A stretch of 64,000 nt of DNA from assembly GCF_000526715.1 (NCBI RefSeq), contig NZ_JAGP01000001.1:930001-994000 (forward strand), written 5' to 3'. Shown here piece after piece: positions 1 through 64,000 of the stretch (its first letter is position 1; each line of letters opens with the position of its first letter). Made by a program: the position numbers and the translations under genes. The DNA is from Hydrogenovibrio kuenenii DSM 12350. Lineage in GTDB: Bacteria; Pseudomonadota; Gammaproteobacteria; Thiomicrospirales; Thiomicrospiraceae. The notes under the pieces are model-generated. The model was not told the DNA's origin, did not search any database, and saw only the letters and a list, made by a program, of their open reading frames with translations.

Positions 1-205
1 TTATAGTATCATGTGAGCATTATTTGTCAATTGTGCTTTCATAATTTCAATAAGAAAATAGGTTAAATTTATTTTGTAATTATTGAAAGCTTGAAAAAAA
101 ATTCCCTTCGTGACTAAATGTGACTGTAGCTTAATTAAGCGATTCAAGCTTTGGGCTTATTGTTGAAAGTGGTTTTTGTAAAAAATAAATTAAAGGAAAA
201 GATAG

Positions 206-736
206 ATGCAATTGAGACCTTTTTTGTTAGCGGCAGTTGTGTGTTGTTCACCCTTATTGTTAAGTGCTTGTGGTCAATCTTCTGAATCGGCCTCTTCATC
301 AAAAGCACCAGAAACAAAGCTATCTAGTCAGGCTGATCAAAACCTGATGCCACCGACTGAAAACCAAACATCTACCGTAGATGTTAAAACCAAGAATTTA
401 GTAGCGGATCAGCCTAAAAAGCCTGAAGGTGACGAAGCCTCGACAGAAGTTGAAAAGGCAGAACCTGAAAAAACAGCCATTGAAAATGAACCTAAACTGC
501 CCGCAAAAACTGGGCAAGAACTCTATGCTACTTGCTCTGCATGTCATGGCGATCATGGACAAGGTGGTGTAGGGCCGAAGTTGCAAGGGCAGAGCAAAGA
601 AACGATTATTAAAAAGTTAATAGATTTTAAAGCAGGTAAACAAGCTGGGCCAATGAGCGCAATGATGATACCGAATGCGCAGCAATTGAGTGATGAAGAT
701 ATTAAGGTTGTAGCTGCATATATTGCTTCTTTCTAA
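206..736 (+). CDS. c-type cytochrome lipoprotein
   Basis: Predicted exported, lipid-anchored monohaem cytochrome c that would carry electrons at the periplasmic face. The N-terminus is a lipoprotein signal with lipobox LSAC, so Cys22 would be lipidated; the next residue is Gly, so outer-membrane sorting is plausible. Residues 25-100 are a low-complexity Ser/Glu/Lys/Pro linker. A compact haem domain follows, with CSACH (C110, C113, H114) and a Met-rich stretch (MSAMM) near residue 150 that could supply the axial Met. This resembles cytochrome c5 / class I domains. AAAGGA lies 7 bases before the ATG. The gene stands alone on its strand and the redox partner is unknown. Confidence 0.85.
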   Translation: MQLRPFLLAAVVCCSPLLLSACGQSSESASSSKAPETKLSSQADQNLMPPTENQTSTVDVKTKNLVADQPKKPEGDEASTEVEKAEPEKTAIENEPKLPAKTGQELYATCSACHGDHGQGGVGPKLQGQSKETIIKKLIDFKAGKQAGPMSAMMIPNAQQLSDEDIKVVAAYIASF

Positions 737-779
737 ATGCGTAAAAAAAGTTAAGTTAATTCCTGTTTAGTCAGAAAAC

Positions 780-1625
780 TTAGCCTCCACTAGGTTGAGG
801 AAAAAGAAATGCGATGGTTTCGCTAATTTCTTGTTCCTCAATCATTAATTCTTTATTGGCATTCTGCCGCATCATTTCGACTTCTTCTGAGTAATAATCT
901 GCCATTTCGTGCTGAATAATACAAGCTTCACTTAATTGAATTAACGCAACCAGAGCACGTATTTGGTCATCCTCAATATCGCTTAACTGTTTTTTATGTG
1001 ATTGGTAGATGACGTGCCCCATAAACTTTCCTAACTGCCATTTTTTGACTAATAGCAATCCTGCAACATGGCGACAAACTGTATAGCGTTTGTTTTCGAT
1101 GAGTTTATTGTGAAAAGGAGAGGAAAGGGTTTCCATAAAGGCATCATCATAGTCTTTAAATTTGGTTGCCATTAAAATGGCTCCAGAGTTATAAAATAAG
1201 CCTGCTAGATAAGCTTGATCTGGGTTTACATTCATAACATTGGGGCTCAAAAAACTGCACATGGCCGCTGTATTTAAACTTAATTGGTTGATTTCAGCTC
1301 TGGCTCTCCCCAAATATTCCATGCTGTAATAGATTCCCATAACCAGTGACTTGAGACTTTTTAGGCCAATAACATCAACGGCATCACGTATGCTTGAGAC
1401 ATTTGTAGCTCTGTTTTTTGAGAAGACGGGGTAGTTCGCCGTTTTAATAAGTTCTGCGGTTAAATTCATATTTTGTGAAATGAGTTTAACGACTTCACTA
1501 GTTTCAGGCATTTCAAGTTGGGAAAGAAGGCTATTCAACTTAAGGATTTCTTTAGGAATAGCAGAAATCTTATTCATGTCGAAAAGTGTTTGAGCGTGTT
1601 CAATTCGGTGTTTAAGGGGGAGCAT
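780..1625 (-). CDS. HDOD domain protein
   Basis: The protein is 281 residues and consists essentially of one HDOD domain, a degenerate HD-type fold without the metal-binding pair, found in bacterial signalling proteins. The opening (start of MLPLKHRI, then ISAIPKEILKLNSLL) and the central NLTAELIKTANYPVF and ISSIRDAVDVIGLKSLKSLV-like stretches are typical of the family. No GGDEF, EAL or receiver domain is attached. I place the start at 1625 because AGGA sits 6 bases upstream; an in-frame ATG at 1658 lacks such a site. The neighbours give no pathway, so the signalling role is inferred from the family only. Confidence 0.8.
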   Translation of the reverse strand: MLPLKHRIEHAQTLFDMNKISAIPKEILKLNSLLSQLEMPETSEVVKLISQNMNLTAELIKTANYPVFSKNRATNVSSIRDAVDVIGLKSLKSLVMGIYYSMEYLGRARAEINQLSLNTAAMCSFLSPNVMNVNPDQAYLAGLFYNSGAILMATKFKDYDDAFMETLSSPFHNKLIENKRYTVCRHVAGLLLVKKWQLGKFMGHVIYQSHKKQLSDIEDDQIRALVALIQLSEACIIQHEMADYYSEEVEMMRQNANKELMIEEQEISETIAFLFPQPSGG

Positions 1626-1853
1626 TATGCATCCTATTTTGCCTGAAAATTTAAACAAAAGCAGTTTAGCTAAGAAGCTATGATTAATCTGGTTTAGGGA
1701 AGAATTTTACCCTTTTTTTGTGTCGCATTGCGTAGGTTTTGTATTGAAAAATGGTGTGGCATTTTATCGTTATTAAAAATCAATTAGTTAGCTGGTAGGC
1801 TAATTTTTTTGTATCAAAATAAGTAAGAGGAAGCTTTATTGAGAATAAAGTTT

Positions 1854-2774
1854 TTATCGGCCCTGTAGACCACCAGAGTGGTAGAGGATAACGTTTGATC
1901 CTGGGGGGAAGCGATCCTGTTTTAGTTCTGAAAGAAATGCATAAATCATTTTTTGTGTATAAATAGGATCAAGTAAAAGATCAAATTTTTTTTCAAACCA
2001 CGCTTGTGTTGTTCTCATTTCTGCTGTGGATTTTGCATAGCCGCCCCCGTGATAGTTTTGGAGAAGTTGCCATGAGTTATAGCGTTGAGAAGTGTTTGAA
2101 CTGCACAACCAAGTCTCAATATCCTCTTTCAGGTACTCAGCATTTTTTAAAGTTGAAATGCCTAAAATTTCTCGATTTTGTTGAAAATCTGTATTGCTAA
2201 TAAAACCTGTTAGGGTGCCACCAGTGCCAACGGCTGTTAATAAATGTGTCCAGTTAGGGCATTGATTTTCTAAGTCATTACATAATTCAGCGAACCCTTT
2301 TATGGCTAATTCATTAGTGCCACCTTCTGGCAAAATATAAGCATTAGGGTGCAGACTTGTTAATGAAGTTAAAAATTCAGAGCTGTGTTTTTGGCGGTAA
2401 GCTTCACGTGATAAAAAATGTAATTGCATTCCGTTTTGCTGAGCATCAATTAATGTCGAGCTCCAGTTTTCAGAATGGTTTTCTAATTCGTCGCCTCTCA
2501 CGTAACCATTCGTTTCAAATCCGTAAGCCTTGCCTGCGGCCGCAGTAGCAGCAAGATGATTAGAGTAGGCGCCACCGAAAGTTACGAGAGTGGTTCTGTT
2601 CTTTCGTTTAGCAGCTTCTAGATTAAGTTTGAGCTTATGCCACTTGTTGCCTTGTATCGCTGGATGATTGAGATCGTCGCGCTTTATCCAAACGTCAATT
2701 TTCTTCTCTGTAAACAGAGGGTGCTCAAGTTGCGATAAAAGGGTTTGATGATGCATTAATATTTTCTGAGTCAA
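1854..2774 (-). CDS. PLP-dependent ACC deaminase / D-cysteine desulfhydrase family protein
   Basis: Fold-type II pyridoxal phosphate enzyme of 306 residues. The N-terminal IKRDDLNHPAIQGNKWHKL contains the family GNK..K motif; Lys44 is the likely Schiff-base lysine. TFGGAYSNHL follows as the substrate-loop motif, and a glycine-rich phosphate-binding segment (AVGTGGTLTGF) lies near residue 185. Family members open the ring of 1-aminocyclopropane-1-carboxylate or release sulfide from D-cysteine. Residues separating these activities cannot be read reliably here, so the substrate is open; D-cysteine desulfhydrase would be the safer guess for a non-plant-associated bacterium. It is divergent from amt with a 77-base gap. 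Confidence 0.8.
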   Translation of the reverse strand: MTQKILMHHQTLLSQLEHPLFTEKKIDVWIKRDDLNHPAIQGNKWHKLKLNLEAAKRKNRTTLVTFGGAYSNHLAATAAAGKAYGFETNGYVRGDELENHSENWSSTLIDAQQNGMQLHFLSREAYRQKHSSEFLTSLTSLHPNAYILPEGGTNELAIKGFAELCNDLENQCPNWTHLLTAVGTGGTLTGFISNTDFQQNREILGISTLKNAEYLKEDIETWLCSSNTSQRYNSWQLLQNYHGGGYAKSTAEMRTTQAWFEKKFDLLLDPIYTQKMIYAFLSELKQDRFPPGSNVILYHSGGLQGR

Positions 2775-2851
2775 ATTTGAACCTTTTAAGCCTAGGACTT
2801 GATAAAATGCGCCCTTTATCCAAATTCTATTCGATTCAACGAGGAGTTCGT

Positions 2852-4069
2852 GTGGAACATTTAACTACAAGTTTAGATGTCTTATTCATTCTTTTAGGGG
2901 CTATTTTAGTCTTGTTCATGCATGCCGGTTTTGCTTTTTTAGAAGTAGGAACGGTGCAACATAAAAACCAAGTCAATGCTTTGGTTAAGATCATGTCTGA
3001 TTTGGGCGTATCGACGGTTGCATACTTCTTTGTCGGCTATGGTATTGCTTACGGCGTGTTTCTAGGGTTTAACTTTGATGGCTCATTGACTAAAGCCATG
3101 ACCGAAAAATCTGGATATGAGTTGGTTAAATTCTTTTTCTTGATGACGTTTGCAGCAGCTATTCCTGCGATTGTTTCCGGTGGTATTGCTGAGCGTGCGA
3201 AGTTTTATCCAATTTTGTTATCCACTTTCTTTATTGTTGCTTTTATTTACCCATTTTTTGAAGGTATTGCTTGGAATGATAACTTTGGTATTCAAGACTG
3301 GTTGAAGTCTAGCTTTGGCGCAACTTTTCATGATTTTGCAGGGTCGATTGTAGTTCATGCCGTAGGGGGATGGATTGCATTGACAGCGATTTTGGTACTA
3401 GGTGCTCGACATGGTCGTTATGGTCGAGATGGTAATATCAAACAAGTATACCCACCATCAAGCATTCCTTTTCTAGCTTTAGGTTCTTGGATACTAACCG
3501 TTGGCTGGTTTGGTTTTAACGTGATGTCTGCTCAGCAAATCGAAGGGGTTCAGGGGTTGGTTGCCATGAACTCTTTGATGGCGATGGTCGGTGGAATTTT
3601 GGCAGCAACCTTTATGAGTGATAAAGATCCTGGTTTTGTGCATAACGGTCCATTGGCTGGTTTGGTCGCAATTTGTGCCGGTTCAGACGTCGTGAGCCCA
3701 TTGGGTGCATTGGTGATAGGATTGATAGCGGGTGCGTTGTTTGTTAAAGCCTTTGTTTGGACACAAAAAACATTAAAAATAGACGATGTACTTGGTGTTT
3801 GGCCTTTGCATGGTTTGTGTGGTGTTTGGGGCGCAATTGCAGCGGGTATTTTTGGGTCTTCCGCGTTAGGTGGATTGGGCGGCGTATCCTTTATGTCTCA
3901 GTTGATCGGAACTTTGATTGGTTTAGCAGTGGCTTTAGTTGGCGGTTATATCGTTTATAAATTGATTGATATGTTCTTTGGTATCCGTATGGACGATGAA
4001 GAGCAACATTTAGGTGCGGATTTGAGTATTCATAAAATTCATGCAAACCCACCTAGAGAAGAGTATTAA
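2852..4069 (+). CDS. amt: ammonium transporter Amt
   Basis: Inner-membrane ammonium/ammonia channel of the Amt/Mep/Rh family, 405 residues from the GTG chosen here. The reading frame is open upstream to 2777, but GTG at 2852 is preceded by GAGGAG at the right distance and begins VEHLTTSLDVLF, a normal Amt N-terminus. Hydrophobic segments run the whole length, consistent with about 11 helices. The two pore histidines sit in HDFAGSIVVHAVGG and WPLHGLCGVWG. It ends with a short charged cytoplasmic tail. No glnK gene lies beside it, although glnK often pairs with amt. A strong intrinsic terminator follows. Confidence 0.93.
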   Translation: MEHLTTSLDVLFILLGAILVLFMHAGFAFLEVGTVQHKNQVNALVKIMSDLGVSTVAYFFVGYGIAYGVFLGFNFDGSLTKAMTEKSGYELVKFFFLMTFAAAIPAIVSGGIAERAKFYPILLSTFFIVAFIYPFFEGIAWNDNFGIQDWLKSSFGATFHDFAGSIVVHAVGGWIALTAILVLGARHGRYGRDGNIKQVYPPSSIPFLALGSWILTVGWFGFNVMSAQQIEGVQGLVAMNSLMAMVGGILAATFMSDKDPGFVHNGPLAGLVAICAGSDVVSPLGALVIGLIAGALFVKAFVWTQKTLKIDDVLGVWPLHGLCGVWGAIAAGIFGSSALGGLGGVSFMSQLIGTLIGLAVALVGGYIVYKLIDMFFGIRMDDEEQHLGADLSIHKIHANPPREEY

Positions 4070-4092
4070 TAAGGTAACTTATTGATTTTATT

Positions 4093-4137
4093 AATTCGTT
4101 TTAAGTGCTTTATCAAGTCGTTATATCAAAACGAATT
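4093..4137. repeat. perfect 10-base inverted repeat downstream of amt
   Basis: AATTCGTTTT (4093-4102) and AAAACGAATT (4128-4137) are exact reverse complements separated by 25 bases. A third partial copy, ACGAATT, occurs at 4145-4151, just before the terminator. This could be an AT-rich structural element of the amt 3' end or a protein site. I see no coding potential in it. Confidence 0.5.
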
Positions 4138-4158
4138 TAGTTAGACGAATTAAAAAAT

Positions 4159-4187
4159 AACCCGCTTTCTCCAAGCGGGTTTTTTTA
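4159..4187 (+). terminator. intrinsic terminator after amt
   Basis: AACCCGCTT and AAGCGGGTT form a perfect 9-bp stem with a 5-base loop, followed directly by a run of T. It is preceded by A residues and could work in both directions. It separates amt from the downstream Lon-like protease. Confidence 0.92.
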
Positions 4188-4228
4188 TGCTATTCTTGTA
4201 GCCAAATTTTTGGAAAAATGAACTAACT

Positions 4229-6619
4229 ATGCGCAAACTTTCTGCTGACCAACTCTACCGTTACACTCATATCAACCCGAATAAATTTGAAGAGCAAGAG
4301 ACGACTGTTAATGCTTTTATGAAGCGTTTTCATCCGAGAGCTTATCAATCGCTGAATTTTGGCTTACACCTGAAGCGTAACCAAAATCATATCTTTATTA
4401 TGGGAGAGCCGGGCGTAGGTCGTATCGGTATGACCAAGTCAGTGTTACGAGACGCCGCGACGCGAAGAGATATTCCTAGTGATGTCGTATTGGTTTCAGA
4501 TTTTAGTGAAGCCAATAAGACGCGATATTTATATTTTAAAGCAGGTCATGGTCATGCATTTAAGCAAGCAATGGAAGAGCTTATTACGCAGCTTAAAACG
4601 CAATTGCCAGTGGTATTTGATGGCCATGTCTATCAGTTGAAGAATCAGCAGCTTGAGAATGATTTGGCGCAAAAGCAAGAAGAAGCTTTAACACCAGCAT
4701 TTGATTTGGCTGAGTCTTTAAGCATCGAAATTCAACAGAATGAAAATAATTTCGTGCTGCTTGCGGTGGTTGATGGTGAGCGTCTGCGTATGTCGGAGCT
4801 AAAACATCTTGAAGAACCTTTGCAAAAGCATTTTTTGGATGCTTTGGATCAGGTTGAAGAAGAACTCAATAAAGGCTTAACTCGTTTTCCATTTTTGCAG
4901 CATGAATACATGGACGCGGGTAAAAAACTTAATACGCGTTTTGCTAATGAACATTTATCACCATTGATTGATTCTTTGAAAATGGAGTTTGGTGAAACGG
5001 ACTCTATTAAGCAGTATTTAGAATCTTTGAAAGATGCTGTTATTTCCAAGTTACACCTATTCTGGGATCAGTCTGCAGACAGTGTTACAACAAACACACA
5101 AAGCTCGATGGAAGAGCTACTTGCCGAACAGCATGGTTTTTCTATCTTTGAAGTCAATCTACTGGTCGATCATTCTGGATTGAAGCATGCCCCGGTTATC
5201 TATGAGCAAAATGCGACTATGCCGAAACTGTTTGGCTATACCATCAATTCTGCCAGCGCAAATGCGACGGATACCTTGACCTTGGCGATGAACCATCAAG
5301 CTGGTTTGCTGCAAAAAGCCAATGGTGGTTTCTTGATGTTGAACGTGGAGTCATTATTAAAAGAACCAGAAATTTGGTCGAACCTAAAAGCTGCTTTATT
5401 GAGTAAACGCCTGACTTTTGAAATTCCTTCAGCAAGTAGCGTGGTGCCTTATCATTTGCCGGACTATCCACTAAACGTTACCTTGGTATTGTTAGGACGT
5501 GCTGTTCATTTTTATGCTTTGCAAGAAATTGATGGTCAGTTCAGTCGTTTGTTTAAAGTACAGGTAGAGTTCGAAAGTGAACTGGAACGTACTGAAGAGC
5601 ACGAGTTGGTTTTGGCTAAGCAGTTGGAAAATGAAATTCGTGAATGGGATGACCTACCTGTTTCCGTATCTGCTTATGAACGCCTAATTGAATATGCATC
5701 ACGTTTGGCGGAGTCTGAGAGTCGTCTTTATACCAATAAAGCGATTTTGCGTGATGTGCTGGCAGAGGCTAATGCTTATGCCAGAGCCAATGACGAAAGC
5801 GAGATTACGCGTAAAACGATTGAGGCAACAATCCTACAGCGAGATTTTCATACCGGATTAATGGAAGACTATTTCCATAGAGCGATTATTGAAGAACAGG
5901 TTTTGATTTCGGTTACCGATACGCATATTGGTCAGGTCAATGGTTTGACTGTGTTGACAGTGGGGCGTCAGTCTTTCGGTCAGCCGGTTAGAATTACAGC
6001 ACAGGCTTCTTCTGGTGATGAAGGTGTAGTGGATATTGAGCGCGAAATTGAGATGGCAGGCCCAATTCACTCCAAAGGGATGTTGATTTTGTCTGGCTAC
6101 TTGCGCGGTCGATACATGAGGTTCAAGGCATGGGGCTTTAGTGCTTCTATTGTTATGGAGCAGACTTATGATGGTGTTGAGGGGGACAGTGCTTCTTCTG
6201 CAGAGTTACTGGCATTGATTTCTTCAATTTCACAAGTACCTTTGCGCCAAGATTTAGCCGTGACAGGATCGGTAAATCAGTTTGGTGAAATTCAACCAAT
6301 TGGCGGAGTAAACGAGAAAATTGAAGGCTTTTTCAAGGTATGTAAAGCAAGAGGATTAACCGGGACACAAGGCGCGGTTATTCCAGAAGCAAATACCAAG
6401 CATTTAATGCTGAATGCAGAAGTCCGCGAGGCGGTAGAGTCGGGGCAATTCCATATTTATGCAATGAGTCACATTGATGATGCATTGGGCTTATTTAGCA
6501 ATATGGCGGTTGGCAAAGAAAATGAAGAGGGTGAGTTTCCTGAAGGAAGCGTAAATGATAAAGTCGTTAAAGCCTTAGTCAAAATGAATGCCAAAGATGA
6601 AGAAGAACATTCGCATTGA
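4229..6619 (+). CDS. Lon-like ATP-dependent protease (LonB/YcbZ-type)
   Basis: The protein has 796 residues with an N-terminal AAA-like region and a C-terminal Lon peptidase domain. The Ser-Lys dyad is visible: Ser654 in GDSASSAE and Lys697 in GGVNEKIEGFF, 43 residues apart as in classical Lon. The family nucleotide loop GEPGVGRIGMTKS (near residue 58) has Arg where Walker A usually has Lys and lacks the usual GKT/S. AAA_32-type Lon homologues such as YcbZ have a similarly altered loop, so ATP use may differ from Lon. The middle third is a long helical, acidic insertion. It probably acts in cytoplasmic protein quality control; natural substrates are unknown. A terminator follows at 6675. Confidence 0.85.
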   Translation: MRKLSADQLYRYTHINPNKFEEQETTVNAFMKRFHPRAYQSLNFGLHLKRNQNHIFIMGEPGVGRIGMTKSVLRDAATRRDIPSDVVLVSDFSEANKTRYLYFKAGHGHAFKQAMEELITQLKTQLPVVFDGHVYQLKNQQLENDLAQKQEEALTPAFDLAESLSIEIQQNENNFVLLAVVDGERLRMSELKHLEEPLQKHFLDALDQVEEELNKGLTRFPFLQHEYMDAGKKLNTRFANEHLSPLIDSLKMEFGETDSIKQYLESLKDAVISKLHLFWDQSADSVTTNTQSSMEELLAEQHGFSIFEVNLLVDHSGLKHAPVIYEQNATMPKLFGYTINSASANATDTLTLAMNHQAGLLQKANGGFLMLNVESLLKEPEIWSNLKAALLSKRLTFEIPSASSVVPYHLPDYPLNVTLVLLGRAVHFYALQEIDGQFSRLFKVQVEFESELERTEEHELVLAKQLENEIREWDDLPVSVSAYERLIEYASRLAESESRLYTNKAILRDVLAEANAYARANDESEITRKTIEATILQRDFHTGLMEDYFHRAIIEEQVLISVTDTHIGQVNGLTVLTVGRQSFGQPVRITAQASSGDEGVVDIEREIEMAGPIHSKGMLILSGYLRGRYMRFKAWGFSASIVMEQTYDGVEGDSASSAELLALISSISQVPLRQDLAVTGSVNQFGEIQPIGGVNEKIEGFFKVCKARGLTGTQGAVIPEANTKHLMLNAEVREAVESGQFHIYAMSHIDDALGLFSNMAVGKENEEGEFPEGSVNDKVVKALVKMNAKDEEEHSH

Positions 6620-6627
6620 TTTTTGTA

Positions 6628-6645
6628 CTCAGGCATAAGCCTGAG
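6628..6645. repeat. 7-bp hairpin after lon-like gene
   Basis: CTCAGGC and GCCTGAG form a perfect 7-bp stem around ATAA. There is no adjacent T run, so it is probably an RNA 3' structure or weak pause rather than the main terminator. Confidence 0.55.
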
Positions 6646-6674
6646 CATGCTTGCTACACACTTTTTTATGCAGA

Positions 6675-6718
6675 AACCATTCGTTATTCATTTAGAGTAG
6701 CGGATGGTTTTTTAATTT
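6675..6718 (+). terminator. probable terminator after lon-like gene
   Basis: AACCATTCG (6675-6683) pairs with CGGATGGTT (6701-6709), one position being a G-U wobble in RNA, with a 17-base loop and a T-rich tail. It lies between two convergent genes. Confidence 0.55.
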
Positions 6719-6733
6719 TATGGTTTTATTTGG

Positions 6734-7261
6734 CTACTTTTCAGTGGAACGTTTTTGTTGGCGTTTTTTCCAAGAATGCGCGACATGCCAGCGCCAAAAA
6801 ATATGAATACCAAAGTAGCTGATAACTGCTAATACAATTCCCACAACCGCGCTACCTAAGTAGAGTGGTAACCAGATCTGATCTAATGTATTTAACAGAC
6901 TGTCAAAAGACAAATGAAAATGTTTAGAAGATTGAGCTTTATCGCCTAAAAGCCAAGAGCCGACTAAATAGTTGAAATAAAAGATTGGAGGCATGGTTAT
7001 TGGATTGCTAATCCATACTAAGGCCACGCTAATAGGCAAGTTGGCGCGAAAAATAATTGCGGTAATTGCCGAAGTTAACATTTGTGAAGGAATAGGAATC
7101 GACATCCAAAACAAGCCACTTGCAAAAGCTTTTGCCGTATTATGTCGATGAACATGCCATAGGTTTGGATCTGCAATCCATTTGGCTAGAAAACCAATTC
7201 CTTTTATTTCTCGTATTTTTTCAGGATTAGGTGCGTATTTTTTGATGAGTTTTCTCGGCAT
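6734..7261 (-). CDS. DUF2062 membrane protein
   Basis: A 175-residue protein with the DUF2062 pattern: a basic N-terminus, the stretch WHVHRHNTAKAFASGLFW, a hydrophobic segment with conserved SNPITMPPIFYFNY, and a C-terminal membrane helix near residues 135-155. The biochemical function of the family is not established. It is divergent from comEC with only 12 bases between the two start codons; similar DUF2062/comEC neighbourhoods occur in other gammaproteobacteria. The C-terminal tail is strongly basic (KKRQQKR), suggesting a cytoplasmic face. Confidence 0.85.
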   Translation of the reverse strand: MPRKLIKKYAPNPEKIREIKGIGFLAKWIADPNLWHVHRHNTAKAFASGLFWMSIPIPSQMLTSAITAIIFRANLPISVALVWISNPITMPPIFYFNYLVGSWLLGDKAQSSKHFHLSFDSLLNTLDQIWLPLYLGSAVVGIVLAVISYFGIHIFWRWHVAHSWKKRQQKRSTEK

Positions 7262-7273
7262 AACTATCCGTAT

Positions 7274-9880
7274 ATGTTTCGTTATTTTGTTTTAGGCTAT
7301 ATCAGCGCATTAGTTGGTCTTTACCACGTTTCAGAAACGCCGTGGTATTTGGGTGCTTCCCCCAATCTTTTTACCAATTTGGTTTTTTGGCTAGTTGTGT
7401 CCGCGCTGTTGATTTCCATTTTGGTCGTCATCAAATCTCGCTTGTATCAAACAATCCAGCTAATCCGAATTATTATACAAATTATTCTGGGCGCACTTAT
7501 TGCATTTTTATTGAGCTTTTTGGTCGAAAATATGCAAGGCAAGCTGCCTGAATCGGCTTTTAACCATAAAGTATGGGTGGAAGGTGAAATAGTCGGGTTA
7601 ACGACCGAAAAACCTTCTGGATTTGGCAAACAAAAAGTGCAATTTACACTGGCTGTTGATAAGTTGAATCACCATGAAACCGCCCCAACCTGGCAGATTT
7701 TTGCACCCAAAGTTCGTTTGTCTTGGTATTTAGATAAAAGATCATCAGTAAAGACTAAAGACTTACCTAAAGCCGGAGAGACGCGGCGTTTTTATATTAA
7801 GTTAAAACCCAATCACTACAGTTTAAACCCCGGTGCATTTGATTACGAAACCTACTTGTTTCAACAGCATATTCAGGCACATGGTTATATTTTAAACGCA
7901 AAAAAACACCATTTGAATTCAACAACGCCTCAAATTCATGCCTTGCGTTTAGCCCCTTCATCCCAGACGAGTTTACAGCAAACGGTTAGGCAACAGCTTG
8001 CACCTTGGTTTCAAAAAAGTTCCTTCGGCGGTGTATTCTCGGCGCTGCTTTATGGTGATAAATCTAATATCAACGCCGAACAATGGCAGCTTTTTCGCCA
8101 AACGGGAACCATTCACTTGATGGCAATTTCTGGCTTGCATATCGGTATCATGGCGACAATTGGTTTTTGGTTATTTGGTTTTCTATGGCGAGGAGCGATA
8201 CTTTATTTTCCTTACAAACCATTAAGGGAGAAGTTGTCATTTACACCAAAAATGATTTGGAGCAGCAGTGGTGCGGCCATGTTTGCTTTTGTATATATGG
8301 AACTGGCTGGATTTGCGATTCCAACTGTTCGAGCAGGCTTAATGGTTTTGGTGGTTCTAGTCTTCATTGTTTTTCGTCGTCGTTTTCATGTTTGGTCGGC
8401 ACTTGCTCTGGCGGCATTCTTAATCGTGTTACTGGATTCAAGGGCTGTTCTCAGTCAAGGATTTTGGCTGTCTTTTTCCGCAGTAGCGATTATCTATACA
8501 GTGATCGCTTCTCCCGGATTTTCTGAACGTAGAACTTGGCAGCAACTGCTTTGGTTACAGCTTGCACTGACGATAGGCATGATGCCTGTTTTGGCTTGGT
8601 TTTATGGTCAGATTCCCATAGTTAGTTTTTTTGCAAACTTGATAGCTGTACCCGTCGTGACCCTGTTGGCGTTACCATTGTTAATGGCAACGGCAGTTTT
8701 TATTTTGCTGTTTGGTCATCTCTTTCCATCTATTGGATCAAACCTTATTGGTCTCAATGATGAAATATGGCAGGTGCTTTGGTTTGTATTGAACGAATTA
8801 GAAACGTTTGCCCACCATTTCATTACATCTGGCTATTGGCAAAACGGACAGGTATCTGCATTAGGGTTGATTTTTGTTTATGCAGCATTAGCGTTTTGGC
8901 TGAATATGAAATGGCCGCAAACATTTAAGTTGAATGGAAAGAAATATCCTTGGCGCGAGAGTTACCGATGGTTGGGAGCCGTTGGGTTGGTAGCTTTGTT
9001 CTTCATTTTTTCCTTTTTACATACTGCAGTACAAAAATCATTAGCGCCAGGTCAGGTTAAATTGACCTTATTGGATGTGGGGCAGGGACAAGCAATGGTG
9101 TTTGAAACGGCAGCTCATACAGTCGTCTACGATACCGGCCCAAAGTTCAGTGATGCGCTCGATGGTGCCAGTATGGCCGTGTTACCTTACTTGACGGTTG
9201 AAAGGCGTAACAAGCTTGACCTGTTGGTGGTCAGTCATTCAGATATGGATCATGCAGGTGGCACCAACACCTTGTTGCAAAATATTTCTGTGCATCAAGC
9301 TATTTCCGGTCAAGCAAATATTTTGAATCATCGTTTAAAGAACCAAAATACAATGCATTTCAGCCCTTGCTATGCAGGACAAAGTTGGACGTTTGATCAG
9401 GTGCATTTTGAAGTATTGTCTCCGACAAAAGGCGCTAAGTTTGAAAATGATAATGACACGTCTTGCGTACTTAGAGTGTCTACGGGCAGTCAGGCAATGA
9501 TGGTGATGGGGGATGCTTCAAAACACATAGAGCAAAACCTTATCCAATTGAAAAAGGCTCAAGGTCAAGCTGAAAAATTATACTCACAAATTCTTATCGC
9601 AGGGCATCATGGCAGCCACACAGCAACTTCAGAGGCTTGGTTAAAAGCACTAGACCCTAAATTGGTATTATTTTCAGCTGGCTATTTAAACCGCTATCAT
9701 TTTCCTAATGAGTCGGTTGTGCAACATGTACACAAGCTTGGTATTTCTATGTTGAATACGGCTTGTAGTGGTGCGATACAGTTAGAGATGACACCAAATA
9801 GCTTTCAAGTAACAAATCGTCAACGCATTGATCACAAAAATTGGTATCATCATCAATGTTACCTGTCGCAAACGCAGTAA
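7274..9880 (+). CDS. comEC: ComEC/Rec2 DNA uptake channel
   Basis: An 868-residue inner-membrane protein for natural transformation, predicted to pass single-stranded DNA into the cytoplasm. The order is typical: N-terminal membrane helices and an extracytoplasmic OB-like region (about residues 90-225), the multi-helix Competence domain starting near GTIHLMAISGLHIGIM (residue 280), and a C-terminal metallo-beta-lactamase-like domain from about residue 595 with SHSDMDHAGG and GHHGSHTATS. No good Shine-Dalgarno precedes the ATG, and the divergent DUF2062 start is only 12 bases away, so the promoter probably lies inside that gene. No other competence gene is in the window. Confidence 0.92.
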   Translation: MFRYFVLGYISALVGLYHVSETPWYLGASPNLFTNLVFWLVVSALLISILVVIKSRLYQTIQLIRIIIQIILGALIAFLLSFLVENMQGKLPESAFNHKVWVEGEIVGLTTEKPSGFGKQKVQFTLAVDKLNHHETAPTWQIFAPKVRLSWYLDKRSSVKTKDLPKAGETRRFYIKLKPNHYSLNPGAFDYETYLFQQHIQAHGYILNAKKHHLNSTTPQIHALRLAPSSQTSLQQTVRQQLAPWFQKSSFGGVFSALLYGDKSNINAEQWQLFRQTGTIHLMAISGLHIGIMATIGFWLFGFLWRGAILYFPYKPLREKLSFTPKMIWSSSGAAMFAFVYMELAGFAIPTVRAGLMVLVVLVFIVFRRRFHVWSALALAAFLIVLLDSRAVLSQGFWLSFSAVAIIYTVIASPGFSERRTWQQLLWLQLALTIGMMPVLAWFYGQIPIVSFFANLIAVPVVTLLALPLLMATAVFILLFGHLFPSIGSNLIGLNDEIWQVLWFVLNELETFAHHFITSGYWQNGQVSALGLIFVYAALAFWLNMKWPQTFKLNGKKYPWRESYRWLGAVGLVALFFIFSFLHTAVQKSLAPGQVKLTLLDVGQGQAMVFETAAHTVVYDTGPKFSDALDGASMAVLPYLTVERRNKLDLLVVSHSDMDHAGGTNTLLQNISVHQAISGQANILNHRLKNQNTMHFSPCYAGQSWTFDQVHFEVLSPTKGAKFENDNDTSCVLRVSTGSQAMMVMGDASKHIEQNLIQLKKAQGQAEKLYSQILIAGHHGSHTATSEAWLKALDPKLVLFSAGYLNRYHFPNESVVQHVHKLGISMLNTACSGAIQLEMTPNSFQVTNRQRIDHKNWYHHQCYLSQTQ

Positions 9881-9937
9881 TGATAAAGGCTTATAGCCTG
9901 TTTTATTCCTACTTAATTACTGAGCAATGAGGATCCC

Positions 9938-10966
9938 ATGAGTTGGCCTAGTTTCTGGTTGAGAGCCGATCACAATAAAATCGCTTGGCAGAGTCGTTTA
10001 TTGCAGCCGCTTTCTTGGTTGGTCTGTAGAACTGCTCGACGTCGTTTGCAAGCTTATGAAACTCAGCATCCGCCAAAGGCCACTCAAGCAAAAGTCATTG
10101 TTGTAGGTAATGTTGTTGTCGGCGGTTCGGGTAAAACACCTTTCATTATGTGGCTGGTAGAACATTTACAGCAACAAGGCTTGGCTTGTGGCCTTGTGAG
10201 TCGAGGTTATGGTGGTAAAGCCAAACATTGGCCTCAATTGGTTACGCAAGATTCTGATCCTAAGTTAGTAGGTGATGAGCCAGTGATGTTGGTTAAACAG
10301 CTTAAAATTCCCATGGCAGTGTCACCTAATCGCGTTGAAGCCATTCAATATTTAGAAACTATGGCTAAGGAGCAAGGGCAAGCATTAGACATTATTATTT
10401 CGGATGACGGACTTCAACATTATGCGATGGCGAGAGACATGGAAATCGCCATGGTTGATGGTGAAAGAGGGTTGGGGAATGGAATGTGCATGCCGTCCGG
10501 TCCTTTGAGAGAGCCTAAACGTCGTTTAAAGAAAGTCGATTTTGTGGTTAGCAATGGTACGCTTCGTTATCCCAACGCAATTGCAGATAACATTGAAGTG
10601 ATGCGTTTAGAGCCTGTTGGTTTTCGTAATTTAAAACATCCAGACCAAACCCTGCCGATTGATGCATTAAAAAATAAAGCCGTTTTTGCCATAGCGGGTA
10701 TTGGTAATCCTGCACGCTTCTATCGGACACTAAAGCGGCTCGGTGCAATTGTTGAATCAAAAGATTTTGCAGACCATAAGGATTATCAGCCAAAAGATTT
10801 TTTGTGGCTAAAAGAGCAAAAGGAAGCAATTCCATTACTGATGACCGAGAAAGATGCGGTAAAATGTCAGTCGTTTGCTGAAGATGATTGGTGGTATTTG
10901 GAAGTCAAACCCAAATGCAGTGATGTCTTCGCCGAAAAAATTATAAAGAAATTGAAGAAGGCTTAA
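9938..10966 (+). CDS. lpxK: tetraacyldisaccharide 4'-kinase
   Basis: LpxK phosphorylates the 4' position of the lipid A disaccharide at the cytoplasmic face of the inner membrane. The 342 residues are the usual length. A hydrophobic/basic N-terminus is followed by the P-loop GNVVVGGSGKTP (about residues 55-66), then VSRGYGGK, the DDGLQH motif near 152 and GPLREP near 182. It is followed by the Trm112 protein and kdsB on the same strand, the standard envelope cluster in gammaproteobacteria. The usual partner msbA is not adjacent here; comEC precedes it by 57 bases. Confidence 0.95.
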   Translation: MSWPSFWLRADHNKIAWQSRLLQPLSWLVCRTARRRLQAYETQHPPKATQAKVIVVGNVVVGGSGKTPFIMWLVEHLQQQGLACGLVSRGYGGKAKHWPQLVTQDSDPKLVGDEPVMLVKQLKIPMAVSPNRVEAIQYLETMAKEQGQALDIIISDDGLQHYAMARDMEIAMVDGERGLGNGMCMPSGPLREPKRRLKKVDFVVSNGTLRYPNAIADNIEVMRLEPVGFRNLKHPDQTLPIDALKNKAVFAIAGIGNPARFYRTLKRLGAIVESKDFADHKDYQPKDFLWLKEQKEAIPLLMTEKDAVKCQSFAEDDWWYLEVKPKCSDVFAEKIIKKLKKA

Positions 10967-11034
10967 GTTGCCTTAAGTTCGTCTTAAAGCTGTTGAATCG
11001 ATAAGTTCATGCAACTGAGGAAGAGTGGTTACTC

Positions 11035-11244
11035 ATGGATCCAAAACTATTGGACATACTCGTCTGTCCCGTTACAAAAACATCTCTAGTATTTGATAAG
11101 GAAAAGCAGGAGCTTATTTCTACTGCGGCTAATTTAGCTTATCCTGTTCGTGACGGTATTCCAATCATGCTTGAAAACGAAGCGCGTGAATTAACGCTTG
11201 AGGAAGTAGAAGCTTACCGCAAGAAAAAAGGGCAGCACGCATAA
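11035..11244 (+). CDS. Trm112 family protein (YcaR-like)
   Basis: A 69-residue protein opening with [15 protein letters not shown] and containing the [11 protein letters not shown] signature of the Trm112/UPF0434 family. Of the cysteines expected for a zinc site only the first (C11) is clear, as in many YcaR proteins. Eukaryotic Trm112 activates methyltransferases; the bacterial role is unproven. It ends 2 bases before kdsB starts, so the two are very likely co-transcribed with lpxK. AGGAAGAG lies upstream of the ATG. Confidence 0.9.
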
Positions 11245-11246
11245 TA

Positions 11247-12011
11247 ATGGGCTTTGTTGTTATTATTCCAGCTCGATATGAGTCAAGCCGCCTCCATGGC
11301 AAACCGCTCATGGATATTGCCGGTAAACCAATGATTCAATGGACTTGGCAACAAGCCAAGCAGTCTGGTGCTAGCCGTATTGTTATTGCGACAGAATCTG
11401 AAGCTGTTAAACAAGCTTGTGAGGCTTTCGGTGCGGAAGTTTGTATGACGTCTTCATCTCACCAATCCGGTACAGAGCGCATAGCGGAAGTGGTTGAAAC
11501 ACTAGGGTTGGGCGACGATGAAATTATCGTTAATGTGCAGGGTGATGAACCTATGCTACCGCCAGCATTAATTGTCCAGGTCGCCGATGGTTTATCTACA
11601 CATGAAACCGTGCAAATGGCAACCTTGTGCGAACCGATTGAAGACGTTGAAACCGTATTTGATCCTCATGCAGTGAAAGTCATTCGTAATCAACAAGATT
11701 TTGCACTTAACTTCACTCGTGCGCCAATGCCTTGGTCACGAGATACCTTTTCCAATGAATCTGCTACCTTACCGCATAATTGGCACTATAAACGTCATAT
11801 CGGTCTTTATGCCTATCGTGCCGGTTTCGTTAAGCGATATGTTGCCTGGCCGGAATGTGACTTGGAACATGTAGAGCGTTTGGAGCAACTTCGTGTTCTT
11901 TGGCATGGAGAAGATATTTTGGTATTGGATGCCTTATGTGACGCGGGTATTGGTGTTGATACCCAAAAAGATTTAGATAAAGTTCGTCAGTTAATTTCAC
12001 AGAAAGCCTAG
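11247..12011 (+). CDS. kdsB: 3-deoxy-manno-octulosonate cytidylyltransferase
   Basis: KdsB makes CMP-KDO from KDO and CTP, the activated sugar for the lipopolysaccharide inner core. The 254-residue sequence shows the nucleotidyltransferase start FVVIIPARYESSRLHGKPL, the RIVIATES and NVQGDEP motifs (the latter near residue 97), and the late segment CDLEHVERLEQLRVLWHG characteristic of KdsB. It starts 2 bases after the Trm112 gene. A copy of the dispersed CCAGCCTGG repeat lies 19 bases after its stop. Confidence 0.96.
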   Translation: MGFVVIIPARYESSRLHGKPLMDIAGKPMIQWTWQQAKQSGASRIVIATESEAVKQACEAFGAEVCMTSSSHQSGTERIAEVVETLGLGDDEIIVNVQGDEPMLPPALIVQVADGLSTHETVQMATLCEPIEDVETVFDPHAVKVIRNQQDFALNFTRAPMPWSRDTFSNESATLPHNWHYKRHIGLYAYRAGFVKRYVAWPECDLEHVERLEQLRVLWHGEDILVLDALCDAGIGVDTQKDLDKVRQLISQKA

Positions 12012-12030
12012 CCATAAGCAAAACCTTTTA

Positions 12031-12050
12031 ACCCCAGCCTGGTAGATTTT
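12031..12050 (+). repeat. dispersed repeat, copy 1
   Basis: ACCCCAGCCTGGTAGATTTT, the reference form of the dispersed motif in this window. It lies between kdsB and the small membrane protein gene. The core CCAG-C-CTGG is a perfect palindrome around one base and is followed by TAGATTTT. Confidence 0.85.
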
Positions 12051-12071
12051 GGTAAAACATATAAAACTTAC

Positions 12072-12278
12072 ATGTCTAAACTTTTAAATTTCTTAACTCT
12101 TGTCGGATTAATCGCTTTTGCTTACTGGATGATTAAACGCTATTTCCGTGAACGTAAATTACGTCAGGAAGGCATTGTGATTGAACAAAAAGGGTTACGT
12201 CCGATTACAGTTTTCAGTATCGTGTTACTGTCTATTTACGGCATCTATCTGGTTGTTCATTTTTGGAACATGGCTTAA
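12072..12278 (+). CDS. small two-helix membrane protein
   Basis: A 68-residue protein I do not recognise. Residues 5-20 and about 46-65 are hydrophobic and probably cross the membrane, with a strongly basic loop (KRYFRERKLRQEG) between them. The ATG lacks a clear Shine-Dalgarno. Its stop overlaps the 3' end of the convergent btuF by 4 bases. It is separated from kdsB by a copy of the dispersed repeat, so co-transcription with the lpxK-kdsB genes is possible but uncertain. Confidence 0.6.
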   Translation: MSKLLNFLTLVGLIAFAYWMIKRYFRERKLRQEGIVIEQKGLRPITVFSIVLLSIYGIYLVVHFWNMA

Positions 12279-13147
12279 CGATCAGAGCGTTGTTTGGCGT
12301 AAACCTTTCTTGCCGTATTCACTTGGGCGCATAGCTGCGGCAAAGCTTCGATGAAACGTTCAGTAGGGCGTTGATATAAATCACTGTTCCCCCCAATAAT
12401 TTGATGATTTTTTACAGCCTGTAGCATTGGAAAAGCTTGCCAATCTTTACGCCAAATCTTCTGATTGTGCTTAGGCCCTCCCATCAAAATCATTTGCGGA
12501 TTTTTCATCAAAATACTTTCCATATTGACTTGTGGGGCGATTGGCGCCAAATCTTCAAAAACGTTCTGGGCACCGCATAAAGCCAACCCTTGGCTAATAA
12601 ACTGTTGTCGATTGATGGTAATTAGAGGTTGATTCCATACTTCATAAAAAACGGTGACAGGTTTTTTATCTGAATACTTCTGTCGTAAAAAATTCAATCG
12701 ATGACGTAATGCTTGTGCAGTGGAAAAGGCATGTTGCTGTGTTCCTGCTCGGCGGCCAATTTCCTCAATATTATTGGGAATGTCATTGAGTGTTTGAATG
12801 CTGGAAACAAATACGCTTAACCCAAGATCTTTTAAACGTTTTAAATCTTGGGGTTTGATCGATGCTTGCCAAGCTAAAATTAAGTTTGGTTTTAAAGCGA
12901 TAATTTGCTCAAAATTCAAATGGAAGGCATCCCCCACTTTAGGGAGTTGTTTTACCTGAGAAGGGTAGTTGGAATAGGTATCGACGCCCACTAAATCTTT
13001 ACCAGCGCCAGCAGAAAAAACCATTTCAGTTAAATGTGGTGATAGGGAGATAATGCGAAAGGCTTTGTCTTCAGCATGAGATAGTCCGCCAAAGCTTAGT
13101 AAGTACACTAAAGCCAAAGATCGAACAAAGCTTCGCAAAGAAATCAT
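12275..13147 (-). CDS. btuF: cobalamin-binding periplasmic protein BtuF-like
   Basis: Exported solute-binding protein of the helical-backbone class that delivers corrinoids to an ABC importer. A signal peptide (residues 1-25, ending GLSHA) precedes RIISLSPHLTEMVFSAGAGKDLVGVD, the standard BtuF/FecB opening; KVGDAFHLNFEQIIALKPNLILAW follows. It is the last gene of the riboswitch-led corrinoid cluster and starts 3 bases after the adenosyltransferase gene. No BtuC or BtuD permease/ATPase is encoded beside it, so these must lie elsewhere or be shared. Specificity for B12 is inferred mainly from context. Confidence 0.85.
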   Translation of the reverse strand: MISLRSFVRSLALVYLLSFGGLSHAEDKAFRIISLSPHLTEMVFSAGAGKDLVGVDTYSNYPSQVKQLPKVGDAFHLNFEQIIALKPNLILAWQASIKPQDLKRLKDLGLSVFVSSIQTLNDIPNNIEEIGRRAGTQQHAFSTAQALRHRLNFLRQKYSDKKPVTVFYEVWNQPLITINRQQFISQGLALCGAQNVFEDLAPIAPQVNMESILMKNPQMILMGGPKHNQKIWRKDWQAFPMLQAVKNHQIIGGNSDLYQRPTERFIEALPQLCAQVNTARKVYAKQRSDR

Positions 13148-13149
13148 CT

Positions 13150-13752
13150 TTAGTAATCCACGCCAACTTGCGCTTTAACACCGCTTTTATAAGCATGTTT
13201 TTCATCATGAATATCGGAAACCGTATCGGCTATTTCTTTGAGTTCTGCGGCAGCAGAGCGCCCAGTAACGACGACATGCTGCATTGCTGGTCGATTTTGC
13301 AGAGCTTTTAATACACGGTCTTTATCAATATAGTCGTAGCTCAAAAGGTAAGTGAGCTCATCTAAGACAACCAAGTCAAAGCTAGGGTCAGAAAGCATGC
13401 GTTCTGCAATCTGCCAACCACGCTCTGAGGTTGCAATATCTTGTTCACGGTTTTGTGTGTCCCAGGTAAAACCATCGCCTAGCACGTGCCATTCACAATT
13501 CTTTTGTGCGCTGAAAAAAGCTTCTTCCCCAGTATCGGTTCGGTTTTTAATAAACTGGCAAACACCGACTTTTAAACCGTGACCGAGTGCACGAGCTACC
13601 ATACCGAAAGCAGAGGTGGACTTGCCCTTGCCATTACCGGTAATCACCAACAAAATACCTTTTTCTATTGTTGCTTTGGCAATAGAGGCATCGATTTGCG
13701 TTTTCTTGCGCTCCATTTTTACCTTGTGGTAGGCGGTTTGTTTATCGGTCAT
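13150..13752 (-). CDS. cobO: corrinoid adenosyltransferase (CobO/BtuR family)
   Basis: Transfers the adenosyl group of ATP to cob(I)alamin or cobinamide. The 200-residue protein has the family P-loop TGNGKGKSTSAFGM (about residues 37-50), then FSAQKNCEWHVLGDGFTWDTQ and LVVLDELTYLLSYDYID, all characteristic of CobO/CobA/BtuR. Its first bases overlap the end of cobQ by 11 bases, indicating translational coupling. It would supply the adenosylated corrinoid that the upstream riboswitch senses. Confidence 0.93.
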   Translation of the reverse strand: MTDKQTAYHKVKMERKKTQIDASIAKATIEKGILLVITGNGKGKSTSAFGMVARALGHGLKVGVCQFIKNRTDTGEEAFFSAQKNCEWHVLGDGFTWDTQNREQDIATSERGWQIAERMLSDPSFDLVVLDELTYLLSYDYIDKDRVLKALQNRPAMQHVVVTGRSAAAELKEIADTVSDIHDEKHAYKSGVKAQVGVDY

Positions 13753-15265
13753 TATTAACTCCCAGTATTTTAAATAGTTTGCCTAGGTCTAAATTAGATT
13801 CGATTGTATCAGCCAATCTATCTAATTGTGAGAGGCGTTGTTGATCAGCGTCAAAAGAGTGGACAGTGTCATCTACAAACCAATCATGGTTTTGATTTTG
13901 TGTTGCCCACGCCATCAAGTGATTCAGCGATTCAGGCTGGTCGAAGATACCGTGTAAATAGCTGACGAAAATTTGATTGTCTTGACTGAAACCGCCTTCG
14001 ACTTTGCCATCACTTAGCTGAATGGCCGGCTTCAGCATATCGAGTTCAGTTTGACCACAATGGATTTCATAGCCCGCAACGCTTGCTGCGTTTTCACCCA
14101 TAAAATGCCCCGTTTGTTTTTGTAGAACCTTTTCTTTCATTAAGGTGGTTTCATAATCTAATAAGCCAAATCCTTGTTGACTCAAGTTGTCGGATTCTAT
14201 GCGATGAGGGTCGTGAATGGCTTTGCCCAGCATTTGAAGGCCGCCACAAATACCGATGACTTTGCCGCCATAACGAAGGTGGTGATTGATATGGTTTTCC
14301 CAGCCTTGATCTTTTAGCCACTGCATGTCAAAAGCGACATTCTTGCTGCCCGGCAGAATAATCAAATCAGCAGACGGAATGGCCTCATTATGCTTCACCC
14401 ATTGAAAGTGAATGTTTGGATGCAATATCAAAGGGTCAAAATCAGTGTGGTTGCTGATGTGAGGCAACAAAGGCGCGATGACATTGATTGAGGTTGCTTG
14501 CTTTTCGGGGGCAGCAAAGTCAATGGCGTCTTCCGCATCTAGATGCAAGCCGTGTAAATAGGGCAGTACCCCCAAAACGGGCTTGCCTGTTTTGGCTTCA
14601 AGCCAGTCCAATCCGTCTTGTAGCAGGCTTAAATCCCCACGGAATTTATTGATGATAAAGCCTTTGATGCGGTTTTGTTCCGACTCGGATAAGCAGGCCA
14701 AAGTGCCGATAATATGAGCGAATACACCGCCTTTATCAATGTCTGCCACAAGCACGACAGGGCAATCGACCCTTTCGGCAAAGCCCATATTGGCGATATC
14801 GCCTTGGCGAAGGTTGATTTCGGCAGGGCTGCCTGCGCCTTCAGTCAGAATCCAGTCGTATTGGCTTTGTAGTACTTGAAAAGAATCTTGTACGGCTTTT
14901 GCCGCTGTTGGTTTGTATTGATGATAATTCAATGCATTGTAATTGCCGATGCTATGGCCTTGAATGATGACCTGAGCACCGACATCGGAATTGGGTTTGA
15001 GAAGCACGGGGTTCATGTGTACACTGGTTTGCACGCCAGCGGCAAAGGCTTGTAGTGCTTGCGCACGTCCAATCTCACCGCCATCATCCGTTACTGCACT
15101 GTTCAATGCCATGTTTTGCGGCTTGAACGGAGCAACGGATAAACCTTGTCGAGCCAAAGCCCGACAAAGCCCTGCCACCAATGTACTTTTCCCTACATCA
15201 GACGTACAGCCTTGAATCATTAAGCAACGAGAAGGGTTGCTCGTATTTGATGAGGCTGCCGTCAT
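13742..15265 (-). CDS. cobQ: cobyric acid synthase
   Basis: CobQ (CbiP) amidates four carboxyl groups of adenosylcobyrinic a,c-diamide using glutamine and ATP. The 507 residues comprise an N-terminal dethiobiotin-synthetase-like domain with P-loop GCTSDVGKSTLVAGL and a C-terminal class I glutaminase-like domain with nucleophile region GGKVIGICGGLQMLG and a late SYLHGIFD segment. No other corrin-ring enzymes are present, so here it may work in salvage or remodelling, or the rest of the pathway may be elsewhere. It lies 18 bases after btuB on the same strand. Confidence 0.94.
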   Translation of the reverse strand: MTAASSNTSNPSRCLMIQGCTSDVGKSTLVAGLCRALARQGLSVAPFKPQNMALNSAVTDDGGEIGRAQALQAFAAGVQTSVHMNPVLLKPNSDVGAQVIIQGHSIGNYNALNYHQYKPTAAKAVQDSFQVLQSQYDWILTEGAGSPAEINLRQGDIANMGFAERVDCPVVLVADIDKGGVFAHIIGTLACLSESEQNRIKGFIINKFRGDLSLLQDGLDWLEAKTGKPVLGVLPYLHGLHLDAEDAIDFAAPEKQATSINVIAPLLPHISNHTDFDPLILHPNIHFQWVKHNEAIPSADLIILPGSKNVAFDMQWLKDQGWENHINHHLRYGGKVIGICGGLQMLGKAIHDPHRIESDNLSQQGFGLLDYETTLMKEKVLQKQTGHFMGENAASVAGYEIHCGQTELDMLKPAIQLSDGKVEGGFSQDNQIFVSYLHGIFDQPESLNHLMAWATQNQNHDWFVDDTVHSFDADQQRLSQLDRLADTIESNLDLGKLFKILGVNNDR

Positions 15266-15283
15266 GCGCTTCTCCTGATGGGG

Positions 15284-17116
15284 TTACAGCTTGCCTCTAA
15301 CACCAACGAACCAAAGAGTTCCACCGTTGTTATAGACGTATTTAGGTGTGACATTATCGCTTTCGTAGCTAGCAACGGCAGGCGTGTAGTCTTCATTGAA
15401 CAGATTTTGGACTTTACCGTAAACAGAAAGATGTTTATTGACTTGGTAGTCAGCAACCAAATCCGTCACACTATAGTTTCCAATATTGGCGCCTTTCTGA
15501 TTAGCTTTGTCATACATGGTGCCGATGTATTTGGTTTGCACACCAATATGCGTTTGACTCAAACCGAAGTAATCAAAAGTTAAATCACCTTGTTGTTCTG
15601 GGCGACGAGCTAGCCATTTGCCGTCTTTGTCTTTTGCCGTTTGTTGGGTGAAGTTTAGAGTGAAATCACTGTTAATCGCATTAATGCTACGCTTATAGCT
15701 TGCTTCTACACCATCATATTTAGAAGTACCATTTTGGTTGTAGTATTTATAGCTACTGTCTGTTACCAACTCGTCTTTGATTTCATTGTTAAAGTAAGTC
15801 AACGTCAATCCAAATAGCCTTAAAGTCGCATCGTAACCTGTTGACGATTCGGGCTTTAGCTTGCTGGTTTGAGTTGATAGGTTGGTTAACTGATACAAAG
15901 ATGGCGCGTTATAGCCGGTTCCGACATTGGCAGAAATGAAGACTTTTGGCATAAGGTGGTATTTTGTACCAATTTTGCCTGTGGTCTTATTATCGAACTG
16001 ATTATATTCGTCATGGCGTAAAGCCTCAGTCACAGTCCAACGTTCGCCAAACAACTGGTTGGTGTTGTTCAAAGATGCAGCTTGATTGTAATAGCTGTTA
16101 CTTTTCTGCAAATCTTCCAGTTGCTTAGACGTTAAAGAAAAATTTGCTTGCTGTTTATCTGCGTAGTGCCAATCGGCTTGTGCGCCAAACTGATTAACCT
16201 TACCTTCATAGACAGAAGAATAAGCGGGATAGCCGCGACGAATATGACTGTCTTGTGCATACAACTTAGTACTCAAATCACCCAATGTCGCTAGATATTG
16301 AATTTGACGTAGGGTACTTTCATAAGTACTAGAAGATGAAGTGTTGGGGGTGCTGTAATCACTTTCCGAGTTGCCTGAACCGTGTTTGATAAAGGCTTCT
16401 AAACGTTGTTGTTTTGTTAGGTTGATACCAAGATTAAAAGACGCTTCCTGCTGCGCAAACGGATCTTTTTCATCACCCGCACCGGAGGTCTTATATTTTT
16501 TGATAGCCGTAAAACCGTCAGTAGATAAATCACTAAAGTTGAATGTGAAATCCACTTTATCGTTTCCTGCACCTAAAGTTGCAGCTAATTTTTTACGGTT
16601 GTTGCTGCCGACTTCAAAATTAACACTGGCTCGTTTTCCGCCTTTTTTGGTAATGATGTTGATGACACCAGCAGAAGCATTGGCACCCCAAACGCCGGAT
16701 TGAGGGCCTTTGATGATTTCAATACGCTCAACATCATCCAACATAATATTGGCAAAGTTAGTCGTGCCGTCCGTTAAAGTCGGGTCATTCAACTGCATAC
16801 CGTTTTGCAGTACCAGAATGTTTTTTCCACCCATACCGCGCATAAACAGGCTGGTTGTCGTTCCCAAACCACCATTGGAATAAGTCGTTAAACCGGGGAC
16901 TTGTCTCATAGCATCTTGCAGCGTTTGGTACTGGTGACTTTCAATGTCTTCTGCGGTAATCACTGTTGTATTGGAGGTAACGCTTTTTAAGCTTTGAGGC
17001 GCGTTATTTGCAGTAACAATCACCGAATCTAAATTGGTCTTTGCTGAGTCAGCCGCGTGTGCTGTTGAAAGCACGGAGAATATAGCTAAAGCTATAGGTG
17101 TTTTTTTAAGGTTCAT
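15284..17116 (-). CDS. btuB: TonB-dependent cobalamin receptor BtuB
   Basis: Outer-membrane beta-barrel receptor, 610 residues from the start chosen here. The frame runs upstream to 17251, but ATG 17116 has GAAGGA before it and gives a clean signal peptide ending AHA. A TonB box-like DSVIVTA follows, then the plug domain (TVITAEDIESHQYQTLQDAMRQVPG; IEIIKGPQSGVWGANASAGVINIITK) and a long barrel ending in the aromatic-rich LWFVGVRGKL. The cobalamin riboswitch upstream and cobQ/cobO/btuF downstream make corrinoid the likely ligand. The SD lies within the 3' arm of a hairpin (17123-17145). Confidence 0.92.
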   Translation of the reverse strand: MNLKKTPIALAIFSVLSTAHAADSAKTNLDSVIVTANNAPQSLKSVTSNTTVITAEDIESHQYQTLQDAMRQVPGLTTYSNGGLGTTTSLFMRGMGGKNILVLQNGMQLNDPTLTDGTTNFANIMLDDVERIEIIKGPQSGVWGANASAGVINIITKKGGKRASVNFEVGSNNRKKLAATLGAGNDKVDFTFNFSDLSTDGFTAIKKYKTSGAGDEKDPFAQQEASFNLGINLTKQQRLEAFIKHGSGNSESDYSTPNTSSSSTYESTLRQIQYLATLGDLSTKLYAQDSHIRRGYPAYSSVYEGKVNQFGAQADWHYADKQQANFSLTSKQLEDLQKSNSYYNQAASLNNTNQLFGERWTVTEALRHDEYNQFDNKTTGKIGTKYHLMPKVFISANVGTGYNAPSLYQLTNLSTQTSKLKPESSTGYDATLRLFGLTLTYFNNEIKDELVTDSSYKYYNQNGTSKYDGVEASYKRSINAINSDFTLNFTQQTAKDKDGKWLARRPEQQGDLTFDYFGLSQTHIGVQTKYIGTMYDKANQKGANIGNYSVTDLVADYQVNKHLSVYGKVQNLFNEDYTPAVASYESDNVTPKYVYNNGGTLWFVGVRGKL

Positions 17117-17122
17117 AATATT

Positions 17123-17145
17123 CCTTCGTAAAATATCTACGAAGG
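17123..17145 (-). promoter_or_regulatory. SD-sequestering hairpin before btuB
   Basis: In the btuB transcript CCTTCGTA and TACGAAGG form a perfect 8-bp stem with loop GAUAUUU. The 3' arm contains the first part of the GAAGGA Shine-Dalgarno, so folding would hide the ribosome site. That it is switched by the riboswitch is inference. Confidence 0.7.
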
Positions 17146-17155
17146 CAACAACGGA

Positions 17156-17173
17156 TCGAAGTGAATACTTCGA
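17156..17173 (-). promoter_or_regulatory. competing hairpin in btuB leader
   Basis: TCGAAGT and ACTTCGA form a perfect 7-bp stem around a 4-base loop. The arms contain the same CGAAG/CTTCG words as the SD hairpin 10 bases downstream, so the two could exchange partners. This is a candidate anti-sequestor. Confidence 0.55.
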
Positions 17174-17249
17174 ACTAAAAAGAGGAAATGGGCGCCAATT
17201 AATAAGCGTCAAAAAATCTCTTTTTCCGTATTGCCCACCGCAATCGGTC

Positions 17250-17277
17250 AAAAATGGGTTTCAATTTAATTGAAACC
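17250..17277 (-). terminator. possible riboswitch terminator
   Basis: GGTTTCAATT and AATTGAAACC are exact complements around a single base (17257-17277). On the btuB strand the stem is followed at once by CATTTTTG. It begins only about 6 bases after the riboswitch 3' end, the place expected for an expression-platform terminator. The stem is AT-rich, so its strength is uncertain. Confidence 0.55.
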
Positions 17278-17282
17278 TTTCT

Positions 17283-17475
17283 TTCTGGCCGGTATCCGGG
17301 CTGAAGAACAATTTCCTAACCCCTTCTCGGAAGCTTATGTGAGCATCTCCAATGGGTTTCTATTAGGTCTTTTCTATCACCGTTGCGGGGGCAGCACTCG
17401 ACTAGATGCCTATTTCAACATCGCACGAGTTTCCCGTTTAACTTGTTGGATGTTACCAAGCAAGCACCAGAAAAC
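17283..17475 (-). promoter_or_regulatory. cobalamin riboswitch upstream of btuB
   Basis: On the minus strand this region contains the B12-box core GCTGCCCCCGCAACG (17381-17395), with upstream AAACGGGAAACTCGTGC, and the 3' segment AGCCCGGATACCGGCC (17287-17302). Order and spacing match cobalamin riboswitches, which lower expression when adenosylcobalamin is plentiful. Ends are approximate. It is followed by a hairpin with a U-run, a second hairpin and an SD hairpin before btuB. Confidence 0.95.
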
Positions 17476-17539
17476 GGCTATTCTACTAAAGATCAGTGCG
17501 AGGTAAAGAGGCAAATCGGCAAAATTGATTGAATTGATG

Positions 17540-17591
17540 AAAATCCGCCAGGCTGGGGTATAGAGGTTTGAACCCCAGCCTGGCAGATTTT
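17540..17591. repeat. head-to-head pair of dispersed repeats
   Basis: A minus-oriented copy (17540-17559, AAAATCCGCCAGGCTGGGGT) and a plus-oriented copy (17572-17591, ACCCCAGCCTGGCAGATTTT) face each other across 12 bases. The arms are complementary over 20 positions except one, so transcripts could form a long hairpin ending in UUUU. It lies between the btuB riboswitch and the 3' end of the small membrane protein gene and may serve as that gene's terminator. Both copies carry GGC where most have GGT. Confidence 0.88.
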
Positions 17592-17601
17592 GAAAGGAAG
17601 G

Positions 17602-17853
17602 TTAAGCTTGTTTGTCGTTGTTGTTATCAGGGGCAGAATCTTCTTCTGCTTGACGTTCGGCTTCGTATTTTGCACGGATTTTATGGGTGTAGTTGTAGGT
17701 AACCCACAAAATCGGAAAAACAACTACGATGGTATAAATCATAGACATAATGCTGGCAGCAACCGTCGTGCCTTGTAAGTGCACAGAGATACCGACAACA
17801 AACATAATCAAAAGCGCATTTCGCAAAGCGCGTTTAAAGGGTGATTGCATCAT
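17602..17853 (-). CDS. small membrane protein with acidic tail
   Basis: An 83-residue protein I do not recognise. Two hydrophobic helices (about residues 10-30 and 32-52) are followed by a charged, probably cytoplasmic tail ending in Asp/Asn-rich sequence. A start one codon downstream (17850) is equally possible; AAGGA lies upstream. It follows the rhodanese gene by 37 bases on the same strand and is probably in one operon with it and the DUF1841 gene. Its end lies 10 bases from the paired repeat at 17540-17591. Confidence 0.65.
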   Translation of the reverse strand: MMQSPFKRALRNALLIMFVVGISVHLQGTTVAASIMSMIYTIVVVFPILWVTYNYTHKIRAKYEAERQAEEDSAPDNNNDKQA

Positions 17854-17890
17854 CCTTAGTTCCTTAACTTATTTTAGAGCAGGCAGTCGC

Positions 17891-18784
17891 TTACGCTTGC
17901 TTACCCTGTTTAACTGGTAGTGTAATGTCTGCTTCCCATTCTTGCATGGAGCCATCGTAAAGTTTTACGTTTTTATAGCCTTGGCTTTCAAATAACGTAA
18001 ACAAACGTGCTGCCCTGTGCCCTGTATGACAGTAAACAATAATTTCATCATTTTTATTGGTTAAACCAAGTTTTGTGAATATGTTTTTAAGCTGTGCAGT
18101 GCTGCGTTGTTTAAACTTGTTTTCAGGGTTTACTGAAGCTTGCCAAGGAAAGAATATTGCCGAAGGAATATGTCCACTACGAGCGACTTTTTTCGACCCT
18201 AGATATTCTTGTTCTGAACGAGCATCCAACAAATGAATTTTTGGGTTCTTAATCGCGGCAAGTACATCTTTTTTGGTAGCTGTATAGGTAGCTTCATAGT
18301 TTTTCTTTGGAAGAGGGTAGTTGGTTTTGACAGGTTTAACCATTTTCTGTGTAACAGGGTAACCGTCTAAAATCCAAGCAACAGAGCCTCCGTCTAGTAA
18401 AGATACTTTTTTGTGACCTAATTTTTTTAGCTCCCAATAAAGACGGCTAGACTCCAACTCACCAATATCATCGTAGATCACAACATCGTCTTTAGGAGAG
18501 ATACCCAGTTCCGACAAAGCTTTGACCATATACTTTGCACCGCCACTCATTTCCATTCGGCGTTTACCTTGAGGGCGAATCAACCAGCCATAGTTGACCA
18601 TGATTGCTCCCGGCAGGTGATACTTTTGGTATTGCTGGCTTAAGTCGACAAATTTAACTTGTTTACGATGATCGTAAGCCCACTTTGGCGATACAAAAAC
18701 GGGTGTTTGTGTTGCGGCAAAAACACTGGCAGACATAAAAAATAAGCCAATGGCTAAAAATGCTGATTTAAGTAAGCGAGTCAT
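17891..18784 (-). CDS. exported two-domain rhodanese sulfurtransferase
   Basis: A 297-residue protein with signal peptide (residues 1-23, ending VFA) and two rhodanese domains. The N-terminal domain (about 30-140) is inactive-type; the C-terminal domain has the catalytic loop IVYCHTGHRAARL with Cys252. The overall plan matches thiosulfate / 3-mercaptopyruvate sulfurtransferases. The active loop CHTGHRA differs from the CRTGVRS or CGSGVTA patterns usual for either class, so the sulfur donor is unclear. Periplasmic location would suit thiosulfate or polysulfide chemistry in a sulfur oxidiser, which is inference. DUF1841 precedes it by 29 bases. Confidence 0.85.
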   Translation of the reverse strand: MTRLLKSAFLAIGLFFMSASVFAATQTPVFVSPKWAYDHRKQVKFVDLSQQYQKYHLPGAIMVNYGWLIRPQGKRRMEMSGGAKYMVKALSELGISPKDDVVIYDDIGELESSRLYWELKKLGHKKVSLLDGGSVAWILDGYPVTQKMVKPVKTNYPLPKKNYEATYTATKKDVLAAIKNPKIHLLDARSEQEYLGSKKVARSGHIPSAIFFPWQASVNPENKFKQRSTAQLKNIFTKLGLTNKNDEIIVYCHTGHRAARLFTLFESQGYKNVKLYDGSMQEWEADITLPVKQGKQA

Positions 18785-18813
18785 AAGGTCTCCTATTCCG
18801 AAAATTTATAGAA

Positions 18814-19251
18814 CTAGCTATTCTCTTTTAAAAGTGCTTGCAAACACTTGAGATAGGCTTGCTCATCCGGCTCGGTTTGGTCTCGTTGAGCTTGCCACAT
18901 GGCTTCGCCAAGGCAATCCATCATGGCATGTTCAGTTTCGTGCACGTCTCTAAGTTTTTCACCGAGTTTTTTATAGACGTCTTGAATACCTGCCGGGCGA
19001 TCCATCGACACTTGTTCTTGTAAACCAAGGTGCATCCCCATGTGTAAGAACGGATTGGTTTCACCCATCTCAGGATGATATTCGTTTCCCAAGTGTTGAC
19101 TATTGGAAAGCATTGCATGATATTCAGGATGCAGTTCAATCACGCGGGCAACTAAAGTTTCCATCGCATCCATTGGTTGGTTGGAGCGGGCTTTCTGCCA
19201 GGTATCTACATAAAATTGACGTAGACGATCTCTTTCGGTGGTGTAAATCAT
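18814..19251 (-). CDS. DUF1841 family protein
   Basis: A 145-residue soluble protein with family landmarks: RDRLRQFYVDTWQKA at the start, VIELHPEYHAML, then NPFLHMGMHLGLQEQVSMDRP and a final HETEHAMMDCLGEAMWQAQR helix. The several His/Glu pairs (HMGMHLGL, HETEH) could bind metal, but no function is established for the family. It is the first gene of the apparent operon with the rhodanese and the small membrane protein. Confidence 0.85.
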   Translation of the reverse strand: MIYTTERDRLRQFYVDTWQKARSNQPMDAMETLVARVIELHPEYHAMLSNSQHLGNEYHPEMGETNPFLHMGMHLGLQEQVSMDRPAGIQDVYKKLGEKLRDVHETEHAMMDCLGEAMWQAQRDQTEPDEQAYLKCLQALLKENS

Positions 19252-19400
19252 AGGTCTCTAATCTTTATTCTTAACGCGCTCTATTTTAACGAATTTAAAA
19301 GCGTCAAAATCAATAAACATACTCAAACTTAAGCTGGTAAAATCTTAATTTGTAGGATGTTTATTCAACATCGGACAAGTCAACGAACTGGAGAAAGCTC

Positions 19401-19934
19401 TTGTCACCACTATTTTCATCATTGTTTAAAACACTTCACGCTATTTTTTCTGTGCGAGTACCTCATGTTTTGACTTTGGTAGCATTGGTGTTAAGTCTTG
19501 TCTCCGCGCCATCATTTTCCGATGAAGTTTTAGAACATCATGCAACGGGCATCAGTCCCGAGGTACAAGCCGAGTTAAGCAATGAAGCTTTACACACTCG
19601 ATTGATTGTAACAGCCATCAAATACGACACCTTTAACCAACGATGCAGAGGGGTGAGCGCGGCCTATAATACGTCCAAGGTAAATCGATTATTTCTACGA
19701 AAATTCGGTATTACCTTAAATGACTATATGATGAACTACATGTCTAAAGATGCGAATGACCCAAGAGATGTAAAACAGAAAATCGTCAATAAAGTGAACC
19801 AAACTATTGCCAAGATGGGCGGCTGTCAACCAGCTCGTAAAAAAGGCCTAGAGCAAAGCTATAAAGATGATTATCGTAACCTCTATCATAAGGTTGAAAA
19901 ATCTACTTGGTTTCCCAGCGTCAATAACGACTAA
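19401..19934 (+). CDS. exported protein of unknown function
   Basis: A 177-residue protein I do not recognise. It starts with TTG; GGAGAA lies 8 bases upstream and supports this start. A long basic-hydrophobic signal sequence (residues 1-40, ending APSFS) suggests periplasmic location. The mature part is helical and charged with two cysteines (QRCRGVS and GGCQPAR) that could form a disulfide. Neighbours are unrelated and nothing points to a pathway. Confidence 0.65.
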   Translation: MSPLFSSLFKTLHAIFSVRVPHVLTLVALVLSLVSAPSFSDEVLEHHATGISPEVQAELSNEALHTRLIVTAIKYDTFNQRCRGVSAAYNTSKVNRLFLRKFGITLNDYMMNYMSKDANDPRDVKQKIVNKVNQTIAKMGGCQPARKKGLEQSYKDDYRNLYHKVEKSTWFPSVNND

Positions 19935-20038
19935 ATTCGGCTAGTTCATCCTAAGCGGCCACATTTTATAATGAGATCTTGTGCAAGAGAACTCATGTTC
20001 AAACACTTGTCGTAAGACCGATCTTAAAGGCATCGTTT

Positions 20039-21172
20039 ATGAAAATTTTAATCGCTCCCGATTCATTCAAAGGCAGTTTAGAAGCTGTTACCTTCTGCGA
20101 AGTCGCTACTCAAGCCATCCATAGCGTTTACCCGCAAGCCGAAGTCATTAGCCAGCCCATGGCAGATGGTGGTGAAGGTATGGTTGATACCTTATCCAGC
20201 TTAAACGGTGCCGAAAAAATTGCGGTAAAAGTACAAAACCCTATCGGTGAAACTGTTACGGCAAACTATGCTTATCTAGCCGACAGTGATACCGCCATTA
20301 TCGAGATGGCTGCGGCATCTGGCTTGCCACTTCTAAAACCAGAACAACGCAAAGCCATGAAAACCTCCACTTATGGTACGGGGGAGTTGATTCAAGATGC
20401 ACTTGCCAAGGGCGCTAAGCACTTTATTCTCGGTTTAGGCGGCAGTGCCACTACTGATGCGGGTATTGGATGTCTGGCAGCACTTGGTTTTCAATTTTTG
20501 AATGCCAATAAAGAATCTGTTTCTCTAGATGGAGAAGGGTTACTTGCATTAGACACCATTATCCCACCTGAAAACTTCGATTTAGACAGCATTAGTGTGC
20601 AAGTGGCCTGTGATATTTCCAATCCTCTCTATGGTGAAACTGGTGCCGCACATATGTTTGGCCCACAAAAGGGCGCAACGTCTGAAGAAGTTGCATTGCT
20701 AGATCAAGGGTTAAAAAACTTCGCTCGCGTGGTGCAAAAAGACTTGGGAATGGATATTGCCAATATCCCCGGCGCAGGCGCTGCCGGCGGTATGGGGGCG
20801 GGGCTGGTTTTACTGGGTGGACAACTCGCCTCCGGCTTTCAAATTGTGTCTGAACTGCTAGAGCTAGAACAACAATTTCAAAAACATCAATTTGATTTAG
20901 TCATTACCGGAGAAGGGCAATTTAATGAACAAAGCCAATATGGCAAAGTTCCGGTAGAAGTGGCTAAACTCGCCAAGAAATATGATGTATTTGTCGTCGG
21001 CATTGTCGGCGGAATTGATTTCCCAATAACCGATATTCACAAACTCGGTATTGATGCCATATTCAGCATCACCGACCGACCTCTGGCGCTTGAAGATTGT
21101 TTTAAAGAAGCCAAACCCTTGTTATTCAACCTTGTGCAGAATATTGTTCGTTTGGCTTTTTATTTGAAATGA
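20039..21172 (+). CDS. glycerate kinase
   Basis: GarK/GlxK-type glycerate kinase, 377 residues, phosphorylating D-glycerate (2- or 3-phosphoglycerate product depending on subgroup). The start at 20039 gives the family opening MKILIAPDSFKGSLEAV and has AAAGG upstream; the frame extends to 19979 but adds an atypical tail. Other landmarks are QPMADGGEGMVDTL, LGGSATTDAGIG (near 140), GAGAAGGMGAG and the late TGEGQFNEQSQYGK. In an autotroph it could return glycerate from 2-phosphoglycolate salvage to central metabolism, but no such genes are adjacent. Confidence 0.92.
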   Translation: MKILIAPDSFKGSLEAVTFCEVATQAIHSVYPQAEVISQPMADGGEGMVDTLSSLNGAEKIAVKVQNPIGETVTANYAYLADSDTAIIEMAAASGLPLLKPEQRKAMKTSTYGTGELIQDALAKGAKHFILGLGGSATTDAGIGCLAALGFQFLNANKESVSLDGEGLLALDTIIPPENFDLDSISVQVACDISNPLYGETGAAHMFGPQKGATSEEVALLDQGLKNFARVVQKDLGMDIANIPGAGAAGGMGAGLVLLGGQLASGFQIVSELLELEQQFQKHQFDLVITGEGQFNEQSQYGKVPVEVAKLAKKYDVFVVGIVGGIDFPITDIHKLGIDAIFSITDRPLALEDCFKEAKPLLFNLVQNIVRLAFYLK

Positions 21173-21186
21173 AAAATGTTTTTTGT

Positions 21187-21414
21187 TTAACCTTTAGGTG
21201 GATGAGGGTCATTTCCATGACTATCTTTCTGACTTATTTTTCCATCTTTGTTGTGTATTACTAATTCAGTTTTTTGGTTTTTACTAATTTCCCGAGCTCG
21301 TTCTTCTGCTTCTTTTTTGGTATCAAAGTGGCCAGAAGATCGTTCACCATTCGATTGCTTAATATCCCAACCACCCTTTTGTTTATTGGGAACTACATGA
21401 GTACTTTTTGCCAT
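21187..21414 (-). CDS. DUF2188 domain protein
   Basis: A 75-residue protein with the DUF2188 pattern: HVVPNKQKGGWDIKQSNGERSSGHFDTKKEAEERAREISK, a strand-strand-helix unit in which a conserved GGW precedes an alanine-rich helix. The C-terminus is polar and Lys/Asp/His-rich. Function is unknown; members are often small single-gene proteins. It ends 14 bases from the convergent glycerate kinase gene. Confidence 0.85.
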   Translation of the reverse strand: MAKSTHVVPNKQKGGWDIKQSNGERSSGHFDTKKEAEERAREISKNQKTELVIHNKDGKISQKDSHGNDPHPPKG

Positions 21415-21532
21415 AAGCTATTTCCTATTCTGGTTAATTTCTGATACTTATGTATCAAAAGTTTCATATAGTCAGAAAATTCCTTTTCAAGGAATTTAGG
21501 TAAAGAAAACAAATGCTTATTTAAAAATAATG

Positions 21533-22441
21533 TCAATGCGGTGAAAACTGCTCACTAACAATTCTACCCACCTGTTCAATCACATGATTTTTAATTTCAT
21601 AAGGCTCTTTACTGCCAGTATAGTAGACCGCGATGAGAATAGGGTTGTCGGCATCCGGCCATACAATCGCAATGTCGCTAGTGGCGCCATTATCACCAGA
21701 CCCGGTTTTATCGCCAATAGGCCAGTGTGTAGGAATACCTGCACGAAGTTTGTTTGTGCCGGTTGTATTGTTGAGCATCCATTGTGTTAGTTGATTTCTT
21801 GATGCAGGGGATAGGGCATTGCCAATCAGAATTTTTTTCATACTTGTTAGCATGGCATTGGGCGTGGTGGTATCTCTGTCATCATTTGGAAGGTTGGTGT
21901 TGAGGTAGGGTTCGGTTCTGTCAATACGAGTGACTGTGTCACCAATGCTTCTCATAAAGGTGGTAAGCCCCATCGGCCCTCTGGCAGGTTCGAATAAAAG
22001 GTTAGCAGCGGTATTGTCACTATACTCCATTGCGGCGGCGGCAAGTTGGGCAATGGTCATTTTGCCTTCATTGCCTTGCATATGTTTGCGAGTAACGGGT
22101 GCATACTCCAATAAACTGGATTTGGAATAGGTGACTACACGATTTAGTTTTTCGTCTTTAGAGTCTACTTTAGCCAAAACGGCAGCAGTGAGCAGAAATT
22201 TAAAGGTACTGCATAGCGCAAAGCGTTCATTGCCTCGGTGGTGTAATTGGGTGCCTGTGTTGGCATCCCAAACGGCAACACCAAGTTTGCCACCGTAGTT
22301 TTTTTCCAGTTCAGATATTTGCTGAGAAAAATATGTTTGTGCATTTTGAGCATTATCAGCTTGGGTGAATGCAGAATAACAAGCCAGCCATAAAGTTAAG
22401 AAGGCTACTATCGTTCCTTTGATAGTTCGTATCGATTCCAT
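21533..22441 (-). CDS. class A beta-lactamase
   Basis: Exported serine beta-lactamase, 302 residues. The signal peptide ends near FTQA (27-28). All class A motifs are intact: STFK with nucleophile Ser78 and Lys81 (Ambler 70/73), SDN (130-132), an omega loop RTEPYLN with the general-base Glu (166), and KTG (234-236). Cys precedes the nucleophile (Ambler 69), but no Cys follows KTGSG, so the 69-238 disulfide of KPC/SME carbapenemases is absent. The sequence resembles environmental Burkholderia/Xanthomonas-type chromosomal enzymes in feel. No LysR-type ampR and no mobile element is adjacent. GGAGG precedes the start. Confidence 0.95.
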   Translation of the reverse strand: MESIRTIKGTIVAFLTLWLACYSAFTQADNAQNAQTYFSQQISELEKNYGGKLGVAVWDANTGTQLHHRGNERFALCSTFKFLLTAAVLAKVDSKDEKLNRVVTYSKSSLLEYAPVTRKHMQGNEGKMTIAQLAAAAMEYSDNTAANLLFEPARGPMGLTTFMRSIGDTVTRIDRTEPYLNTNLPNDDRDTTTPNAMLTSMKKILIGNALSPASRNQLTQWMLNNTTGTNKLRAGIPTHWPIGDKTGSGDNGATSDIAIVWPDADNPILIAVYYTGSKEPYEIKNHVIEQVGRIVSEQFSPH

Positions 22442-22500
22442 GAAACCTTACCTCCAACAACGCGTATTTGCGAAGTTAATTTAATATTATTTTGTGAGTG

Positions 22501-23085
22501 CTACTTCTTTGCAATGAAGTTTGTAACCGCAGCCATACCCGTATGAAGTGAGCCTTCTGTGACATCTCTTACGGTTTCCTGCGTCATTAAAAAGTTTAAG
22601 CCCTGGATTTCAGTATTTAGATTATCTAGGCTGATGGTCATTTCTGCAACCTGCGGACCACCTGTTTTATATTCAAGCTGCTCTGGACGATAAGATTCCA
22701 ACAAAAATACTCCATTTGGCTTTAAGGCTTTTGGAATCTGTGCATGAATGCGTTGGCGTAAAGCTGGTGGCAGATGACAGAAGATGGATACTATGCCATC
22801 CCATTGAGATTCACCTAAATCAAATTCGCCTAAATCAGCAACAATGTTTTCTACTTTTACACCCCGCTGTTCGGCAAGTTGTTTAGCTTTTTCAACCGCA
22901 AAAGGTGAACCATCCACAGCGGTAACTTCATATCCATTTTCAGCAAGAAAAACGGAATTACGGCCTTCGCCATCAGCCAAACAAAGTATTTTTCCTTTAG
23001 GAAGTTCATGGAAATGAGCCTTTAAAAAGTCATTAGGCTCTGTACCGTAGATATATTCTTCCGTGTTGTAACGTTCATCCCACAT
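22501..23085 (-). CDS. class I SAM-dependent methyltransferase
   Basis: A 194-residue TehB-like methyltransferase. MWDERYNTEEYIYGTEPNDFL is the typical opening; motif I is ILCLADGEGRNSVFLA (about residues 33-48) and the acidic end of the second strand is AVDGSPFAVEKAK. Substrate is unknown; family members include tellurite/thiopurine-type and small-molecule methyltransferases. It starts 12 bases after nth, so it probably belongs to the end of the rnf-nth transcript. Confidence 0.85.
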   Translation of the reverse strand: MWDERYNTEEYIYGTEPNDFLKAHFHELPKGKILCLADGEGRNSVFLAENGYEVTAVDGSPFAVEKAKQLAEQRGVKVENIVADLGEFDLGESQWDGIVSIFCHLPPALRQRIHAQIPKALKPNGVFLLESYRPEQLEYKTGGPQVAEMTISLDNLNTEIQGLNFLMTQETVRDVTEGSLHTGMAAVTNFIAKK

Positions 23086-23097
23086 AAAGAATCCTTT

Positions 23098-23730
23098 TTA
23101 TTCTGTTTTATCTTTGTATTCGCAAAGATCATAAATACAACAAGCACCACATCTTGGCTTGCGTGCGGTACAAGTATAACGTCCATGTAAGATCAGTAAA
23201 TGATGCGCTGGAATAAGATATTCCTTAGGGACGAATTTTAGGAGGTTTTTTTCTACCTCTAATACGTTTTTACCGGGTGCAAGTTTGGTGCGGTTAGACA
23301 CACGGAAAATATGTGTGTCCACCGCCATGGTTGGGTGTCCAAAGGCAGTATTTAATACGACATTGGCCGTTTTACGGCCAACACCGGGTAGAGCTTCCAG
23401 ATCTTCTCTGTTTTCAGGAATCTGTGAGTTGTGTAGCTCTATCAACATTTTGCAAGTTTTGATGATATTGGCAGCTTTGCTGTTAAAGAGTCCGATGGTT
23501 TTTATGTATTCTTTTAGGCCATCCTCACCAAGCGCATAAATAGCTTCCGGTGTGTTAGCAACAGGAAAGAGTTTTGCCGTTGCGATATTCACGCCTTTAT
23601 CCGTTGCTTGCGCAGAGAGTATAACGGCTATGAGCAGCTCAAAAGAATTTGAGTAGTTCAGCTCGGTTTCCGGGTTGGGAATAGCTTCTGACAGGCGTTG
23701 GAAGATTTCAAGGCGCTTTTGTTTGTTCAT
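23098..23730 (-). CDS. nth: endonuclease III
   Basis: Base-excision repair DNA glycosylase/AP lyase for oxidised pyrimidines. The 210-residue sequence has the helix-hairpin-helix LPGVGRKTANVVL with the catalytic Lys, the catalytic Asp in MAVDTHIFRVSNR, and the C-terminal [4Fe-4S] ligand pattern C-x6-C-x2-C-x5-C in CTARKPRCGACCIYDLC. It follows rnfE closely, the arrangement seen in many gammaproteobacteria. Confidence 0.97.
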   Translation of the reverse strand: MNKQKRLEIFQRLSEAIPNPETELNYSNSFELLIAVILSAQATDKGVNIATAKLFPVANTPEAIYALGEDGLKEYIKTIGLFNSKAANIIKTCKMLIELHNSQIPENREDLEALPGVGRKTANVVLNTAFGHPTMAVDTHIFRVSNRTKLAPGKNVLEVEKNLLKFVPKEYLIPAHHLLILHGRYTCTARKPRCGACCIYDLCEYKDKTE

Positions 23731-23748
23731 AATCTTTATCTAGCGATC

Positions 23749-24459
23749 TTAGGACTGATTGACCGCTACTTGAATACCCAATGCATTGGTTTTCTTTTCC
23801 AGCTTTCTTTGTTCGATAGCGTTTTTCAACGCGACCAAAAGCCCTAAACCGATAAAGGCACCAGGAGGAAGAATCGCAAGCAATACAGGATGAAAATCAG
23901 AAGGCATATAAAGCGTTAAGTTTTTCGCAGCATCACCAAACATCAAGTTCATTTGGTCGAAAAGGGTACCGTTACCGATGATTTCACGCATAGCGCCCAA
24001 CACTACCAATACTGCCGTAAAACCTAGCCCCATAAAAATGGCGTCCACTAGCGATTTATCGACCGTATTTTTAGACGCAAAGGCTTCTGCACGCCCTAAG
24101 ATGGCACAATTGGTTACGATTAAAGGAATGAAGATACCGAGAATACCATGTAGGGTGTGCAGGTAAGCATCCATCATCATATCGATAATGGTTACGGCAG
24201 ACGCGATAATGGCAATGAATATGGGAATACGGATTTCCGGTGAAACATGATTACGAATTAGGGAAACCAGTACGTTAGAAACGATTAAAACAGCCATAGT
24301 CGCAAGCCCAAGACCTAAACCGTTTACCGTATTGTTGGTGACAGCAAGGAGTGGGCAAAGCCCCAGCATGGCAACAAGTGCTTGGTTGTTGTCCCAAATA
24401 CCGCTACGAGCAATTTTGCCGTATTCTGCTAGTTTGCTTGGTTTGGTTGTGTCAGTCAT
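23749..24459 (-). CDS. rnfE: Rnf complex subunit E
   Basis: Integral membrane subunit of the Rnf ion-translocating ferredoxin:NAD oxidoreductase (also called Rsx). The 236 residues carry about six hydrophobic helices and the RnfA/RnfE-family signatures MLGLCPLLAVTNN and IPLIVTNCAILGRAEAFA, whose cysteines are thought to hold an iron-sulfur cluster shared with RnfA. It overlaps the end of rnfG by 8 bases. It is the last Rnf gene and leads into nth. Confidence 0.96.
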   Translation of the reverse strand: MTDTTKPSKLAEYGKIARSGIWDNNQALVAMLGLCPLLAVTNNTVNGLGLGLATMAVLIVSNVLVSLIRNHVSPEIRIPIFIAIIASAVTIIDMMMDAYLHTLHGILGIFIPLIVTNCAILGRAEAFASKNTVDKSLVDAIFMGLGFTAVLVVLGAMREIIGNGTLFDQMNLMFGDAAKNLTLYMPSDFHPVLLAILPPGAFIGLGLLVALKNAIEQRKLEKKTNALGIQVAVNQS

Positions 24460-25120
24460 AGAGTTTGTCTCCTTTCTGATTGACGAATTCCATTGCTTTT
24501 CTCACCGCTTTAACTACGGCACGAGGTGTGATAGTCGCACCAGTAAATTGGTCGAAAATACCGCCGTCTTTTTTTACGCGCCAGTTAGCGGCATTGTCAT
24601 CACGTAATTTCATGCCATTAAAAGAAAGAATCCAATTGGATTTTCTGAGTTCAATTTTATCACCTAACCCTGGTGTTTCTTTGTGGTGTAAAACACGAAC
24701 ACCGGAAATACGACCATCAGGGAAAACACCGAGTAGGATTTTAATTTTACCGCTATAACCATCAGGTGCAATGGCTTCAAAGATAACGCCGACGGGTTTG
24801 CCATCTTTGCGTGCACGGTAGAAGGTAACTGGTGTTTCTGAACCAAGTAAAGCTTCGTTAGTAAACTGCTTAGTGTCTTTTAATGGATCATTATCGTATT
24901 TAGAAGCCGGAAGTACTTCGTTGAAAGCCGCCAATTTATTTGATTTTTCGGCATCATCAATCATTTCTTGCGTGACAAGTTTTACAATCAATAGTAAACC
25001 GACACCTAAAATGACATAAAAACTCAGTACACGAGCAGAACGCAACATTTGTTGAATCAGCGAGCGCTTTTCAGGCGCGGCATTTTCGTTTTCTGGCAAG
25101 TTTTCTTTTGTATCTGTCAT
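24452..25120 (-). CDS. rnfG: Rnf complex subunit G (covalent FMN)
   Basis: Periplasmic, membrane-anchored subunit carrying covalently bound FMN. The 222-residue protein has one N-terminal membrane helix (about 33-55) after a charged cytoplasmic start, an FMN-binding domain, and the flavinylation motif FTGATITPRAVV near residue 190, where Thr of TGAT(I)T would carry the FMN. It overlaps rnfE by 8 bases and lies 10 bases after rnfD. Confidence 0.95.
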   Translation of the reverse strand: MTDTKENLPENENAAPEKRSLIQQMLRSARVLSFYVILGVGLLLIVKLVTQEMIDDAEKSNKLAAFNEVLPASKYDNDPLKDTKQFTNEALLGSETPVTFYRARKDGKPVGVIFEAIAPDGYSGKIKILLGVFPDGRISGVRVLHHKETPGLGDKIELRKSNWILSFNGMKLRDDNAANWRVKKDGGIFDQFTGATITPRAVVKAVRKAMEFVNQKGDKLYD

Positions 25121-25130
25121 AGCGAAAACC

Positions 25131-26174
25131 TTATTTTTTATGTCCTAGTACGCGTGGAGTGGTGTATTGGTCTATCAAAGGGACAAACATATTCAGAATT
25201 AAAACCCCGAAGGCAATACCATCCGGGAAAGCGCCCCAGTTACGAATGATATACACCATAATACCGATGCCTATCGCGTAAACCAGTCGGCCTCGAGGGG
25301 TGGTGCATGAGGTTACAGGGTCGGTAATGATAAAGAAGGCTGCTAGCATAACGCCGCCTGATAATAGGTGATAGCTGACTGGTGCGTAGGTGCTTGGGTC
25401 GATTTCGTGGAAAATAAACGCCATGGCTGCTAAAGCGCCTAAGAAACCAACTGGGTACTGCCAGCGGATGGTGCGTTTATAGAGTAACCATAAACCACCT
25501 AATAAAAATGCTAGATTGACTTCACCCCACCCAATAGGGAAAGCGTCTTTACCGAAAGTATGACTATTGAGTGTTGCTCCAACGGGCACGCCTGTAGATA
25601 AAGCTGTTTTGACCTCACCTAATGGGGTTGCACCGGTGATTTGGTCCAGTCCAAAGTTAGGCGTATGACCAAAGAAAATGATTGAAGCAGAATCCATAAA
25701 ACTGAGGTGTTGACCTAATACTTCTGCTGGAAGCGTCCATTGAGTTACTTGCGCGGGGAAAGAAATCAATAGAAATGCATAGCCCAACATAGCGGGGTTA
25801 AAAGGGTTGTAACCCAAACCACCGTACAGATGTTTGCCGAATACCAGTGCAAAGGTCACGCCAGTAACCACAACCCACCAAGGCGCTTCAGGTGGAATAC
25901 AAAAGACAATACCTGTAATCGTAATCAATCCGCTTAAATCAGCAAGATAGGGAATTACAGGTCGATTGCGTAGTTTTAATAGAGCGGTTTCAACAACCAA
26001 AAGGGTAATGACTGCTAATGCCCACTGAATGGTAATACCATAGCCAAAGAAGTATATATGCGCTAATAGTGCAGGGAAGGCCGCATATTGCACTTGAATC
26101 ATGGTTTTACGCACGGAAACAACGTCGTGTGTAAAAGGAGATGTTGCGGTATTAAATAAAGAGTTATCGCTCAT
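25131..26174 (-). CDS. rnfD: Rnf complex subunit D
   Basis: Integral membrane subunit with covalent FMN, homologous to NqrB. The 347-residue protein has about ten hydrophobic helices. The FMN attachment region is ITGATPLGEVKTAL near residue 175, and GKHLYGGLGYNPFNPAMLGYA is a family signature. FFIITDPVTSCTTPRGRLVYAIGIG near the end is also conserved. Its start overlaps the end of rnfC by 4 bases, showing tight coupling. Confidence 0.96.
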   Translation of the reverse strand: MSDNSLFNTATSPFTHDVVSVRKTMIQVQYAAFPALLAHIYFFGYGITIQWALAVITLLVVETALLKLRNRPVIPYLADLSGLITITGIVFCIPPEAPWWVVVTGVTFALVFGKHLYGGLGYNPFNPAMLGYAFLLISFPAQVTQWTLPAEVLGQHLSFMDSASIIFFGHTPNFGLDQITGATPLGEVKTALSTGVPVGATLNSHTFGKDAFPIGWGEVNLAFLLGGLWLLYKRTIRWQYPVGFLGALAAMAFIFHEIDPSTYAPVSYHLLSGGVMLAAFFIITDPVTSCTTPRGRLVYAIGIGIMVYIIRNWGAFPDGIAFGVLILNMFVPLIDQYTTPRVLGHKK

Positions 26175-28366
26175 GCATCACTTCCGTCTTCATGATTTGT
26201 TTTTTTACGTGCAGCAGCACGCTTTCGTGCTGCTTCCATTGCTGCTTTGCGTTTATCAACGACTGTGTTTTCAGGGGCATTTTTTTCTGTTGTAGCAGAC
26301 GGTGTTGTTTCAGTTTCACTATCTGATTTAGCTGTTTTATTTATCGCGTCGCTATCAATTTCGTTATTAGTTTCGTTATCTTTTGCACGACGTTTTGCTG
26401 CTGCCGCTGCTTGTGCTCGTTTTTGCGCAGCTTGGCGTGCACGTGTTTTGGCATCTATTTCAGGTGCATCAGTTGTTGGCTCGGTTTTATTTGACTGGCT
26501 TTCAGCTTCAACGGCATCTTCTTTGTTTGCTTTTTGAGCAGCGGATTGCGCACGTTTTTTGGCGGCTGCAATCGCTTTTTCTCTGGCAGATATAGGTGCG
26601 GCTTCAGTATTTGTTTCTGAAGGCGCTGATGATTGCGTTTTTTCAGGTTTATTTGCAGCAGCTTGCGCACGCTTTTTGGCTGCTGCGATGGCCTTTTCTC
26701 TAGCCGACATTGGAGCAGATGTAGGCGTTTGTTCTTGTGACGTTTCGGCTATTTCGTTTTCTGTTGTAGTGTTTTTTTGAGCCGCTTTTTTACGGGCAGC
26801 AGCTGCACGAGCGGCGGCTGCCGCTGCGGAAGATGGTGCTTTTTTCTCTTCAGGCTGTTCAGTTTCAGATGCTGCTTTACGTTTAACCGCTTCTTTTTTC
26901 GCTTTTAACTTAGCTTCACGCTCTTGTTTGATGCGTGCTTCACGAGCTAACTTCGCTTCATGGCGTTCTTTAGCATGCTGTGTCGCAAACGCTTCTTGCT
27001 TGTTCTTTTTCACTTCACCTTTGGCAAAACGATAGTACTGAACAAGTGGAATATGGCTTGGGCAAACGAAGCTGCAACAACCACATTCAATACAATCAAA
27101 CAGGTTGAGTTTTTCTGCTTTTTCAAACTCATGGCTGCGAGAATGCCAGTAAAGTTGTTGTGGCAGAAGATTGATTGGACAGGCATCCATACATTCACCA
27201 CAGCGAATACAAGGCATCACCATTTCTGATGGTTCTGGTGGGTTTGCTAGAATACAGTTAGTGGTTTTAATCACAGGCACATGATTATTGGGCATTTCAA
27301 AGCCCATCATTGGGCCTCCCTGAATAAGAGGGAAGTCGAGTTTTGCTTTTGGTTCCGCGAGCTCAACTAAAGCATCGAAAGAGGTTCCGATAAGTGCTTC
27401 TATATTGTATGGCTGGTTCAGCCCTAAACCTGAAACGGTAACATAGCGCGAAGTTAAAGGTTTACCATGACGTACCGCATGATGGATGGCGGCAAAAGTA
27501 GCAACATTCATCATTAATAAGCCGATATCCACCGCATGAGCATGTGCAGGAACTTCTATGCCTGTCAGTTGTTGTGTTAGCTGTTTTTGTCCACCCATTG
27601 GGTAAACCGTTGGTACAGGTTGAATTTCTACCAGGCTGGGGTTGTCAAGCTCTTCAACGGCCGATTGCATGCATTCGATCGCTTCTGGTTTATTGTCTTC
27701 TATTCCACAAATAATGCGTTCACAGCCGAGCGACTCTGCAACGATCAAGGCACCCTGAATAATGTCTTTTGGATTGGTTTGCATCAGAATATCGTCACAA
27801 GTGATAAATGGCTCACACTCGGCACCATTGACTAATAGCGTATGGATTTTGCCTTTTTCATCAGGAATCTTGGCAAAAGTGGGGAAACCAGCGCCTCCCA
27901 TTCCAACGATACCAGCACGGTAAACGATTTCTTTAAGCTCTTTTGGAGTAGCAGGCGTATTGCCATCGACTTTTAAAATGTTATCAATAGCTTCGTCTTT
28001 AAAGTCAGGCTTTAGCACGATACAAAGTCCGCTCAAACCGGAAGGGTGAGGTAGCGTACGGTTTTCTATAGCTATAATTTCACCAGAAGTGGGTGCATGA
28101 ACAGGCGCACTTAGACCTTTTTTACTTTCTGCAAGGCATTGGTTTTTTAGAACTTTGTCTCCGACTTGTACTTTAGGTTCTGTTTCAACTCCTACGTGTT
28201 GATGCAGTGGCAGAATAAGTTCATCAGGGATAAAAGTTTTATGTACAGGATGTTGTTTTGAAAGACTTTTGTTGTAGCGCGGGAAAACACCACCACTAAA
28301 ACGGTATAACCCTCGTTTAGCCATAGGGTAAATGTTGGCGATAAATTTAAGCAAACTTATCTTCAT
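26171..28366 (-). CDS. rnfC: Rnf complex subunit C with long Ala/Lys-rich tail
   Basis: Soluble electron-input subunit that binds NAD(H), FMN and two [4Fe-4S] clusters. The N-terminal half has VHAPTSGEI, the glycine-rich [12 protein letters not shown] and the SLBB region; two ferredoxin motifs, [12 protein letters not shown] and [12 protein letters not shown], lie near residues 390-440. From about residue 460 the protein becomes a highly charged Ala/Lys/Arg/Glu tail. There [15 protein letters not shown] appears twice almost unchanged with shorter variants ([20 protein letters not shown]), predicted helical. Such tails vary in gammaproteobacterial RnfC. The start could also be Met15 (28324). 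A near-copy of the dispersed repeat lies in the coding sequence at 27623-27642. Confidence 0.95.
27623..27642 (-). repeat. near-copy of dispersed repeat inside rnfC
   Basis: Read on the rnfC strand this is ACCCCAGCCTGGTAGAAATT. It matches the 20-base intergenic motif at 18 positions, including the first 16 without a break. It encodes part of NPSLVEI, a plausible RnfC segment, so the match is compatible with normal coding sequence. Confidence 0.6.
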
Positions 28367-28932
28367 GAAAACTTCTCTATTAACGGTTTTGCACTTTCAG
28401 TAGGGTCGGGTTCCGCCCAGGTCCAACTTTGCAAAGTCGGTTCGACAGGTACCATTTCAATACAGTCAACAGGGCAAACCGGTATACATTTTTCGCAACC
28501 TGTACATTCCGATTCAATAACAGTATGCATCAATTTGGTCGCACCGACGATGGCATCAACAGGGCAAGCCTTGATGCAGTGTACGCAACCAATACAAATG
28601 TCTTCGTCGATAACAGCAATGATTTTGCCTTCTGGGACATCTGGAACTTCTTCCATTTCTTTGGGTTCACGGCCAGTGATTTCAGCGATTTGCAACATGA
28701 CTTCGTGCCCGCCAGGAACGCAGAGGTTAACTTCTGTTTCATCGTTGGCAAGTGCATCTGCATAAGGGCGACAGCCTGGGAATCCACATTGTCCGCATTG
28801 CGTTTGCGGTAAAACGTTATCGATTTGATCAGCCATCGGGTTGCCTTCGACTTTGAATCGAATAGAGGCGTAACCGAGTAGCAGACCGAAAACGAGTGCC
28901 AAACCTAAGAAAACGAGAAGTGCGGATAACAT
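28363..28932 (-). CDS. rnfB: Rnf complex subunit B
   Basis: Iron-sulfur subunit thought to accept or donate electrons with ferredoxin. From ATG 28932 the protein is 189 residues: one N-terminal membrane helix ([18 protein letters not shown]), the four-Cys Fe-S domain with [16 protein letters not shown] near residue 50, and two ferredoxin clusters [12 protein letters not shown] and [12 protein letters not shown]. The frame extends to 28983 inside rnfA but that start would remove the normal N-terminus. It overlaps rnfC by 4 bases. Confidence 0.96.
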
Positions 28933-28948
28933 TTGTCTTTGTTTTCCT

Positions 28949-29527
28949 TTACTTGACGAGGCCGCCAAAGCCCATAAACGCAATGGACATGAGTCCGGCG
29001 GTAATCAATGCAATTGGAACCCCTTGGAAGGGTTTAGGAACATCGGCATATTCCACACGCTCACGAATGGAGGCAAACAATACCATCACCAACGAAAAAC
29101 CGACCGCGGCACCAAAGCCGTAAAGAGCAGATTCGACAAAGTTGTGGCGTTCGCCCACATTCAATAGGGCAACACCCAATACGGCACAGTTGGTTGTGAT
29201 AAGCGGAATATAAATACCAAGCACTTGGTAAAGCACGGGGCTGGTTTTATGAATAGCCATTTCGGTAAAGCCGACCACTGCTGCAATCGCTAGGATAAAA
29301 CCGATGGTTTGCAGAAACTCTAAATGGAACGGCACCAATAGATAGGTGTTGATCAGATAGCTTAAGACAGAAGACAGTGTCATAACAAAGGTTGTTGCCA
29401 AGCCCATGCCGACCGCGGCATCGGTTTTCTTGGAAACCCCCATGAATGGGCAAAGTCCTAGGAATTTAACCAATACGAAATTATTGACTAATATGGTACT
29501 GATTAATATTAAAAAATACTCTGTCAT
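28949..29527 (-). CDS. rnfA: Rnf complex subunit A
   Basis: First gene of the Rnf operon. The 192-residue integral membrane subunit has six hydrophobic helices and the conserved [16 protein letters not shown] and [16 protein letters not shown] segments, pseudo-symmetric to the RnfE motifs and with matching cysteines. GGAA precedes the ATG. The promoter must lie in the 145-base gap to metG or include read-through from it; a metG terminator candidate is present there. Confidence 0.96.
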
Positions 29528-29608
29528 AGCATTCCGTCGTTATGTGCCTTCGTATGAAGGATTGTCTTATTAATAAAGCCGGTCAAACGATACAGTATAG
29601 TGAAAAAC

Positions 29609-29657
29609 AACCTTTAAGGCAGCAGAGATTTTTAACGCTGCCCTATAAAGAAAGGTT
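29609..29657 (-). terminator. nested hairpin / terminator after metG
   Basis: Inner stem GGCAGC (29618-29623) with GCTGCC (29637-29642), and outer 7-base arms AACCTTT (29609-29615) with AAAGGTT (29651-29657). On the metG strand the inner stem is followed by TTAAAGGTTGTTTTT. It lies between metG and rnfA and most likely ends the metG transcript. Confidence 0.65.
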
Positions 29658-29672
29658 ATTGAAACGATGACC

Positions 29673-31715
29673 TTATTTTACGCGCATACCTGGTTGGGCG
29701 CCCTCATCAGGGTTAAGAATAAATAGATCTTTACCACCTGGTCCTGCGGCCAGTACCATGCCTTCAGACATGCCGAAGCGCATTTTTCTTGGCGCAAGGT
29801 TCGCCACCATTACTGTTAATTTGCCAACCAACTCTTCAGGTTGGTAGGCAGACTTTATACCTGCAAATACTTGACGTTCACCTAGGCCAATATCAAGTGT
29901 TAGTTTCAATAACTTATTTGCTTCGGGTACGGCTTCTGCATTGACGATTTTGGCAATACGGAAATCCAATTTTGCAAAATCATCAAAACTGATTTCAGGC
30001 GCAATTGGTTCGATATCTGAGTTTGCACTGACTTCAGTTTGTGGTTGTGCGCTTGGCATATTTTGTTTGGAATCTTCAATCATTTTTTCAACTGCATCCA
30101 TCTCAACACGAGTCATTAGTGGTTTGAATTTCTGGATTTCATGGTCCATTAAAGGGACTTCAATCGCTTGCCAACTTAGTTCATTCAGTTGTAGAAAACC
30201 ACGTGCTTTTTCAGCTGTTTCAGGTAGAACTGGTGTCAGGTAAGTTAGAAGTACGCGGAATAGGTTGATACCTACACTGACGGATTCGTGAAGCTCAGCT
30301 TCTTTACCTTCTTGTTTAGCCAGTACCCAAGGTGCGGTTTCATCAATGTATTCGTTGGCTTTATCAGCTAAAGCCATGATTTCACGCATCGCATGCCCGT
30401 ATTCACGGTTTTCATACAGAGAAGCAATGTTTTCGGATTGGGCAATGAATGTATCATAAAGTTTGCTGGCGTCGTCACCCCAGTTTGATGCTAGTTTGCC
30501 ATCAAACTTTTTCACTACGAAACCTGCACAGCGGCTGGCGATATTGACGACTTTACCCACTAGGTCAGAGTTGACACGCTGGACGAAGTCTTCCATGTTC
30601 AAATCCAGATCATCAATGCGGCTGCTAAGCTTGGCAGCGAAGTAGTAGCGTAAATATTCTGGGTTTAGATGGTCTAGATAAGTCTTCGCCATAATGAATG
30701 TACCGCGAGACTTGGACATTTTCTGACCATCAACCGTTAGGAATCCGTGCGCGAAAATCGCGTCAGGCGTTCTAAAGCCTGCACCAGATAACATTGCAGG
30801 CCAGAAAAGGGCATGGAAGTAGATGATGTCTTTTCCGATAAAGTGATAAAGCTCAGCATCACTATCCGCTTTCCAGAAATCGTCGAAGTTTAGACCTGTC
30901 TTGTCACACAATGCCTTGAAGCTTGCCATATAACCGACTGGTGCATCTAGCCACACATAAAAGAATTTGTCTTTTTCGCCAGGAATTTCAAAACCAAAAT
31001 AAGGGGCATCACGTGAAATATCCCAGCCACGTAAGCCTGACTCAAACCACTCATCCAGTTTGTTAGCGATTTGTGTTTGCAAATGTCCCTTATGAGTCCA
31101 GTCTTTTAACATGTCGCCGAAATGTTCCAACTCAAAGAATAAGTGTTCAGTTTCTTTTTCAACAGGCGTTGCACCAGAAACCACGGATGTTGGGTTTATC
31201 AGTTCAGTTGGGCTGTAGGTAGCACCACAGACTTCACAATTGTCACCATACTGGTCTTCAGCTTTACACTTAGGGCAAGTACCCTTGATAAAACGATCAG
31301 GCAAGAACATTTGTTTTTCAGGGTCATAAAACTGGGTAATTGTTTTACGTGAAATATGACCTTTTTCTTTTAACTGTTCATAAATGTAGCCGGCAAACTC
31401 ACGGTTTTCTGGTGAGTGAGTAGAGTGATAATGATCGAAAGCAATGTTAAACCCTGCAAAATCCTGTTGATGTTCTTTAGAAACGCGGGCGATAAGCTCT
31501 TCTGGTGTAATGCCTTCTGTTTGAGCTCGCAACATAATTGGCGTGCCGTGTGCGTCATCTGCACAAACATAGTAACACTCGTTGCCACGCATTTTTTGAA
31601 AGCGAGACCAAATGTCGGTTTGGATGTATTCAACCAAATGCCCTAGGTGTATTGGACCATTTGCATAAGGAAGTGCACTTGTAATCAGGATTTTTCGGCT
31701 TGCTTTTTTTGTCAT
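29673..31715 (-). CDS. metG: methionyl-tRNA synthetase
   Basis: Charges tRNA-Met with methionine. The 680 residues give the long form: catalytic Rossmann domain with [14 protein letters not shown] (HIGH-type motif), the knuckle zinc site [18 protein letters not shown], the KMSKS loop near residue 336, the anticodon-binding helical domain, and a C-terminal tRNA-binding OB domain (from about 575) for dimerisation. In many gammaproteobacteria metG lies directly beside mrp; here a partner-switching pair lies between them. Confidence 0.97.
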
Positions 31716-32030
31716 TGTTTTCTGAATCAGTTATCTAAAAATTAGGAGAGACATTATATGCTTTTTGCAGATATTTTTTTGCCAAAAGAATGAGAAAAAC
31801 AGGCTGTTTTGTAGGATTTTAGTGTTTGAGATAACAATTAAAAAATCTATTAGCGAACAAAAAGGTTTTGTTTAAGTTTTAATTGCAGTCCATCGGAGTC
31901 TGATTTAATATGACATAAAACGACAATTTTATTATTTTGGCTCGAAATGAAAACTGTTACAGCCTAAAAACGAATGCTTTTTGTGTTGGAATGAGTGTGA
32001 TGGGGTTGGCCTAAAATAGGGGGCGTAATA
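31716..32030. other. 315-base divergent intergenic region
   Basis: AT-rich spacer between the divergent metG and STAS genes. It must hold both promoters. I see the Shine-Dalgarno AGGGGG 7 bases before the STAS ATG but no convincing -35/-10, sigma-54 or sigma-28 element. No open frame with codon sense is present. Confidence 0.5.
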
Positions 32031-32330
32031 ATGGGTGTAAAGACACAAGTGAATGATGGTGTAGTGAATATCTACATTAAAGGGAATTTTGATATCAGTT
32101 GTTATGATGACTTCAACAAGACGTTGAATGAGCACTTGGATTCGGCATCTAAATTTGTTATTAACTTGTCAGAAACCACTTATATGGATAGTTCTGCACT
32201 AGGTATGCTTTTGTTACTTAGAGAGAAAACGGGTGGAAATCCTAATAAAGTTGAGTTCTCGCATGTAACCCCTGAAGTGATGAATATACTGAAGGTGGCA
32301 AAATTTGATCAATTATTCACAATTGTTTGA
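32031..32330 (+). CDS. STAS domain anti-sigma-factor antagonist
   Basis: A 99-residue single STAS domain, like SpoIIAA/RsbV. The phosphorylatable site is visible in TTYMDSSALGMLLLL; Ser54 corresponds to the SpoIIAA phosphoserine. It starts with the usual edge strand (VNIYIKGNFDISCYDDF). The next gene, 19 bases downstream, encodes both a PP2C phosphatase and an HATPase kinase domain, so this protein is its obvious substrate. The pair matches in plan the HsbA/HsbR system of Pseudomonas, which controls flagellar anti-sigma activity and biofilm choice. No sigma or anti-sigma gene is nearby. Confidence 0.9.
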   Translation: MGVKTQVNDGVVNIYIKGNFDISCYDDFNKTLNEHLDSASKFVINLSETTYMDSSALGMLLLLREKTGGNPNKVEFSHVTPEVMNILKVAKFDQLFTIV

Positions 32331-32349
32331 ATGCAACTAAGGGAAGTCT

Positions 32350-34068
32350 ATGAGAATTCTCGTAGTAGACCCTTCAGAAACCAACCGCTTTTATTTAAAA
32401 CAGATTCTTGAAAAAAACGGTTACCAAGTTCTTTTTGCATCCAATGGGTTGGATGCCTATCAAATTTTTGAAACTGAATCCTTCGATTTAGTTATTTCTG
32501 AAATTACGTTACCTTTCATGTCAGCTTATGATTTGGTTAAAAAAATCAAATCACATTCATTGCAGCAGATGATTCCTGTTTTTATCGTTACTGATGAAGT
32601 CAGCTCTGAAGTAATTCAAAATGTGCTGGAAGTCGGTGCAGACGATTTTTTGCAAAAACCCTATTCTGAGCAACTGTTTCTGGCAAAAATTCGTTCTTTG
32701 ATAAGAATGAAACGCCTGACATCAGAGCTATATGAATCACATCAAACCATTTCTTTATTGCACAAAAACCTTGAACTAGAGCATCGTTCAGCAGAACGCA
32801 TCTTCGAAAAGTTCGTTCATGGGCCAGGTAAGTTAGTACCAGGACTGGAAACTCATGTAACCCCGGCTTCAATTTTCAATGGTGATGTCTTTCTGTCAAC
32901 GGTGATGCCATCTGGCAGTGTACTCGTTTTGTTAGGAGATTTTACCGGTCATGGTTTACCTGCTGCAATAGGGGCAATTCCTGTAGCAGAAGTATTTTAT
33001 TCCATGGTAAAAAGGGGGCGAACACCAGGAGAGGTGTTGAATGTTATCAATAGCAAATTAAAAGATATTTTGCCGATACATATTTTTTTCGGGTGTATCA
33101 TGATGAAAATCCAGCCAAACAGACGTACGGTATCTGTCTTTAATGCTGGAATGCAGCCTATTATTCAGTTAACTAGCGACACTCGCGAAACACGACAATT
33201 TAAATCAACTTCACCTCCTTTGGGTATTTTAGATAACAAAGATATGACGTTTGACTTTACGAGCGTCAATGTCTCATCAAATGACAGTTTCTTTCTCTAT
33301 ACAGATGGCATTATTGAAGTCTTGGATAATCAACGAGAAATGTTTGGGGTTGAGCGATTAGTTGAAGTTATGACCTCCTACGAGAATCCTGGCATTCCTG
33401 ACCTGGTTGATGCAGCAAAAGAGTTCAGTAAAGACTCTCTATTTGAAGATGATGTTTCTATTATCAAACTGTCCATGAAAGCCATTCTGAAAGAGACGCA
33501 ACAACAACTGCTTCAGGCTTCTAATACAGATATTAAGCCAGCCTCACAATGGCGTTTGACGTTTGAATTTTGCCATAGGAATATCAAAATTAATGGGAAT
33601 CCAACAGAGGGTATCGTAGATGCCATTATGGCGATGCAGCCGCTGATTTCCTTTAAAGAAGATTTGTATTTAGTGATTTCAGAGCTTTATATCAATGCAG
33701 TTGAACATGGGTTGTTGAATTTAGATTCAAGCCTTAAGGATGAAGAAGACGGCTTCCAAAAATTTAATCAGCAAAAAAGAGATCGTTTGTCTCTGTTAGA
33801 GGAGGGCAAGGTGACAATTTGTATTAACCAAACCCCAACATCAAACTATGCTGGTAATATCAAAATTAAAGTCTTTCATGAGGGACAACAATTTACTTCT
33901 AAAATGGGCAAAATTCCTGAACCCATTGATGAGAGTGATCATGCATTTTCTGGCAGGGGGTTGTTTTTGGTTCAGAGTCTATGCCAATCACTTGAGTTAG
34001 ACGTTGTGCAAGCGTGCGCAACAGCTGTCTATACGTGGCAACAACCTGAGGTGATGAATGAAATCTAA
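32350..34068 (+). CDS. receiver-PP2C phosphatase-HATPase partner-switching regulator
   Basis: A 572-residue three-domain protein. Residues 1-120 are a CheY-like receiver, 150-375 a SpoIIE/RsbU-type PP2C phosphatase (GDVFLS, LLGDFTGHGLPAAIG, FLYTDGIIEV, FEDDVSII), and about 400-570 an RsbW-like HATPase with ISELYINAVEHGLL and GRGLFLVQSL. This HsbR-like plan joins kinase and phosphatase for the STAS protein encoded just upstream. The receiver is unusual: the phospho-acceptor position is Glu51 (VISEITLP) and the acidic pair near residue 7 is DP, while the distal Lys103 is kept. It may therefore mimic a permanently phosphorylated state. Confidence 0.92.
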   Translation: MRILVVDPSETNRFYLKQILEKNGYQVLFASNGLDAYQIFETESFDLVISEITLPFMSAYDLVKKIKSHSLQQMIPVFIVTDEVSSEVIQNVLEVGADDFLQKPYSEQLFLAKIRSLIRMKRLTSELYESHQTISLLHKNLELEHRSAERIFEKFVHGPGKLVPGLETHVTPASIFNGDVFLSTVMPSGSVLVLLGDFTGHGLPAAIGAIPVAEVFYSMVKRGRTPGEVLNVINSKLKDILPIHIFFGCIMMKIQPNRRTVSVFNAGMQPIIQLTSDTRETRQFKSTSPPLGILDNKDMTFDFTSVNVSSNDSFFLYTDGIIEVLDNQREMFGVERLVEVMTSYENPGIPDLVDAAKEFSKDSLFEDDVSIIKLSMKAILKETQQQLLQASNTDIKPASQWRLTFEFCHRNIKINGNPTEGIVDAIMAMQPLISFKEDLYLVISELYINAVEHGLLNLDSSLKDEEDGFQKFNQQKRDRLSLLEEGKVTICINQTPTSNYAGNIKIKVFHEGQQFTSKMGKIPEPIDESDHAFSGRGLFLVQSLCQSLELDVVQACATAVYTWQQPEVMNEI

Positions 34069-34238
34069 GGTTTTGTTATTGGGGAGCGCCACAAAAAATA
34101 TCGGCATTTCATGCTGCGTTGTTCTGAAACGATAGAAAAAGTGCATGGCAACTTTTCAATTACCAGTGAAGGGTTGGAAAACAGGGGGAACCGTTAAGTT
34201 GGTACTCCCCTTATCGATGCATTTTGTATACGTTTGAC

Positions 34239-35363
34239 TTAGCTGTTTTCGACCACAATATTCGGGAATACCGAGGCATAGCTTTTACGTTGTAATGCAA
34301 TATCACTTCCAATAGTCCAAACCATTTCACGATAACGACTGGCAATTTCTCCAGAAGGCTGCTCAACCAGTGTCGGTTTTCCTTGGTCCATCGCTAGTCT
34401 AATTTTACCGTCCAAAGGCAGTTTGCCAAGTAACTTTGTGTTAGATTCGGACGCTAGTTTTTCTCCACCATGTTCACCGAAAATAGCCTCTTCATGTCCA
34501 CATTGGCTACAGATATGTGTACTCATGTTTTCAATAATACCCAGAATAGGAATATTTACTTTTTCAAACATTTTTAGGCCTTTGCGCGCATCAATTAAGG
34601 CTATTTCCTGAGGTGTAGTAACGACAACAGCGCCAGTTACGGGTATTTGTTGTGATAAAGTCAGTTGAACGTCCCCAGTTCCTGGTGGTAGGTCAATAAC
34701 AAGATAATCTAAGTCTGACCAGTTGGTTTCGTTTAGCAATTGCATCAGGGTTTGTGTCACAATCGGACCACGCCAAATCATAGGTTCGGCAGGGTCGATT
34801 AAGAAGCCGATAGACATGAGTTTAAGTCCATGTGCGATAAGTGGCTCCATGCTTTTGCCATCAAGCGTTTGCGGTTTTTCATGAATGCCCAGCATGGTTG
34901 GAATACTAGGCCCATAAATATCTGCATCCAAAATACCAACGCGAGCGCCTTCTTGCTGCAAAGCCAGCGCTAAATTAACACTGGTCGTTGATTTACCAAC
35001 CCCGCCTTTACCTGAGGCAACGGCAATAATGTTTTTTACACCTTCCAGAGGTTGTGCTTGGTTGTGTGTTTGGTGAGCAATGATTTCAGTATTCCACTCA
35101 AACTTAACTTCATTAACATCCTCAGTTTGCTGTAATGAGTGGTTTAGTTGTTGTTCAAGTGCAGGCCATAGTGAGCGGGCAGCAAAAGGTAAGCAAAGTT
35201 TAAGCGTTAAAACGCCTTTCTTAAAGGTTGCATCGGTGACGATTTTGTCTTGGAATACTGCGGCATCAATACCCTCTATGGATAGGGTGTTAATTGCTTT
35301 TTCTAAAGCTTGTTGTAGGTTTTCAGGTAAAGCACTGGAAAAGATTTTTTTTAAAAAACTCAT
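34239..35363 (-). CDS. mrp: Mrp/ApbC iron-sulfur carrier ATPase
   Basis: A 374-residue P-loop NTPase that binds and transfers [4Fe-4S] clusters. An N-terminal MIP18/DUF59-like domain (residues 1-85) precedes the deviant Walker A VASGKGGVGKSTTSVNLA (near residue 100). The C-terminal CxxC (MSTHICSQCGHEE) holds the bridging cluster. ATG 35363 is preferred because AAGGA lies 7 bases upstream; the in-frame TTG at 35378 overlaps this SD. It follows dcd on the same strand, with a repeat and a perfect hairpin between them. Confidence 0.96.
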   Translation of the reverse strand: MSFLKKIFSSALPENLQQALEKAINTLSIEGIDAAVFQDKIVTDATFKKGVLTLKLCLPFAARSLWPALEQQLNHSLQQTEDVNEVKFEWNTEIIAHQTHNQAQPLEGVKNIIAVASGKGGVGKSTTSVNLALALQQEGARVGILDADIYGPSIPTMLGIHEKPQTLDGKSMEPLIAHGLKLMSIGFLIDPAEPMIWRGPIVTQTLMQLLNETNWSDLDYLVIDLPPGTGDVQLTLSQQIPVTGAVVVTTPQEIALIDARKGLKMFEKVNIPILGIIENMSTHICSQCGHEEAIFGEHGGEKLASESNTKLLGKLPLDGKIRLAMDQGKPTLVEQPSGEIASRYREMVWTIGSDIALQRKSYASVFPNIVVENS

Positions 35364-35410
35364 GATAACGTCCTTCAAACATTGACGGTTTCGTTTTGTA
35401 TTTAGGTAGT

Positions 35411-35437
35411 AAGCAAATACGGTATAGGTATTTGCTT
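35411..35437 (-). repeat. perfect 10-bp hairpin between dcd and mrp
   Basis: AAGCAAATAC and GTATTTGCTT are exact complements around a 7-base loop. On the mrp strand no T run follows, so it is not a classical terminator. Its place in the 104-base dcd-mrp gap suggests a leader structure, operator or mRNA processing site. Confidence 0.6.
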
Positions 35438-35450
35438 AAAATTCGTTTGT

Positions 35451-35469
35451 ACCCAGCCTGGTAGATTTT
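35451..35469 (+). repeat. dispersed repeat at dcd stop codon
   Basis: ACCCAGCCTGGTAGATTTT, one C shorter than copy 1. On the dcd strand the motif begins with AAAATCTACC, and the dcd stop TAA (35470-35468) shares its first two A residues with the repeat edge. Confidence 0.83.
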
Positions 35470-36091
35470 AGCTGAGCAGGTCTAGTTGACGTTCGTCTTT
35501 GCTATTATTTTGATCTTGTGTGATACGGCTGGCAGTAGGGCCTTTTTGATCGCGATATTTCGCATCAGCACGTTTGTTGTAGGGTTTGATAGCTGCGCTG
35601 GATAGCGTTTCAAAGTTGATTGCGCAAATTTCCATGCCAGGTCTCAAGGCGAGTGGTAGTTTGCCGCTATTGAAGATTTCTAGTACGATTTGTCCATTCC
35701 AGCCAGGGTCAATTCGATGCGCTGTGACGTGTACCATTAAGCCTAGGCGAGCCAAGCTTGAACGCCCATCCAACCAGCCTACCAAATCATCTGGAATGGA
35801 GACGGACTCAAAAGTCGCAGCCAGTGCAAGTTCACCAGGATGTAAGAAAAAAGCATCACCTTCTTTAATGATGATCTCATCTCCCATAATGGTATCCATG
35901 ATCTTTTGCATTTGATCACTTGGCCCACTAAGGTCAATGTAGGGAGCGGTATGGTCGTTAAATACACGGAATTTGTTATCAAGTCTTAAATCGACACTAA
36001 TCCCTTTGATTTTGCTTTGATCCGGTTGTGGTTCAATGCCGATTTTACCGATTTTTAAATGCTGAATAATGTCTCTGTCGCTTAGCTTCAT
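35468..36091 (-). CDS. dcd: dCTP deaminase
   Basis: Deaminates dCTP to dUTP for thymidylate synthesis. The 207 residues cover the trimeric dUTPase-like fold, with [24 protein letters not shown] and the catalytic Glu in [11 protein letters not shown] (near residue 140). [20 protein letters not shown] is the usual start region. The C-terminal tail ([16 protein letters not shown]) is longer than in the roughly 193-residue enterobacterial enzyme. The stop codon abuts a dispersed repeat. The dcd-mrp pairing is common in gammaproteobacteria. Confidence 0.96.
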
Positions 36092-36108
36092 AATTGGATT
36101 TTCATGTA

Positions 36109-36867
36109 TCAGTTGGAGAAGTCCGGCACCCGGTTTAATTCAAGGGTAATCGTACGTTTTTCTATTTTATTTTCTACTTGAATTTGTCCAGGAAAATAAG
36201 CCATTTCAGGGACAAGCCATAATTTAATGCTCATTTTATCATTATGGAACTCGAAACGCTTTGTTTGTAGCTCATCCTTAAAGTCTAAATCAATTTCATC
36301 TGACTTATTCTGGGTTGAAAAAATGATTTTTTGTTGAACTTTATCATCTTGCAGATAGAGGTTGTTCAGCGGCAAGTGATTAAGTATTCGGTATTGAATT
36401 GCGTAGGCGATAGAAATGGGGTCATAAACCAAGTTGCGTAATGGCCAGTTTTTATTTTCTTCTACGTAATGAATATGTTTATGCGTTTCATCTCTAACCA
36501 GTGTATAGGTTTTATGTTCAGTGCGATCGTCATAACGGCGCGTTAAAAACTTTTTGTATTTCAACCATTTGAATTCGTGGTCATTTTGAATCAAATGAAT
36601 TTGTTCTTTGGCTGATTCGTTAATAAAACGTTGCGCCCACCTTGGTGGAGAAGCTTCGCTGGTCAACAAGCAGTTTTGTTGTCGGCAAGAAAGCGATTGG
36701 CGTGCTTCACCAACATTAAAACCAAATACACGAACATTGAAGGTGGCTTTAAAAGGTAAAAGTGTTTCTGCAAATACTGAAGACGAAAATATAGAGATTC
36801 CGGCGAATAATGATAACAATAGACGGTTGGAGAATCTTTTTTGAGAAGTCATCATTACACTTGCCAT
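36109..36867 (-). CDS. DUF3108 exported protein
   Basis: A 252-residue protein with a signal peptide (to about residue 33, SSSVFA) and the DUF3108 pattern: [23 protein letters not shown] at the mature start and a beta-strand-rich body. Two mature-region cysteines lie in [14 protein letters not shown]3108 proteins are periplasmic with no assigned biochemical role, and next to purN they are a recurring gammaproteobacterial arrangement. Several Met codons near the start (1, 5, 6) are possible; the signal peptide is kept with any of them. It starts 8 bases after purN. Confidence 0.85.
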
Positions 36868-36875
36868 ATTAAAGC

Positions 36876-37544
36876 CTAAGACTTGTTGACCAATGCTTGG
36901 TCGAAGTCGATAGGTGATTTCAGTAGATGATTATTAAACCACACCTGATTGTCTTTTAATTCAACCTTACTGGAAGCCAGCCAATCAGCCACAAGAGGGT
37001 AAGCTTGATGCTCAAGAGCATGGATTTTCTGTTTAAGTGATTCTACATTATCGTTAGCATCAACAGAAACCTTAGCTTGAAGGATGACTGGGCCACCATC
37101 TAGTTCAGCGGTCACAAAGTGAATGCTCAAACCGTGCTCTTTATCTCCAGCATCAAGTGCTTTTTGATGGGTGTCGAGGCCTGGGTATTTGGGTAAAAGA
37201 GAAGGGTGGATATTGAGCATTCGCCCTAAAAAGTGGCTAGTGAATTCTGGTGTCAGAATTCTCATAAAGCCAGCCAAAATAACGGCTTTTATGTGTTTGC
37301 TGTCTAAAGCTTCAATCATAGCGAGGTCAAATGCTTCGCGTGAATCATAAGCCTTGTGGTCTAGCACGAGTGTGCTAATGCCAGCGTTTTGAGCGCGCTC
37401 TATGCCTTTTACTGAGGGGCGGTTTGAAATCACCAGTTTGATTTCGTAGTTGGCCGTTGGTTGGGCATCTATCAACGCTTGAAGGTTACTGCCATTTCCC
37501 GAAATTAAAACGGCAATGGGCATTTTATTTGAGTTTTTTGTCAT
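36876..37544 (-). CDS. purN: phosphoribosylglycinamide formyltransferase
   Basis: GAR transformylase, third step of purine synthesis, using 10-formyl-tetrahydrofolate. The 222 residues show PIAVLISGNGSNLQALIDA at the start, the catalytic Asn/His in MLNIHPSLLPKYPGLDTH (near 110), and the Asp-containing VTAELDGGPVILQ. It lies 72 bases after purM on the same strand and continues into the DUF3108 gene. Confidence 0.97.
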   Translation of the reverse strand: MTKNSNKMPIAVLISGNGSNLQALIDAQPTANYEIKLVISNRPSVKGIERAQNAGISTLVLDHKAYDSREAFDLAMIEALDSKHIKAVILAGFMRILTPEFTSHFLGRMLNIHPSLLPKYPGLDTHQKALDAGDKEHGLSIHFVTAELDGGPVILQAKVSVDANDNVESLKQKIHALEHQAYPLVADWLASSKVELKDNQVWFNNHLLKSPIDFDQALVNKS

Positions 37545-37616
37545 ACCCGGTAGTCATCGCCATTAAGAAACAAATGGCGATATATGTCGTTAAGTTTATG
37601 CAAAAAGTGGTTGGCG

Positions 37617-38660
37617 TTAAACCAATTCCACATGAGGTTCAGCTTGATTTGAAGCTTCAACTCTACCAATCTCAACTACGGTTTCCCCTAGTTTGCTTAG
37701 GGTATCAATTGCTTTGTCTTTTTCTGCTGCATCAACAACGATGACAAGACCAATACCACAGTTCAAAGTACGGTGCATTTCATGAAACTCTACGTTTCCA
37801 GCTTGTTGAATCCAATCAAATACCGCAGGACGTTTCCAACTAGAGGTGTCAATTTTCGCTAGTGTATTTTCTGGCATAACGCGCGGTAGGTTTTCAAGTA
37901 AGCCGCCACCGGTAATGTGAGAAATAGCGTGAATATCGACTTGTTTCATTAGCTCTAAAACGGATTTAACGTAAATGCGAGTAGGCGCCATAAGGGCATC
38001 GATCAGTGGTTGACCATCACAATCAGATTGAAGATCAACACCGCTTACTTCGATGATTTTACGAATCAAAGAATAACCATTTGAGTGAGGGCCGGAAGAT
38101 GCTAAGCCAAGCATGACATCGCCTTCTTTCACTTTAGTGCCGTCAATCAGGTCAGCCTTTTCAACAATACCAACACAGAAACCAGCTAAGTCGTAGTCAC
38201 CGTCAGGATACATGCCTGGCATTTCAGCGGTTTCACCACCAATCAAAGCACAACCTGATTGCAAACAGCCTTCACCAATACCTGAAACGACATCCTTGGC
38301 AACAGAGATATCTAGCTTGCCTGTCGCGTAGTAGTCTAAAAAGAAAAGAGGTTCAGCGCCTTGAACGATTAGGTCGTTAACGCACATAGCAACTAAGTCA
38401 ATACCGACTTGGTCATGTTTACCACTTTCAATGGCTAATCTTAGCTTGGTGCCGACACCGTCTGTACCTGAAACCAATAATGGGTTTTTGTATTTGTCCA
38501 TTGGTAGTTCGAACAAAGCACCAAAGCCGCCCAATGAAGCCGAAACTTCAGGTCTGCGTGTTGCTTTTGCAATAGGTTTAATTGCTTCTACTAAGGCATT
38601 ACCTGCGTCAATATCAACACCGGCGTCTTTATAACTGATTGATTGGCTTTCTGTTGTCAT
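37617..38660 (-). CDS. purM: phosphoribosylaminoimidazole synthetase
   Basis: AIR synthetase, fifth step of purine synthesis. The 347-residue protein has [21 protein letters not shown] at the start, the conserved [35 protein letters not shown], and [20 protein letters not shown] motifs, all diagnostic of PurM. It is divergent from the DUF2066 gene with a 164-base gap that should hold its promoter. The leading gene of a purM-purN-DUF3108 unit. Confidence 0.97.
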
Positions 38661-38827
38661 AGTGGATATGTTTCTTGTTGTTTTGCGCTTATTCGAGAGT
38701 TACCGAGTTTTGGTTTTAAAACAGGTACGGAATAAAGCGTTTATTAATTTTTAGGTTTATTAATTTTTGGTCAAAAAATCGGATAACATATTGTAACTAA
38801 AATTTAAGTTATAAGCAGGAAACTTTG

Positions 38828-40180
38828 ATGCGCGGAAACGGGCAAAGCATTCAAATTGGAACTCAAAAAACAGTCACTCAAAAACTCATCACCATGTTTT
38901 TTGTTTTTGGGATGTTATTTTTTGCCGCAGTAGCACATGCGGATGATGTGCTGTTTGACGTGACAATTCCACTTTCTGACTCTGAAACAAACCTGTCAAA
39001 ACAGCAACAGATCGATAAAGCGTTAACTGAAGCATCTCGTGTTGAGCTTATGCGTTTAACCGGGCGTTTGGATGTTAATGATGATGACGAGTTTCAGGAA
39101 CTATTGAAAAACCCGAAAGAATGGCTAAGTCGTTATAGCTATCAGCCTATTTTGCAAGAAGGCGTTGCGGTTGGTACGCAAATCGAATTCAATTTCGATC
39201 AAAAACATATCTATCAATATTTTCAAAAACATAACCTAGTTTTGTGGCCTTACAGTAGTCGACCTAAAACGTTAGTATTGGGTTCTCAAAAACTTGGTAA
39301 TGATACGACAAACCTGACAGCCGATGCTTTAGGTGACAACCCATCGTTGGATTACCGAAAGCCAGCAGAAAGATTGGGCGTTCCTGTTTTAGAACCTTCT
39401 GCAGACATGAGTTCCTCTTTGTGGATTTATCCGCTGCAAAATGCATTGCCTGAACAAATTGCATTTTTAGAGTCTCAAGCCAAAGCCAATTACCTAATGA
39501 CTTATCAGGAAGAACTCACCGAGACTGGGGAGAAAACTTTTCATTGGGAGTTGTTCGATAAGACAGGCAACAAAGTATTAGATGGTCAGGCCGATAACAC
39601 CTTGGCGATGGATAATCTAAAAGATATTTTTGCACGTTTATTGGATTACTATTCGCAGGGTTATCGTGCACAAGCGGATGTTTTGGGGTCGTTGACACTG
39701 ACGCTGGATAATATGACGCAAGTTGATAACCTAACATCTATTGAAAATGTGTTGAATAATATGAAGCCAATGGTGCACTCGGTTAGATTGCATTCATTGC
39801 AAAACTATCAAGCCAACTTTGAAATCATTTACCAAGGGTTCTATACCAATTTATTGGCAAAAATTCAGAAGATTCCTCATGTGTTGGTTACGGATAATGA
39901 TGCCGTAATTGGTGTTGTGCAGGCCAAGTGGTCTGATGAAGTAATGCCTGTTACCAATTCAACAGATGATTCGTCCGCCAGCCAGTCAGCAATACCACCT
40001 GCTGGCAATGATGATCAACCATCTCAAGCACCGGCTACACAAGAATCATTGGATTCAGCAACCAACCCCTTTACTTCTCAGACAAATGATTCGACTAGTC
40101 AGGTAGAAAAAAGTGCTGGTGTGCAAACTGAAGGTGCTGTGATTGAAACCATGCCGCAAGGAACGTCTATTGCACCTTAG
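38828..40180 (+). CDS. DUF2066 exported protein
   Basis: A 450-residue protein with an N-terminal signal (ending VAHA near residue 39) and the DUF2066 landmarks VTIPLSDSETNLSKQQQIDKALTEASRVELMRLTG near the mature start and LWPYSSRPKTLVLG in the middle. The last 80 residues are Ser/Gln/Thr/Pro-rich and probably disordered. The ATG at 38828 has AGGA 7 bases upstream. The family has no known function, but it repeatedly lies between purM and hda, as here. Confidence 0.85.
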   Translation: MRGNGQSIQIGTQKTVTQKLITMFFVFGMLFFAAVAHADDVLFDVTIPLSDSETNLSKQQQIDKALTEASRVELMRLTGRLDVNDDDEFQELLKNPKEWLSRYSYQPILQEGVAVGTQIEFNFDQKHIYQYFQKHNLVLWPYSSRPKTLVLGSQKLGNDTTNLTADALGDNPSLDYRKPAERLGVPVLEPSADMSSSLWIYPLQNALPEQIAFLESQAKANYLMTYQEELTETGEKTFHWELFDKTGNKVLDGQADNTLAMDNLKDIFARLLDYYSQGYRAQADVLGSLTLTLDNMTQVDNLTSIENVLNNMKPMVHSVRLHSLQNYQANFEIIYQGFYTNLLAKIQKIPHVLVTDNDAVIGVVQAKWSDEVMPVTNSTDDSSASQSAIPPAGNDDQPSQAPATQESLDSATNPFTSQTNDSTSQVEKSAGVQTEGAVIETMPQGTSIAP

Positions 40181-40250
40181 GTGTGATGTCTTCAAGTTTT
40201 GATTCACGACTATCAACCTATGCAACACTTTTCTTAAGAGTAACAATGCA

Positions 40251-41042
40251 ATGATGTACGCTCAATTGCCTTTAAAAATCGGCCTAAAAGATGAAGCGCG
40301 CTTTTCCACTTATGCTTGTGAAAGTGATGCGTTAAAGCAAACGCTAGATGCTTTACAGTTGGCCTTAAAAGGCCAAACGAACACAGAGCTGTCAAAAGGG
40401 AATCAGACGCTTTTATCAACAAAAGCTTGTTGTTTTATTGGTGATTTTGGTTCGGGTAAGACGCATTTATTGCAAGCAGCTTGTCGCTTTCAATTGGAAT
40501 CACAATCAGACGTTGCCTCTCAATCAAATCCACAATCTACTGGTGCAGGTGTTTATTTACCATTAGGTGATGTAACTTTGCCTTTCATTCCTATGGTTCT
40601 AGAGGGGATGGAGCAGGTTGATTTAGTCTGTGTTGACGATATTGACTTGGTGATTGGTCAAGAAGACTGGGAAAAAGCATTAGCTAACTTATTAATGAAA
40701 TCCAAAAATATGGGACATGCTGTTTTTCTTGCTGCCAGTCAGCCGATGCATGAATGGAAGCTGGTTACAAAAGAATTGGCTTCGGCGATGGTCAATGTTT
40801 TGCCGATTCCACTAGAACGAATCAAGAGTGAAAAGGTTTTAGTTCAGGCATTACAGAAACATGCCGAAATGTTGGGGTTTCATTTGTCTCTGGATGTTTG
40901 TAATTATCTTATCAAGCAGTACTCAAATAACTTACAGGAACTGCTTGCTGTTTTAGGCTTGCTAGCCGAAGCATCAATAGTACAAAAAAGGCGTGTTACC
41001 TTGCCTTTTGCCAAACAAATTTTGATGCCTAAATTCGACTAA
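40251..41042 (+). CDS. hda: DnaA regulatory inactivator Hda
   Basis: AAA+ protein related to DnaA domain III that, with the beta clamp, promotes ATP hydrolysis by DnaA after initiation. The 263 residues start with a clamp-binding motif QLPL (residues 5-8). A P-loop GDFGSGKTHLLQA is near residue 65, Walker B-like LVCVDDIDLV near 127, and a DnaA-like lid follows. It lacks the DNA-binding domain IV of DnaA. A segment rich in Ser/Gln (residues 88-103) is inserted after the P-loop. It starts 70 bases after the DUF2066 gene. Confidence 0.9.
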   Translation: MMYAQLPLKIGLKDEARFSTYACESDALKQTLDALQLALKGQTNTELSKGNQTLLSTKACCFIGDFGSGKTHLLQAACRFQLESQSDVASQSNPQSTGAGVYLPLGDVTLPFIPMVLEGMEQVDLVCVDDIDLVIGQEDWEKALANLLMKSKNMGHAVFLAASQPMHEWKLVTKELASAMVNVLPIPLERIKSEKVLVQALQKHAEMLGFHLSLDVCNYLIKQYSNNLQELLAVLGLLAEASIVQKRRVTLPFAKQILMPKFD

Positions 41043-41167
41043 TCAAGCGTCAAGTATCTGTTTCATGTAAAGACGCTAAGGTCAGACTTTATTCAAGAGT
41101 TGATTGGTTGTCTGAGTTAAAATATCGAAAATAATCAGTTTTAAATTAAAAATTAAATTCAAAAGGA

Positions 41168-41746
41168 ATGGTAATGCTTGATCAGGTTTCGGTTGGATCA
41201 TTGAAATCCCCGTTAGAATCTTCGAAAAAAATCTTGGCTTTTTTGTTGTTGGCTTTAGTCGTGATGTTTGTGCTGCAAACGAATGCAGTTGCAGCGGATT
41301 CAAGTGATGATCCTGTGTTTGTCACTCTAGATGGCAAAAACGTTAAATTATCGGACTTCAAAGGGAAGTGGGTCATTGTCAACTATTGGGCGACTTGGTG
41401 TCCACCGTGTAGAATGGAAATACCAGAGCTTGAAATGTTTTATGAAAAGCACAAAGATAAAGACGCTGTTGTTCTAGGTGTAAACTATGAAACGGGTGAT
41501 GTTAAACACGTGAAGGACTTTGCACGCCAACAAATGGTGTCTTATCCGATTGTTCGTGAGAAAGGCGGCGCAAATGGTCGGTCTACCGTTTTTGGTCCAT
41601 TGAAAGGTCTGCCAACGACTTATATGGTTACCCCAACAGGAGATTTGGTTGCCGCTAGAACAGGTATGGTTGATCAAAATATGTTGGAATCCTTTATGGA
41701 AAAGTACGACAGCATGTATTCAGGTAAACAAAAAAATAGCAAATAG
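41168..41746 (+). CDS. TlpA-like thioredoxin-fold protein
   Basis: A 192-residue protein with a cytoplasmic start, one membrane helix or uncleaved signal (about 22-42), and a periplasmic thioredoxin domain. The redox motif is WCPPC (Cys78 and Cys81) in NYWATWCPPCRMEIPEL, and the cis-proline loop is GLPTTYMV. TlpA/ResA-type proteins reduce disulfides, often for cytochrome c or oxidase maturation. The partner here is unknown. A small Trp-rich gene follows 14 bases downstream and is probably co-transcribed. Confidence 0.88.
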   Translation: MVMLDQVSVGSLKSPLESSKKILAFLLLALVVMFVLQTNAVAADSSDDPVFVTLDGKNVKLSDFKGKWVIVNYWATWCPPCRMEIPELEMFYEKHKDKDAVVLGVNYETGDVKHVKDFARQQMVSYPIVREKGGANGRSTVFGPLKGLPTTYMVTPTGDLVAARTGMVDQNMLESFMEKYDSMYSGKQKNSK

Positions 41747-41760
41747 TTGAACAGATTTTT

Positions 41761-42036
41761 ATGAACAAAGCACAACTGACATTTGGATTGAAGTACTGGC
41801 GCTTAGCCATTCACTTGATTTTCAAAACCAAACATTTTGGTGTAAATAACCTTTGGTGGGCACAACAACCTTCCGCAATCGGTTGGCATTGGTATGAAAT
41901 TTGTTGGGGTATTTTGACCATCATGCCGATTTGGCGTAACTATCAATCTTTAAGAGTGAGAAGTTGCCTTGGCTGGATGCCGCAAGCTGATTGCGAAGCG
42001 TTGGGTTATGATAAAGTGGTTCACCGCGATTTGTAA
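41761..42036 (+). CDS. small aromatic-rich protein of unknown function
   Basis: A 91-residue protein I do not recognise. It has many Trp and Tyr residues for its size (for example NNLWWAQQ and GWHWYEICWG) and two cysteines near the C-terminus (CLGWMPQADC). Hydrophobic stretches are broken by His and Arg, so membrane insertion is unclear. It begins 14 bases after the thioredoxin gene, suggesting shared expression and possibly a shared substrate. Confidence 0.6.
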   Translation: MNKAQLTFGLKYWRLAIHLIFKTKHFGVNNLWWAQQPSAIGWHWYEICWGILTIMPIWRNYQSLRVRSCLGWMPQADCEALGYDKVVHRDL

Positions 42037-42081
42037 CTTTGGCATTGAGTAACACTCTTTAAACTTAAGCAGGGTACGCCC

Positions 42082-42945
42082 ATGATTCAAATGGATTTAG
42101 AGCAAAGACAGTCACATCGTTTTTCTCGTCCCTTTTTAGTAACAGATCATGAAGACACTGACTTTGAACAACCGTTTGAAGGCTTTGATGTCAACCTGAC
42201 GGGCGTCGGTTTTTTGGTGGACTCAAGTGATTGGTTTTTACCTGAGCAGGAAATCAGTTTAAGAGTTAAAAATACCCAAACAGATGAAGTTTATTGCCTA
42301 GAAGGGGTTGAAGTTGTTCACCTGCATCCCTTCGAAGAAGGAACGGAAGAAGAAAAGGGCAAGTTTATCTGCGGTTGTCACATTTCTAAAGTAACAAGTG
42401 GTCAGTTATTGGCGCACCATCGTTTGGTGATGACCGATGCGCAAACCGCAATTGTATCTATGCAAACCTCAAAGTTATCTGAGTTCAACTTTGTTGAAGA
42501 TGGTTCTGAACTGTCCAAAGATGAAGCTGACTTCCAAGAGGCCAGCCTGGCATTAAATCTAGCAGTCTCTCAATCCGAACGTAATCAGCATGAAATTGAA
42601 CGCTTTATTGTTGATGTAGAGTCTATTATGCGTGTTGATGCCAGAGCAGACGTTAAACTTGCCGATTTACAAAAAGAGTTTGATGCTTTTAAAAGTCACC
42701 TCGGACAAATGAATGAAAGCACCATCGCTTTTGCCACACTGGCAAAATTGTTAGCACATACGCCAAATAAAGAACAACATCGTTTAGCATGGAAAACTTT
42801 AATTTCAGATTTTGAAACCCGTTTTCTGACAGAGGGGCAGCAAATTGCCTATGACTTTATGCACCAAGGTTTGAGTGCGGAGGAAGCAATTAAACTGGCG
42901 GATGAATATATGCTGTCAGAGAATTCCTCAAAAGAGAATCACTAA
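42082..42945 (+). CDS. PilZ domain protein
   Basis: A 287-residue protein whose N-terminal 110 residues fit a PilZ c-di-GMP receptor: the RxxxR motif appears as RQSHR at about residues 9-13, and the D/NxSxxG-type motif as DVNLTGVGF (Thr for Ser). The C-terminal half (about 135-285) is helical and has no recognised domain. AGGG lies upstream of the ATG. The HD-GYP protein at 49.3 kb is the only other obvious c-di-GMP protein in the window. Binding is likely but the Thr substitution leaves it unproven. Confidence 0.75.
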   Translation: MIQMDLEQRQSHRFSRPFLVTDHEDTDFEQPFEGFDVNLTGVGFLVDSSDWFLPEQEISLRVKNTQTDEVYCLEGVEVVHLHPFEEGTEEEKGKFICGCHISKVTSGQLLAHHRLVMTDAQTAIVSMQTSKLSEFNFVEDGSELSKDEADFQEASLALNLAVSQSERNQHEIERFIVDVESIMRVDARADVKLADLQKEFDAFKSHLGQMNESTIAFATLAKLLAHTPNKEQHRLAWKTLISDFETRFLTEGQQIAYDFMHQGLSAEEAIKLADEYMLSENSSKENH

Positions 42946-42969
42946 CTTTTACCAAGCCAATCGGATTGA

Positions 42970-43815
42970 TTACTCTGCAACCAATTGTTTAATTCTATAA
43001 ACGCCTTCATTGCCTGCCAGTGTTTTCGCTAAGAACGGCAAGGCCTTTTCCATAGCAGCATAAAGCGTCCAAGGTGGGTTAATGACCAGCATACCACTGG
43101 ATGTCATGCCTCGCGCACCATTGTCAGGCATTAAGCCTAATTCAAACAATTGAATATTGCTAATACCGCTTTTGATAAAGGCTTTTTCAAGTTGAGTGAT
43201 GCGTTGGCGTTCCACCACCGGATACCAGAGTGCATAAGTGCCGGTTGCGAACTTCTTGTGTGCTTTGACAATACTCTCAACCACCAGCTTGTAATCATCT
43301 TTGACCTCATAAGGCGGATCCATCAGGATAAAACCACGTTTTTCTTTTGGTGGTAGTTGACTCAAACAGGCTTGGAAGCCGTTTGAGTTCGAAATATGAA
43401 GGCGACGATTTTGTTTGAAGTTATGGCAAAGTGTTTTGTATTCGCGTGGATGCAGTTCAAACAAAGATAACCTGTCATGATCCCGCAGTAAGTGCTCAGC
43501 AAACCAAGGCGAACCAGGGTAGTGTGTTAAATCTTCACCTGGATTGAAGTCAGATACTACATCTAAATAAATCTGAACTGAATCAGGTAGCTCGGCCTTA
43601 TTAAGAGACCAGAGTTTACCGATCCCATTCTCATATTCGCGGTTTTTTTGTGCTTCACTATTGTCGAGTTGAAACGCGCCTGCACCGGAGTGAGTGTCTA
43701 AATAAAAAATAGGTTTGTCTTTTTGAGTCATGTAACCCAAGGTATGAACACAAATCATGTGTTTCAGTACATCGGCAAAATTGCCGGCGTGAAAAGAGTG
43801 GAGATAACTCAGCAT
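42970..43815 (-). CDS. rlmJ: 23S rRNA m6A2030 methyltransferase
   Basis: RlmJ (YhiR) methylates A2030 of 23S rRNA. The 281 residues show the diagnostic start MLSYLHSFHAGNFADVLKH, then FYLDTHSGAGAFQL (SAM site) and the catalytic FILMDPPYE motif near residue 165. It follows the YlqF-like GTPase by 20 bases on the same strand, a ribosome-maturation pairing. Confidence 0.95.
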   Translation of the reverse strand: MLSYLHSFHAGNFADVLKHMICVHTLGYMTQKDKPIFYLDTHSGAGAFQLDNSEAQKNREYENGIGKLWSLNKAELPDSVQIYLDVVSDFNPGEDLTHYPGSPWFAEHLLRDHDRLSLFELHPREYKTLCHNFKQNRRLHISNSNGFQACLSQLPPKEKRGFILMDPPYEVKDDYKLVVESIVKAHKKFATGTYALWYPVVERQRITQLEKAFIKSGISNIQLFELGLMPDNGARGMTSSGMLVINPPWTLYAAMEKALPFLAKTLAGNEGVYRIKQLVAE

Positions 43816-43835
43816 AGGATAAGCTCTTAATTGTT

Positions 43836-44792
43836 TTAGCGATTACGATTACGCTTGTTCTTTTTTTGTCTTTTGGCTTCTTCGCGAGCCAGTTTTTTGG
43901 CTTCTTTTTCAGCGCGCAGAATTTCGACTTCTTTAAGCTCTGCTTCCATCATGCTAGGCATTTCAAAAGTAAGATTTCCTAGGCTTCCATCACGGATTTC
44001 AGTAATCAAAATACGAGAAACCTTGTCCATATCAACACGACCGCCGCCCACTAAACAGCCTCGTAGGCGACCAATGCCCTCCAATAGTTCAACATCCGCA
44101 TAAGGGTTGTCCAATGATGGCAGTTCTTTGAGTTGATAGCGTTCCATCAACCTTTCAGGGTAGTGCTTGAGCAAGTATTCGGCGGCATAGCTAGCAACAT
44201 CAGGCAGTTCAAAAGCTGTTTCTTTGATACCGCCAGTAATGGCAAGCCGGTAACCGGAATGTATATTTTCAATGTTTGCCCAAAGCATACCGGGGGTATC
44301 GAACAGTGTGATATTGTCTTCAAGCTTAATACGTTGCAGCATTTTGGTGACAGCAGGTTCATTGCCTGTTTTGGCAATAGGGCGATTGGCAAGGGAGTTA
44401 ATCAATGTTGATTTCCCAACATTCGGAATCCCTAAGATCAATGCATGAATTACCTTAATAGAGTTTTCTTCTCGTGGGAACATTCTATGAATAAGGTCGA
44501 AAATCTGCGTTTTTCGATCACCCTGTTGAGAGTTTAATGCCAATGTTTTGATGTTTTTGTGTTGTTCAAAATAGTCTTGCCAGAGCTGCGTTTTTTCTTC
44601 ATCTGCCAAATCTGACTTGTTAAAAATTTTGATCGTAGGTTTATCACCGCGTAGTTCGGCAATCATTGGGTTTTCGCTGCTGTAGGGAATGCGTGCATCC
44701 AGGACTTCTATAATTAAATCCACTTGGGGCAGGATTTCGCGCACTTCTTTTTGCGCTTTGTGCATGTGACCTGGATACCATTGGATTTGCAT
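43836..44792 (-). CDS. YlqF/RbgA-type ribosome biogenesis GTPase
   Basis: Circularly permuted GTPase, 318 residues. The G4 motif (IFNKSDL, near 57) comes first, then G1 GIPNVGKSTLINSL (near 128) and G3 DTPGML. The N-terminus QIQWYPGHMHKAQKEVRE is the YlqF signature, and the C-terminal tail (from about 285) is Lys/Arg/Glu-rich, as expected for rRNA contact. RbgA acts in late 50S assembly in Bacillus; the gammaproteobacterial role is less clear. rlmJ follows at once. Confidence 0.92.
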   Translation of the reverse strand: MQIQWYPGHMHKAQKEVREILPQVDLIIEVLDARIPYSSENPMIAELRGDKPTIKIFNKSDLADEEKTQLWQDYFEQHKNIKTLALNSQQGDRKTQIFDLIHRMFPREENSIKVIHALILGIPNVGKSTLINSLANRPIAKTGNEPAVTKMLQRIKLEDNITLFDTPGMLWANIENIHSGYRLAITGGIKETAFELPDVASYAAEYLLKHYPERLMERYQLKELPSLDNPYADVELLEGIGRLRGCLVGGGRVDMDKVSRILITEIRDGSLGNLTFEMPSMMEAELKEVEILRAEKEAKKLAREEAKRQKKNKRNRNR

Positions 44793-44862
44793 GTTGTTGT
44801 CCTGAAATGTAGTTTAGTGTCTAGTAATTTTAAGCCGCATTATACCAGTCTTTAACAGGTGT

Positions 44863-45102
44863 TTAGCGCGAGAAAAACCCTTTAACAAAACGGACAAATA
44901 ATACCAAGGCTGAAATCATCCAAAGATAGACAAACCATTTAAAGACAGCGTAGAAAGATTGAAGTTGTCCTGCCATGGGTTTCAAACTCTCTGCTGTGAG
45001 CACACCGTTTTCGGCATGTCCCAACATCATGATTGCCACCATCAGCATTACCGCACCGATTGCGGCACCACCATAAAGAAAAAGCTTTGTCCAGATATCC
45101 AT
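44863..45102 (-). CDS. small two-helix membrane protein
   Basis: A 79-residue protein I do not recognise. Two hydrophobic helices (about residues 8-28 and 50-72) are joined by a loop with AENGVLTAESLKP; it ends in a short basic tail. It lies 70 bases upstream of the YlqF-like gene on the same strand and may be co-transcribed. Confidence 0.6.
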   Translation of the reverse strand: MDIWTKLFLYGGAAIGAVMLMVAIMMLGHAENGVLTAESLKPMAGQLQSFYAVFKWFVYLWMISALVLFVRFVKGFFSR

Positions 45103-45339
45103 TTATCTACCCTTGTGGATTAAATTCATTGTTTCAAAAGTGTAAGTGAGAAAGCATTAAAAACCAAGCCCGTTTACCAAAATCTAATAGATGTTTAACT
45201 ATCAGAGAAATAGATAATTCAAATATTGGAACATTAAATGCTGTGGTAATTTAGTAGCAGATTCGGTTGGTTTTTTCGGGGGAAGCCTGATATTGAATCT
45301 CTTTTTGTCGATTTTGTTCGTCAATTCAAGGAGATAACT

Positions 45340-45672
45340 ATGCCATACGCAAGAAAACCTGACACCAGGTTAAAACCTGTTTATAAGCGCAACACTGCAC
45401 CAACAAAGCGTGAAGTTGCACACAATGACAGCAAGTCTAATAAAGTTGTGGCTTTTAAGCCTAGAGAAGTGAATATGATGCCCGGTGACTGGGCAGAGGT
45501 AGGTAACCCTACTCATTATGAGCTTGCAACCACCATTCAAACTTGTAAGCGCCTATGGCACTTGAACAAACAAGCGTTAAACTATCCCGAGTGTAATCGC
45601 GAGGCAACGGAGTACAACATTCTTGTGCTCGAAAAACTCTATATCAACTTGATGGATTATCTGGTTGAGTAA
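45340..45672 (+). CDS. hypothetical soluble protein
   Basis: A 110-residue protein I do not recognise. The first 45 residues are very basic (MPYARKPDTRLKPVYKR...) and look disordered; the remainder is helical with WHLNKQALNYPECNREATEYN. A strong Shine-Dalgarno (AAGGAG) precedes the ATG, which supports it as a real gene. A dispersed repeat lies 44 bases after the stop. The basic start might bind nucleic acid, which is only a guess. Confidence 0.65.
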   Translation: MPYARKPDTRLKPVYKRNTAPTKREVAHNDSKSNKVVAFKPREVNMMPGDWAEVGNPTHYELATTIQTCKRLWHLNKQALNYPECNREATEYNILVLEKLYINLMDYLVE

Positions 45673-45716
45673 TATAGATAACTCAAAAACAGATATGAGA
45701 TAGCAACGCGAGCCTG

Positions 45717-45735
45717 ACCCAGCCTGGTAGATTTT
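45717..45735 (+). repeat. dispersed repeat, between 45.7 and 45.8 kb genes
   Basis: ACCCAGCCTGGTAGATTTT, identical to the copy at the dcd stop. It lies 44 bases after the preceding stop and 83 bases before the UspA-like gene. Confidence 0.85.
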
Positions 45736-45818
45736 AATAAAAAAGTCGTACAATTTATTGTGCTGGGTTCAGTTTATCTATTAAGATGATGGTAAGTGCT
45801 TTTTAGTAGGAGAAAGCT

Positions 45819-46580
45819 ATGCGCGTGGTTTCCTTGGTTAACGGGTCTTTATTGTCGGAAGCTGCCAGCTTTTATGCTATTGCCTACGCCAAATCAGTTA
45901 AGCTGCCATTGAGCTTTTTGTTTATAGACAATGGTAAAGAATCGCTTGAACGGTTGGAATCATCTATTGCCACCCTTCAAGAAATTGCAGAAGCCCATGA
46001 TGTCGAAACAGAAGCGGTTATCTTAGAAGGCGGCGTGCTTTCTCAGTTGCAACATTACGCCAAACTTTATTCTATTGATACCTTATTTTGCGCGACTCGA
46101 AAACTCTCCAATTCACATTCGTTCAGTGACACCATTGTTAAGGCTGGTTTGGAAACTGATATTGCTGTCGTAAAAGTCAAAAACGTATCTCAAGTCCGGT
46201 CTTATCGTCGTTCATTATTGGTTTCAGGTGTGCATATCAACCCTCATGCGTATTTGTTATGGCTGGGGCTGCTCATCGGTAACGAAGCCAGTGGAAAGCT
46301 TTATCTGCAAAACAGTCATTCAGCAAAGCATGCTTCAACAAAATCTGGTTTTAAATATGAATCAGCGCCCTTTATGCAAATCGCCAATATGTTGAATCAA
46401 GATGTTGATGTTGTACAAGTTTTACAGCCGATGAGTACGGAGCGCATTAATAATTATTTAGTGGAAAATGATTTCGACTTGGCTGTTTACAACGCGTCGG
46501 ACTATTCAAAAAAACTGTTGGATGAGGTCACGGATGAATCCAGTACCAATAGTATTTTGTTTTATCCTTGGATGATATAA
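45819..46580 (+). CDS. degenerate tandem UspA-like protein
   Basis: A 253-residue protein with two alpha/beta halves resembling universal stress proteins (opening MRVVSLVNGSLLSEAASFYAIAYAK; second half from about residue 128). The GxxGxxxxxxxxxG(S/T) ATP loop of ATP-binding UspA is not visible in either half, so it is probably a non-nucleotide variant. AGGAG precedes the ATG. The stop is 20 bases before the preferred start of the P-type ATPase, and the reading frames even overlap if the earlier ATPase ATG is used. A regulatory role for the pump is inferred. Confidence 0.65.
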   Translation: MRVVSLVNGSLLSEAASFYAIAYAKSVKLPLSFLFIDNGKESLERLESSIATLQEIAEAHDVETEAVILEGGVLSQLQHYAKLYSIDTLFCATRKLSNSHSFSDTIVKAGLETDIAVVKVKNVSQVRSYRRSLLVSGVHINPHAYLLWLGLLIGNEASGKLYLQNSHSAKHASTKSGFKYESAPFMQIANMLNQDVDVVQVLQPMSTERINNYLVENDFDLAVYNASDYSKKLLDEVTDESSTNSILFYPWMI

Positions 46581-46600
46581 AGCTGAGGAGCTTAGACGCA

Positions 46601-49300
46601 ATGCTATTTCAACAAACAAAAGAACAAATCCTCAAAACGTTACAAACCAGCGAATCAGGGTTAGATAAAACCGAAGTATCAAGACGCCTCCAGTCTTTTG
46701 GTTTGAATCAGATCAGTCAAAAAAAGAAAAAAGACTATCGAATCGAGTATTTGAAAGAATACATTTCTTTTTTTCCAATCTTGCTTGAAATAGCTGGTGT
46801 ATTGGCACTGGTAGCAGACCATTTTCAGCCTGGTGAAGGCAATAGCATTCTAGCCTATGCGATTTTTACAGCCGTTTTTCTAAATGCCACTTTTACTTTC
46901 TGGCAAAAATTTAAGGCAGATAAGGCAATGGAAGCCTTACTCAAATTAATTAAATCTGAAGCCAATGTTCTGCGCGATGGTGAATGGCAAGTCATTGATG
47001 CGGTAGAAGTGGTACCCGGTGATATTTTGCGTTTAGAAGAAGGGGAGAAGGTTGCTGCCGATGCCATTTTACTTGATGCAAATGACCTTTATTTAAACCT
47101 GTCTGTATTAAATGGTGAATCCACTCCTTCTGAACGCACAATAGAAGCGGGTGATGCCAAACGCGAACTTGAAGCTAAAAACATGGTGTTTGCCGGTTCA
47201 TCTGTCAGTAATGGGAATGGTTTGGCGGTGGTTACTGCCACTGGTGATGCAACTGAGTTCGGTAAAATTGCTCGTATGACGGCAGAAGTTGCTATTACCG
47301 TCACGCCTATCGAAAAAGAAATCAAACACATGACCACTATTTTGACTCTATTGGCTTTGGCTGCGGGTGTCGTGTTCTTTGTTTTGGGTTGGTTTTCGGA
47401 TAGAGGGCTATTGATTTCCGCCATTTTCGCCTTATCTTTGATTGTTGCGAACGTACCGGAAGGGTTGTTGCCGACGATTACGCTATCACTATCACTCGCA
47501 TCGCAGCGCATGGCAAAACGTCATGCATTGATCAAAAACCTCAACTCAGTAGAAACACTGGGTTCTGCAACGGTTATTTGTACCGACAAAACCGGTACGC
47601 TGACACAAAATGAGATGACAGTAAAAACCATCTATTTGGCAGATGGAAGTGAAGTATCCGTATCGGGTAACGGTTATTTCCAGCCGGGTGAAATTACATT
47701 TGAGAATAGAGCTTCAACAGACTGCGAGCAACATCTTCAACAATTGCTTACCGCAGCAGCTATTAATACGCATGCTTCTGTCAATGTTGCACAACACAGT
47801 GCCATTGGAGACCCAACCGAATTGGCATTGGTTGTAGCCGCTACAAAAGTAGTCGAGCTGCCTGAGATAGAAAAAGTTAAGGAATATGCTTTTTCGTCCG
47901 ACCGAAAAATGATGTCCACCTTGGTTGATAACAACGGTGAACAGCAGCTGTTTGTGAAAGGTGCAGTAGAGAATGTTTTGCCCTTGTGTCAGTATGAGCA
48001 AGATGGTGAGGTGATTCCGTTAACGCAAGAAACCATTGATCGTATCCATGCGAAAAACAACCTGTTAGCTGAGCAATCCTATCGTGTATTGGCAATAGCG
48101 ATGAAATCTGGGGATGGCGAAGAAGACCTTATATTCTTAGGCCTAGTCGGTATTATTGACCCACCTCGTATAGGGGTAAAAGAAGCGATAGCCCAATGCT
48201 ACTCCGCCAGAATCCGTATTATGATGATTACTGGTGATAACCCTGTTACCGCCAGTGCCATAGCGGGCCGAATCGGTTTGAAGGTGGATGAAGTCATTAC
48301 GGGGCCTGAGCTAGAGCATTTGTCGAATAAAGCGTTGCAACAAAAACTGTTGGATAAACACTTGTTGTTTGCGCGTATGGCGTCAGCGCAAAAGCTGCGT
48401 ATTGCCGAGCTACTTCAAGCAAATGGTGAAGTGGTTGCCATGACTGGAGATGGGGTTAATGATTCTCCTGCGCTCAAACAAGCCGACATCGGTATTGCAA
48501 TGGGCTCAGGAACGGATGTAGCGAAAGAGGCTGGCGATATGATTCTGCTAGATGATAATTTCAAATCCATCGTTTCCGCAGTGGAAGAAGGGCGCACAGT
48601 CTATTTCAATATCAAAAAGCTCACCACTTATATTCTCAGCTCCAACGTGCCGGAAATCGTGCCTTACGTATTGCAGTTTTTCCTCAAGATTCCAATGCCA
48701 TTATCGGTGATTCAAATTCTATTAATCGACTTGGGTACGGATCAGTTACCAGGTTTGGGGCTAGGGGCGGAAAAGCCGGAAAAACACATTATGCAGCGTC
48801 CGCCAATTGGGCGTAACGAGAAAATTCTGGATTGGGAAGTCTTTAAACGCGGTTATTTCATGTCAGGGGTGTTTGAAGGTTCGGCAGCCATGTTCGCATT
48901 CCTTGGGTTTCTATTTCTCAACGGCTGGACTTATGGCGATTTGAGTATCGATAACGAATTTCATCGTCAGGCGATGACCATGACGCTGTTAGGGGCAATT
49001 ACCTGTCAGATGGCGAACGTGTTCACGCTACGCTCTTGGGAAGACTCTATGTGGAATCTGACACGTACCAATAAGATGATTTGGTTCGGGGTGGCAATGG
49101 AGGCTGTGTTTATCGCATTGATACTTTATGTGCCGGCTGTGCAAACTGTGTTCAATACTGCGACCGTTCCATTGGAAGACTTATGGTTATTGATTCCTTT
49201 CCCAATCTTGTTATTGCTCAATCACGAATGGTATAAAGCACGTCAAAAAGCTAAGTGGCAACGACGTTATCAAGATTGGAATGATACCTCTCTCGCCTAG
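46601..49300 (+). CDS. P-type cation ATPase resembling Na,K-ATPase alpha (type IIC-like)
   Basis: An 899-residue P2-type pump with cation-ATPase N domain, A domain (LNGESTPSE), phosphorylation site CTDKTGTLTQNE (Asp329), and hinge MTGDGVNDSPALKQADIG. Membrane motifs are closest to Na,K-ATPase: M4 VANVPEGLLPT, M5 SSNVPEIVP, M6 LIDLGTDQLPG, so Glu327, Glu779, Asp804 and Asp808 equivalents are all present. In M8 the pair is CQMAN, keeping the Gln but with Asn where Na,K-ATPase has Asp926. No beta subunit is encoded nearby. The start at 46601 has GAGGAG upstream; ATG 46568 lacks an SD and overlaps the Usp gene. The transported ions are not proven. Confidence 0.9.
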   Translation: MLFQQTKEQILKTLQTSESGLDKTEVSRRLQSFGLNQISQKKKKDYRIEYLKEYISFFPILLEIAGVLALVADHFQPGEGNSILAYAIFTAVFLNATFTFWQKFKADKAMEALLKLIKSEANVLRDGEWQVIDAVEVVPGDILRLEEGEKVAADAILLDANDLYLNLSVLNGESTPSERTIEAGDAKRELEAKNMVFAGSSVSNGNGLAVVTATGDATEFGKIARMTAEVAITVTPIEKEIKHMTTILTLLALAAGVVFFVLGWFSDRGLLISAIFALSLIVANVPEGLLPTITLSLSLASQRMAKRHALIKNLNSVETLGSATVICTDKTGTLTQNEMTVKTIYLADGSEVSVSGNGYFQPGEITFENRASTDCEQHLQQLLTAAAINTHASVNVAQHSAIGDPTELALVVAATKVVELPEIEKVKEYAFSSDRKMMSTLVDNNGEQQLFVKGAVENVLPLCQYEQDGEVIPLTQETIDRIHAKNNLLAEQSYRVLAIAMKSGDGEEDLIFLGLVGIIDPPRIGVKEAIAQCYSARIRIMMITGDNPVTASAIAGRIGLKVDEVITGPELEHLSNKALQQKLLDKHLLFARMASAQKLRIAELLQANGEVVAMTGDGVNDSPALKQADIGIAMGSGTDVAKEAGDMILLDDNFKSIVSAVEEGRTVYFNIKKLTTYILSSNVPEIVPYVLQFFLKIPMPLSVIQILLIDLGTDQLPGLGLGAEKPEKHIMQRPPIGRNEKILDWEVFKRGYFMSGVFEGSAAMFAFLGFLFLNGWTYGDLSIDNEFHRQAMTMTLLGAITCQMANVFTLRSWEDSMWNLTRTNKMIWFGVAMEAVFIALILYVPAVQTVFNTATVPLEDLWLLIPFPILLLLNHEWYKARQKAKWQRRYQDWNDTSLA

Positions 49301-49308
49301 TAGATTTT
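49294..49308 (+). repeat. degenerate dispersed repeat at ATPase stop
   Basis: CGCCTAGTAGATTTT matches the last 15 bases of the dispersed motif at 13 positions. The ATPase stop TAG lies within it. Probably a decayed copy, or a 3' half only. Confidence 0.45.
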
Positions 49309-49328
49309 AAGTGGGGATACTATAAGAT

Positions 49329-51557
49329 TCAGTCCGATATGGTGAACTCATTGTTGGCGAATAATTCTAAACAAGCCTCTACGACGTCAGCATCGTAAAA
49401 TCTACCTTTCCCTTGTTGGATTTCTTCTAGTGCAAGTTCAATTCCTAGTGCCGCGCGATAGGGGCGGTGAGAAGATATGGCATCAACGACATCTGCGACT
49501 GCAATGATTTTCGATTCGAGTAGTATTTGATCTCCTTTTAGCCCTTGTGGATAACCTGAACCGTCGATCCTTTCATGATGTTGTAGGATGATCTCCGCAA
49601 TAGGCCAAGGGAAATCGATATCTTTTACAATATCATGGCCAGCTTGTGCATGGTTTTGCACAAGTTGGTATTCAATTTCGGTGAGTTTTCCTGGCTTTGA
49701 TAGAATTTCTGCCGGAATTTGAATTTTTCCAAGATCATGAATGATTGCAGCAAACTCAATTCCTTGAGTTTGATCTGGCGGCAACCCCATTTTCTGGGCG
49801 ATTGCCACAGACAGTTCACTAACACGTCTTTGATGACCCGCAGTATAAGGATCACGTATCTCTACAGTAGTGGCAATAGCTTGTATTGTTTGTTCCAAAC
49901 TTTTTTTCAATAATAGGGCTTGTTGTTCACGTTCTTCTCTAGCTCTCAAGGTAATGATGCCATAAGCTAAATCACCGGTTAATTCTTCCAATAATGTCAC
50001 TTCATCTTTATCAAAAACGTTAGAGGTTGAGGTGTAAATGCTTAAAGCCCCTAAAATGTTATCTTCATTACACAGTGGTAGTGCTATATTTGATACGTAA
50101 CCACGTGCTAAAGCTGCTTCTCGCCAAGGTTCGTATTTTGATTCAGTAGCGATGTTTCGACGAATGGAGGTTTTACCATCACGAATCGCTTGTGAAATAG
50201 GGAGCTGGCCTTGTTCGTTATCTTCCCAACTAGGGTGGCCTTCCCAAAAATAACTATTTTTTTCTCCGGACCAGGCCTTCGGTGTGAGAGACTTTTCTGC
50301 ATTGTCTTCAGCATAACAAACCATCGCCATACTATATCCACCTGTAGCCACGATAATATCGGTTACGGTCTTTAAGAATGTATCTTCATTTTTCGCTTGA
50401 ATCAGGGCTATATTGACTGAAGATAGGGTTTGAAGTGCACGATTAGCCCGTTTCAGTGCATTTTCGGATTGCTTTCGATCCGTAATATCTCTGACGATAC
50501 CAAAGATATAGGGTTGGCCTAATTCAATGTAGGAGGTACTGATTTCCACCGGAAACTCAGTCCCGTCTTTACGGCGATGGACACTTTCAATAGTTATACC
50601 GCCCGATTTTTTAGTCATTTCTTTGATGGAATTTGCAGATGCTTTGTTGTACTCAGCGTCAATATCAAAGGCTTTCATATTGAGCAATTCTTCTCGACTA
50701 TAGCCTAGCGAACTACATTCGGCTTCATTGACGTCTAAAATACGAAGTGTTGAAGGATCAATCACTTCAATGGCATCATTTGAGTGATCCAACAGCATTC
50801 GTAGGATGCCGGTGCGTTCCTCTGCCTCTTTCCGTTCTGTAATGTCTCTCGCAATTGATATGAAATAGGGTTTTTCAAGATTGACCAGTGACAAACTGAC
50901 CTCGACCGGAAAGGTGGAGCCGTCTTTACGTTGATGGTGGGACTCGAAATGGATGTTCCCAGTTTGTTTAACTTGAGCTATGAGTTGCTTGTATTCGCCA
51001 GAGTTTTGTATGGTCATTGGATCAACATCAAAAATGCTCATTGAAAGCAACTCTTCACGAGAATAGCCGAGTTGGACGCAACTGGTTTCATTGACATCCA
51101 AAAATGCCATGTTTGAAGGGTCAAGCACTTCAATGGCATCACCCGAATGGTCGAGTAGCTTACGGAATAGTTTTAAGTGTTCTTGGGTTTGCTTATGATC
51201 GGTAATGTCCTCAAGAATATTTACTATGTATGAGGTCGTTCTTTCTTCATCATGAGTTATGTAGGCGCGTGAACGAAAACATTTGTCATCTATGTGTATT
51301 TCTTGTTCTTTGGGTGTAAGTGTTTTCAGTGACGCAGTGTAAGCGTGAAGTGGTTCATCAAGTTTAGGAAAAACTTCAAAATAACGTTTTCCGATAATTT
51401 CCTTAAACTTTAGTTTCGCGAGTTGTTGGTAAGCCTTATTACATAGAAGAATATGGAAATCATTATCGTAGATGATAATGGGGTCTGTAACGGAATCTAG
51501 TGCAGAAACCCAGTAATGAAGAGGGTTTATGCCCTTGAAATCTATCGGCTTGCTCAT
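49329..51557 (-). CDS. PAS-PAS-PAS-GAF-HD-GYP protein
   Basis: A 742-residue cytoplasmic sensor and probable c-di-GMP phosphodiesterase. Three PAS domains occupy about residues 10-375; the second and third are clearly duplicated (GDAIEVLDPSNMAFLDVNE and NDAIEVIDPSTLRILDVNE). A GAF domain follows (about 385-530). The HD-GYP domain (about 560-740) has AAIIHDLGKIQIP and HHERIDGSGYPQGLKG, so metal-binding HD and GYP are intact. No membrane helix or GGDEF domain is present. The input signal is unknown. It is the likely counterpart to the PilZ protein at 42 kb. Confidence 0.92.
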   Translation of the reverse strand: MSKPIDFKGINPLHYWVSALDSVTDPIIIYDNDFHILLCNKAYQQLAKLKFKEIIGKRYFEVFPKLDEPLHAYTASLKTLTPKEQEIHIDDKCFRSRAYITHDEERTTSYIVNILEDITDHKQTQEHLKLFRKLLDHSGDAIEVLDPSNMAFLDVNETSCVQLGYSREELLSMSIFDVDPMTIQNSGEYKQLIAQVKQTGNIHFESHHQRKDGSTFPVEVSLSLVNLEKPYFISIARDITERKEAEERTGILRMLLDHSNDAIEVIDPSTLRILDVNEAECSSLGYSREELLNMKAFDIDAEYNKASANSIKEMTKKSGGITIESVHRRKDGTEFPVEISTSYIELGQPYIFGIVRDITDRKQSENALKRANRALQTLSSVNIALIQAKNEDTFLKTVTDIIVATGGYSMAMVCYAEDNAEKSLTPKAWSGEKNSYFWEGHPSWEDNEQGQLPISQAIRDGKTSIRRNIATESKYEPWREAALARGYVSNIALPLCNEDNILGALSIYTSTSNVFDKDEVTLLEELTGDLAYGIITLRAREEREQQALLLKKSLEQTIQAIATTVEIRDPYTAGHQRRVSELSVAIAQKMGLPPDQTQGIEFAAIIHDLGKIQIPAEILSKPGKLTEIEYQLVQNHAQAGHDIVKDIDFPWPIAEIILQHHERIDGSGYPQGLKGDQILLESKIIAVADVVDAISSHRPYRAALGIELALEEIQQGKGRFYDADVVEACLELFANNEFTISD

Positions 51558-51780
51558 TGAGAATGCCTCATGAATGTAGGGGGGATTTTATTCATCATAT
51601 ATGCTGAACTCTATTCACCATAGTCCATAGAGTTAATATTATCAAATAATATCTAATTATGTCGTTGAGGTAATAATTGATAAGCCAATGTCTTAGTAGG
51701 CTTTGTTCATGGCTGAATATTTGATAGAGACGAGCTGATAGTGATAGGTGGTGATAATACGTACACTAGAAGAGCAAGCT

Positions 51781-52710
51781 TTAAGAGGGTGAGACGGATT
51801 TTAATGATGCTTTTCGGTGTTGGTTTCTTCCTATCAGCACCAACGCTAAACCACCCAACATCAGTATTGCAGCCAGCCAGAAACGTAAGGTCAAAGGTTC
51901 AGCAATCAACCAGGCTGCACCGAAGGCGGCGATTAAAGGCATTAATAATTGTGAGCCGGAAGCTAGGCTGGATGAAAGATGCGGTAAAGCGGTGTACCAA
52001 AGTATATAGCCTAAACCTGAAGTGACTGCACCGGAAATGACTGCTAAGAGTACGCCGTATTCTGTTAGGTGAATATGGTCTTCAAACAGCATTGCCAGCA
52101 AGCTGGCAATGGCAATCATCGGCAGGGTACGATAGAAATTATAAGCCGTGTCAAACATAGGGTTTTTAGACTTGCGGCCATTCAAGCTATACAACGCCCA
52201 GCTATAGGCGGAAATAAACACCATCACCAATCCCCACCAAGAAGGCGTAGTGAGTTTCGGGTACATCAAGTAAGCCAATCCCGCGAGAGCCAAGGCGACA
52301 CCAATCCACTCGGCTTTGTGGAGTTTGTCTCCAGCGCGTACTGCATAGCCTAGCATCGTAAGTTGAACGATAACGGCAAGGATCAAAGAGCCTGTCGCAG
52401 TGCTAATAGTGACATAGCTAAATGAAAAGGTAATGGCATAGAAAAATAGCATGAGTGCCGCTTTCCAGCTGCCTTTTGATATGGGGTCATTCGATGCATC
52501 CACCGCGGATAAATGTTTTTTTCGCCAAGCAAACCAACTCATGACGATAAACAACATGACCGCCCCTGAACCTAATCGTAGACTGGTGAAGCTAACGGGA
52601 TCAATGAAACCATCACTCAAAGCCCAGCGACAAATGATGGCGTTGGCAGCGAAAGCTGTAATAGATAGCAGAGTCAAAATTGTTGTCTGAATCAATAAGA
52701 ATCGAGTCAT
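51781..52710 (-). CDS. EamA family (DMT) transporter
   Basis: A 309-residue membrane protein with ten hydrophobic helices in two EamA repeats, opening MTRFLLIQTTILTLLSITAF and with the typical second-repeat stretch VTSGLGYILWYTALPHLSSS. It is in the drug/metabolite transporter superfamily; substrates range from amino acids to metabolites and cannot be read from sequence. Basic C-terminal tail (RNQHRKASLK). Divergent from efpL by 174 bases. Confidence 0.85.
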   Translation of the reverse strand: MTRFLLIQTTILTLLSITAFAANAIICRWALSDGFIDPVSFTSLRLGSGAVMLFIVMSWFAWRKKHLSAVDASNDPISKGSWKAALMLFFYAITFSFSYVTISTATGSLILAVIVQLTMLGYAVRAGDKLHKAEWIGVALALAGLAYLMYPKLTTPSWWGLVMVFISAYSWALYSLNGRKSKNPMFDTAYNFYRTLPMIAIASLLAMLFEDHIHLTEYGVLLAVISGAVTSGLGYILWYTALPHLSSSLASGSQLLMPLIAAFGAAWLIAEPLTLRFWLAAILMLGGLALVLIGRNQHRKASLKSVSPS

Positions 52711-52884
52711 AAGTAACCAGAAAAATTGGGTTGGAAATGTTGGCTATTCTAATCGGGATGGACTTGAGAACAAATTGTTTTAAAGCATTTTTATTAATGT
52801 ATCACTTGCTTTACCCCATGAAACTGCTGAAAATAGCGCAAATTTATTTTAAGCCGTTATTCCAAATATAAAGGATTCAAGGTC

Positions 52885-53448
52885 ATGCCTAAAATTAGTG
52901 AACTTAAGAAGGGCAGTGTTGTCGAAATTGATGGTGCTCCGCATATTGTAAAGACTTACGATGTCCGTAACCCTTCTTCTCGTGGTGCTTCCACTATGTA
53001 CAAGGTACGTTTCTATAACTTAAGAACTGGCCAAAAAGTGGATGAAACTTTTAAGGGCGAAGATATGCTTAAAGAAGTGGATACCGCTAAAGTTTCAGTA
53101 ATGTTTTCGTATATCGACGGCGATAGCTATGTATTCATGAATAATGAAGACTTCAGCCAATATTTATTGGATGGAGATGTTTTGGAAGAAGAGAAAAGAT
53201 ATCTAACCGAAGGTTTGACGGGTATTACGGCACTATTGTATGAAGACCAAATATTAAGCATTGAACTGCCAACGAATGTTGATTTGGAAGTCACTGAAAC
53301 CAATCCTGGTAGTAAAGCGAGTGGAGCGGGCAGAACTAAGCCTGCAGTATTATCGACAGGTTATGAAATTCAAGTACCTGAATTCATTGAACCCAATGAA
53401 AAAGTTAAAGTCAGCACGCTAACAGGCAAGTTTATTTCTAGAGCCTAG
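52885..53448 (+). CDS. yeiP: elongation factor P-like protein EfpL/YeiP
   Basis: A 187-residue EF-P paralogue. The KOW-like domain I opens MPKISELKKGSVVEIDGAPH; at the loop tip, where EF-P has the modified Lys34, this protein has Arg33 in NPSSRGAS, the hallmark of the YeiP/EfpL subfamily, which acts without lysylation. Two OB domains follow, ending with ALLSTG-type KPAVLSTGYEIQVPEFIEPNEKVKV. It would relieve ribosome stalling at proline and some other motifs. AAAGGA-like sequence lies upstream. No epmA/epmB genes are nearby, consistent with an unmodified factor. Confidence 0.94.
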   Translation: MPKISELKKGSVVEIDGAPHIVKTYDVRNPSSRGASTMYKVRFYNLRTGQKVDETFKGEDMLKEVDTAKVSVMFSYIDGDSYVFMNNEDFSQYLLDGDVLEEEKRYLTEGLTGITALLYEDQILSIELPTNVDLEVTETNPGSKASGAGRTKPAVLSTGYEIQVPEFIEPNEKVKVSTLTGKFISRA

Positions 53449-53477
53449 TGCTTTACTTTGTTAATGAGCGAATGGGC

Positions 53478-53510
53478 AAGCGTAAGTGTTTAGCATTCTG
53501 TAATGCTTAC
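53478..53510. terminator. hairpin between convergent yeiP and sdaA
   Basis: GCATT pairs with AATGC around CTGT, extended by CGTAA with TTACG across a left-side bulge. It overlaps the sdaA 3' end. No strong T run is present, so it is a weak candidate for a shared 3' end. Confidence 0.4.
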
Positions 53511-54869
53511 GGCTAAACCACCTAGTGAGGTTTCTTTGTATTTGTGAGACATTTCCAATCCGGTTTGTTTCATTGCAGAAATACAGTTATCCAGATGCAT
53601 AATATGTTGTCCGCCACCACGCAATGCTAAAGAGGCTGCGGCGTAAGCTTTGATAGCGCCAAATCCATTACGCTCAATACAGGGTACTTGTACCAACCCT
53701 TTAACTGGATCGCACGTCATTCCTAGATGGTGTTCCAAAGCAATTTCGGCAGCATTTTCAATCTGCTCTGGCGTGCCTCCTTTTACTGCACAAAGTCCCG
53801 CGGCAGCCATTGCTGAAGCAGAACCAACCTCACCCTGGCATCCAACTTCTGCACCGGAAATCGAGCTGAGATGTTTAATCAATCCACCAATAGCACTGGC
53901 AGTGAGTAAGAACTCTCGCACTTGCTCAAGAGAGCCATTTTCATGTTTTGTATAGTAATAAATGACCGCAGGAATAACGCCTGCCGCGCCATTTGTCGGC
54001 GCAGTCACGACCATGTGACCATCGGCATTTTCTTCATTCACCGCCATGGCATAGGCACAAAGCCAGTCGTTTAGATTTGCGTCATGCGGGGCTTCAACAA
54101 GTTGCTCAAAAAGATGTTTGGCGCGTCGTTGTACATTCAAGCCGCCCGGTAAAATTCCTTGAGCATTCAGGCCTGAAACCGTGCAGTGACACATACTTTT
54201 CCAAACCTTGTCTAAGCCCTCGTTTAATTCACTTTCATTCATATGTGCGAGTTCATTTTCACGTTTCATCTGTGCGATGGTTAAGCCACTTTCTTCAGCC
54301 ATAGAAAGCATGGTTTTTGCGGAATCAAAAGGGTAGGGACAAGAAGCTCGTGTTCCTATTTTGAGTGGAGCAGTGAGCTTATTGATGTCTGAAGCGGTGC
54401 TGATAAAACCGCCGCCAATAGAGAAATAGGTTTCGCTAAAGAGTAACTTGCCATCTGAAGTGACAACTTCAAAAATCATCCCATTAGGATGTTCAGGTAA
54501 AGGGTCGCCGAAATCGAAAATAATATTCTCTTTGGGGGAGAAGTGAATTGCTCTACCCTCGGTTAATTCGATAGAACTTTTTGATCTTAGTTCGTCATGC
54601 AGTTTATTTAGGTTGATGCCCGTTAACGCATAAGGTTTGTAACCGTGTAACCCTAAAGCGACCGCTCGGTCAGTTGCATGTCCTTTACCGGTAAAAGCCA
54701 AAGACCCTTTTAAAGTACAGCGTATAAAACTGTTTTCAGGTAGGTCTTTTTCGGATAAATAATTTGATGCTTCAGACAAAAACTGATTGGCAGCAGCCAT
54801 TGGGCCGACGGTATGAGAGCTTGAAGGGCCTATGCCGATTTTGAATAATTCCAATACGCTGATAAACAT
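53490..54869 (-). CDS. sdaA: L-serine dehydratase
   Basis: Iron-sulfur L-serine ammonia-lyase converting serine to pyruvate and ammonia. The 459 residues start at ATG 54869 (GGAAG upstream; the TTG at 54884 gives an unneeded extension). The beta part begins SVLELFKIGIGPSSSHTVGPM; the alpha part has conserved cluster cysteines in CHCTVSGLNAQGILPGG, GAEVGCQGEVGSASAMAAAGLC and LGMTCDPVKGLVQVPCIERN. Two-domain fused form as in SdaA/SdaB. It also releases ammonium, but no link to the distant amt is evident. Confidence 0.96.
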   Translation of the reverse strand: MFISVLELFKIGIGPSSSHTVGPMAAANQFLSEASNYLSEKDLPENSFIRCTLKGSLAFTGKGHATDRAVALGLHGYKPYALTGINLNKLHDELRSKSSIELTEGRAIHFSPKENIIFDFGDPLPEHPNGMIFEVVTSDGKLLFSETYFSIGGGFISTASDINKLTAPLKIGTRASCPYPFDSAKTMLSMAEESGLTIAQMKRENELAHMNESELNEGLDKVWKSMCHCTVSGLNAQGILPGGLNVQRRAKHLFEQLVEAPHDANLNDWLCAYAMAVNEENADGHMVVTAPTNGAAGVIPAVIYYYTKHENGSLEQVREFLLTASAIGGLIKHLSSISGAEVGCQGEVGSASAMAAAGLCAVKGGTPEQIENAAEIALEHHLGMTCDPVKGLVQVPCIERNGFGAIKAYAAASLALRGGGQHIMHLDNCISAMKQTGLEMSHKYKETSLGGLAVSITEC

Positions 54870-54975
54870 AAATTCTTCCAACAAACCGACTTCATTTAGT
54901 CTAAAAGAACCTTTTCAACTATTCAACTTACAGAAAATAGGGGAAATAGAAGTAATAAATTGCTACGCCATTACC

Positions 54976-54994
54976 CCCCAGCCTGGTAGATTTT
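54976..54994 (+). repeat. dispersed repeat between sdaA and DUF808 gene
   Basis: CCCCAGCCTGGTAGATTTT preceded by two extra C (run of six). Unlike most copies it lies in a divergent promoter region, 106 bases from the sdaA start and 63 bases before the DUF808 gene. Confidence 0.85.
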
Positions 54995-55057
54995 GTGTAG
55001 GATTACGGTAAACTGCGATAAATTTTGATAGTGATTAGACTGAGTAAAGGATAAAGA

Positions 55058-55981
55058 ATGGCAGCAGGACTTTTGGTTTTATTAGATGACATCGCCAGTT
55101 TAATGGATGATGTTGCAGCCTATTCCAAAATAGCGGCTAAAAAAACAGCCGGTGTATTAGGGGATGATCTGGCGGTAAACGCCCAACAAGTTTCTGGTGT
55201 GGCGGCAGAGCGAGAGCTGCCGATTATCTGGGCTGTGGCAAAAGGTTCATTGCTCAATAAAGTGATTTTGGTGCCTTCTGCTTTGATTCTAAGTGCTTTG
55301 ATGCCGTGGTTAATCCCCATTGTTTTGATGATAGGGGGCGCTTACCTTTGTTACGAAGGGTTTGAGAAACTACTTCATGATTGGCAGCATCGCAAAGACA
55401 AACCTAAAGATGAACAGCAAGAATCCATGCTGCCAAAGCTATCCAAAAAATCCTCTGCTGAACTGGAAAAAACAAAAATTCGTGGCGCTATTCGTACCGA
55501 TTTTATTTTATCCATAGAAATCATTGTCATCGCTTTAGGCACGGTGCAAGATGTCAGTTTCTTATACCAAGCATTGGTGGTTGCTTTGATTGCTTTTGCA
55601 GTGACGCTTGGTGTTTATGCAGTGGTTGCGTTGATTGTTCGGTTGGATGACATTGGCTTTATGATGCTACAGTCTGAAGGAAAGGGCAGCTTCCAGAAAG
55701 TATGGCGCATGGTTGGTCGCGGGTTGGTAATGGCAGCACCAAAGTTGATTAAATCACTTGGCGTGATCGGCATGGTAGCAATGTTTTTAGTGGGTGGCGG
55801 TATCTTGATTCATCACCTACCATTTTTACACCATTGGTATGAAGTGACGGCTGTAAACAACCATTTAATGACAATGGTTTATGAACTCTTGTTTACCTTG
55901 GGGATTGGTCTGGTGTTAGGCGCTTTAGTTGTTGCTGTTGTTAAAGCTGTGACTCCAGTCTTTAAGCCCAAATCGCAATAA
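55058..55981 (+). CDS. DUF808 membrane protein
   Basis: A 307-residue inner-membrane protein of the DUF808 family. The start MAAGLLVLLDDIASLMDDVAAYSKIAAKKTAGVLGDDLAVNA is highly characteristic, followed by five to six hydrophobic segments and a basic/acidic loop (residues 105-140). The family has no known function; E. coli YedI is a member. Its 3' end overlaps the convergent ZIP transporter by 20 bases. Confidence 0.92.
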   Translation: MAAGLLVLLDDIASLMDDVAAYSKIAAKKTAGVLGDDLAVNAQQVSGVAAERELPIIWAVAKGSLLNKVILVPSALILSALMPWLIPIVLMIGGAYLCYEGFEKLLHDWQHRKDKPKDEQQESMLPKLSKKSSAELEKTKIRGAIRTDFILSIEIIVIALGTVQDVSFLYQALVVALIAFAVTLGVYAVVALIVRLDDIGFMMLQSEGKGSFQKVWRMVGRGLVMAAPKLIKSLGVIGMVAMFLVGGGILIHHLPFLHHWYEVTAVNNHLMTMVYELLFTLGIGLVLGALVVAVVKAVTPVFKPKSQ

Positions 55982-56738
55982 GTGCCATCAAACTGAAACC
56001 GCTGGCAATCAAGAAAACTTTGCTCCATTCGAACTTTGGTTTCTTGAATACGTCTTCCATAATATCAACCACCGCAATGTACAAAAACGTACCTGATGCT
56101 AGAGCATCAAATAAAGCTTCATAAGCGTAAGCGTTTTTGTCTGTTAGTGCTTGTGAAAACGCAGTTCCTAAAGCTAAACCTATGGGCGTCATAATTGCAA
56201 AAGTAGCAATCATTATTAGATGGCGATAAGCTGAAAAGTCATTTTCTCTCAAACTCACACCTAGTGAAAAAGCAGCGGCTCCTTTGTGCGCGATTATGGC
56301 AATAAACAATGCCATTGCTGATAGTAAAGTGGTTTCTAGACCAAGAGAAATCCCCGCGATGATGGAATGAATCGACAAGATAAATGACAAAATAATGGGA
56401 TAAACGATACGTTGCTTCGATATGCTGGCAACATCTTCCTCTTTCACATTTAAAGCTGCTTTTTCTAACAATAAAATGAGGATAAAACCTAAGCCTGCAA
56501 CCAATGTCGGGAAGGGAAAGTCTACATCACCAGCGTAAGCGGTAAAGTTTTCTTGTGCATCGGGAAGAAGGTGTAACAATGCCGCCCCTAAAAATACCCC
56601 ACCTGAAAAAGCATTACTTAAAGTGAGCTGTTTTATACCTGCTTCGGTTAAACCGATACGTCTTGGTATAACGCCAGCCACAAAACCTGTAATAAAAATG
56701 ATGACAAGAAAAAAGGTTTTAAACCAAATAATATCCAT
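55962..56738 (-). CDS. ZIP family metal transporter
   Basis: A 258-residue membrane protein of the ZIP (ZupT-like) family, with eight hydrophobic helices. Helix 4 has the metal-ligand pattern FILSIHSIIAGISLGLE and helix 5 AIIAHKGAAAFSLGVSL, matching the conserved His/Glu region. HLLPDAQENF in an early helix is another family feature. Zinc is the usual substrate; iron or manganese are possible. Three-prime overlap with the DUF808 gene is 20 bases. Confidence 0.88.
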   Translation of the reverse strand: MDIIWFKTFFLVIIFITGFVAGVIPRRIGLTEAGIKQLTLSNAFSGGVFLGAALLHLLPDAQENFTAYAGDVDFPFPTLVAGLGFILILLLEKAALNVKEEDVASISKQRIVYPIILSFILSIHSIIAGISLGLETTLLSAMALFIAIIAHKGAAAFSLGVSLRENDFSAYRHLIMIATFAIMTPIGLALGTAFSQALTDKNAYAYEALFDALASGTFLYIAVVDIMEDVFKKPKFEWSKVFLIASGFSLMALIAIWA

Positions 56739-56836
56739 TTATGTTTGAGTCCAGTAGGGTGGTGTATTAACAAGATACATTTTCTGCATCAGAAACGACG
56801 ATTCACTGCCGAATTCGCCATTTTTGATGAAGGTTG

Positions 56837-57952
56837 TTATTTTAAGTTCATAGTAATGTTATGAATATCTTGCTGTTTTGTTGGATCCATAGGGGTATGG
56901 ACAATAGTGTTAGGGACAAACTTAACTTTATTGAGATCAACTTCCTGCACTCTACGATTGTACTGAGTATGGAAAAAGAGAACTCGATGTTTAAGATCCC
57001 AAGCTGTCGTCCATTGTGTTGAGCTTCGCATGCCTGTTACATTTTTTTCTTTGTTATCCGAACCTTCTGCGGATTTCAACGGCACATCAAAGTTATCAAG
57101 AATTCGGAACAGTTCGTAAACGGCATCGTTAGAGTTTTTCAATGGCTGGTCAGTGTGTGACCAGACTGCGGCACGAACAAATCGAGACGTCGAAGTGAAA
57201 TCTCCCGGCAGACCAACCATACCGCTTCCGCCACTTAGTGGCGTAAATTCTATGCCTGCTATTTTTCTGTTAGGGGCGGGGTTGATGCTAAGGTTTAAGT
57301 AATTACGCAGGTTGGTCATTTGCCAGTCGTAGGTTGGGTTGTTGGTAATTACACCCAATGGGTTTTTATAGAGTTTCAGTTTGCCGTCTATATATTCAAT
57401 AACGATGGATTTTCCAGAAGCTTCTGTGACCATCCAGTGTGCGTAGGCTGGAATTCCAAGAGAAGCTTCTTTAACCGCTACAACGCGTACGTGTTTCACA
57501 GCCTTTTCAACTTCATCGACATTTTTGAATTGAGACAGAAGATAAGAAACCATATCTGTTGCAGTGATAGTGTTGCGAGCTTTTTTCTTATCGTATTTCA
57601 TATAGTGGGCAAACCCTTTGTGGTAGAAGAATCCCACAGCAAGTCCTTTTTCGTTCATACCATCAATGAATACGTCTTTGCCGATGGCATCAAGCCCTAA
57701 AAAATTATATTTTCCAGTCCACTTTTTACCATTGTTACCATCTGGTGTTAATCCTCTAAAGTGATATCCACTCGGAACTGCAGCTACTCTTGAGTTGAGG
57801 TCAAAGGCACCCCATTCATTGGTTCTACCATAAACGGTTGAACCATCTTCTGTGGTAAGGCGAATGCCTGTGCAGGCTTGAACAGAGGTGGTAAGGGCAC
57901 TGAGTAATAACAGTGTTCCCATTAAAGTGTGAATGAACTTTTTTATTTGCAT
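56837..57952 (-). CDS. exported choloylglycine hydrolase-like Ntn amidase
   Basis: A 371-residue periplasmic N-terminal-nucleophile hydrolase of the linear-amide C-N hydrolase family (penicillin V acylase / bile-salt hydrolase). The signal peptide ends TTSVQA, so cleavage exposes Cys27 of CTGIRL as the catalytic residue. Supporting residues appear in VYGRTNEWGAFDLNSR and TNNPTYDWQMTNLRNYL, and RSSTQWTTAWDLKH is also conserved. In Gram-negative bacteria relatives cleave acyl-homoserine lactones or penicillin V; the natural substrate here is unknown. GNN-rich loop suggests secretion. Confidence 0.9.
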   Translation of the reverse strand: MQIKKFIHTLMGTLLLLSALTTSVQACTGIRLTTEDGSTVYGRTNEWGAFDLNSRVAAVPSGYHFRGLTPDGNNGKKWTGKYNFLGLDAIGKDVFIDGMNEKGLAVGFFYHKGFAHYMKYDKKKARNTITATDMVSYLLSQFKNVDEVEKAVKHVRVVAVKEASLGIPAYAHWMVTEASGKSIVIEYIDGKLKLYKNPLGVITNNPTYDWQMTNLRNYLNLSINPAPNRKIAGIEFTPLSGGSGMVGLPGDFTSTSRFVRAAVWSHTDQPLKNSNDAVYELFRILDNFDVPLKSAEGSDNKEKNVTGMRSSTQWTTAWDLKHRVLFFHTQYNRRVQEVDLNKVKFVPNTIVHTPMDPTKQQDIHNITMNLK

Positions 57953-58250
57953 TCTATAGCCCCCTCATTCGAGATTGAGTATCAGTAATGGTTGCTAGTC
58001 ATGTTAGATGGGTTAAAAGACGTAGTCAATCAAGATTTACCTAATAATATGATTATTAAGGGGATTTACCCAGACGGTAGTTTTCTTAGTGATTTGATAA
58101 AAAAATATTTTAGTGTTTGCTGATATAGCATTGGTGGACTAAGTGTAACGTATGCTACACTATCTTTAACGGTATGCTTGATTCAGGCTGAAATGCTTGT
58201 TTTATAGCGGTTTAAGCCGCCACTTTAATCCCAAAGAAGGGTTTCTATTT
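57953..58250. other. 298-base divergent intergenic region
   Basis: AT-rich region between the Ntn hydrolase gene and the EamA gene. It includes the spaced inverted repeat GTGTA / TACAC (58143-58160), with inner C/G also paired across CGTATG, a candidate operator. No coding frame with good codon use is visible. Confidence 0.4.
58143..58160. promoter_or_regulatory. inverted repeat, possible operator
   Basis: GTGTAACGTATGCTACAC: 5-base arms GTGTA/TACAC with a C-G pair inside them. It lies about 90 bases upstream of the EamA start. No regulator is assigned. Confidence 0.35.
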
Positions 58251-59132
58251 ATGTCTTCCTCGCAAGTTTCTTTTCGTCCTGCAATTGCTTTGTTAGTACT
58301 CGGTTTGATTTGGGGGTACAACTGGGTTGTTATGAAAGGCGGTTTGCCTGATATAGCGCCTTTATGGTTTGGTGCGATACGAACCATAGTGCCTGCCATT
58401 TTGCTGATTCTATTATTGCCTTTACTCGGAAAACCCATGGCATCGCCACCACTAAAGTTTGTGGTGCCATTGGGCATACTGCAAACCGCTGGATTTGTTG
58501 GTTTTATGATGTGGGCACTTGAAAATGGAGCGGCTGGGGAAACAGCAGTTTTAGTCTTTACCATGCCGATTTGGTTAACGTTAATGGCGCACTTATTTTT
58601 GCATGAGCACTTGTCTCGGTTGCAATGGTGGGCGTTAGGTGTTGCAGCGGTAGGTTTGTTTTTATTGATAGCACCCTGGGAAGGCCACTTGGCAATGGCT
58701 GCAAGTATCTTTGCGGTTATGTCAGGTTTGACTTGGGCGAGCGGTTCTATTTGGCAGAAAAAGTATGGTCATCTATACAAGTTGGAAATGATTAATCTTA
58801 CCGCCTGGCAAATGCTTTACGGTGGTATTGCCATATTAATAGCAGCGATATTGTTTGATAAATGGCACTTCAATTGGAATGCAAATTTAGGTTGGGTGCT
58901 TTTCTATAACCTTATTCCTGCGGGTGCGTTAGGTTGGTTGTTATGGTTTTATGCGCTACACAATTTACCAACTAAAGTAGCCGGGTTTGGATCGCTTTTG
59001 ATTCCAACAGTAGGTGTTTTGGGTGCTTGGATTCAGCTTGGAGAGCGACCGAACGAATTTGAGGCGTTAGGGATTCTGTTCATCATGGCTGCTTTGGTGA
59101 TGATACTTTGGCCGAAGAAAATAAATTCTTGA
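58251..59132 (+). CDS. EamA family (DMT) transporter
   Basis: A 293-residue membrane protein with ten helices in two EamA repeats; the start at 58251 has AAGGG upstream, and the in-frame codon at 58197 is inside non-conserved sequence. It opens with SFRPAIALLVLGLIWGYNWVVMKGGLPDIAPLWF and has a second repeat with TWASGSIWQKKYG. It ends 24 bases before a TetR gene whose promoter carries its own operator, so export of a compound sensed by that regulator is a fair inference. Confidence 0.85.
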   Translation: MSSSQVSFRPAIALLVLGLIWGYNWVVMKGGLPDIAPLWFGAIRTIVPAILLILLLPLLGKPMASPPLKFVVPLGILQTAGFVGFMMWALENGAAGETAVLVFTMPIWLTLMAHLFLHEHLSRLQWWALGVAAVGLFLLIAPWEGHLAMAASIFAVMSGLTWASGSIWQKKYGHLYKLEMINLTAWQMLYGGIAILIAAILFDKWHFNWNANLGWVLFYNLIPAGALGWLLWFYALHNLPTKVAGFGSLLIPTVGVLGAWIQLGERPNEFEALGILFIMAALVMILWPKKINS

Positions 59133-59156
59133 CAGTAACATACCGATTGGTATGTA
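59129..59156 (+). promoter_or_regulatory. promoter overlapping TetR operator
   Basis: TTGACA (59129-59134), 16 bases, then TATGTA (59151-59156). Between and over the -10 lies ACATACC-GATT-GGTATGT (59138-59155), perfect 7-base arms. A bound TetR dimer would block the promoter, giving autorepression. Confidence 0.6.
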
Positions 59157-59768
59157 ATGAAAACCATGAAACAAAATACACCAGATGACAGTCGTTCTAA
59201 ATTACTCGGAAGCGCTTTTCAAGAAATCTATAAGCGAGGCTTTCAGTCGGCAAGCCTTTCAGCAATTTTATCTGAAACCGGTTTGACAAAAGGGGCGCTA
59301 TATCATCACTTTCCGAATAAAAAAGACTTGGGTTTAGCTGTTATTGATGAGGTGATTTACGAGACGTTAGATGAAAGGTTTTTCAGTCCTTTGAGAAACA
59401 GTAAAGCACCATTGCAAGCATTGCTTGATACCATTGAGCAAACCAAAGAACGTAGTCTGATTAGAGTCGAGTTGGGGTGTCCACTCAATAACCTGATTCA
59501 GGAAATGAGCCCTTTGGACGAGCAGTTTAAAGATCATTTGGCAAGAGTCGTATCCACTTGGCAAGGAGTTGTTGAAGATGCATTGGTTCGTAGCCAGCAA
59601 CTTGGTGAGATTCGTAACGATGTAAATTGCAAAGATACGGCACTGTTTATTTTCGCGGCTTTCGAGGGATGTATCGGTGCTGCAAAGAATATGCAATCAG
59701 CCGAAGTATTGGCTAGTTGTATTGATCGGTTGCATGATTATGTAGCCAGCTTGAAAAACGACCAGTAA
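59157..59768 (+). CDS. TetR family transcriptional regulator
   Basis: A 203-residue repressor. The N-terminal helix-turn-helix is in KLLGSAFQEIYKRGFQSASLSAILSETGLTKGALYHHFPNKKDLGLAVIDE (described positions about 14-66), classical TetR/AcrR. The C-terminal domain is ligand-binding and unassigned; LGCPLNNLIQEM resembles the TetR_C subgroup with a Cys near the dimer face. No Shine-Dalgarno precedes either ATG (59157 or 59166). With the promoter above, transcription would start about 59163, making Met4 at 59166 nearly leaderless. A terminator follows. Confidence 0.9.
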   Translation: MKTMKQNTPDDSRSKLLGSAFQEIYKRGFQSASLSAILSETGLTKGALYHHFPNKKDLGLAVIDEVIYETLDERFFSPLRNSKAPLQALLDTIEQTKERSLIRVELGCPLNNLIQEMSPLDEQFKDHLARVVSTWQGVVEDALVRSQQLGEIRNDVNCKDTALFIFAAFEGCIGAAKNMQSAEVLASCIDRLHDYVASLKNDQ

Positions 59769-59785
59769 TTTTGGTCGAAAAAGTG

Positions 59786-59809
59786 ATGGCGAGCGTTCGC
59801 CATTTTTTT
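59786..59809 (+). terminator. intrinsic terminator after tetR
   Basis: ATGGCGA and TCGCCAT form a perfect 7-bp stem around GCGT, followed by TTTTTT. It ends the TetR transcript before the second operator. Confidence 0.88.
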
Positions 59810-59821
59810 GAAATTAAATAC

Positions 59822-59839
59822 ATACCGGACGGTCGGTAT
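59822..59839 (+). promoter_or_regulatory. second TetR-type operator, before CMD gene
   Basis: ATACCGGACGGTCGGTAT: outer arms ATACCG/CGGTAT, with an inner ACCG-GA-CGGT palindrome. It shares the ATACC/GGTAT halves with the site in the tetR promoter, so the same TetR protein probably binds both. Confidence 0.7.
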
Positions 59840-59872
59840 CCTATTTAATGTTTCGTCTTTAAGGAGAGAAAA

Positions 59873-60400
59873 ATGTCTTTATTAAGTTTGGTCACACCTG
59901 AAAATGCAACAGGTAGAGTCGCTGAAATCTATGATGAAATCACTTGGACTTTCGGCAGCGTTCCAACCGGCTTTCAGCTTCACAGTGTTAGCCCGGAATT
60001 GTTTGATGATAACTGGCGAAATATCAGTTACTTCATGGAACACAAATCACTGAGTTTTCCGTTATTGGCATTGATTCGGATGCTTGTTTCGCAAGACAAT
60101 CAATGTGATTACTGCATAGGTTTAAATGAAGCCTTATTGATTAACAAGGCGGGTTATACCATTGAGCAAATCCAAGGCATTAAAGCCGACCCGTCAACTG
60201 CACCGCTCAGTGATAAAGAGAAAGCGATGTTGTTGTTTGTGTTGAAAGCGACTCAGAACTCCAAAAGTATTACTGCTGAAGACATAGTGGCCTTAAAAAC
60301 GCTTGGTTGGACGGATAAGGATATATACGATGGCTTAGCGCATGGTGCTCGTAATATGGCGATGGATGTTATTTTTAATGCATTCCAGGTTGATGGCTAA
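59873..60400 (+). CDS. carboxymuconolactone decarboxylase / AhpD-like protein
   Basis: A 175-residue protein with the AhpD fold. The redox-type motif is CDYC (Cys78 and Cys81) in SQDNQCDYCIGLNEALL, as in AhpD-like peroxidase partners, rather than a true decarboxylase site. HGARNMAMDVIFNAF near the end is typical. AAGGAGAG precedes the ATG. An operator with the TetR half-sites lies just upstream, so it is the probable target of that regulator, for example in response to an electrophile or oxidant. A terminator follows. Confidence 0.87.
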   Translation: MSLLSLVTPENATGRVAEIYDEITWTFGSVPTGFQLHSVSPELFDDNWRNISYFMEHKSLSFPLLALIRMLVSQDNQCDYCIGLNEALLINKAGYTIEQIQGIKADPSTAPLSDKEKAMLLFVLKATQNSKSITAEDIVALKTLGWTDKDIYDGLAHGARNMAMDVIFNAFQVDG

Positions 60401-60423
60401 ACAGCACTGAATTTTTTAACTAA

Positions 60424-60448
60424 AAAAACCGCCAAATGGCGGTTTTTG
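60424..60448 (+). terminator. intrinsic terminator after CMD gene
   Basis: ACCGCC and GGCGGT pair around AAAT, flanked by A and T runs (AAAA...TTTT), usable in either direction. Confidence 0.92.
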
Positions 60449-60527
60449 TCTAATAAACTATACACTAGGTTTCAAACAAATGTTTTGGGGCGTGGTGTGT
60501 TTTCTGAATTAGATAAGAGAAAAGATT

Positions 60528-61877
60528 TTGGCTAAAAGTTTCAAGGCAAATAGGGGGCGAAATATTTCATCTGAGCTGACTTACTATCGCAGTATGTTGC
60601 TGTTTTTGTCTGTTATCTGGTTGGCAACTTTATCTTGGTTTTCGCTATATCTAAAAATTAACTTTTCAGTGTTGGCCGTTGGCTTTTGGTTTGGTTCCAT
60701 TTTACTAACACTAGGGCTAAGTTACTTCTTACCCAATATTCCCGTTCTACAAAACAGAACACATAACAAATTCAATCTGACTTGGTTGGCATTGTTGCTG
60801 TGGATCATGCTGCTCAATACCGGGCTTCTTTACGAAACCGGAGGCACTATTAACCCGATGATGAATCTATTGCTCTTGCCATTAGCATTGGGTATGTTGA
60901 TTCTCTCGCCGGGTTACTTTATGAGCTTGGCGATTATCGTTGCGTTGTTCTATTTATTTTTAAGCAGCTACTATGTGCCTATCATGTCGATGAAGGTACA
61001 AAGTTTACAAGCTTTCTTTGCTTGGTATTTGCATGGTTCCGTGCTGGTATTTATGTTGTTGGTACTGTTTCTGGCATTGTTTATTTTGCCATTGAAACAT
61101 CGGCTGGAAAGACAAAAAGAAATTTTGGAGCGCCACAAAAATCTAGCTGTTCAAAACGAATATTTTATGTCTATGGCAGGTTTAGCTTTGTCATCTGTGC
61201 ATCAACTCAGTACACCACTCAATACGATGGCGCTACTTAATGATTTATTAAAAAACGAAGTGAACACAAAAGAAGGCAAAGAGTACCTAGAGACATTTGC
61301 TGAGCAACTCAAAGTATGTAATCAAGCGCTGGATACCCTTAGAAATCGTGCCGATTATGCACAACAAAGCCAAAGCAGGCCAGTATCCTTGTCAAAATTC
61401 TTATCGGAATTAAAGCAAGAGTTTGCACTGATTCAACAACAAAGCACGCTTGATCTAAAAATAGATGAACAACTCAAACCAACTGAAAATTTCGTTTTGC
61501 AAACAGATCCTAATTTTAAATTGGCTCTGTTGAACCTGTTGGATAACGCCGCGCGTTACAGCCCAGATTTTATTCAGGTAGCATGGCAGTTGGATGAACA
61601 AGCACTCAAAGTTACGATTAAAGATTTTGGTGGTGGTATGTTAGAATCAGAGCTATCCGTATTAGGGACGCAACCTCGTGAACACAGTCATGGCCTAGGT
61701 ATGGGCGTTTTTCTCAGCCGTATGATTATCGAACGGCTGCATGGAAAATTGCATTTCTCTAATCATAAAGGTCAACTTAAAGGCGAAGATAAAAAAGGAC
61801 TTTTAGCCGAAATATGGCTACCGACCGAATTGATTCGCCCTCAAGAAATTAGTGCAGAGGCAATAGGGAACAAATGA
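60528..61877 (+). CDS. regB: RegB/PrrB-type redox sensor histidine kinase
   Basis: A 449-residue sensor kinase. Six hydrophobic helices (about residues 25-190) include the quinone-site signature GGTINPM, equivalent to the RegB GGxxNPF motif. The H-box is LSSVHQLSTPLNTM with His225; then the N-box LLNLLDNAARYS and G-boxes DFGGGM and GLGMGVFLS. RegB autophosphorylates under reducing conditions. I see no Cys matching the RegB redox box near the H-box. It starts with TTG, weakly preceded by an A/G-rich stretch. Its stop overlaps the start of regA by 4 bases. Confidence 0.85.
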   Translation: MAKSFKANRGRNISSELTYYRSMLLFLSVIWLATLSWFSLYLKINFSVLAVGFWFGSILLTLGLSYFLPNIPVLQNRTHNKFNLTWLALLLWIMLLNTGLLYETGGTINPMMNLLLLPLALGMLILSPGYFMSLAIIVALFYLFLSSYYVPIMSMKVQSLQAFFAWYLHGSVLVFMLLVLFLALFILPLKHRLERQKEILERHKNLAVQNEYFMSMAGLALSSVHQLSTPLNTMALLNDLLKNEVNTKEGKEYLETFAEQLKVCNQALDTLRNRADYAQQSQSRPVSLSKFLSELKQEFALIQQQSTLDLKIDEQLKPTENFVLQTDPNFKLALLNLLDNAARYSPDFIQVAWQLDEQALKVTIKDFGGGMLESELSVLGTQPREHSHGLGMGVFLSRMIIERLHGKLHFSNHKGQLKGEDKKGLLAEIWLPTELIRPQEISAEAIGNK

Positions 61878-62449
61878 GCAATTCAATTAACTCACCAATT
61901 TTAATTGTTGATGATGACGAGACATTTTTAAGGGTTTTAAAACAAACGCTTATCAATCATCAGCTAACCGTTGTAACCGCATCTACACCTGAAGAAGCTT
62001 TGGGGTTAATCGATAAAGAAGAATTTGGTTTTGCGATTTTGGATTTGAACCTTGATGGACAAAGTGGTTTAAACCTAATGAAAGAACTGCTGCAATTACG
62101 CCCTGACTGCAAAGTGTTGATTTTGACAGGCTATGCCAGCGTCGCAACAGCGGTAGAAGCCATGCGATTAGGCGCGATGGACTACCTTTGCAAACCAGCA
62201 ACTGTGGCGGACATTTTAAAAGCACTACAACCAGAAACCTCAGACACTACCGATGAAGAGCCAAAAGAAATGAGTGAAGAAGAGGTTGAAGATGATTTTC
62301 AACCTATGTCTGTGAAACGCCTTGAGTGGGAGCATATCCAAAAAGTATTGGTTGAGCACGACGGTAATATCAGCGCCACTGCGCAAGCACTCAATATGCA
62401 CCGCCGTACCCTGCAAAGAAAACTGCAAAAACGCCCGGTAGAAAAGTAG
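61874..62449 (+). CDS. regA: RegA/PrrA-type response regulator
   Basis: A 191-residue two-domain regulator. The receiver has DDD at 13-15, phospho-acceptor Asp57 (AILDLNLDG) and a distal Lys in CKPATV. An acidic linker (about 120-145) leads to a Fis-type helix-turn-helix containing RLEWEHIQKVLVEHDGNIS and NMHRRTLQRKLQKRP, very like RegA. It should control redox-dependent genes such as carbon fixation or terminal oxidases. It overlaps the kinase gene and is followed after 13 bases by a dispersed repeat. Confidence 0.93.
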   Translation: MSNSINSPILIVDDDETFLRVLKQTLINHQLTVVTASTPEEALGLIDKEEFGFAILDLNLDGQSGLNLMKELLQLRPDCKVLILTGYASVATAVEAMRLGAMDYLCKPATVADILKALQPETSDTTDEEPKEMSEEEVEDDFQPMSVKRLEWEHIQKVLVEHDGNISATAQALNMHRRTLQRKLQKRPVEK

Positions 62450-62462
62450 CGGTGAAAGCCTA

Positions 62463-62482
62463 AAAATCTACCAGGCTGGGGT
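62463..62482 (-). repeat. dispersed repeat between regA and DASS transporter
   Basis: Plus strand reads AAAATCTACCAGGCTGGGGT, the exact reverse complement of copy 1. It lies 13 bases after the regA stop and 7 bases beyond the convergent transporter stop, in the 40-base gap. Confidence 0.87.
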
Positions 62483-62489
62483 CGTTGGG

Positions 62490-63893
62490 TTATAGCATGC
62501 CAAGCAGTTTCCACCAGAAGTAATCTAGTGGTAGCAGCAACAGAACCGTTGCTATAGCCAAAATCAGTACCAGCTTCATGCCGTGAATCATCTTTTCACC
62601 TGCTAACTGCATTCCAATTACCAATGGTGGTACTTGGTAGATGAAAATCGGTGTGGAAAACCCCAGCACCTGAGTCATCAATACGCTGTTCAAAGGCAAG
62701 CCAGCGGCCTGTGCCAGTTGTTGCGCCAGAGGCGTCAATACAGCGGGTACTCCGGGCGTTGTGGTGGCAATCGATGTTGTCATTGCCATAAATGCCAGAG
62801 ACATAAAGTTCATGAAATCGTGTCCGGCAGACAAGGGTAATATCTGCGTCAGTTGCTTGGCAATGACGGCACTTAATCCTGAGCTGGACAGCAAAGCTCC
62901 CAATCCCAATATCCCGGCAACAATCAGAAAGGGCGGGAGTTTGATGTCATCATTAAACTGTTTGCTGCTCACTAAGCCAAACCCGGGGAGCAATAACAAA
63001 AAGGCCGCGCCTACCGCAATCCATGCTGGAGAAATATGGTGTATGAAATCTGTTAACCATAGGCCGACGGTAAGCACCAGAATCACCGACATTTTGAACT
63101 GTGCATTGGTGAAAGGCGGTTTGGTTTCATGGGGTGATACATAAGGTTTGGGTGTGTCCGGGAATTGCCACAAGATCAATCCCCAAATTATCAAGGCTTT
63201 CAACAATCCCAATACTGGAAAATGTAGCATGAGGTATTCACCGTATAGTGGTTCGATTTTATAAAGGGTTTCGATACTTCCCACCAAAACCATATTGGGT
63301 ACGTTGTTCGGAAGCACCGAAAAGGTCGGGAAAAAAGTGCCGAAAATGGCGGCCAGCACTAACCCGGTTCTGCCCTTTGAACCGCTGTGAAAGCCAAAGC
63401 CTTCTGCCATGACAATAATGATGGGAATCAGCAAGGCAATGCGTGCAGTTGCCGACGGCATGACAAAGCCCAATAAAATGCCCACTACGATGACACCTAA
63501 CACCAGCCGTGCATAGCTGCCGTTCAATTTGTCTGCGACACTGTGAACGATGCGGTCGCTTAACCCGGTATTTTTTACTGCGGATGCAATCACCAAACCA
63601 CCAAAAACCATCCAGAAAGCCGAAGAGGCAAAGCCTGAAAAAATTACCGAAGGCGCGCCCAGACTCATCAACATCGCGACGAGGAAAAACAACACGGCTG
63701 TTAAATGCTCGGGGAGTTTTGCCGTCGCCCAAAGGCTGATGATAATAATGCCCAGCCCAGCGACATGCCGTTGTTCTGCCGGTAAATTCAAGATAGGGAA
63801 AAACATGATTACGATGCCGGAGATGGCAGCAAACAAAGCCACTAAGCTTGAAAAAGACAAGTAAGCAGGTTTGTGTTGAGTGATGGATGACAT
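62490..63893 (-). CDS. SLC13/DASS family anion transporter
   Basis: A 467-residue inner-membrane symporter with about 11-12 hydrophobic helices. FASSAFWMVFGGLVIASAVKNTGLSDRI and the ATTTPGVPAVLTPL segment resemble the DASS/CitT sodium:dicarboxylate or sulfate family. The SNT-like signature is not exact, so dicarboxylate, sulfate and other anions are open. ATG 63893 is chosen: GGAG lies 6 bases upstream, whereas the TTG at 63905 overlaps that SD. Convergent with regA. Confidence 0.82.
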   Translation of the reverse strand: MSSITQHKPAYLSFSSLVALFAAISGIVIMFFPILNLPAEQRHVAGLGIIIISLWATAKLPEHLTAVLFFLVAMLMSLGAPSVIFSGFASSAFWMVFGGLVIASAVKNTGLSDRIVHSVADKLNGSYARLVLGVIVVGILLGFVMPSATARIALLIPIIIVMAEGFGFHSGSKGRTGLVLAAIFGTFFPTFSVLPNNVPNMVLVGSIETLYKIEPLYGEYLMLHFPVLGLLKALIIWGLILWQFPDTPKPYVSPHETKPPFTNAQFKMSVILVLTVGLWLTDFIHHISPAWIAVGAAFLLLLPGFGLVSSKQFNDDIKLPPFLIVAGILGLGALLSSSGLSAVIAKQLTQILPLSAGHDFMNFMSLAFMAMTTSIATTTPGVPAVLTPLAQQLAQAAGLPLNSVLMTQVLGFSTPIFIYQVPPLVIGMQLAGEKMIHGMKLVLILAIATVLLLLPLDYFWWKLLGML

Positions 63894-63929
63894 GGCTTGC
63901 TCCAAAAATAATCGGTTATGAGTATTTTC

Positions 63930-64000
63930 TTGAAAATTACGGGGGCTGTCTTGCTACAATTTGACAATGAATATCGAAAAAGTGACAAGTGAATCACAGG
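63930..64000 (+). other. possible promoter and leaderless start at window edge
   Basis: TTGAAA (63930-63935), then extended -10 TGCTACAAT (TACAAT at 63955-63960) after 19 bases, followed 6 bases later by ATG at 63967, which opens an unbroken frame MNIEKVTSESQ to the end. No Shine-Dalgarno. Whether this is a gene cannot be judged from 34 bases. Confidence 0.3.

Follow-up and report, generated by a model that had tools for sequence, protein, structure and literature searches.

A predicted cobalamin riboswitch upstream of btuB in Hydrogenovibrio kuenenii, with the 3' arm of its kissing hairpin as a candidate SD-freeing strand

The btuB locus and its leader

We analysed a stretch of 64,000 nucleotides from Hydrogenovibrio kuenenii DSM 12350 (contig NZ_JAGP01000001.1, positions 930,001 to 994,000), which we call the window. 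On its minus strand, a gene for a TonB-dependent receptor lies behind a leader that holds a full-length cobalamin aptamer (Table 1). The match spans positions 1-189 of the 189 in the RF00174 model, scored 90.6 bits (E 4.1e-21; gathering score 31.5) and is the sole match in the source genome. Based on the full aptamer and its C-rich L5 loop we identify the leader as a cobalamin riboswitch, with corrinoid binding predicted. The receptor gene that follows is read as BtuB from its Pfam matches. A contig scan returned two loci; the closest named relative found was Hydrogenovibrio sp. JE_KL2, with a BtuB of 82% identity, and the other locus, from a deltaproteobacterial bin, matched at 29%. Folding stability exceeds chance for the whole leader (z -5.4; none of 100 shuffles as good) and for three of its sub-regions (z -4.8, -4.1 and -4.7; none of 200 shuffles each).

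Table 1. Features of the btuB locus, in coordinates of the window. Names of the downstream corrinoid genes (12275-15265) are readings of Pfam matches.
Feature	Coordinates	Strand	Basis or remark
Periplasmic binding protein, BtuF-like	12275-13147	-	PF01497
Corrinoid adenosyltransferase	13150-13752	-	PF02572
Cobyric-acid-synthase-like	13742-15265	-	PF07685/PF01656
btuB-like TonB-dependent receptor, 610 aa	15284-17116	-	PF00593 and PF07715, translation; ATG start at 17116
SD, AAGGA	17126-17122	-	Hidden by the SD hairpin
SD-hiding (sequestor) hairpin, CCTTCGTA (17145-17138) / TACGAAGG (17130-17123)	17123-17145	-	Covariation
Putative antisequestor strand, CCGTTGTTGCC	17144-17154	-	Complementary to P13 3' arm GGCAATACGG (17235-17226)
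Hairpin A, TCGAAGT-ATTC-ACTTCGA	17156-17173	-	7 pairs; lineage-specific arm
A/U helix, AAAAAGAG (17225-17218) with CUCUUUUU (17184-17177)	17177-17225	-	In MFE
P13 hairpin, CCGATTGC-GGTGG-GCAAT-A-CGG	17226-17247	-	MFE -8.5 kcal/mol alone
L13 region, GCGGTGGGC	17241-17233	-	Complementary to L5
UUUUU run	17250-17254	-	After the spacer hairpin; can pair with P1 3' strand CAGAAA
Spacer hairpin (palindrome), GGTTTCAATT-A-AATTGAAACC	17257-17277	-	9 pairs, loop of 3, -7.9 kcal/mol
L5 C-rich loop, GCCCCCGC	17385-17392	-	Predicted kissing partner of L13
Cobalamin riboswitch aptamer (RF00174), full length	17270-17486	-	cmscan

For comparison we used the leaders of related genomes. A search at the level of the order gave 62 genomes, all from one family, and the riboswitch was found in 58 of them and not in the other four (G024, G066, G070 and G073); searches over 40 genomes used stricter filters, with which weak matches can be lost. 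The set includes the species of the window (G000) and its two sister species (G001 and G010). P13 was located by sequence patterns that were loosened after inspection of the leaders that failed, and none of the 58 was dropped. The SD was located in 56 leaders; two more (G007 and G077) were added later to make 58, and in G077 the contig stops within the SD hairpin.

P13, the SD hairpin and a third strand

The SD hairpin, P13, the complementarity of a third strand and their conservation were, like the aptamer, established in silico. A first-pass annotation, made from the letters of the window alone, had described an SD-hiding hairpin ahead of btuB as a point of translational control. This hairpin is present downstream of the full aptamer, and the aptamer together with covariation supports the idea of control at this site. 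In 57 leaders with 19 distinct arm pairs, 138 of 152 cells were paired and 21 cells carried a double change, and none of 500 shuffles reached any of three measures. One leader (G008) was mis-anchored in this test, as well as in the spacer-complementarity and partner-permutation tests described below, and is absent from the covariation test of the inner anti-P13 pairs.

P13, which the annotation had overlooked, sits downstream of the palindrome and upstream of hairpin A and the SD hairpin. It occurs with a GGNGG loop in all 58 leaders, as GCGGNGGGC in 56 and with a changed closing pair, CGGTGGGT, in two (G056 and G065); the invariance of the loop Gs is partly built in because the search patterns contain them. 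Covariation in the P13 core amounts to one double change (94 of 500 shuffles were as good). The L13 sequence GCGG-U-GGGC complements L5 except for one bulged base, a statement of sequence complementarity only. The identity of this bulged base varies over the 58 leaders: 44 have T, 10 have A and 4 have C. L5 reads CTGCCCCCGCAA in every one of them (GCTGCCCCCGCAA in 55 and ACTGCCCCCGCAA in 3), with CCCCC identical throughout.

The third strand, a putative antisequestor that the first pass did not see, overlaps the SD hairpin by CC (17145-17144). With the P13 3' arm it forms 10 pairs around one bulge at -13.4 kcal/mol, and none of 200 shuffles was as good. Across the family, the P13 3' arm pairs most strongly with the counterpart of this strand, a variant of CCGTTGTTGCC in other leaders, which reaches into the 5' arm of the SD hairpin; this holds for all 56 leaders with a located SD and, with G007 and G077 included, for 58 of 58. 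The pairing was matched by at most 5% of a leader's own shuffled targets in 47 of the 56; the nine that did not beat 95% of shuffles are G011, G013, G016, G017, G028, G055, G062, G071 and G076. The mean energy of the anti-P13 pairing over 36 distinct combinations is -12.1 kcal/mol, compared with -3.7 kcal/mol for the 13 bases just upstream.

We also asked whether the two strands change together. When partners were permuted among the 36 combinations, 4 of 5000 permutations were as good (mean -11.3 kcal/mol), and after collapsing to the 11 distinct arms 137 of 2000 were. The arm GGCAATGGTGG pairs at -12.4 kcal/mol with its own partners and at -8.9 with others. For two of the 11 arms the order is reversed, with the own partner giving the weaker pairing: GGCAATTGGGC (-9.5 vs -11.3) and GGCAAACGGAG (-11.7 vs -12.2). 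Covariation by column is thin because the strands hardly vary: the inner five pairs show no double change (500 of 500 shuffles as good) and the outer three show four double-change cells (20 of 500 shuffles). The case for the predicted anti-P13 helix rests first on position, energy and conservation, and second on co-change. Outside the family we used 14 leaders from 12 genomes of other families, not all of them btuB leaders, with a test that was not tuned to them; none of the nine with the GCGGNGGGC motif pairs better than chance ahead of the SD. In one genome of this set (G040) the pairing was matched by only 5% of shuffles, at a site inside the coding region.

Predicted folds were compared with P13 enforced or with its 5' arm blocked. 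The mean unpaired probability of the SD was 0.17 with P13 enforced and 0.30 with the arm blocked. Blocking raised SD accessibility in 53 of 57 leaders and gave no rise in four; this modest change is as expected for an overlap of two bases. Folded without constraint and without the aptamer, the expression platform of the window contains the 10-pair anti-P13 helix, as does a shorter stretch. The A/U helix is an arm of the domain that the anti-P13 helix encloses, and both of its strands are kept in G001 and G010. Without constraint, 31 of 57 leaders formed at least seven anti-P13 pairs. Blocking the P13 5' arm brought the number to 48 of 57, and the sister G001 is among the nine that stayed below seven pairs even then. 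Of the two ensembles, whose constraints are not symmetric, the P13-enforced one had the greater stability in 53 of 57 leaders. When the whole leader was folded with the aptamer, neither P13 nor the anti-P13 helix was present, the SD hairpin was closed and the L5 strand was taken up in a conventional helix with the P13 region. The folding programs model neither a kissing loop nor the ligand, and therefore the computed energies by themselves cannot decide between the two states.

The proposed switch and its alternatives

We consider it likely that the leader is an OFF-type translational cobalamin riboswitch that decides at one point only, and that the P13 3' arm and the antisequestor strand take part in this decision. 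With B12 bound, L5 GCCCCCGC would kiss L13 around the one bulged base and keep P13 closed; this would leave CCGTTGTTGCC free, the adjoining SD hairpin would close, and translation of btuB would be off. Without B12, P13 would open and its 3' arm GGCAATACGG would form a helix with CCGTTGTTGCC that occupies the two Cs capping the GG of the SD, so that the SD hairpin would be weakened and translation would be on. The palindrome with its U-run would be a spacer hairpin between P1 and P13, and hairpin A would be an arm within the domain that the helix of the P13 3' arm closes off. The ligand dependence, the direction of the switch and the effect on ribosome binding are what we infer in this scheme. 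If it is true, the strand that exposes the SD in an entire bacterial family is the 3' arm of the kissing hairpin, and the antiterminator logic of Priestia megaterium metE (PMC10653944) extends to translation in a compact, testable three-strand switch.

Transcription could also be affected downstream of this switch. In translation-coupled Rho-dependent termination, the sole RNA switch would be at the SD and Rho would stop transcription downstream when translation is off. PMC11162775 reports Rho-dependent termination under riboswitch control for Escherichia coli btuB, and therefore effects at the mRNA level are known without a second RNA switch. We regard such coupling in the window as plausible, at somewhat less than even chances; it is compatible with the single-decision translational switch, and both can hold together.

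Another reading needs no third strand. If L5-L13 docking itself blocked the ribosome, as in env8, the pairing of the P13 3' arm would be incidental. The extensive complementarity between L5 and P13 in the whole-leader fold is in line with this, and the RBS of env8 is located in the P13 loop (PMC10907184). However, about 100 bases separate P13 from the SD downstream of it in the window, and all 58 leaders preserve the third-strand complementarity. We consider occlusion by docking alone to be unlikely.

The first-pass annotation had gone further and proposed two successive control points behind one aptamer: a ligand-dependent intrinsic terminator at the palindrome, and an SD switch in which hairpin A and the SD hairpin exchange strands through shared CGAAG/CTTCG arms. 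Platforms that combine transcriptional and translational control exist as a predicted class (PMC2258182). The palindrome and U-run are in place, separated by CA, and fit a simple terminator pattern. A scan with this pattern called the palindrome once on each strand, two sites in all (shuffle mean 0.6), and the minus-strand site (scan loops of 3-8), the sole one on that strand, is about 130 bases from the SD. However, the hairpin has three G-C pairs and a gap of two bases before the Us, and its -7.9 kcal/mol compares with -37.3 kcal/mol for a stem that resembles a terminator and closely precedes the leader (17591-17540). It was formed in every inspected fold of the window, where no competing partner appeared, and therefore there is no visible cause of ligand dependence. 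Even weak termination here would not obviously amount to a switch, apart from the clade-specific reading given below. A terminator at this site is not conserved among the 58 leaders: five Us follow the hairpin between P1 and P13 in the window only, four in the two sister species, which have CTTTTG at this position, and between 0 and 3 in the remaining 55. The segment that separates P1 from P13 varies widely in sequence; its fold reaches at least -3 kcal/mol in 49 of 58 leaders, and in the other nine it is weaker or unfolded. In G064 it is 201 bases long, and much of it is a repeat found elsewhere in the same genome. Because the palindrome is variable, weak, always formed in the inspected folds and followed by an unconserved U-run, we rejected a ligand-dependent terminator there, and the hairpin is most likely a variable spacer between P1 and P13.

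The proposed exchange between hairpin A and the SD hairpin is not supported. Hairpin A with its seven pairs is present in the window, and so are the arms that it shares with the SD hairpin. The sharing is at the level of chance: the spacer that holds hairpin A pairs with the two arms of the SD hairpin at -5.4 and -6.4 kcal/mol, which 22 and 28 of 100 shuffles match. Covariation in the two hairpins had been suggested as a check, and it is seen in the SD hairpin; hairpin A is recognisable by eye only in the three close species G000, G001 and G010. In the two sisters, both arms of hairpin A are replaced together (TCGAAG/CTTCGA by TCGGG/CCCGA) and the SD hairpin keeps CCTTCG/CGAAGG. The pairing of the hairpin A 3' arm with the SD is lost there (-6.4 to -2.9 kcal/mol). 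That of the 5' arm with the anti-SD strand is not weaker (-5.4 to -6.6 and -6.3), which favours an exchange, but the original CGAAG is gone and other letters are apparently used. In all three species the intact hairpins (-8.1 to -12.3 kcal/mol) are more stable than either swap. More generally, complementarity of the spacer beyond 95% of shuffles was seen in 0 of 57 leaders for the anti-SD arm and 2 of 57 for the SD arm. We rejected the swap, as hairpin A is recognisable in three species only and its arms changed without a change in the SD hairpin. Given that both arms changed beside an unaltered SD hairpin, hairpin A is probably a genuine structure, without a link to the SD hairpin through shared letters. 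For the 5' arm of the SD hairpin, the P13 3' arm has the stronger support as a partner.

Together, these data do not support a dual RNA switch, which we think very unlikely. Equally improbable in our judgement is a clade-specific two-point switch, in which the U-run (UUUUUG; CUUUUG in the sisters) would pair with the P1 3' strand without B12, lengthening the spacer hairpin and opening P1, and would be freed when P1 closes with B12, turning the hairpin into a weak ligand-dependent terminator ahead of the P13 switch; this would put two successive control points behind one aptamer, recently evolved in a clade of three species. The preferred reading, a single switch at the SD, makes the locus largely ordinary in kind, with a predicted family-wide three-strand switch in place of the swap first proposed. 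On this reading, a hairpin that resembles a terminator can serve as no more than a spacer between P1 and P13, and the case advises caution when the mechanism of a riboswitch is predicted from a single sequence.

Comparison with known systems

A search of one literature collection found no paper on riboswitches in Hydrogenovibrio, nor on cobalamin riboswitches in Thiomicrospira. The older comparative work on B12 elements by Vitreschak and co-workers in 2003 may already contain this type. By its predicted aptamer, kissing P13, SD hairpin and antisequestor, the leader is a member of the translational P13-type corrinoid riboswitches.

The leader shares its aptamer family and target gene with E. 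coli btuB. As described in PMC11162775, the E. coli leader also has P13 in a pseudoknot with the aptamer and a separate SD-hiding hairpin (P14), and its ON-state helix occupies the anti-SD strand. By contrast, it is without the GCGGNGGGC motif, and its presumed P13 3' arm, by our own reading, pairs with the anti-SD region at -3.6 kcal/mol, with 264 of 500 shuffles as good. Because this is at the level of chance, the strand that frees the SD in E. coli seems to be a different one.

The corrinoid riboswitch of P. megaterium metE is alike in that a kissing loop stabilises P13. There, mutagenesis demonstrated the same use of the P13 3' arm in an antiterminator, and the authors contrast this logic with models of other platforms (PMC10653944). 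The downstream hairpin of metE is a transcription terminator, whereas that of the window is an SD hairpin. In env8, L5 and L13 also kiss, and PMC10907184 reports that a bulge of one or two bases in the inter-loop helix makes the kiss ligand-dependent; L13 of the window likewise pairs with L5 around one bulged base. The two differ in that env8 carries its RBS within the P13 loop, whereas the window leader has its SD in a hairpin of its own.

The Shine-Dalgarno hairpin and its enlarged loops

The hairpin that hides the SD has a loop of about 200 bases in leaders L024 and L018 (genomes G002 and G009, of the same order), and most of this loop is a dispersed repeat with more copies across both genomes. 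Despite the size of the loop, complementarity of the arms CCTTCGTT/AACGAAGG is kept in both leaders. Because the arms remain complementary around so large a loop, these sequences may serve as a natural test, one that suggests the stem matters.

Predicted pairing of aptamer strands with downstream elements

In the predicted fold of the window's whole leader, a single helix joins the strand of aptamer loop L5 to the loop (L13) and part of the 5' arm of hairpin P13, with CCGCAA:UUGCGG pairing the L5 strand with the arm portion. Thus, the L5/P13 complementarity extends past the loops. The 3' strand of the closing stem P1 (CAGAAA) is also predicted to be able to pair with the U-run behind the palindrome, and CTTTTG is kept at the U-run site in both sister species.

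Repeats around other leaders and a separate ORF

A repeat of about 160 bases (L074), self-matching on both strands, lies upstream of the riboswitch in G002; counting both strands, it has 30 matches in G002, 29 in G009 and 6 in G064. In L072 (G064), 201 bases with strong self-folding separate the B12 box from P13, occupying the position of the window's palindrome between P1 and P13, and partly match other sites of that genome. Elsewhere in the window, an ORF reads, by eye from its translation, like a putative class A beta-lactamase.

Coordinates of the features discussed
Feature	Location	Position	Size
L5 strand	window	17385-17392	
L13 and part of P13 5' arm	window	17233-17247	
P1 3' strand	window	17282-17287	
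U-run	window	17250-17254	
ORF	window	21533-22441	302 aa
Repeat (L074) upstream of the riboswitch	G002, contig 1 (C1)	1179152-1179312	~160 bases
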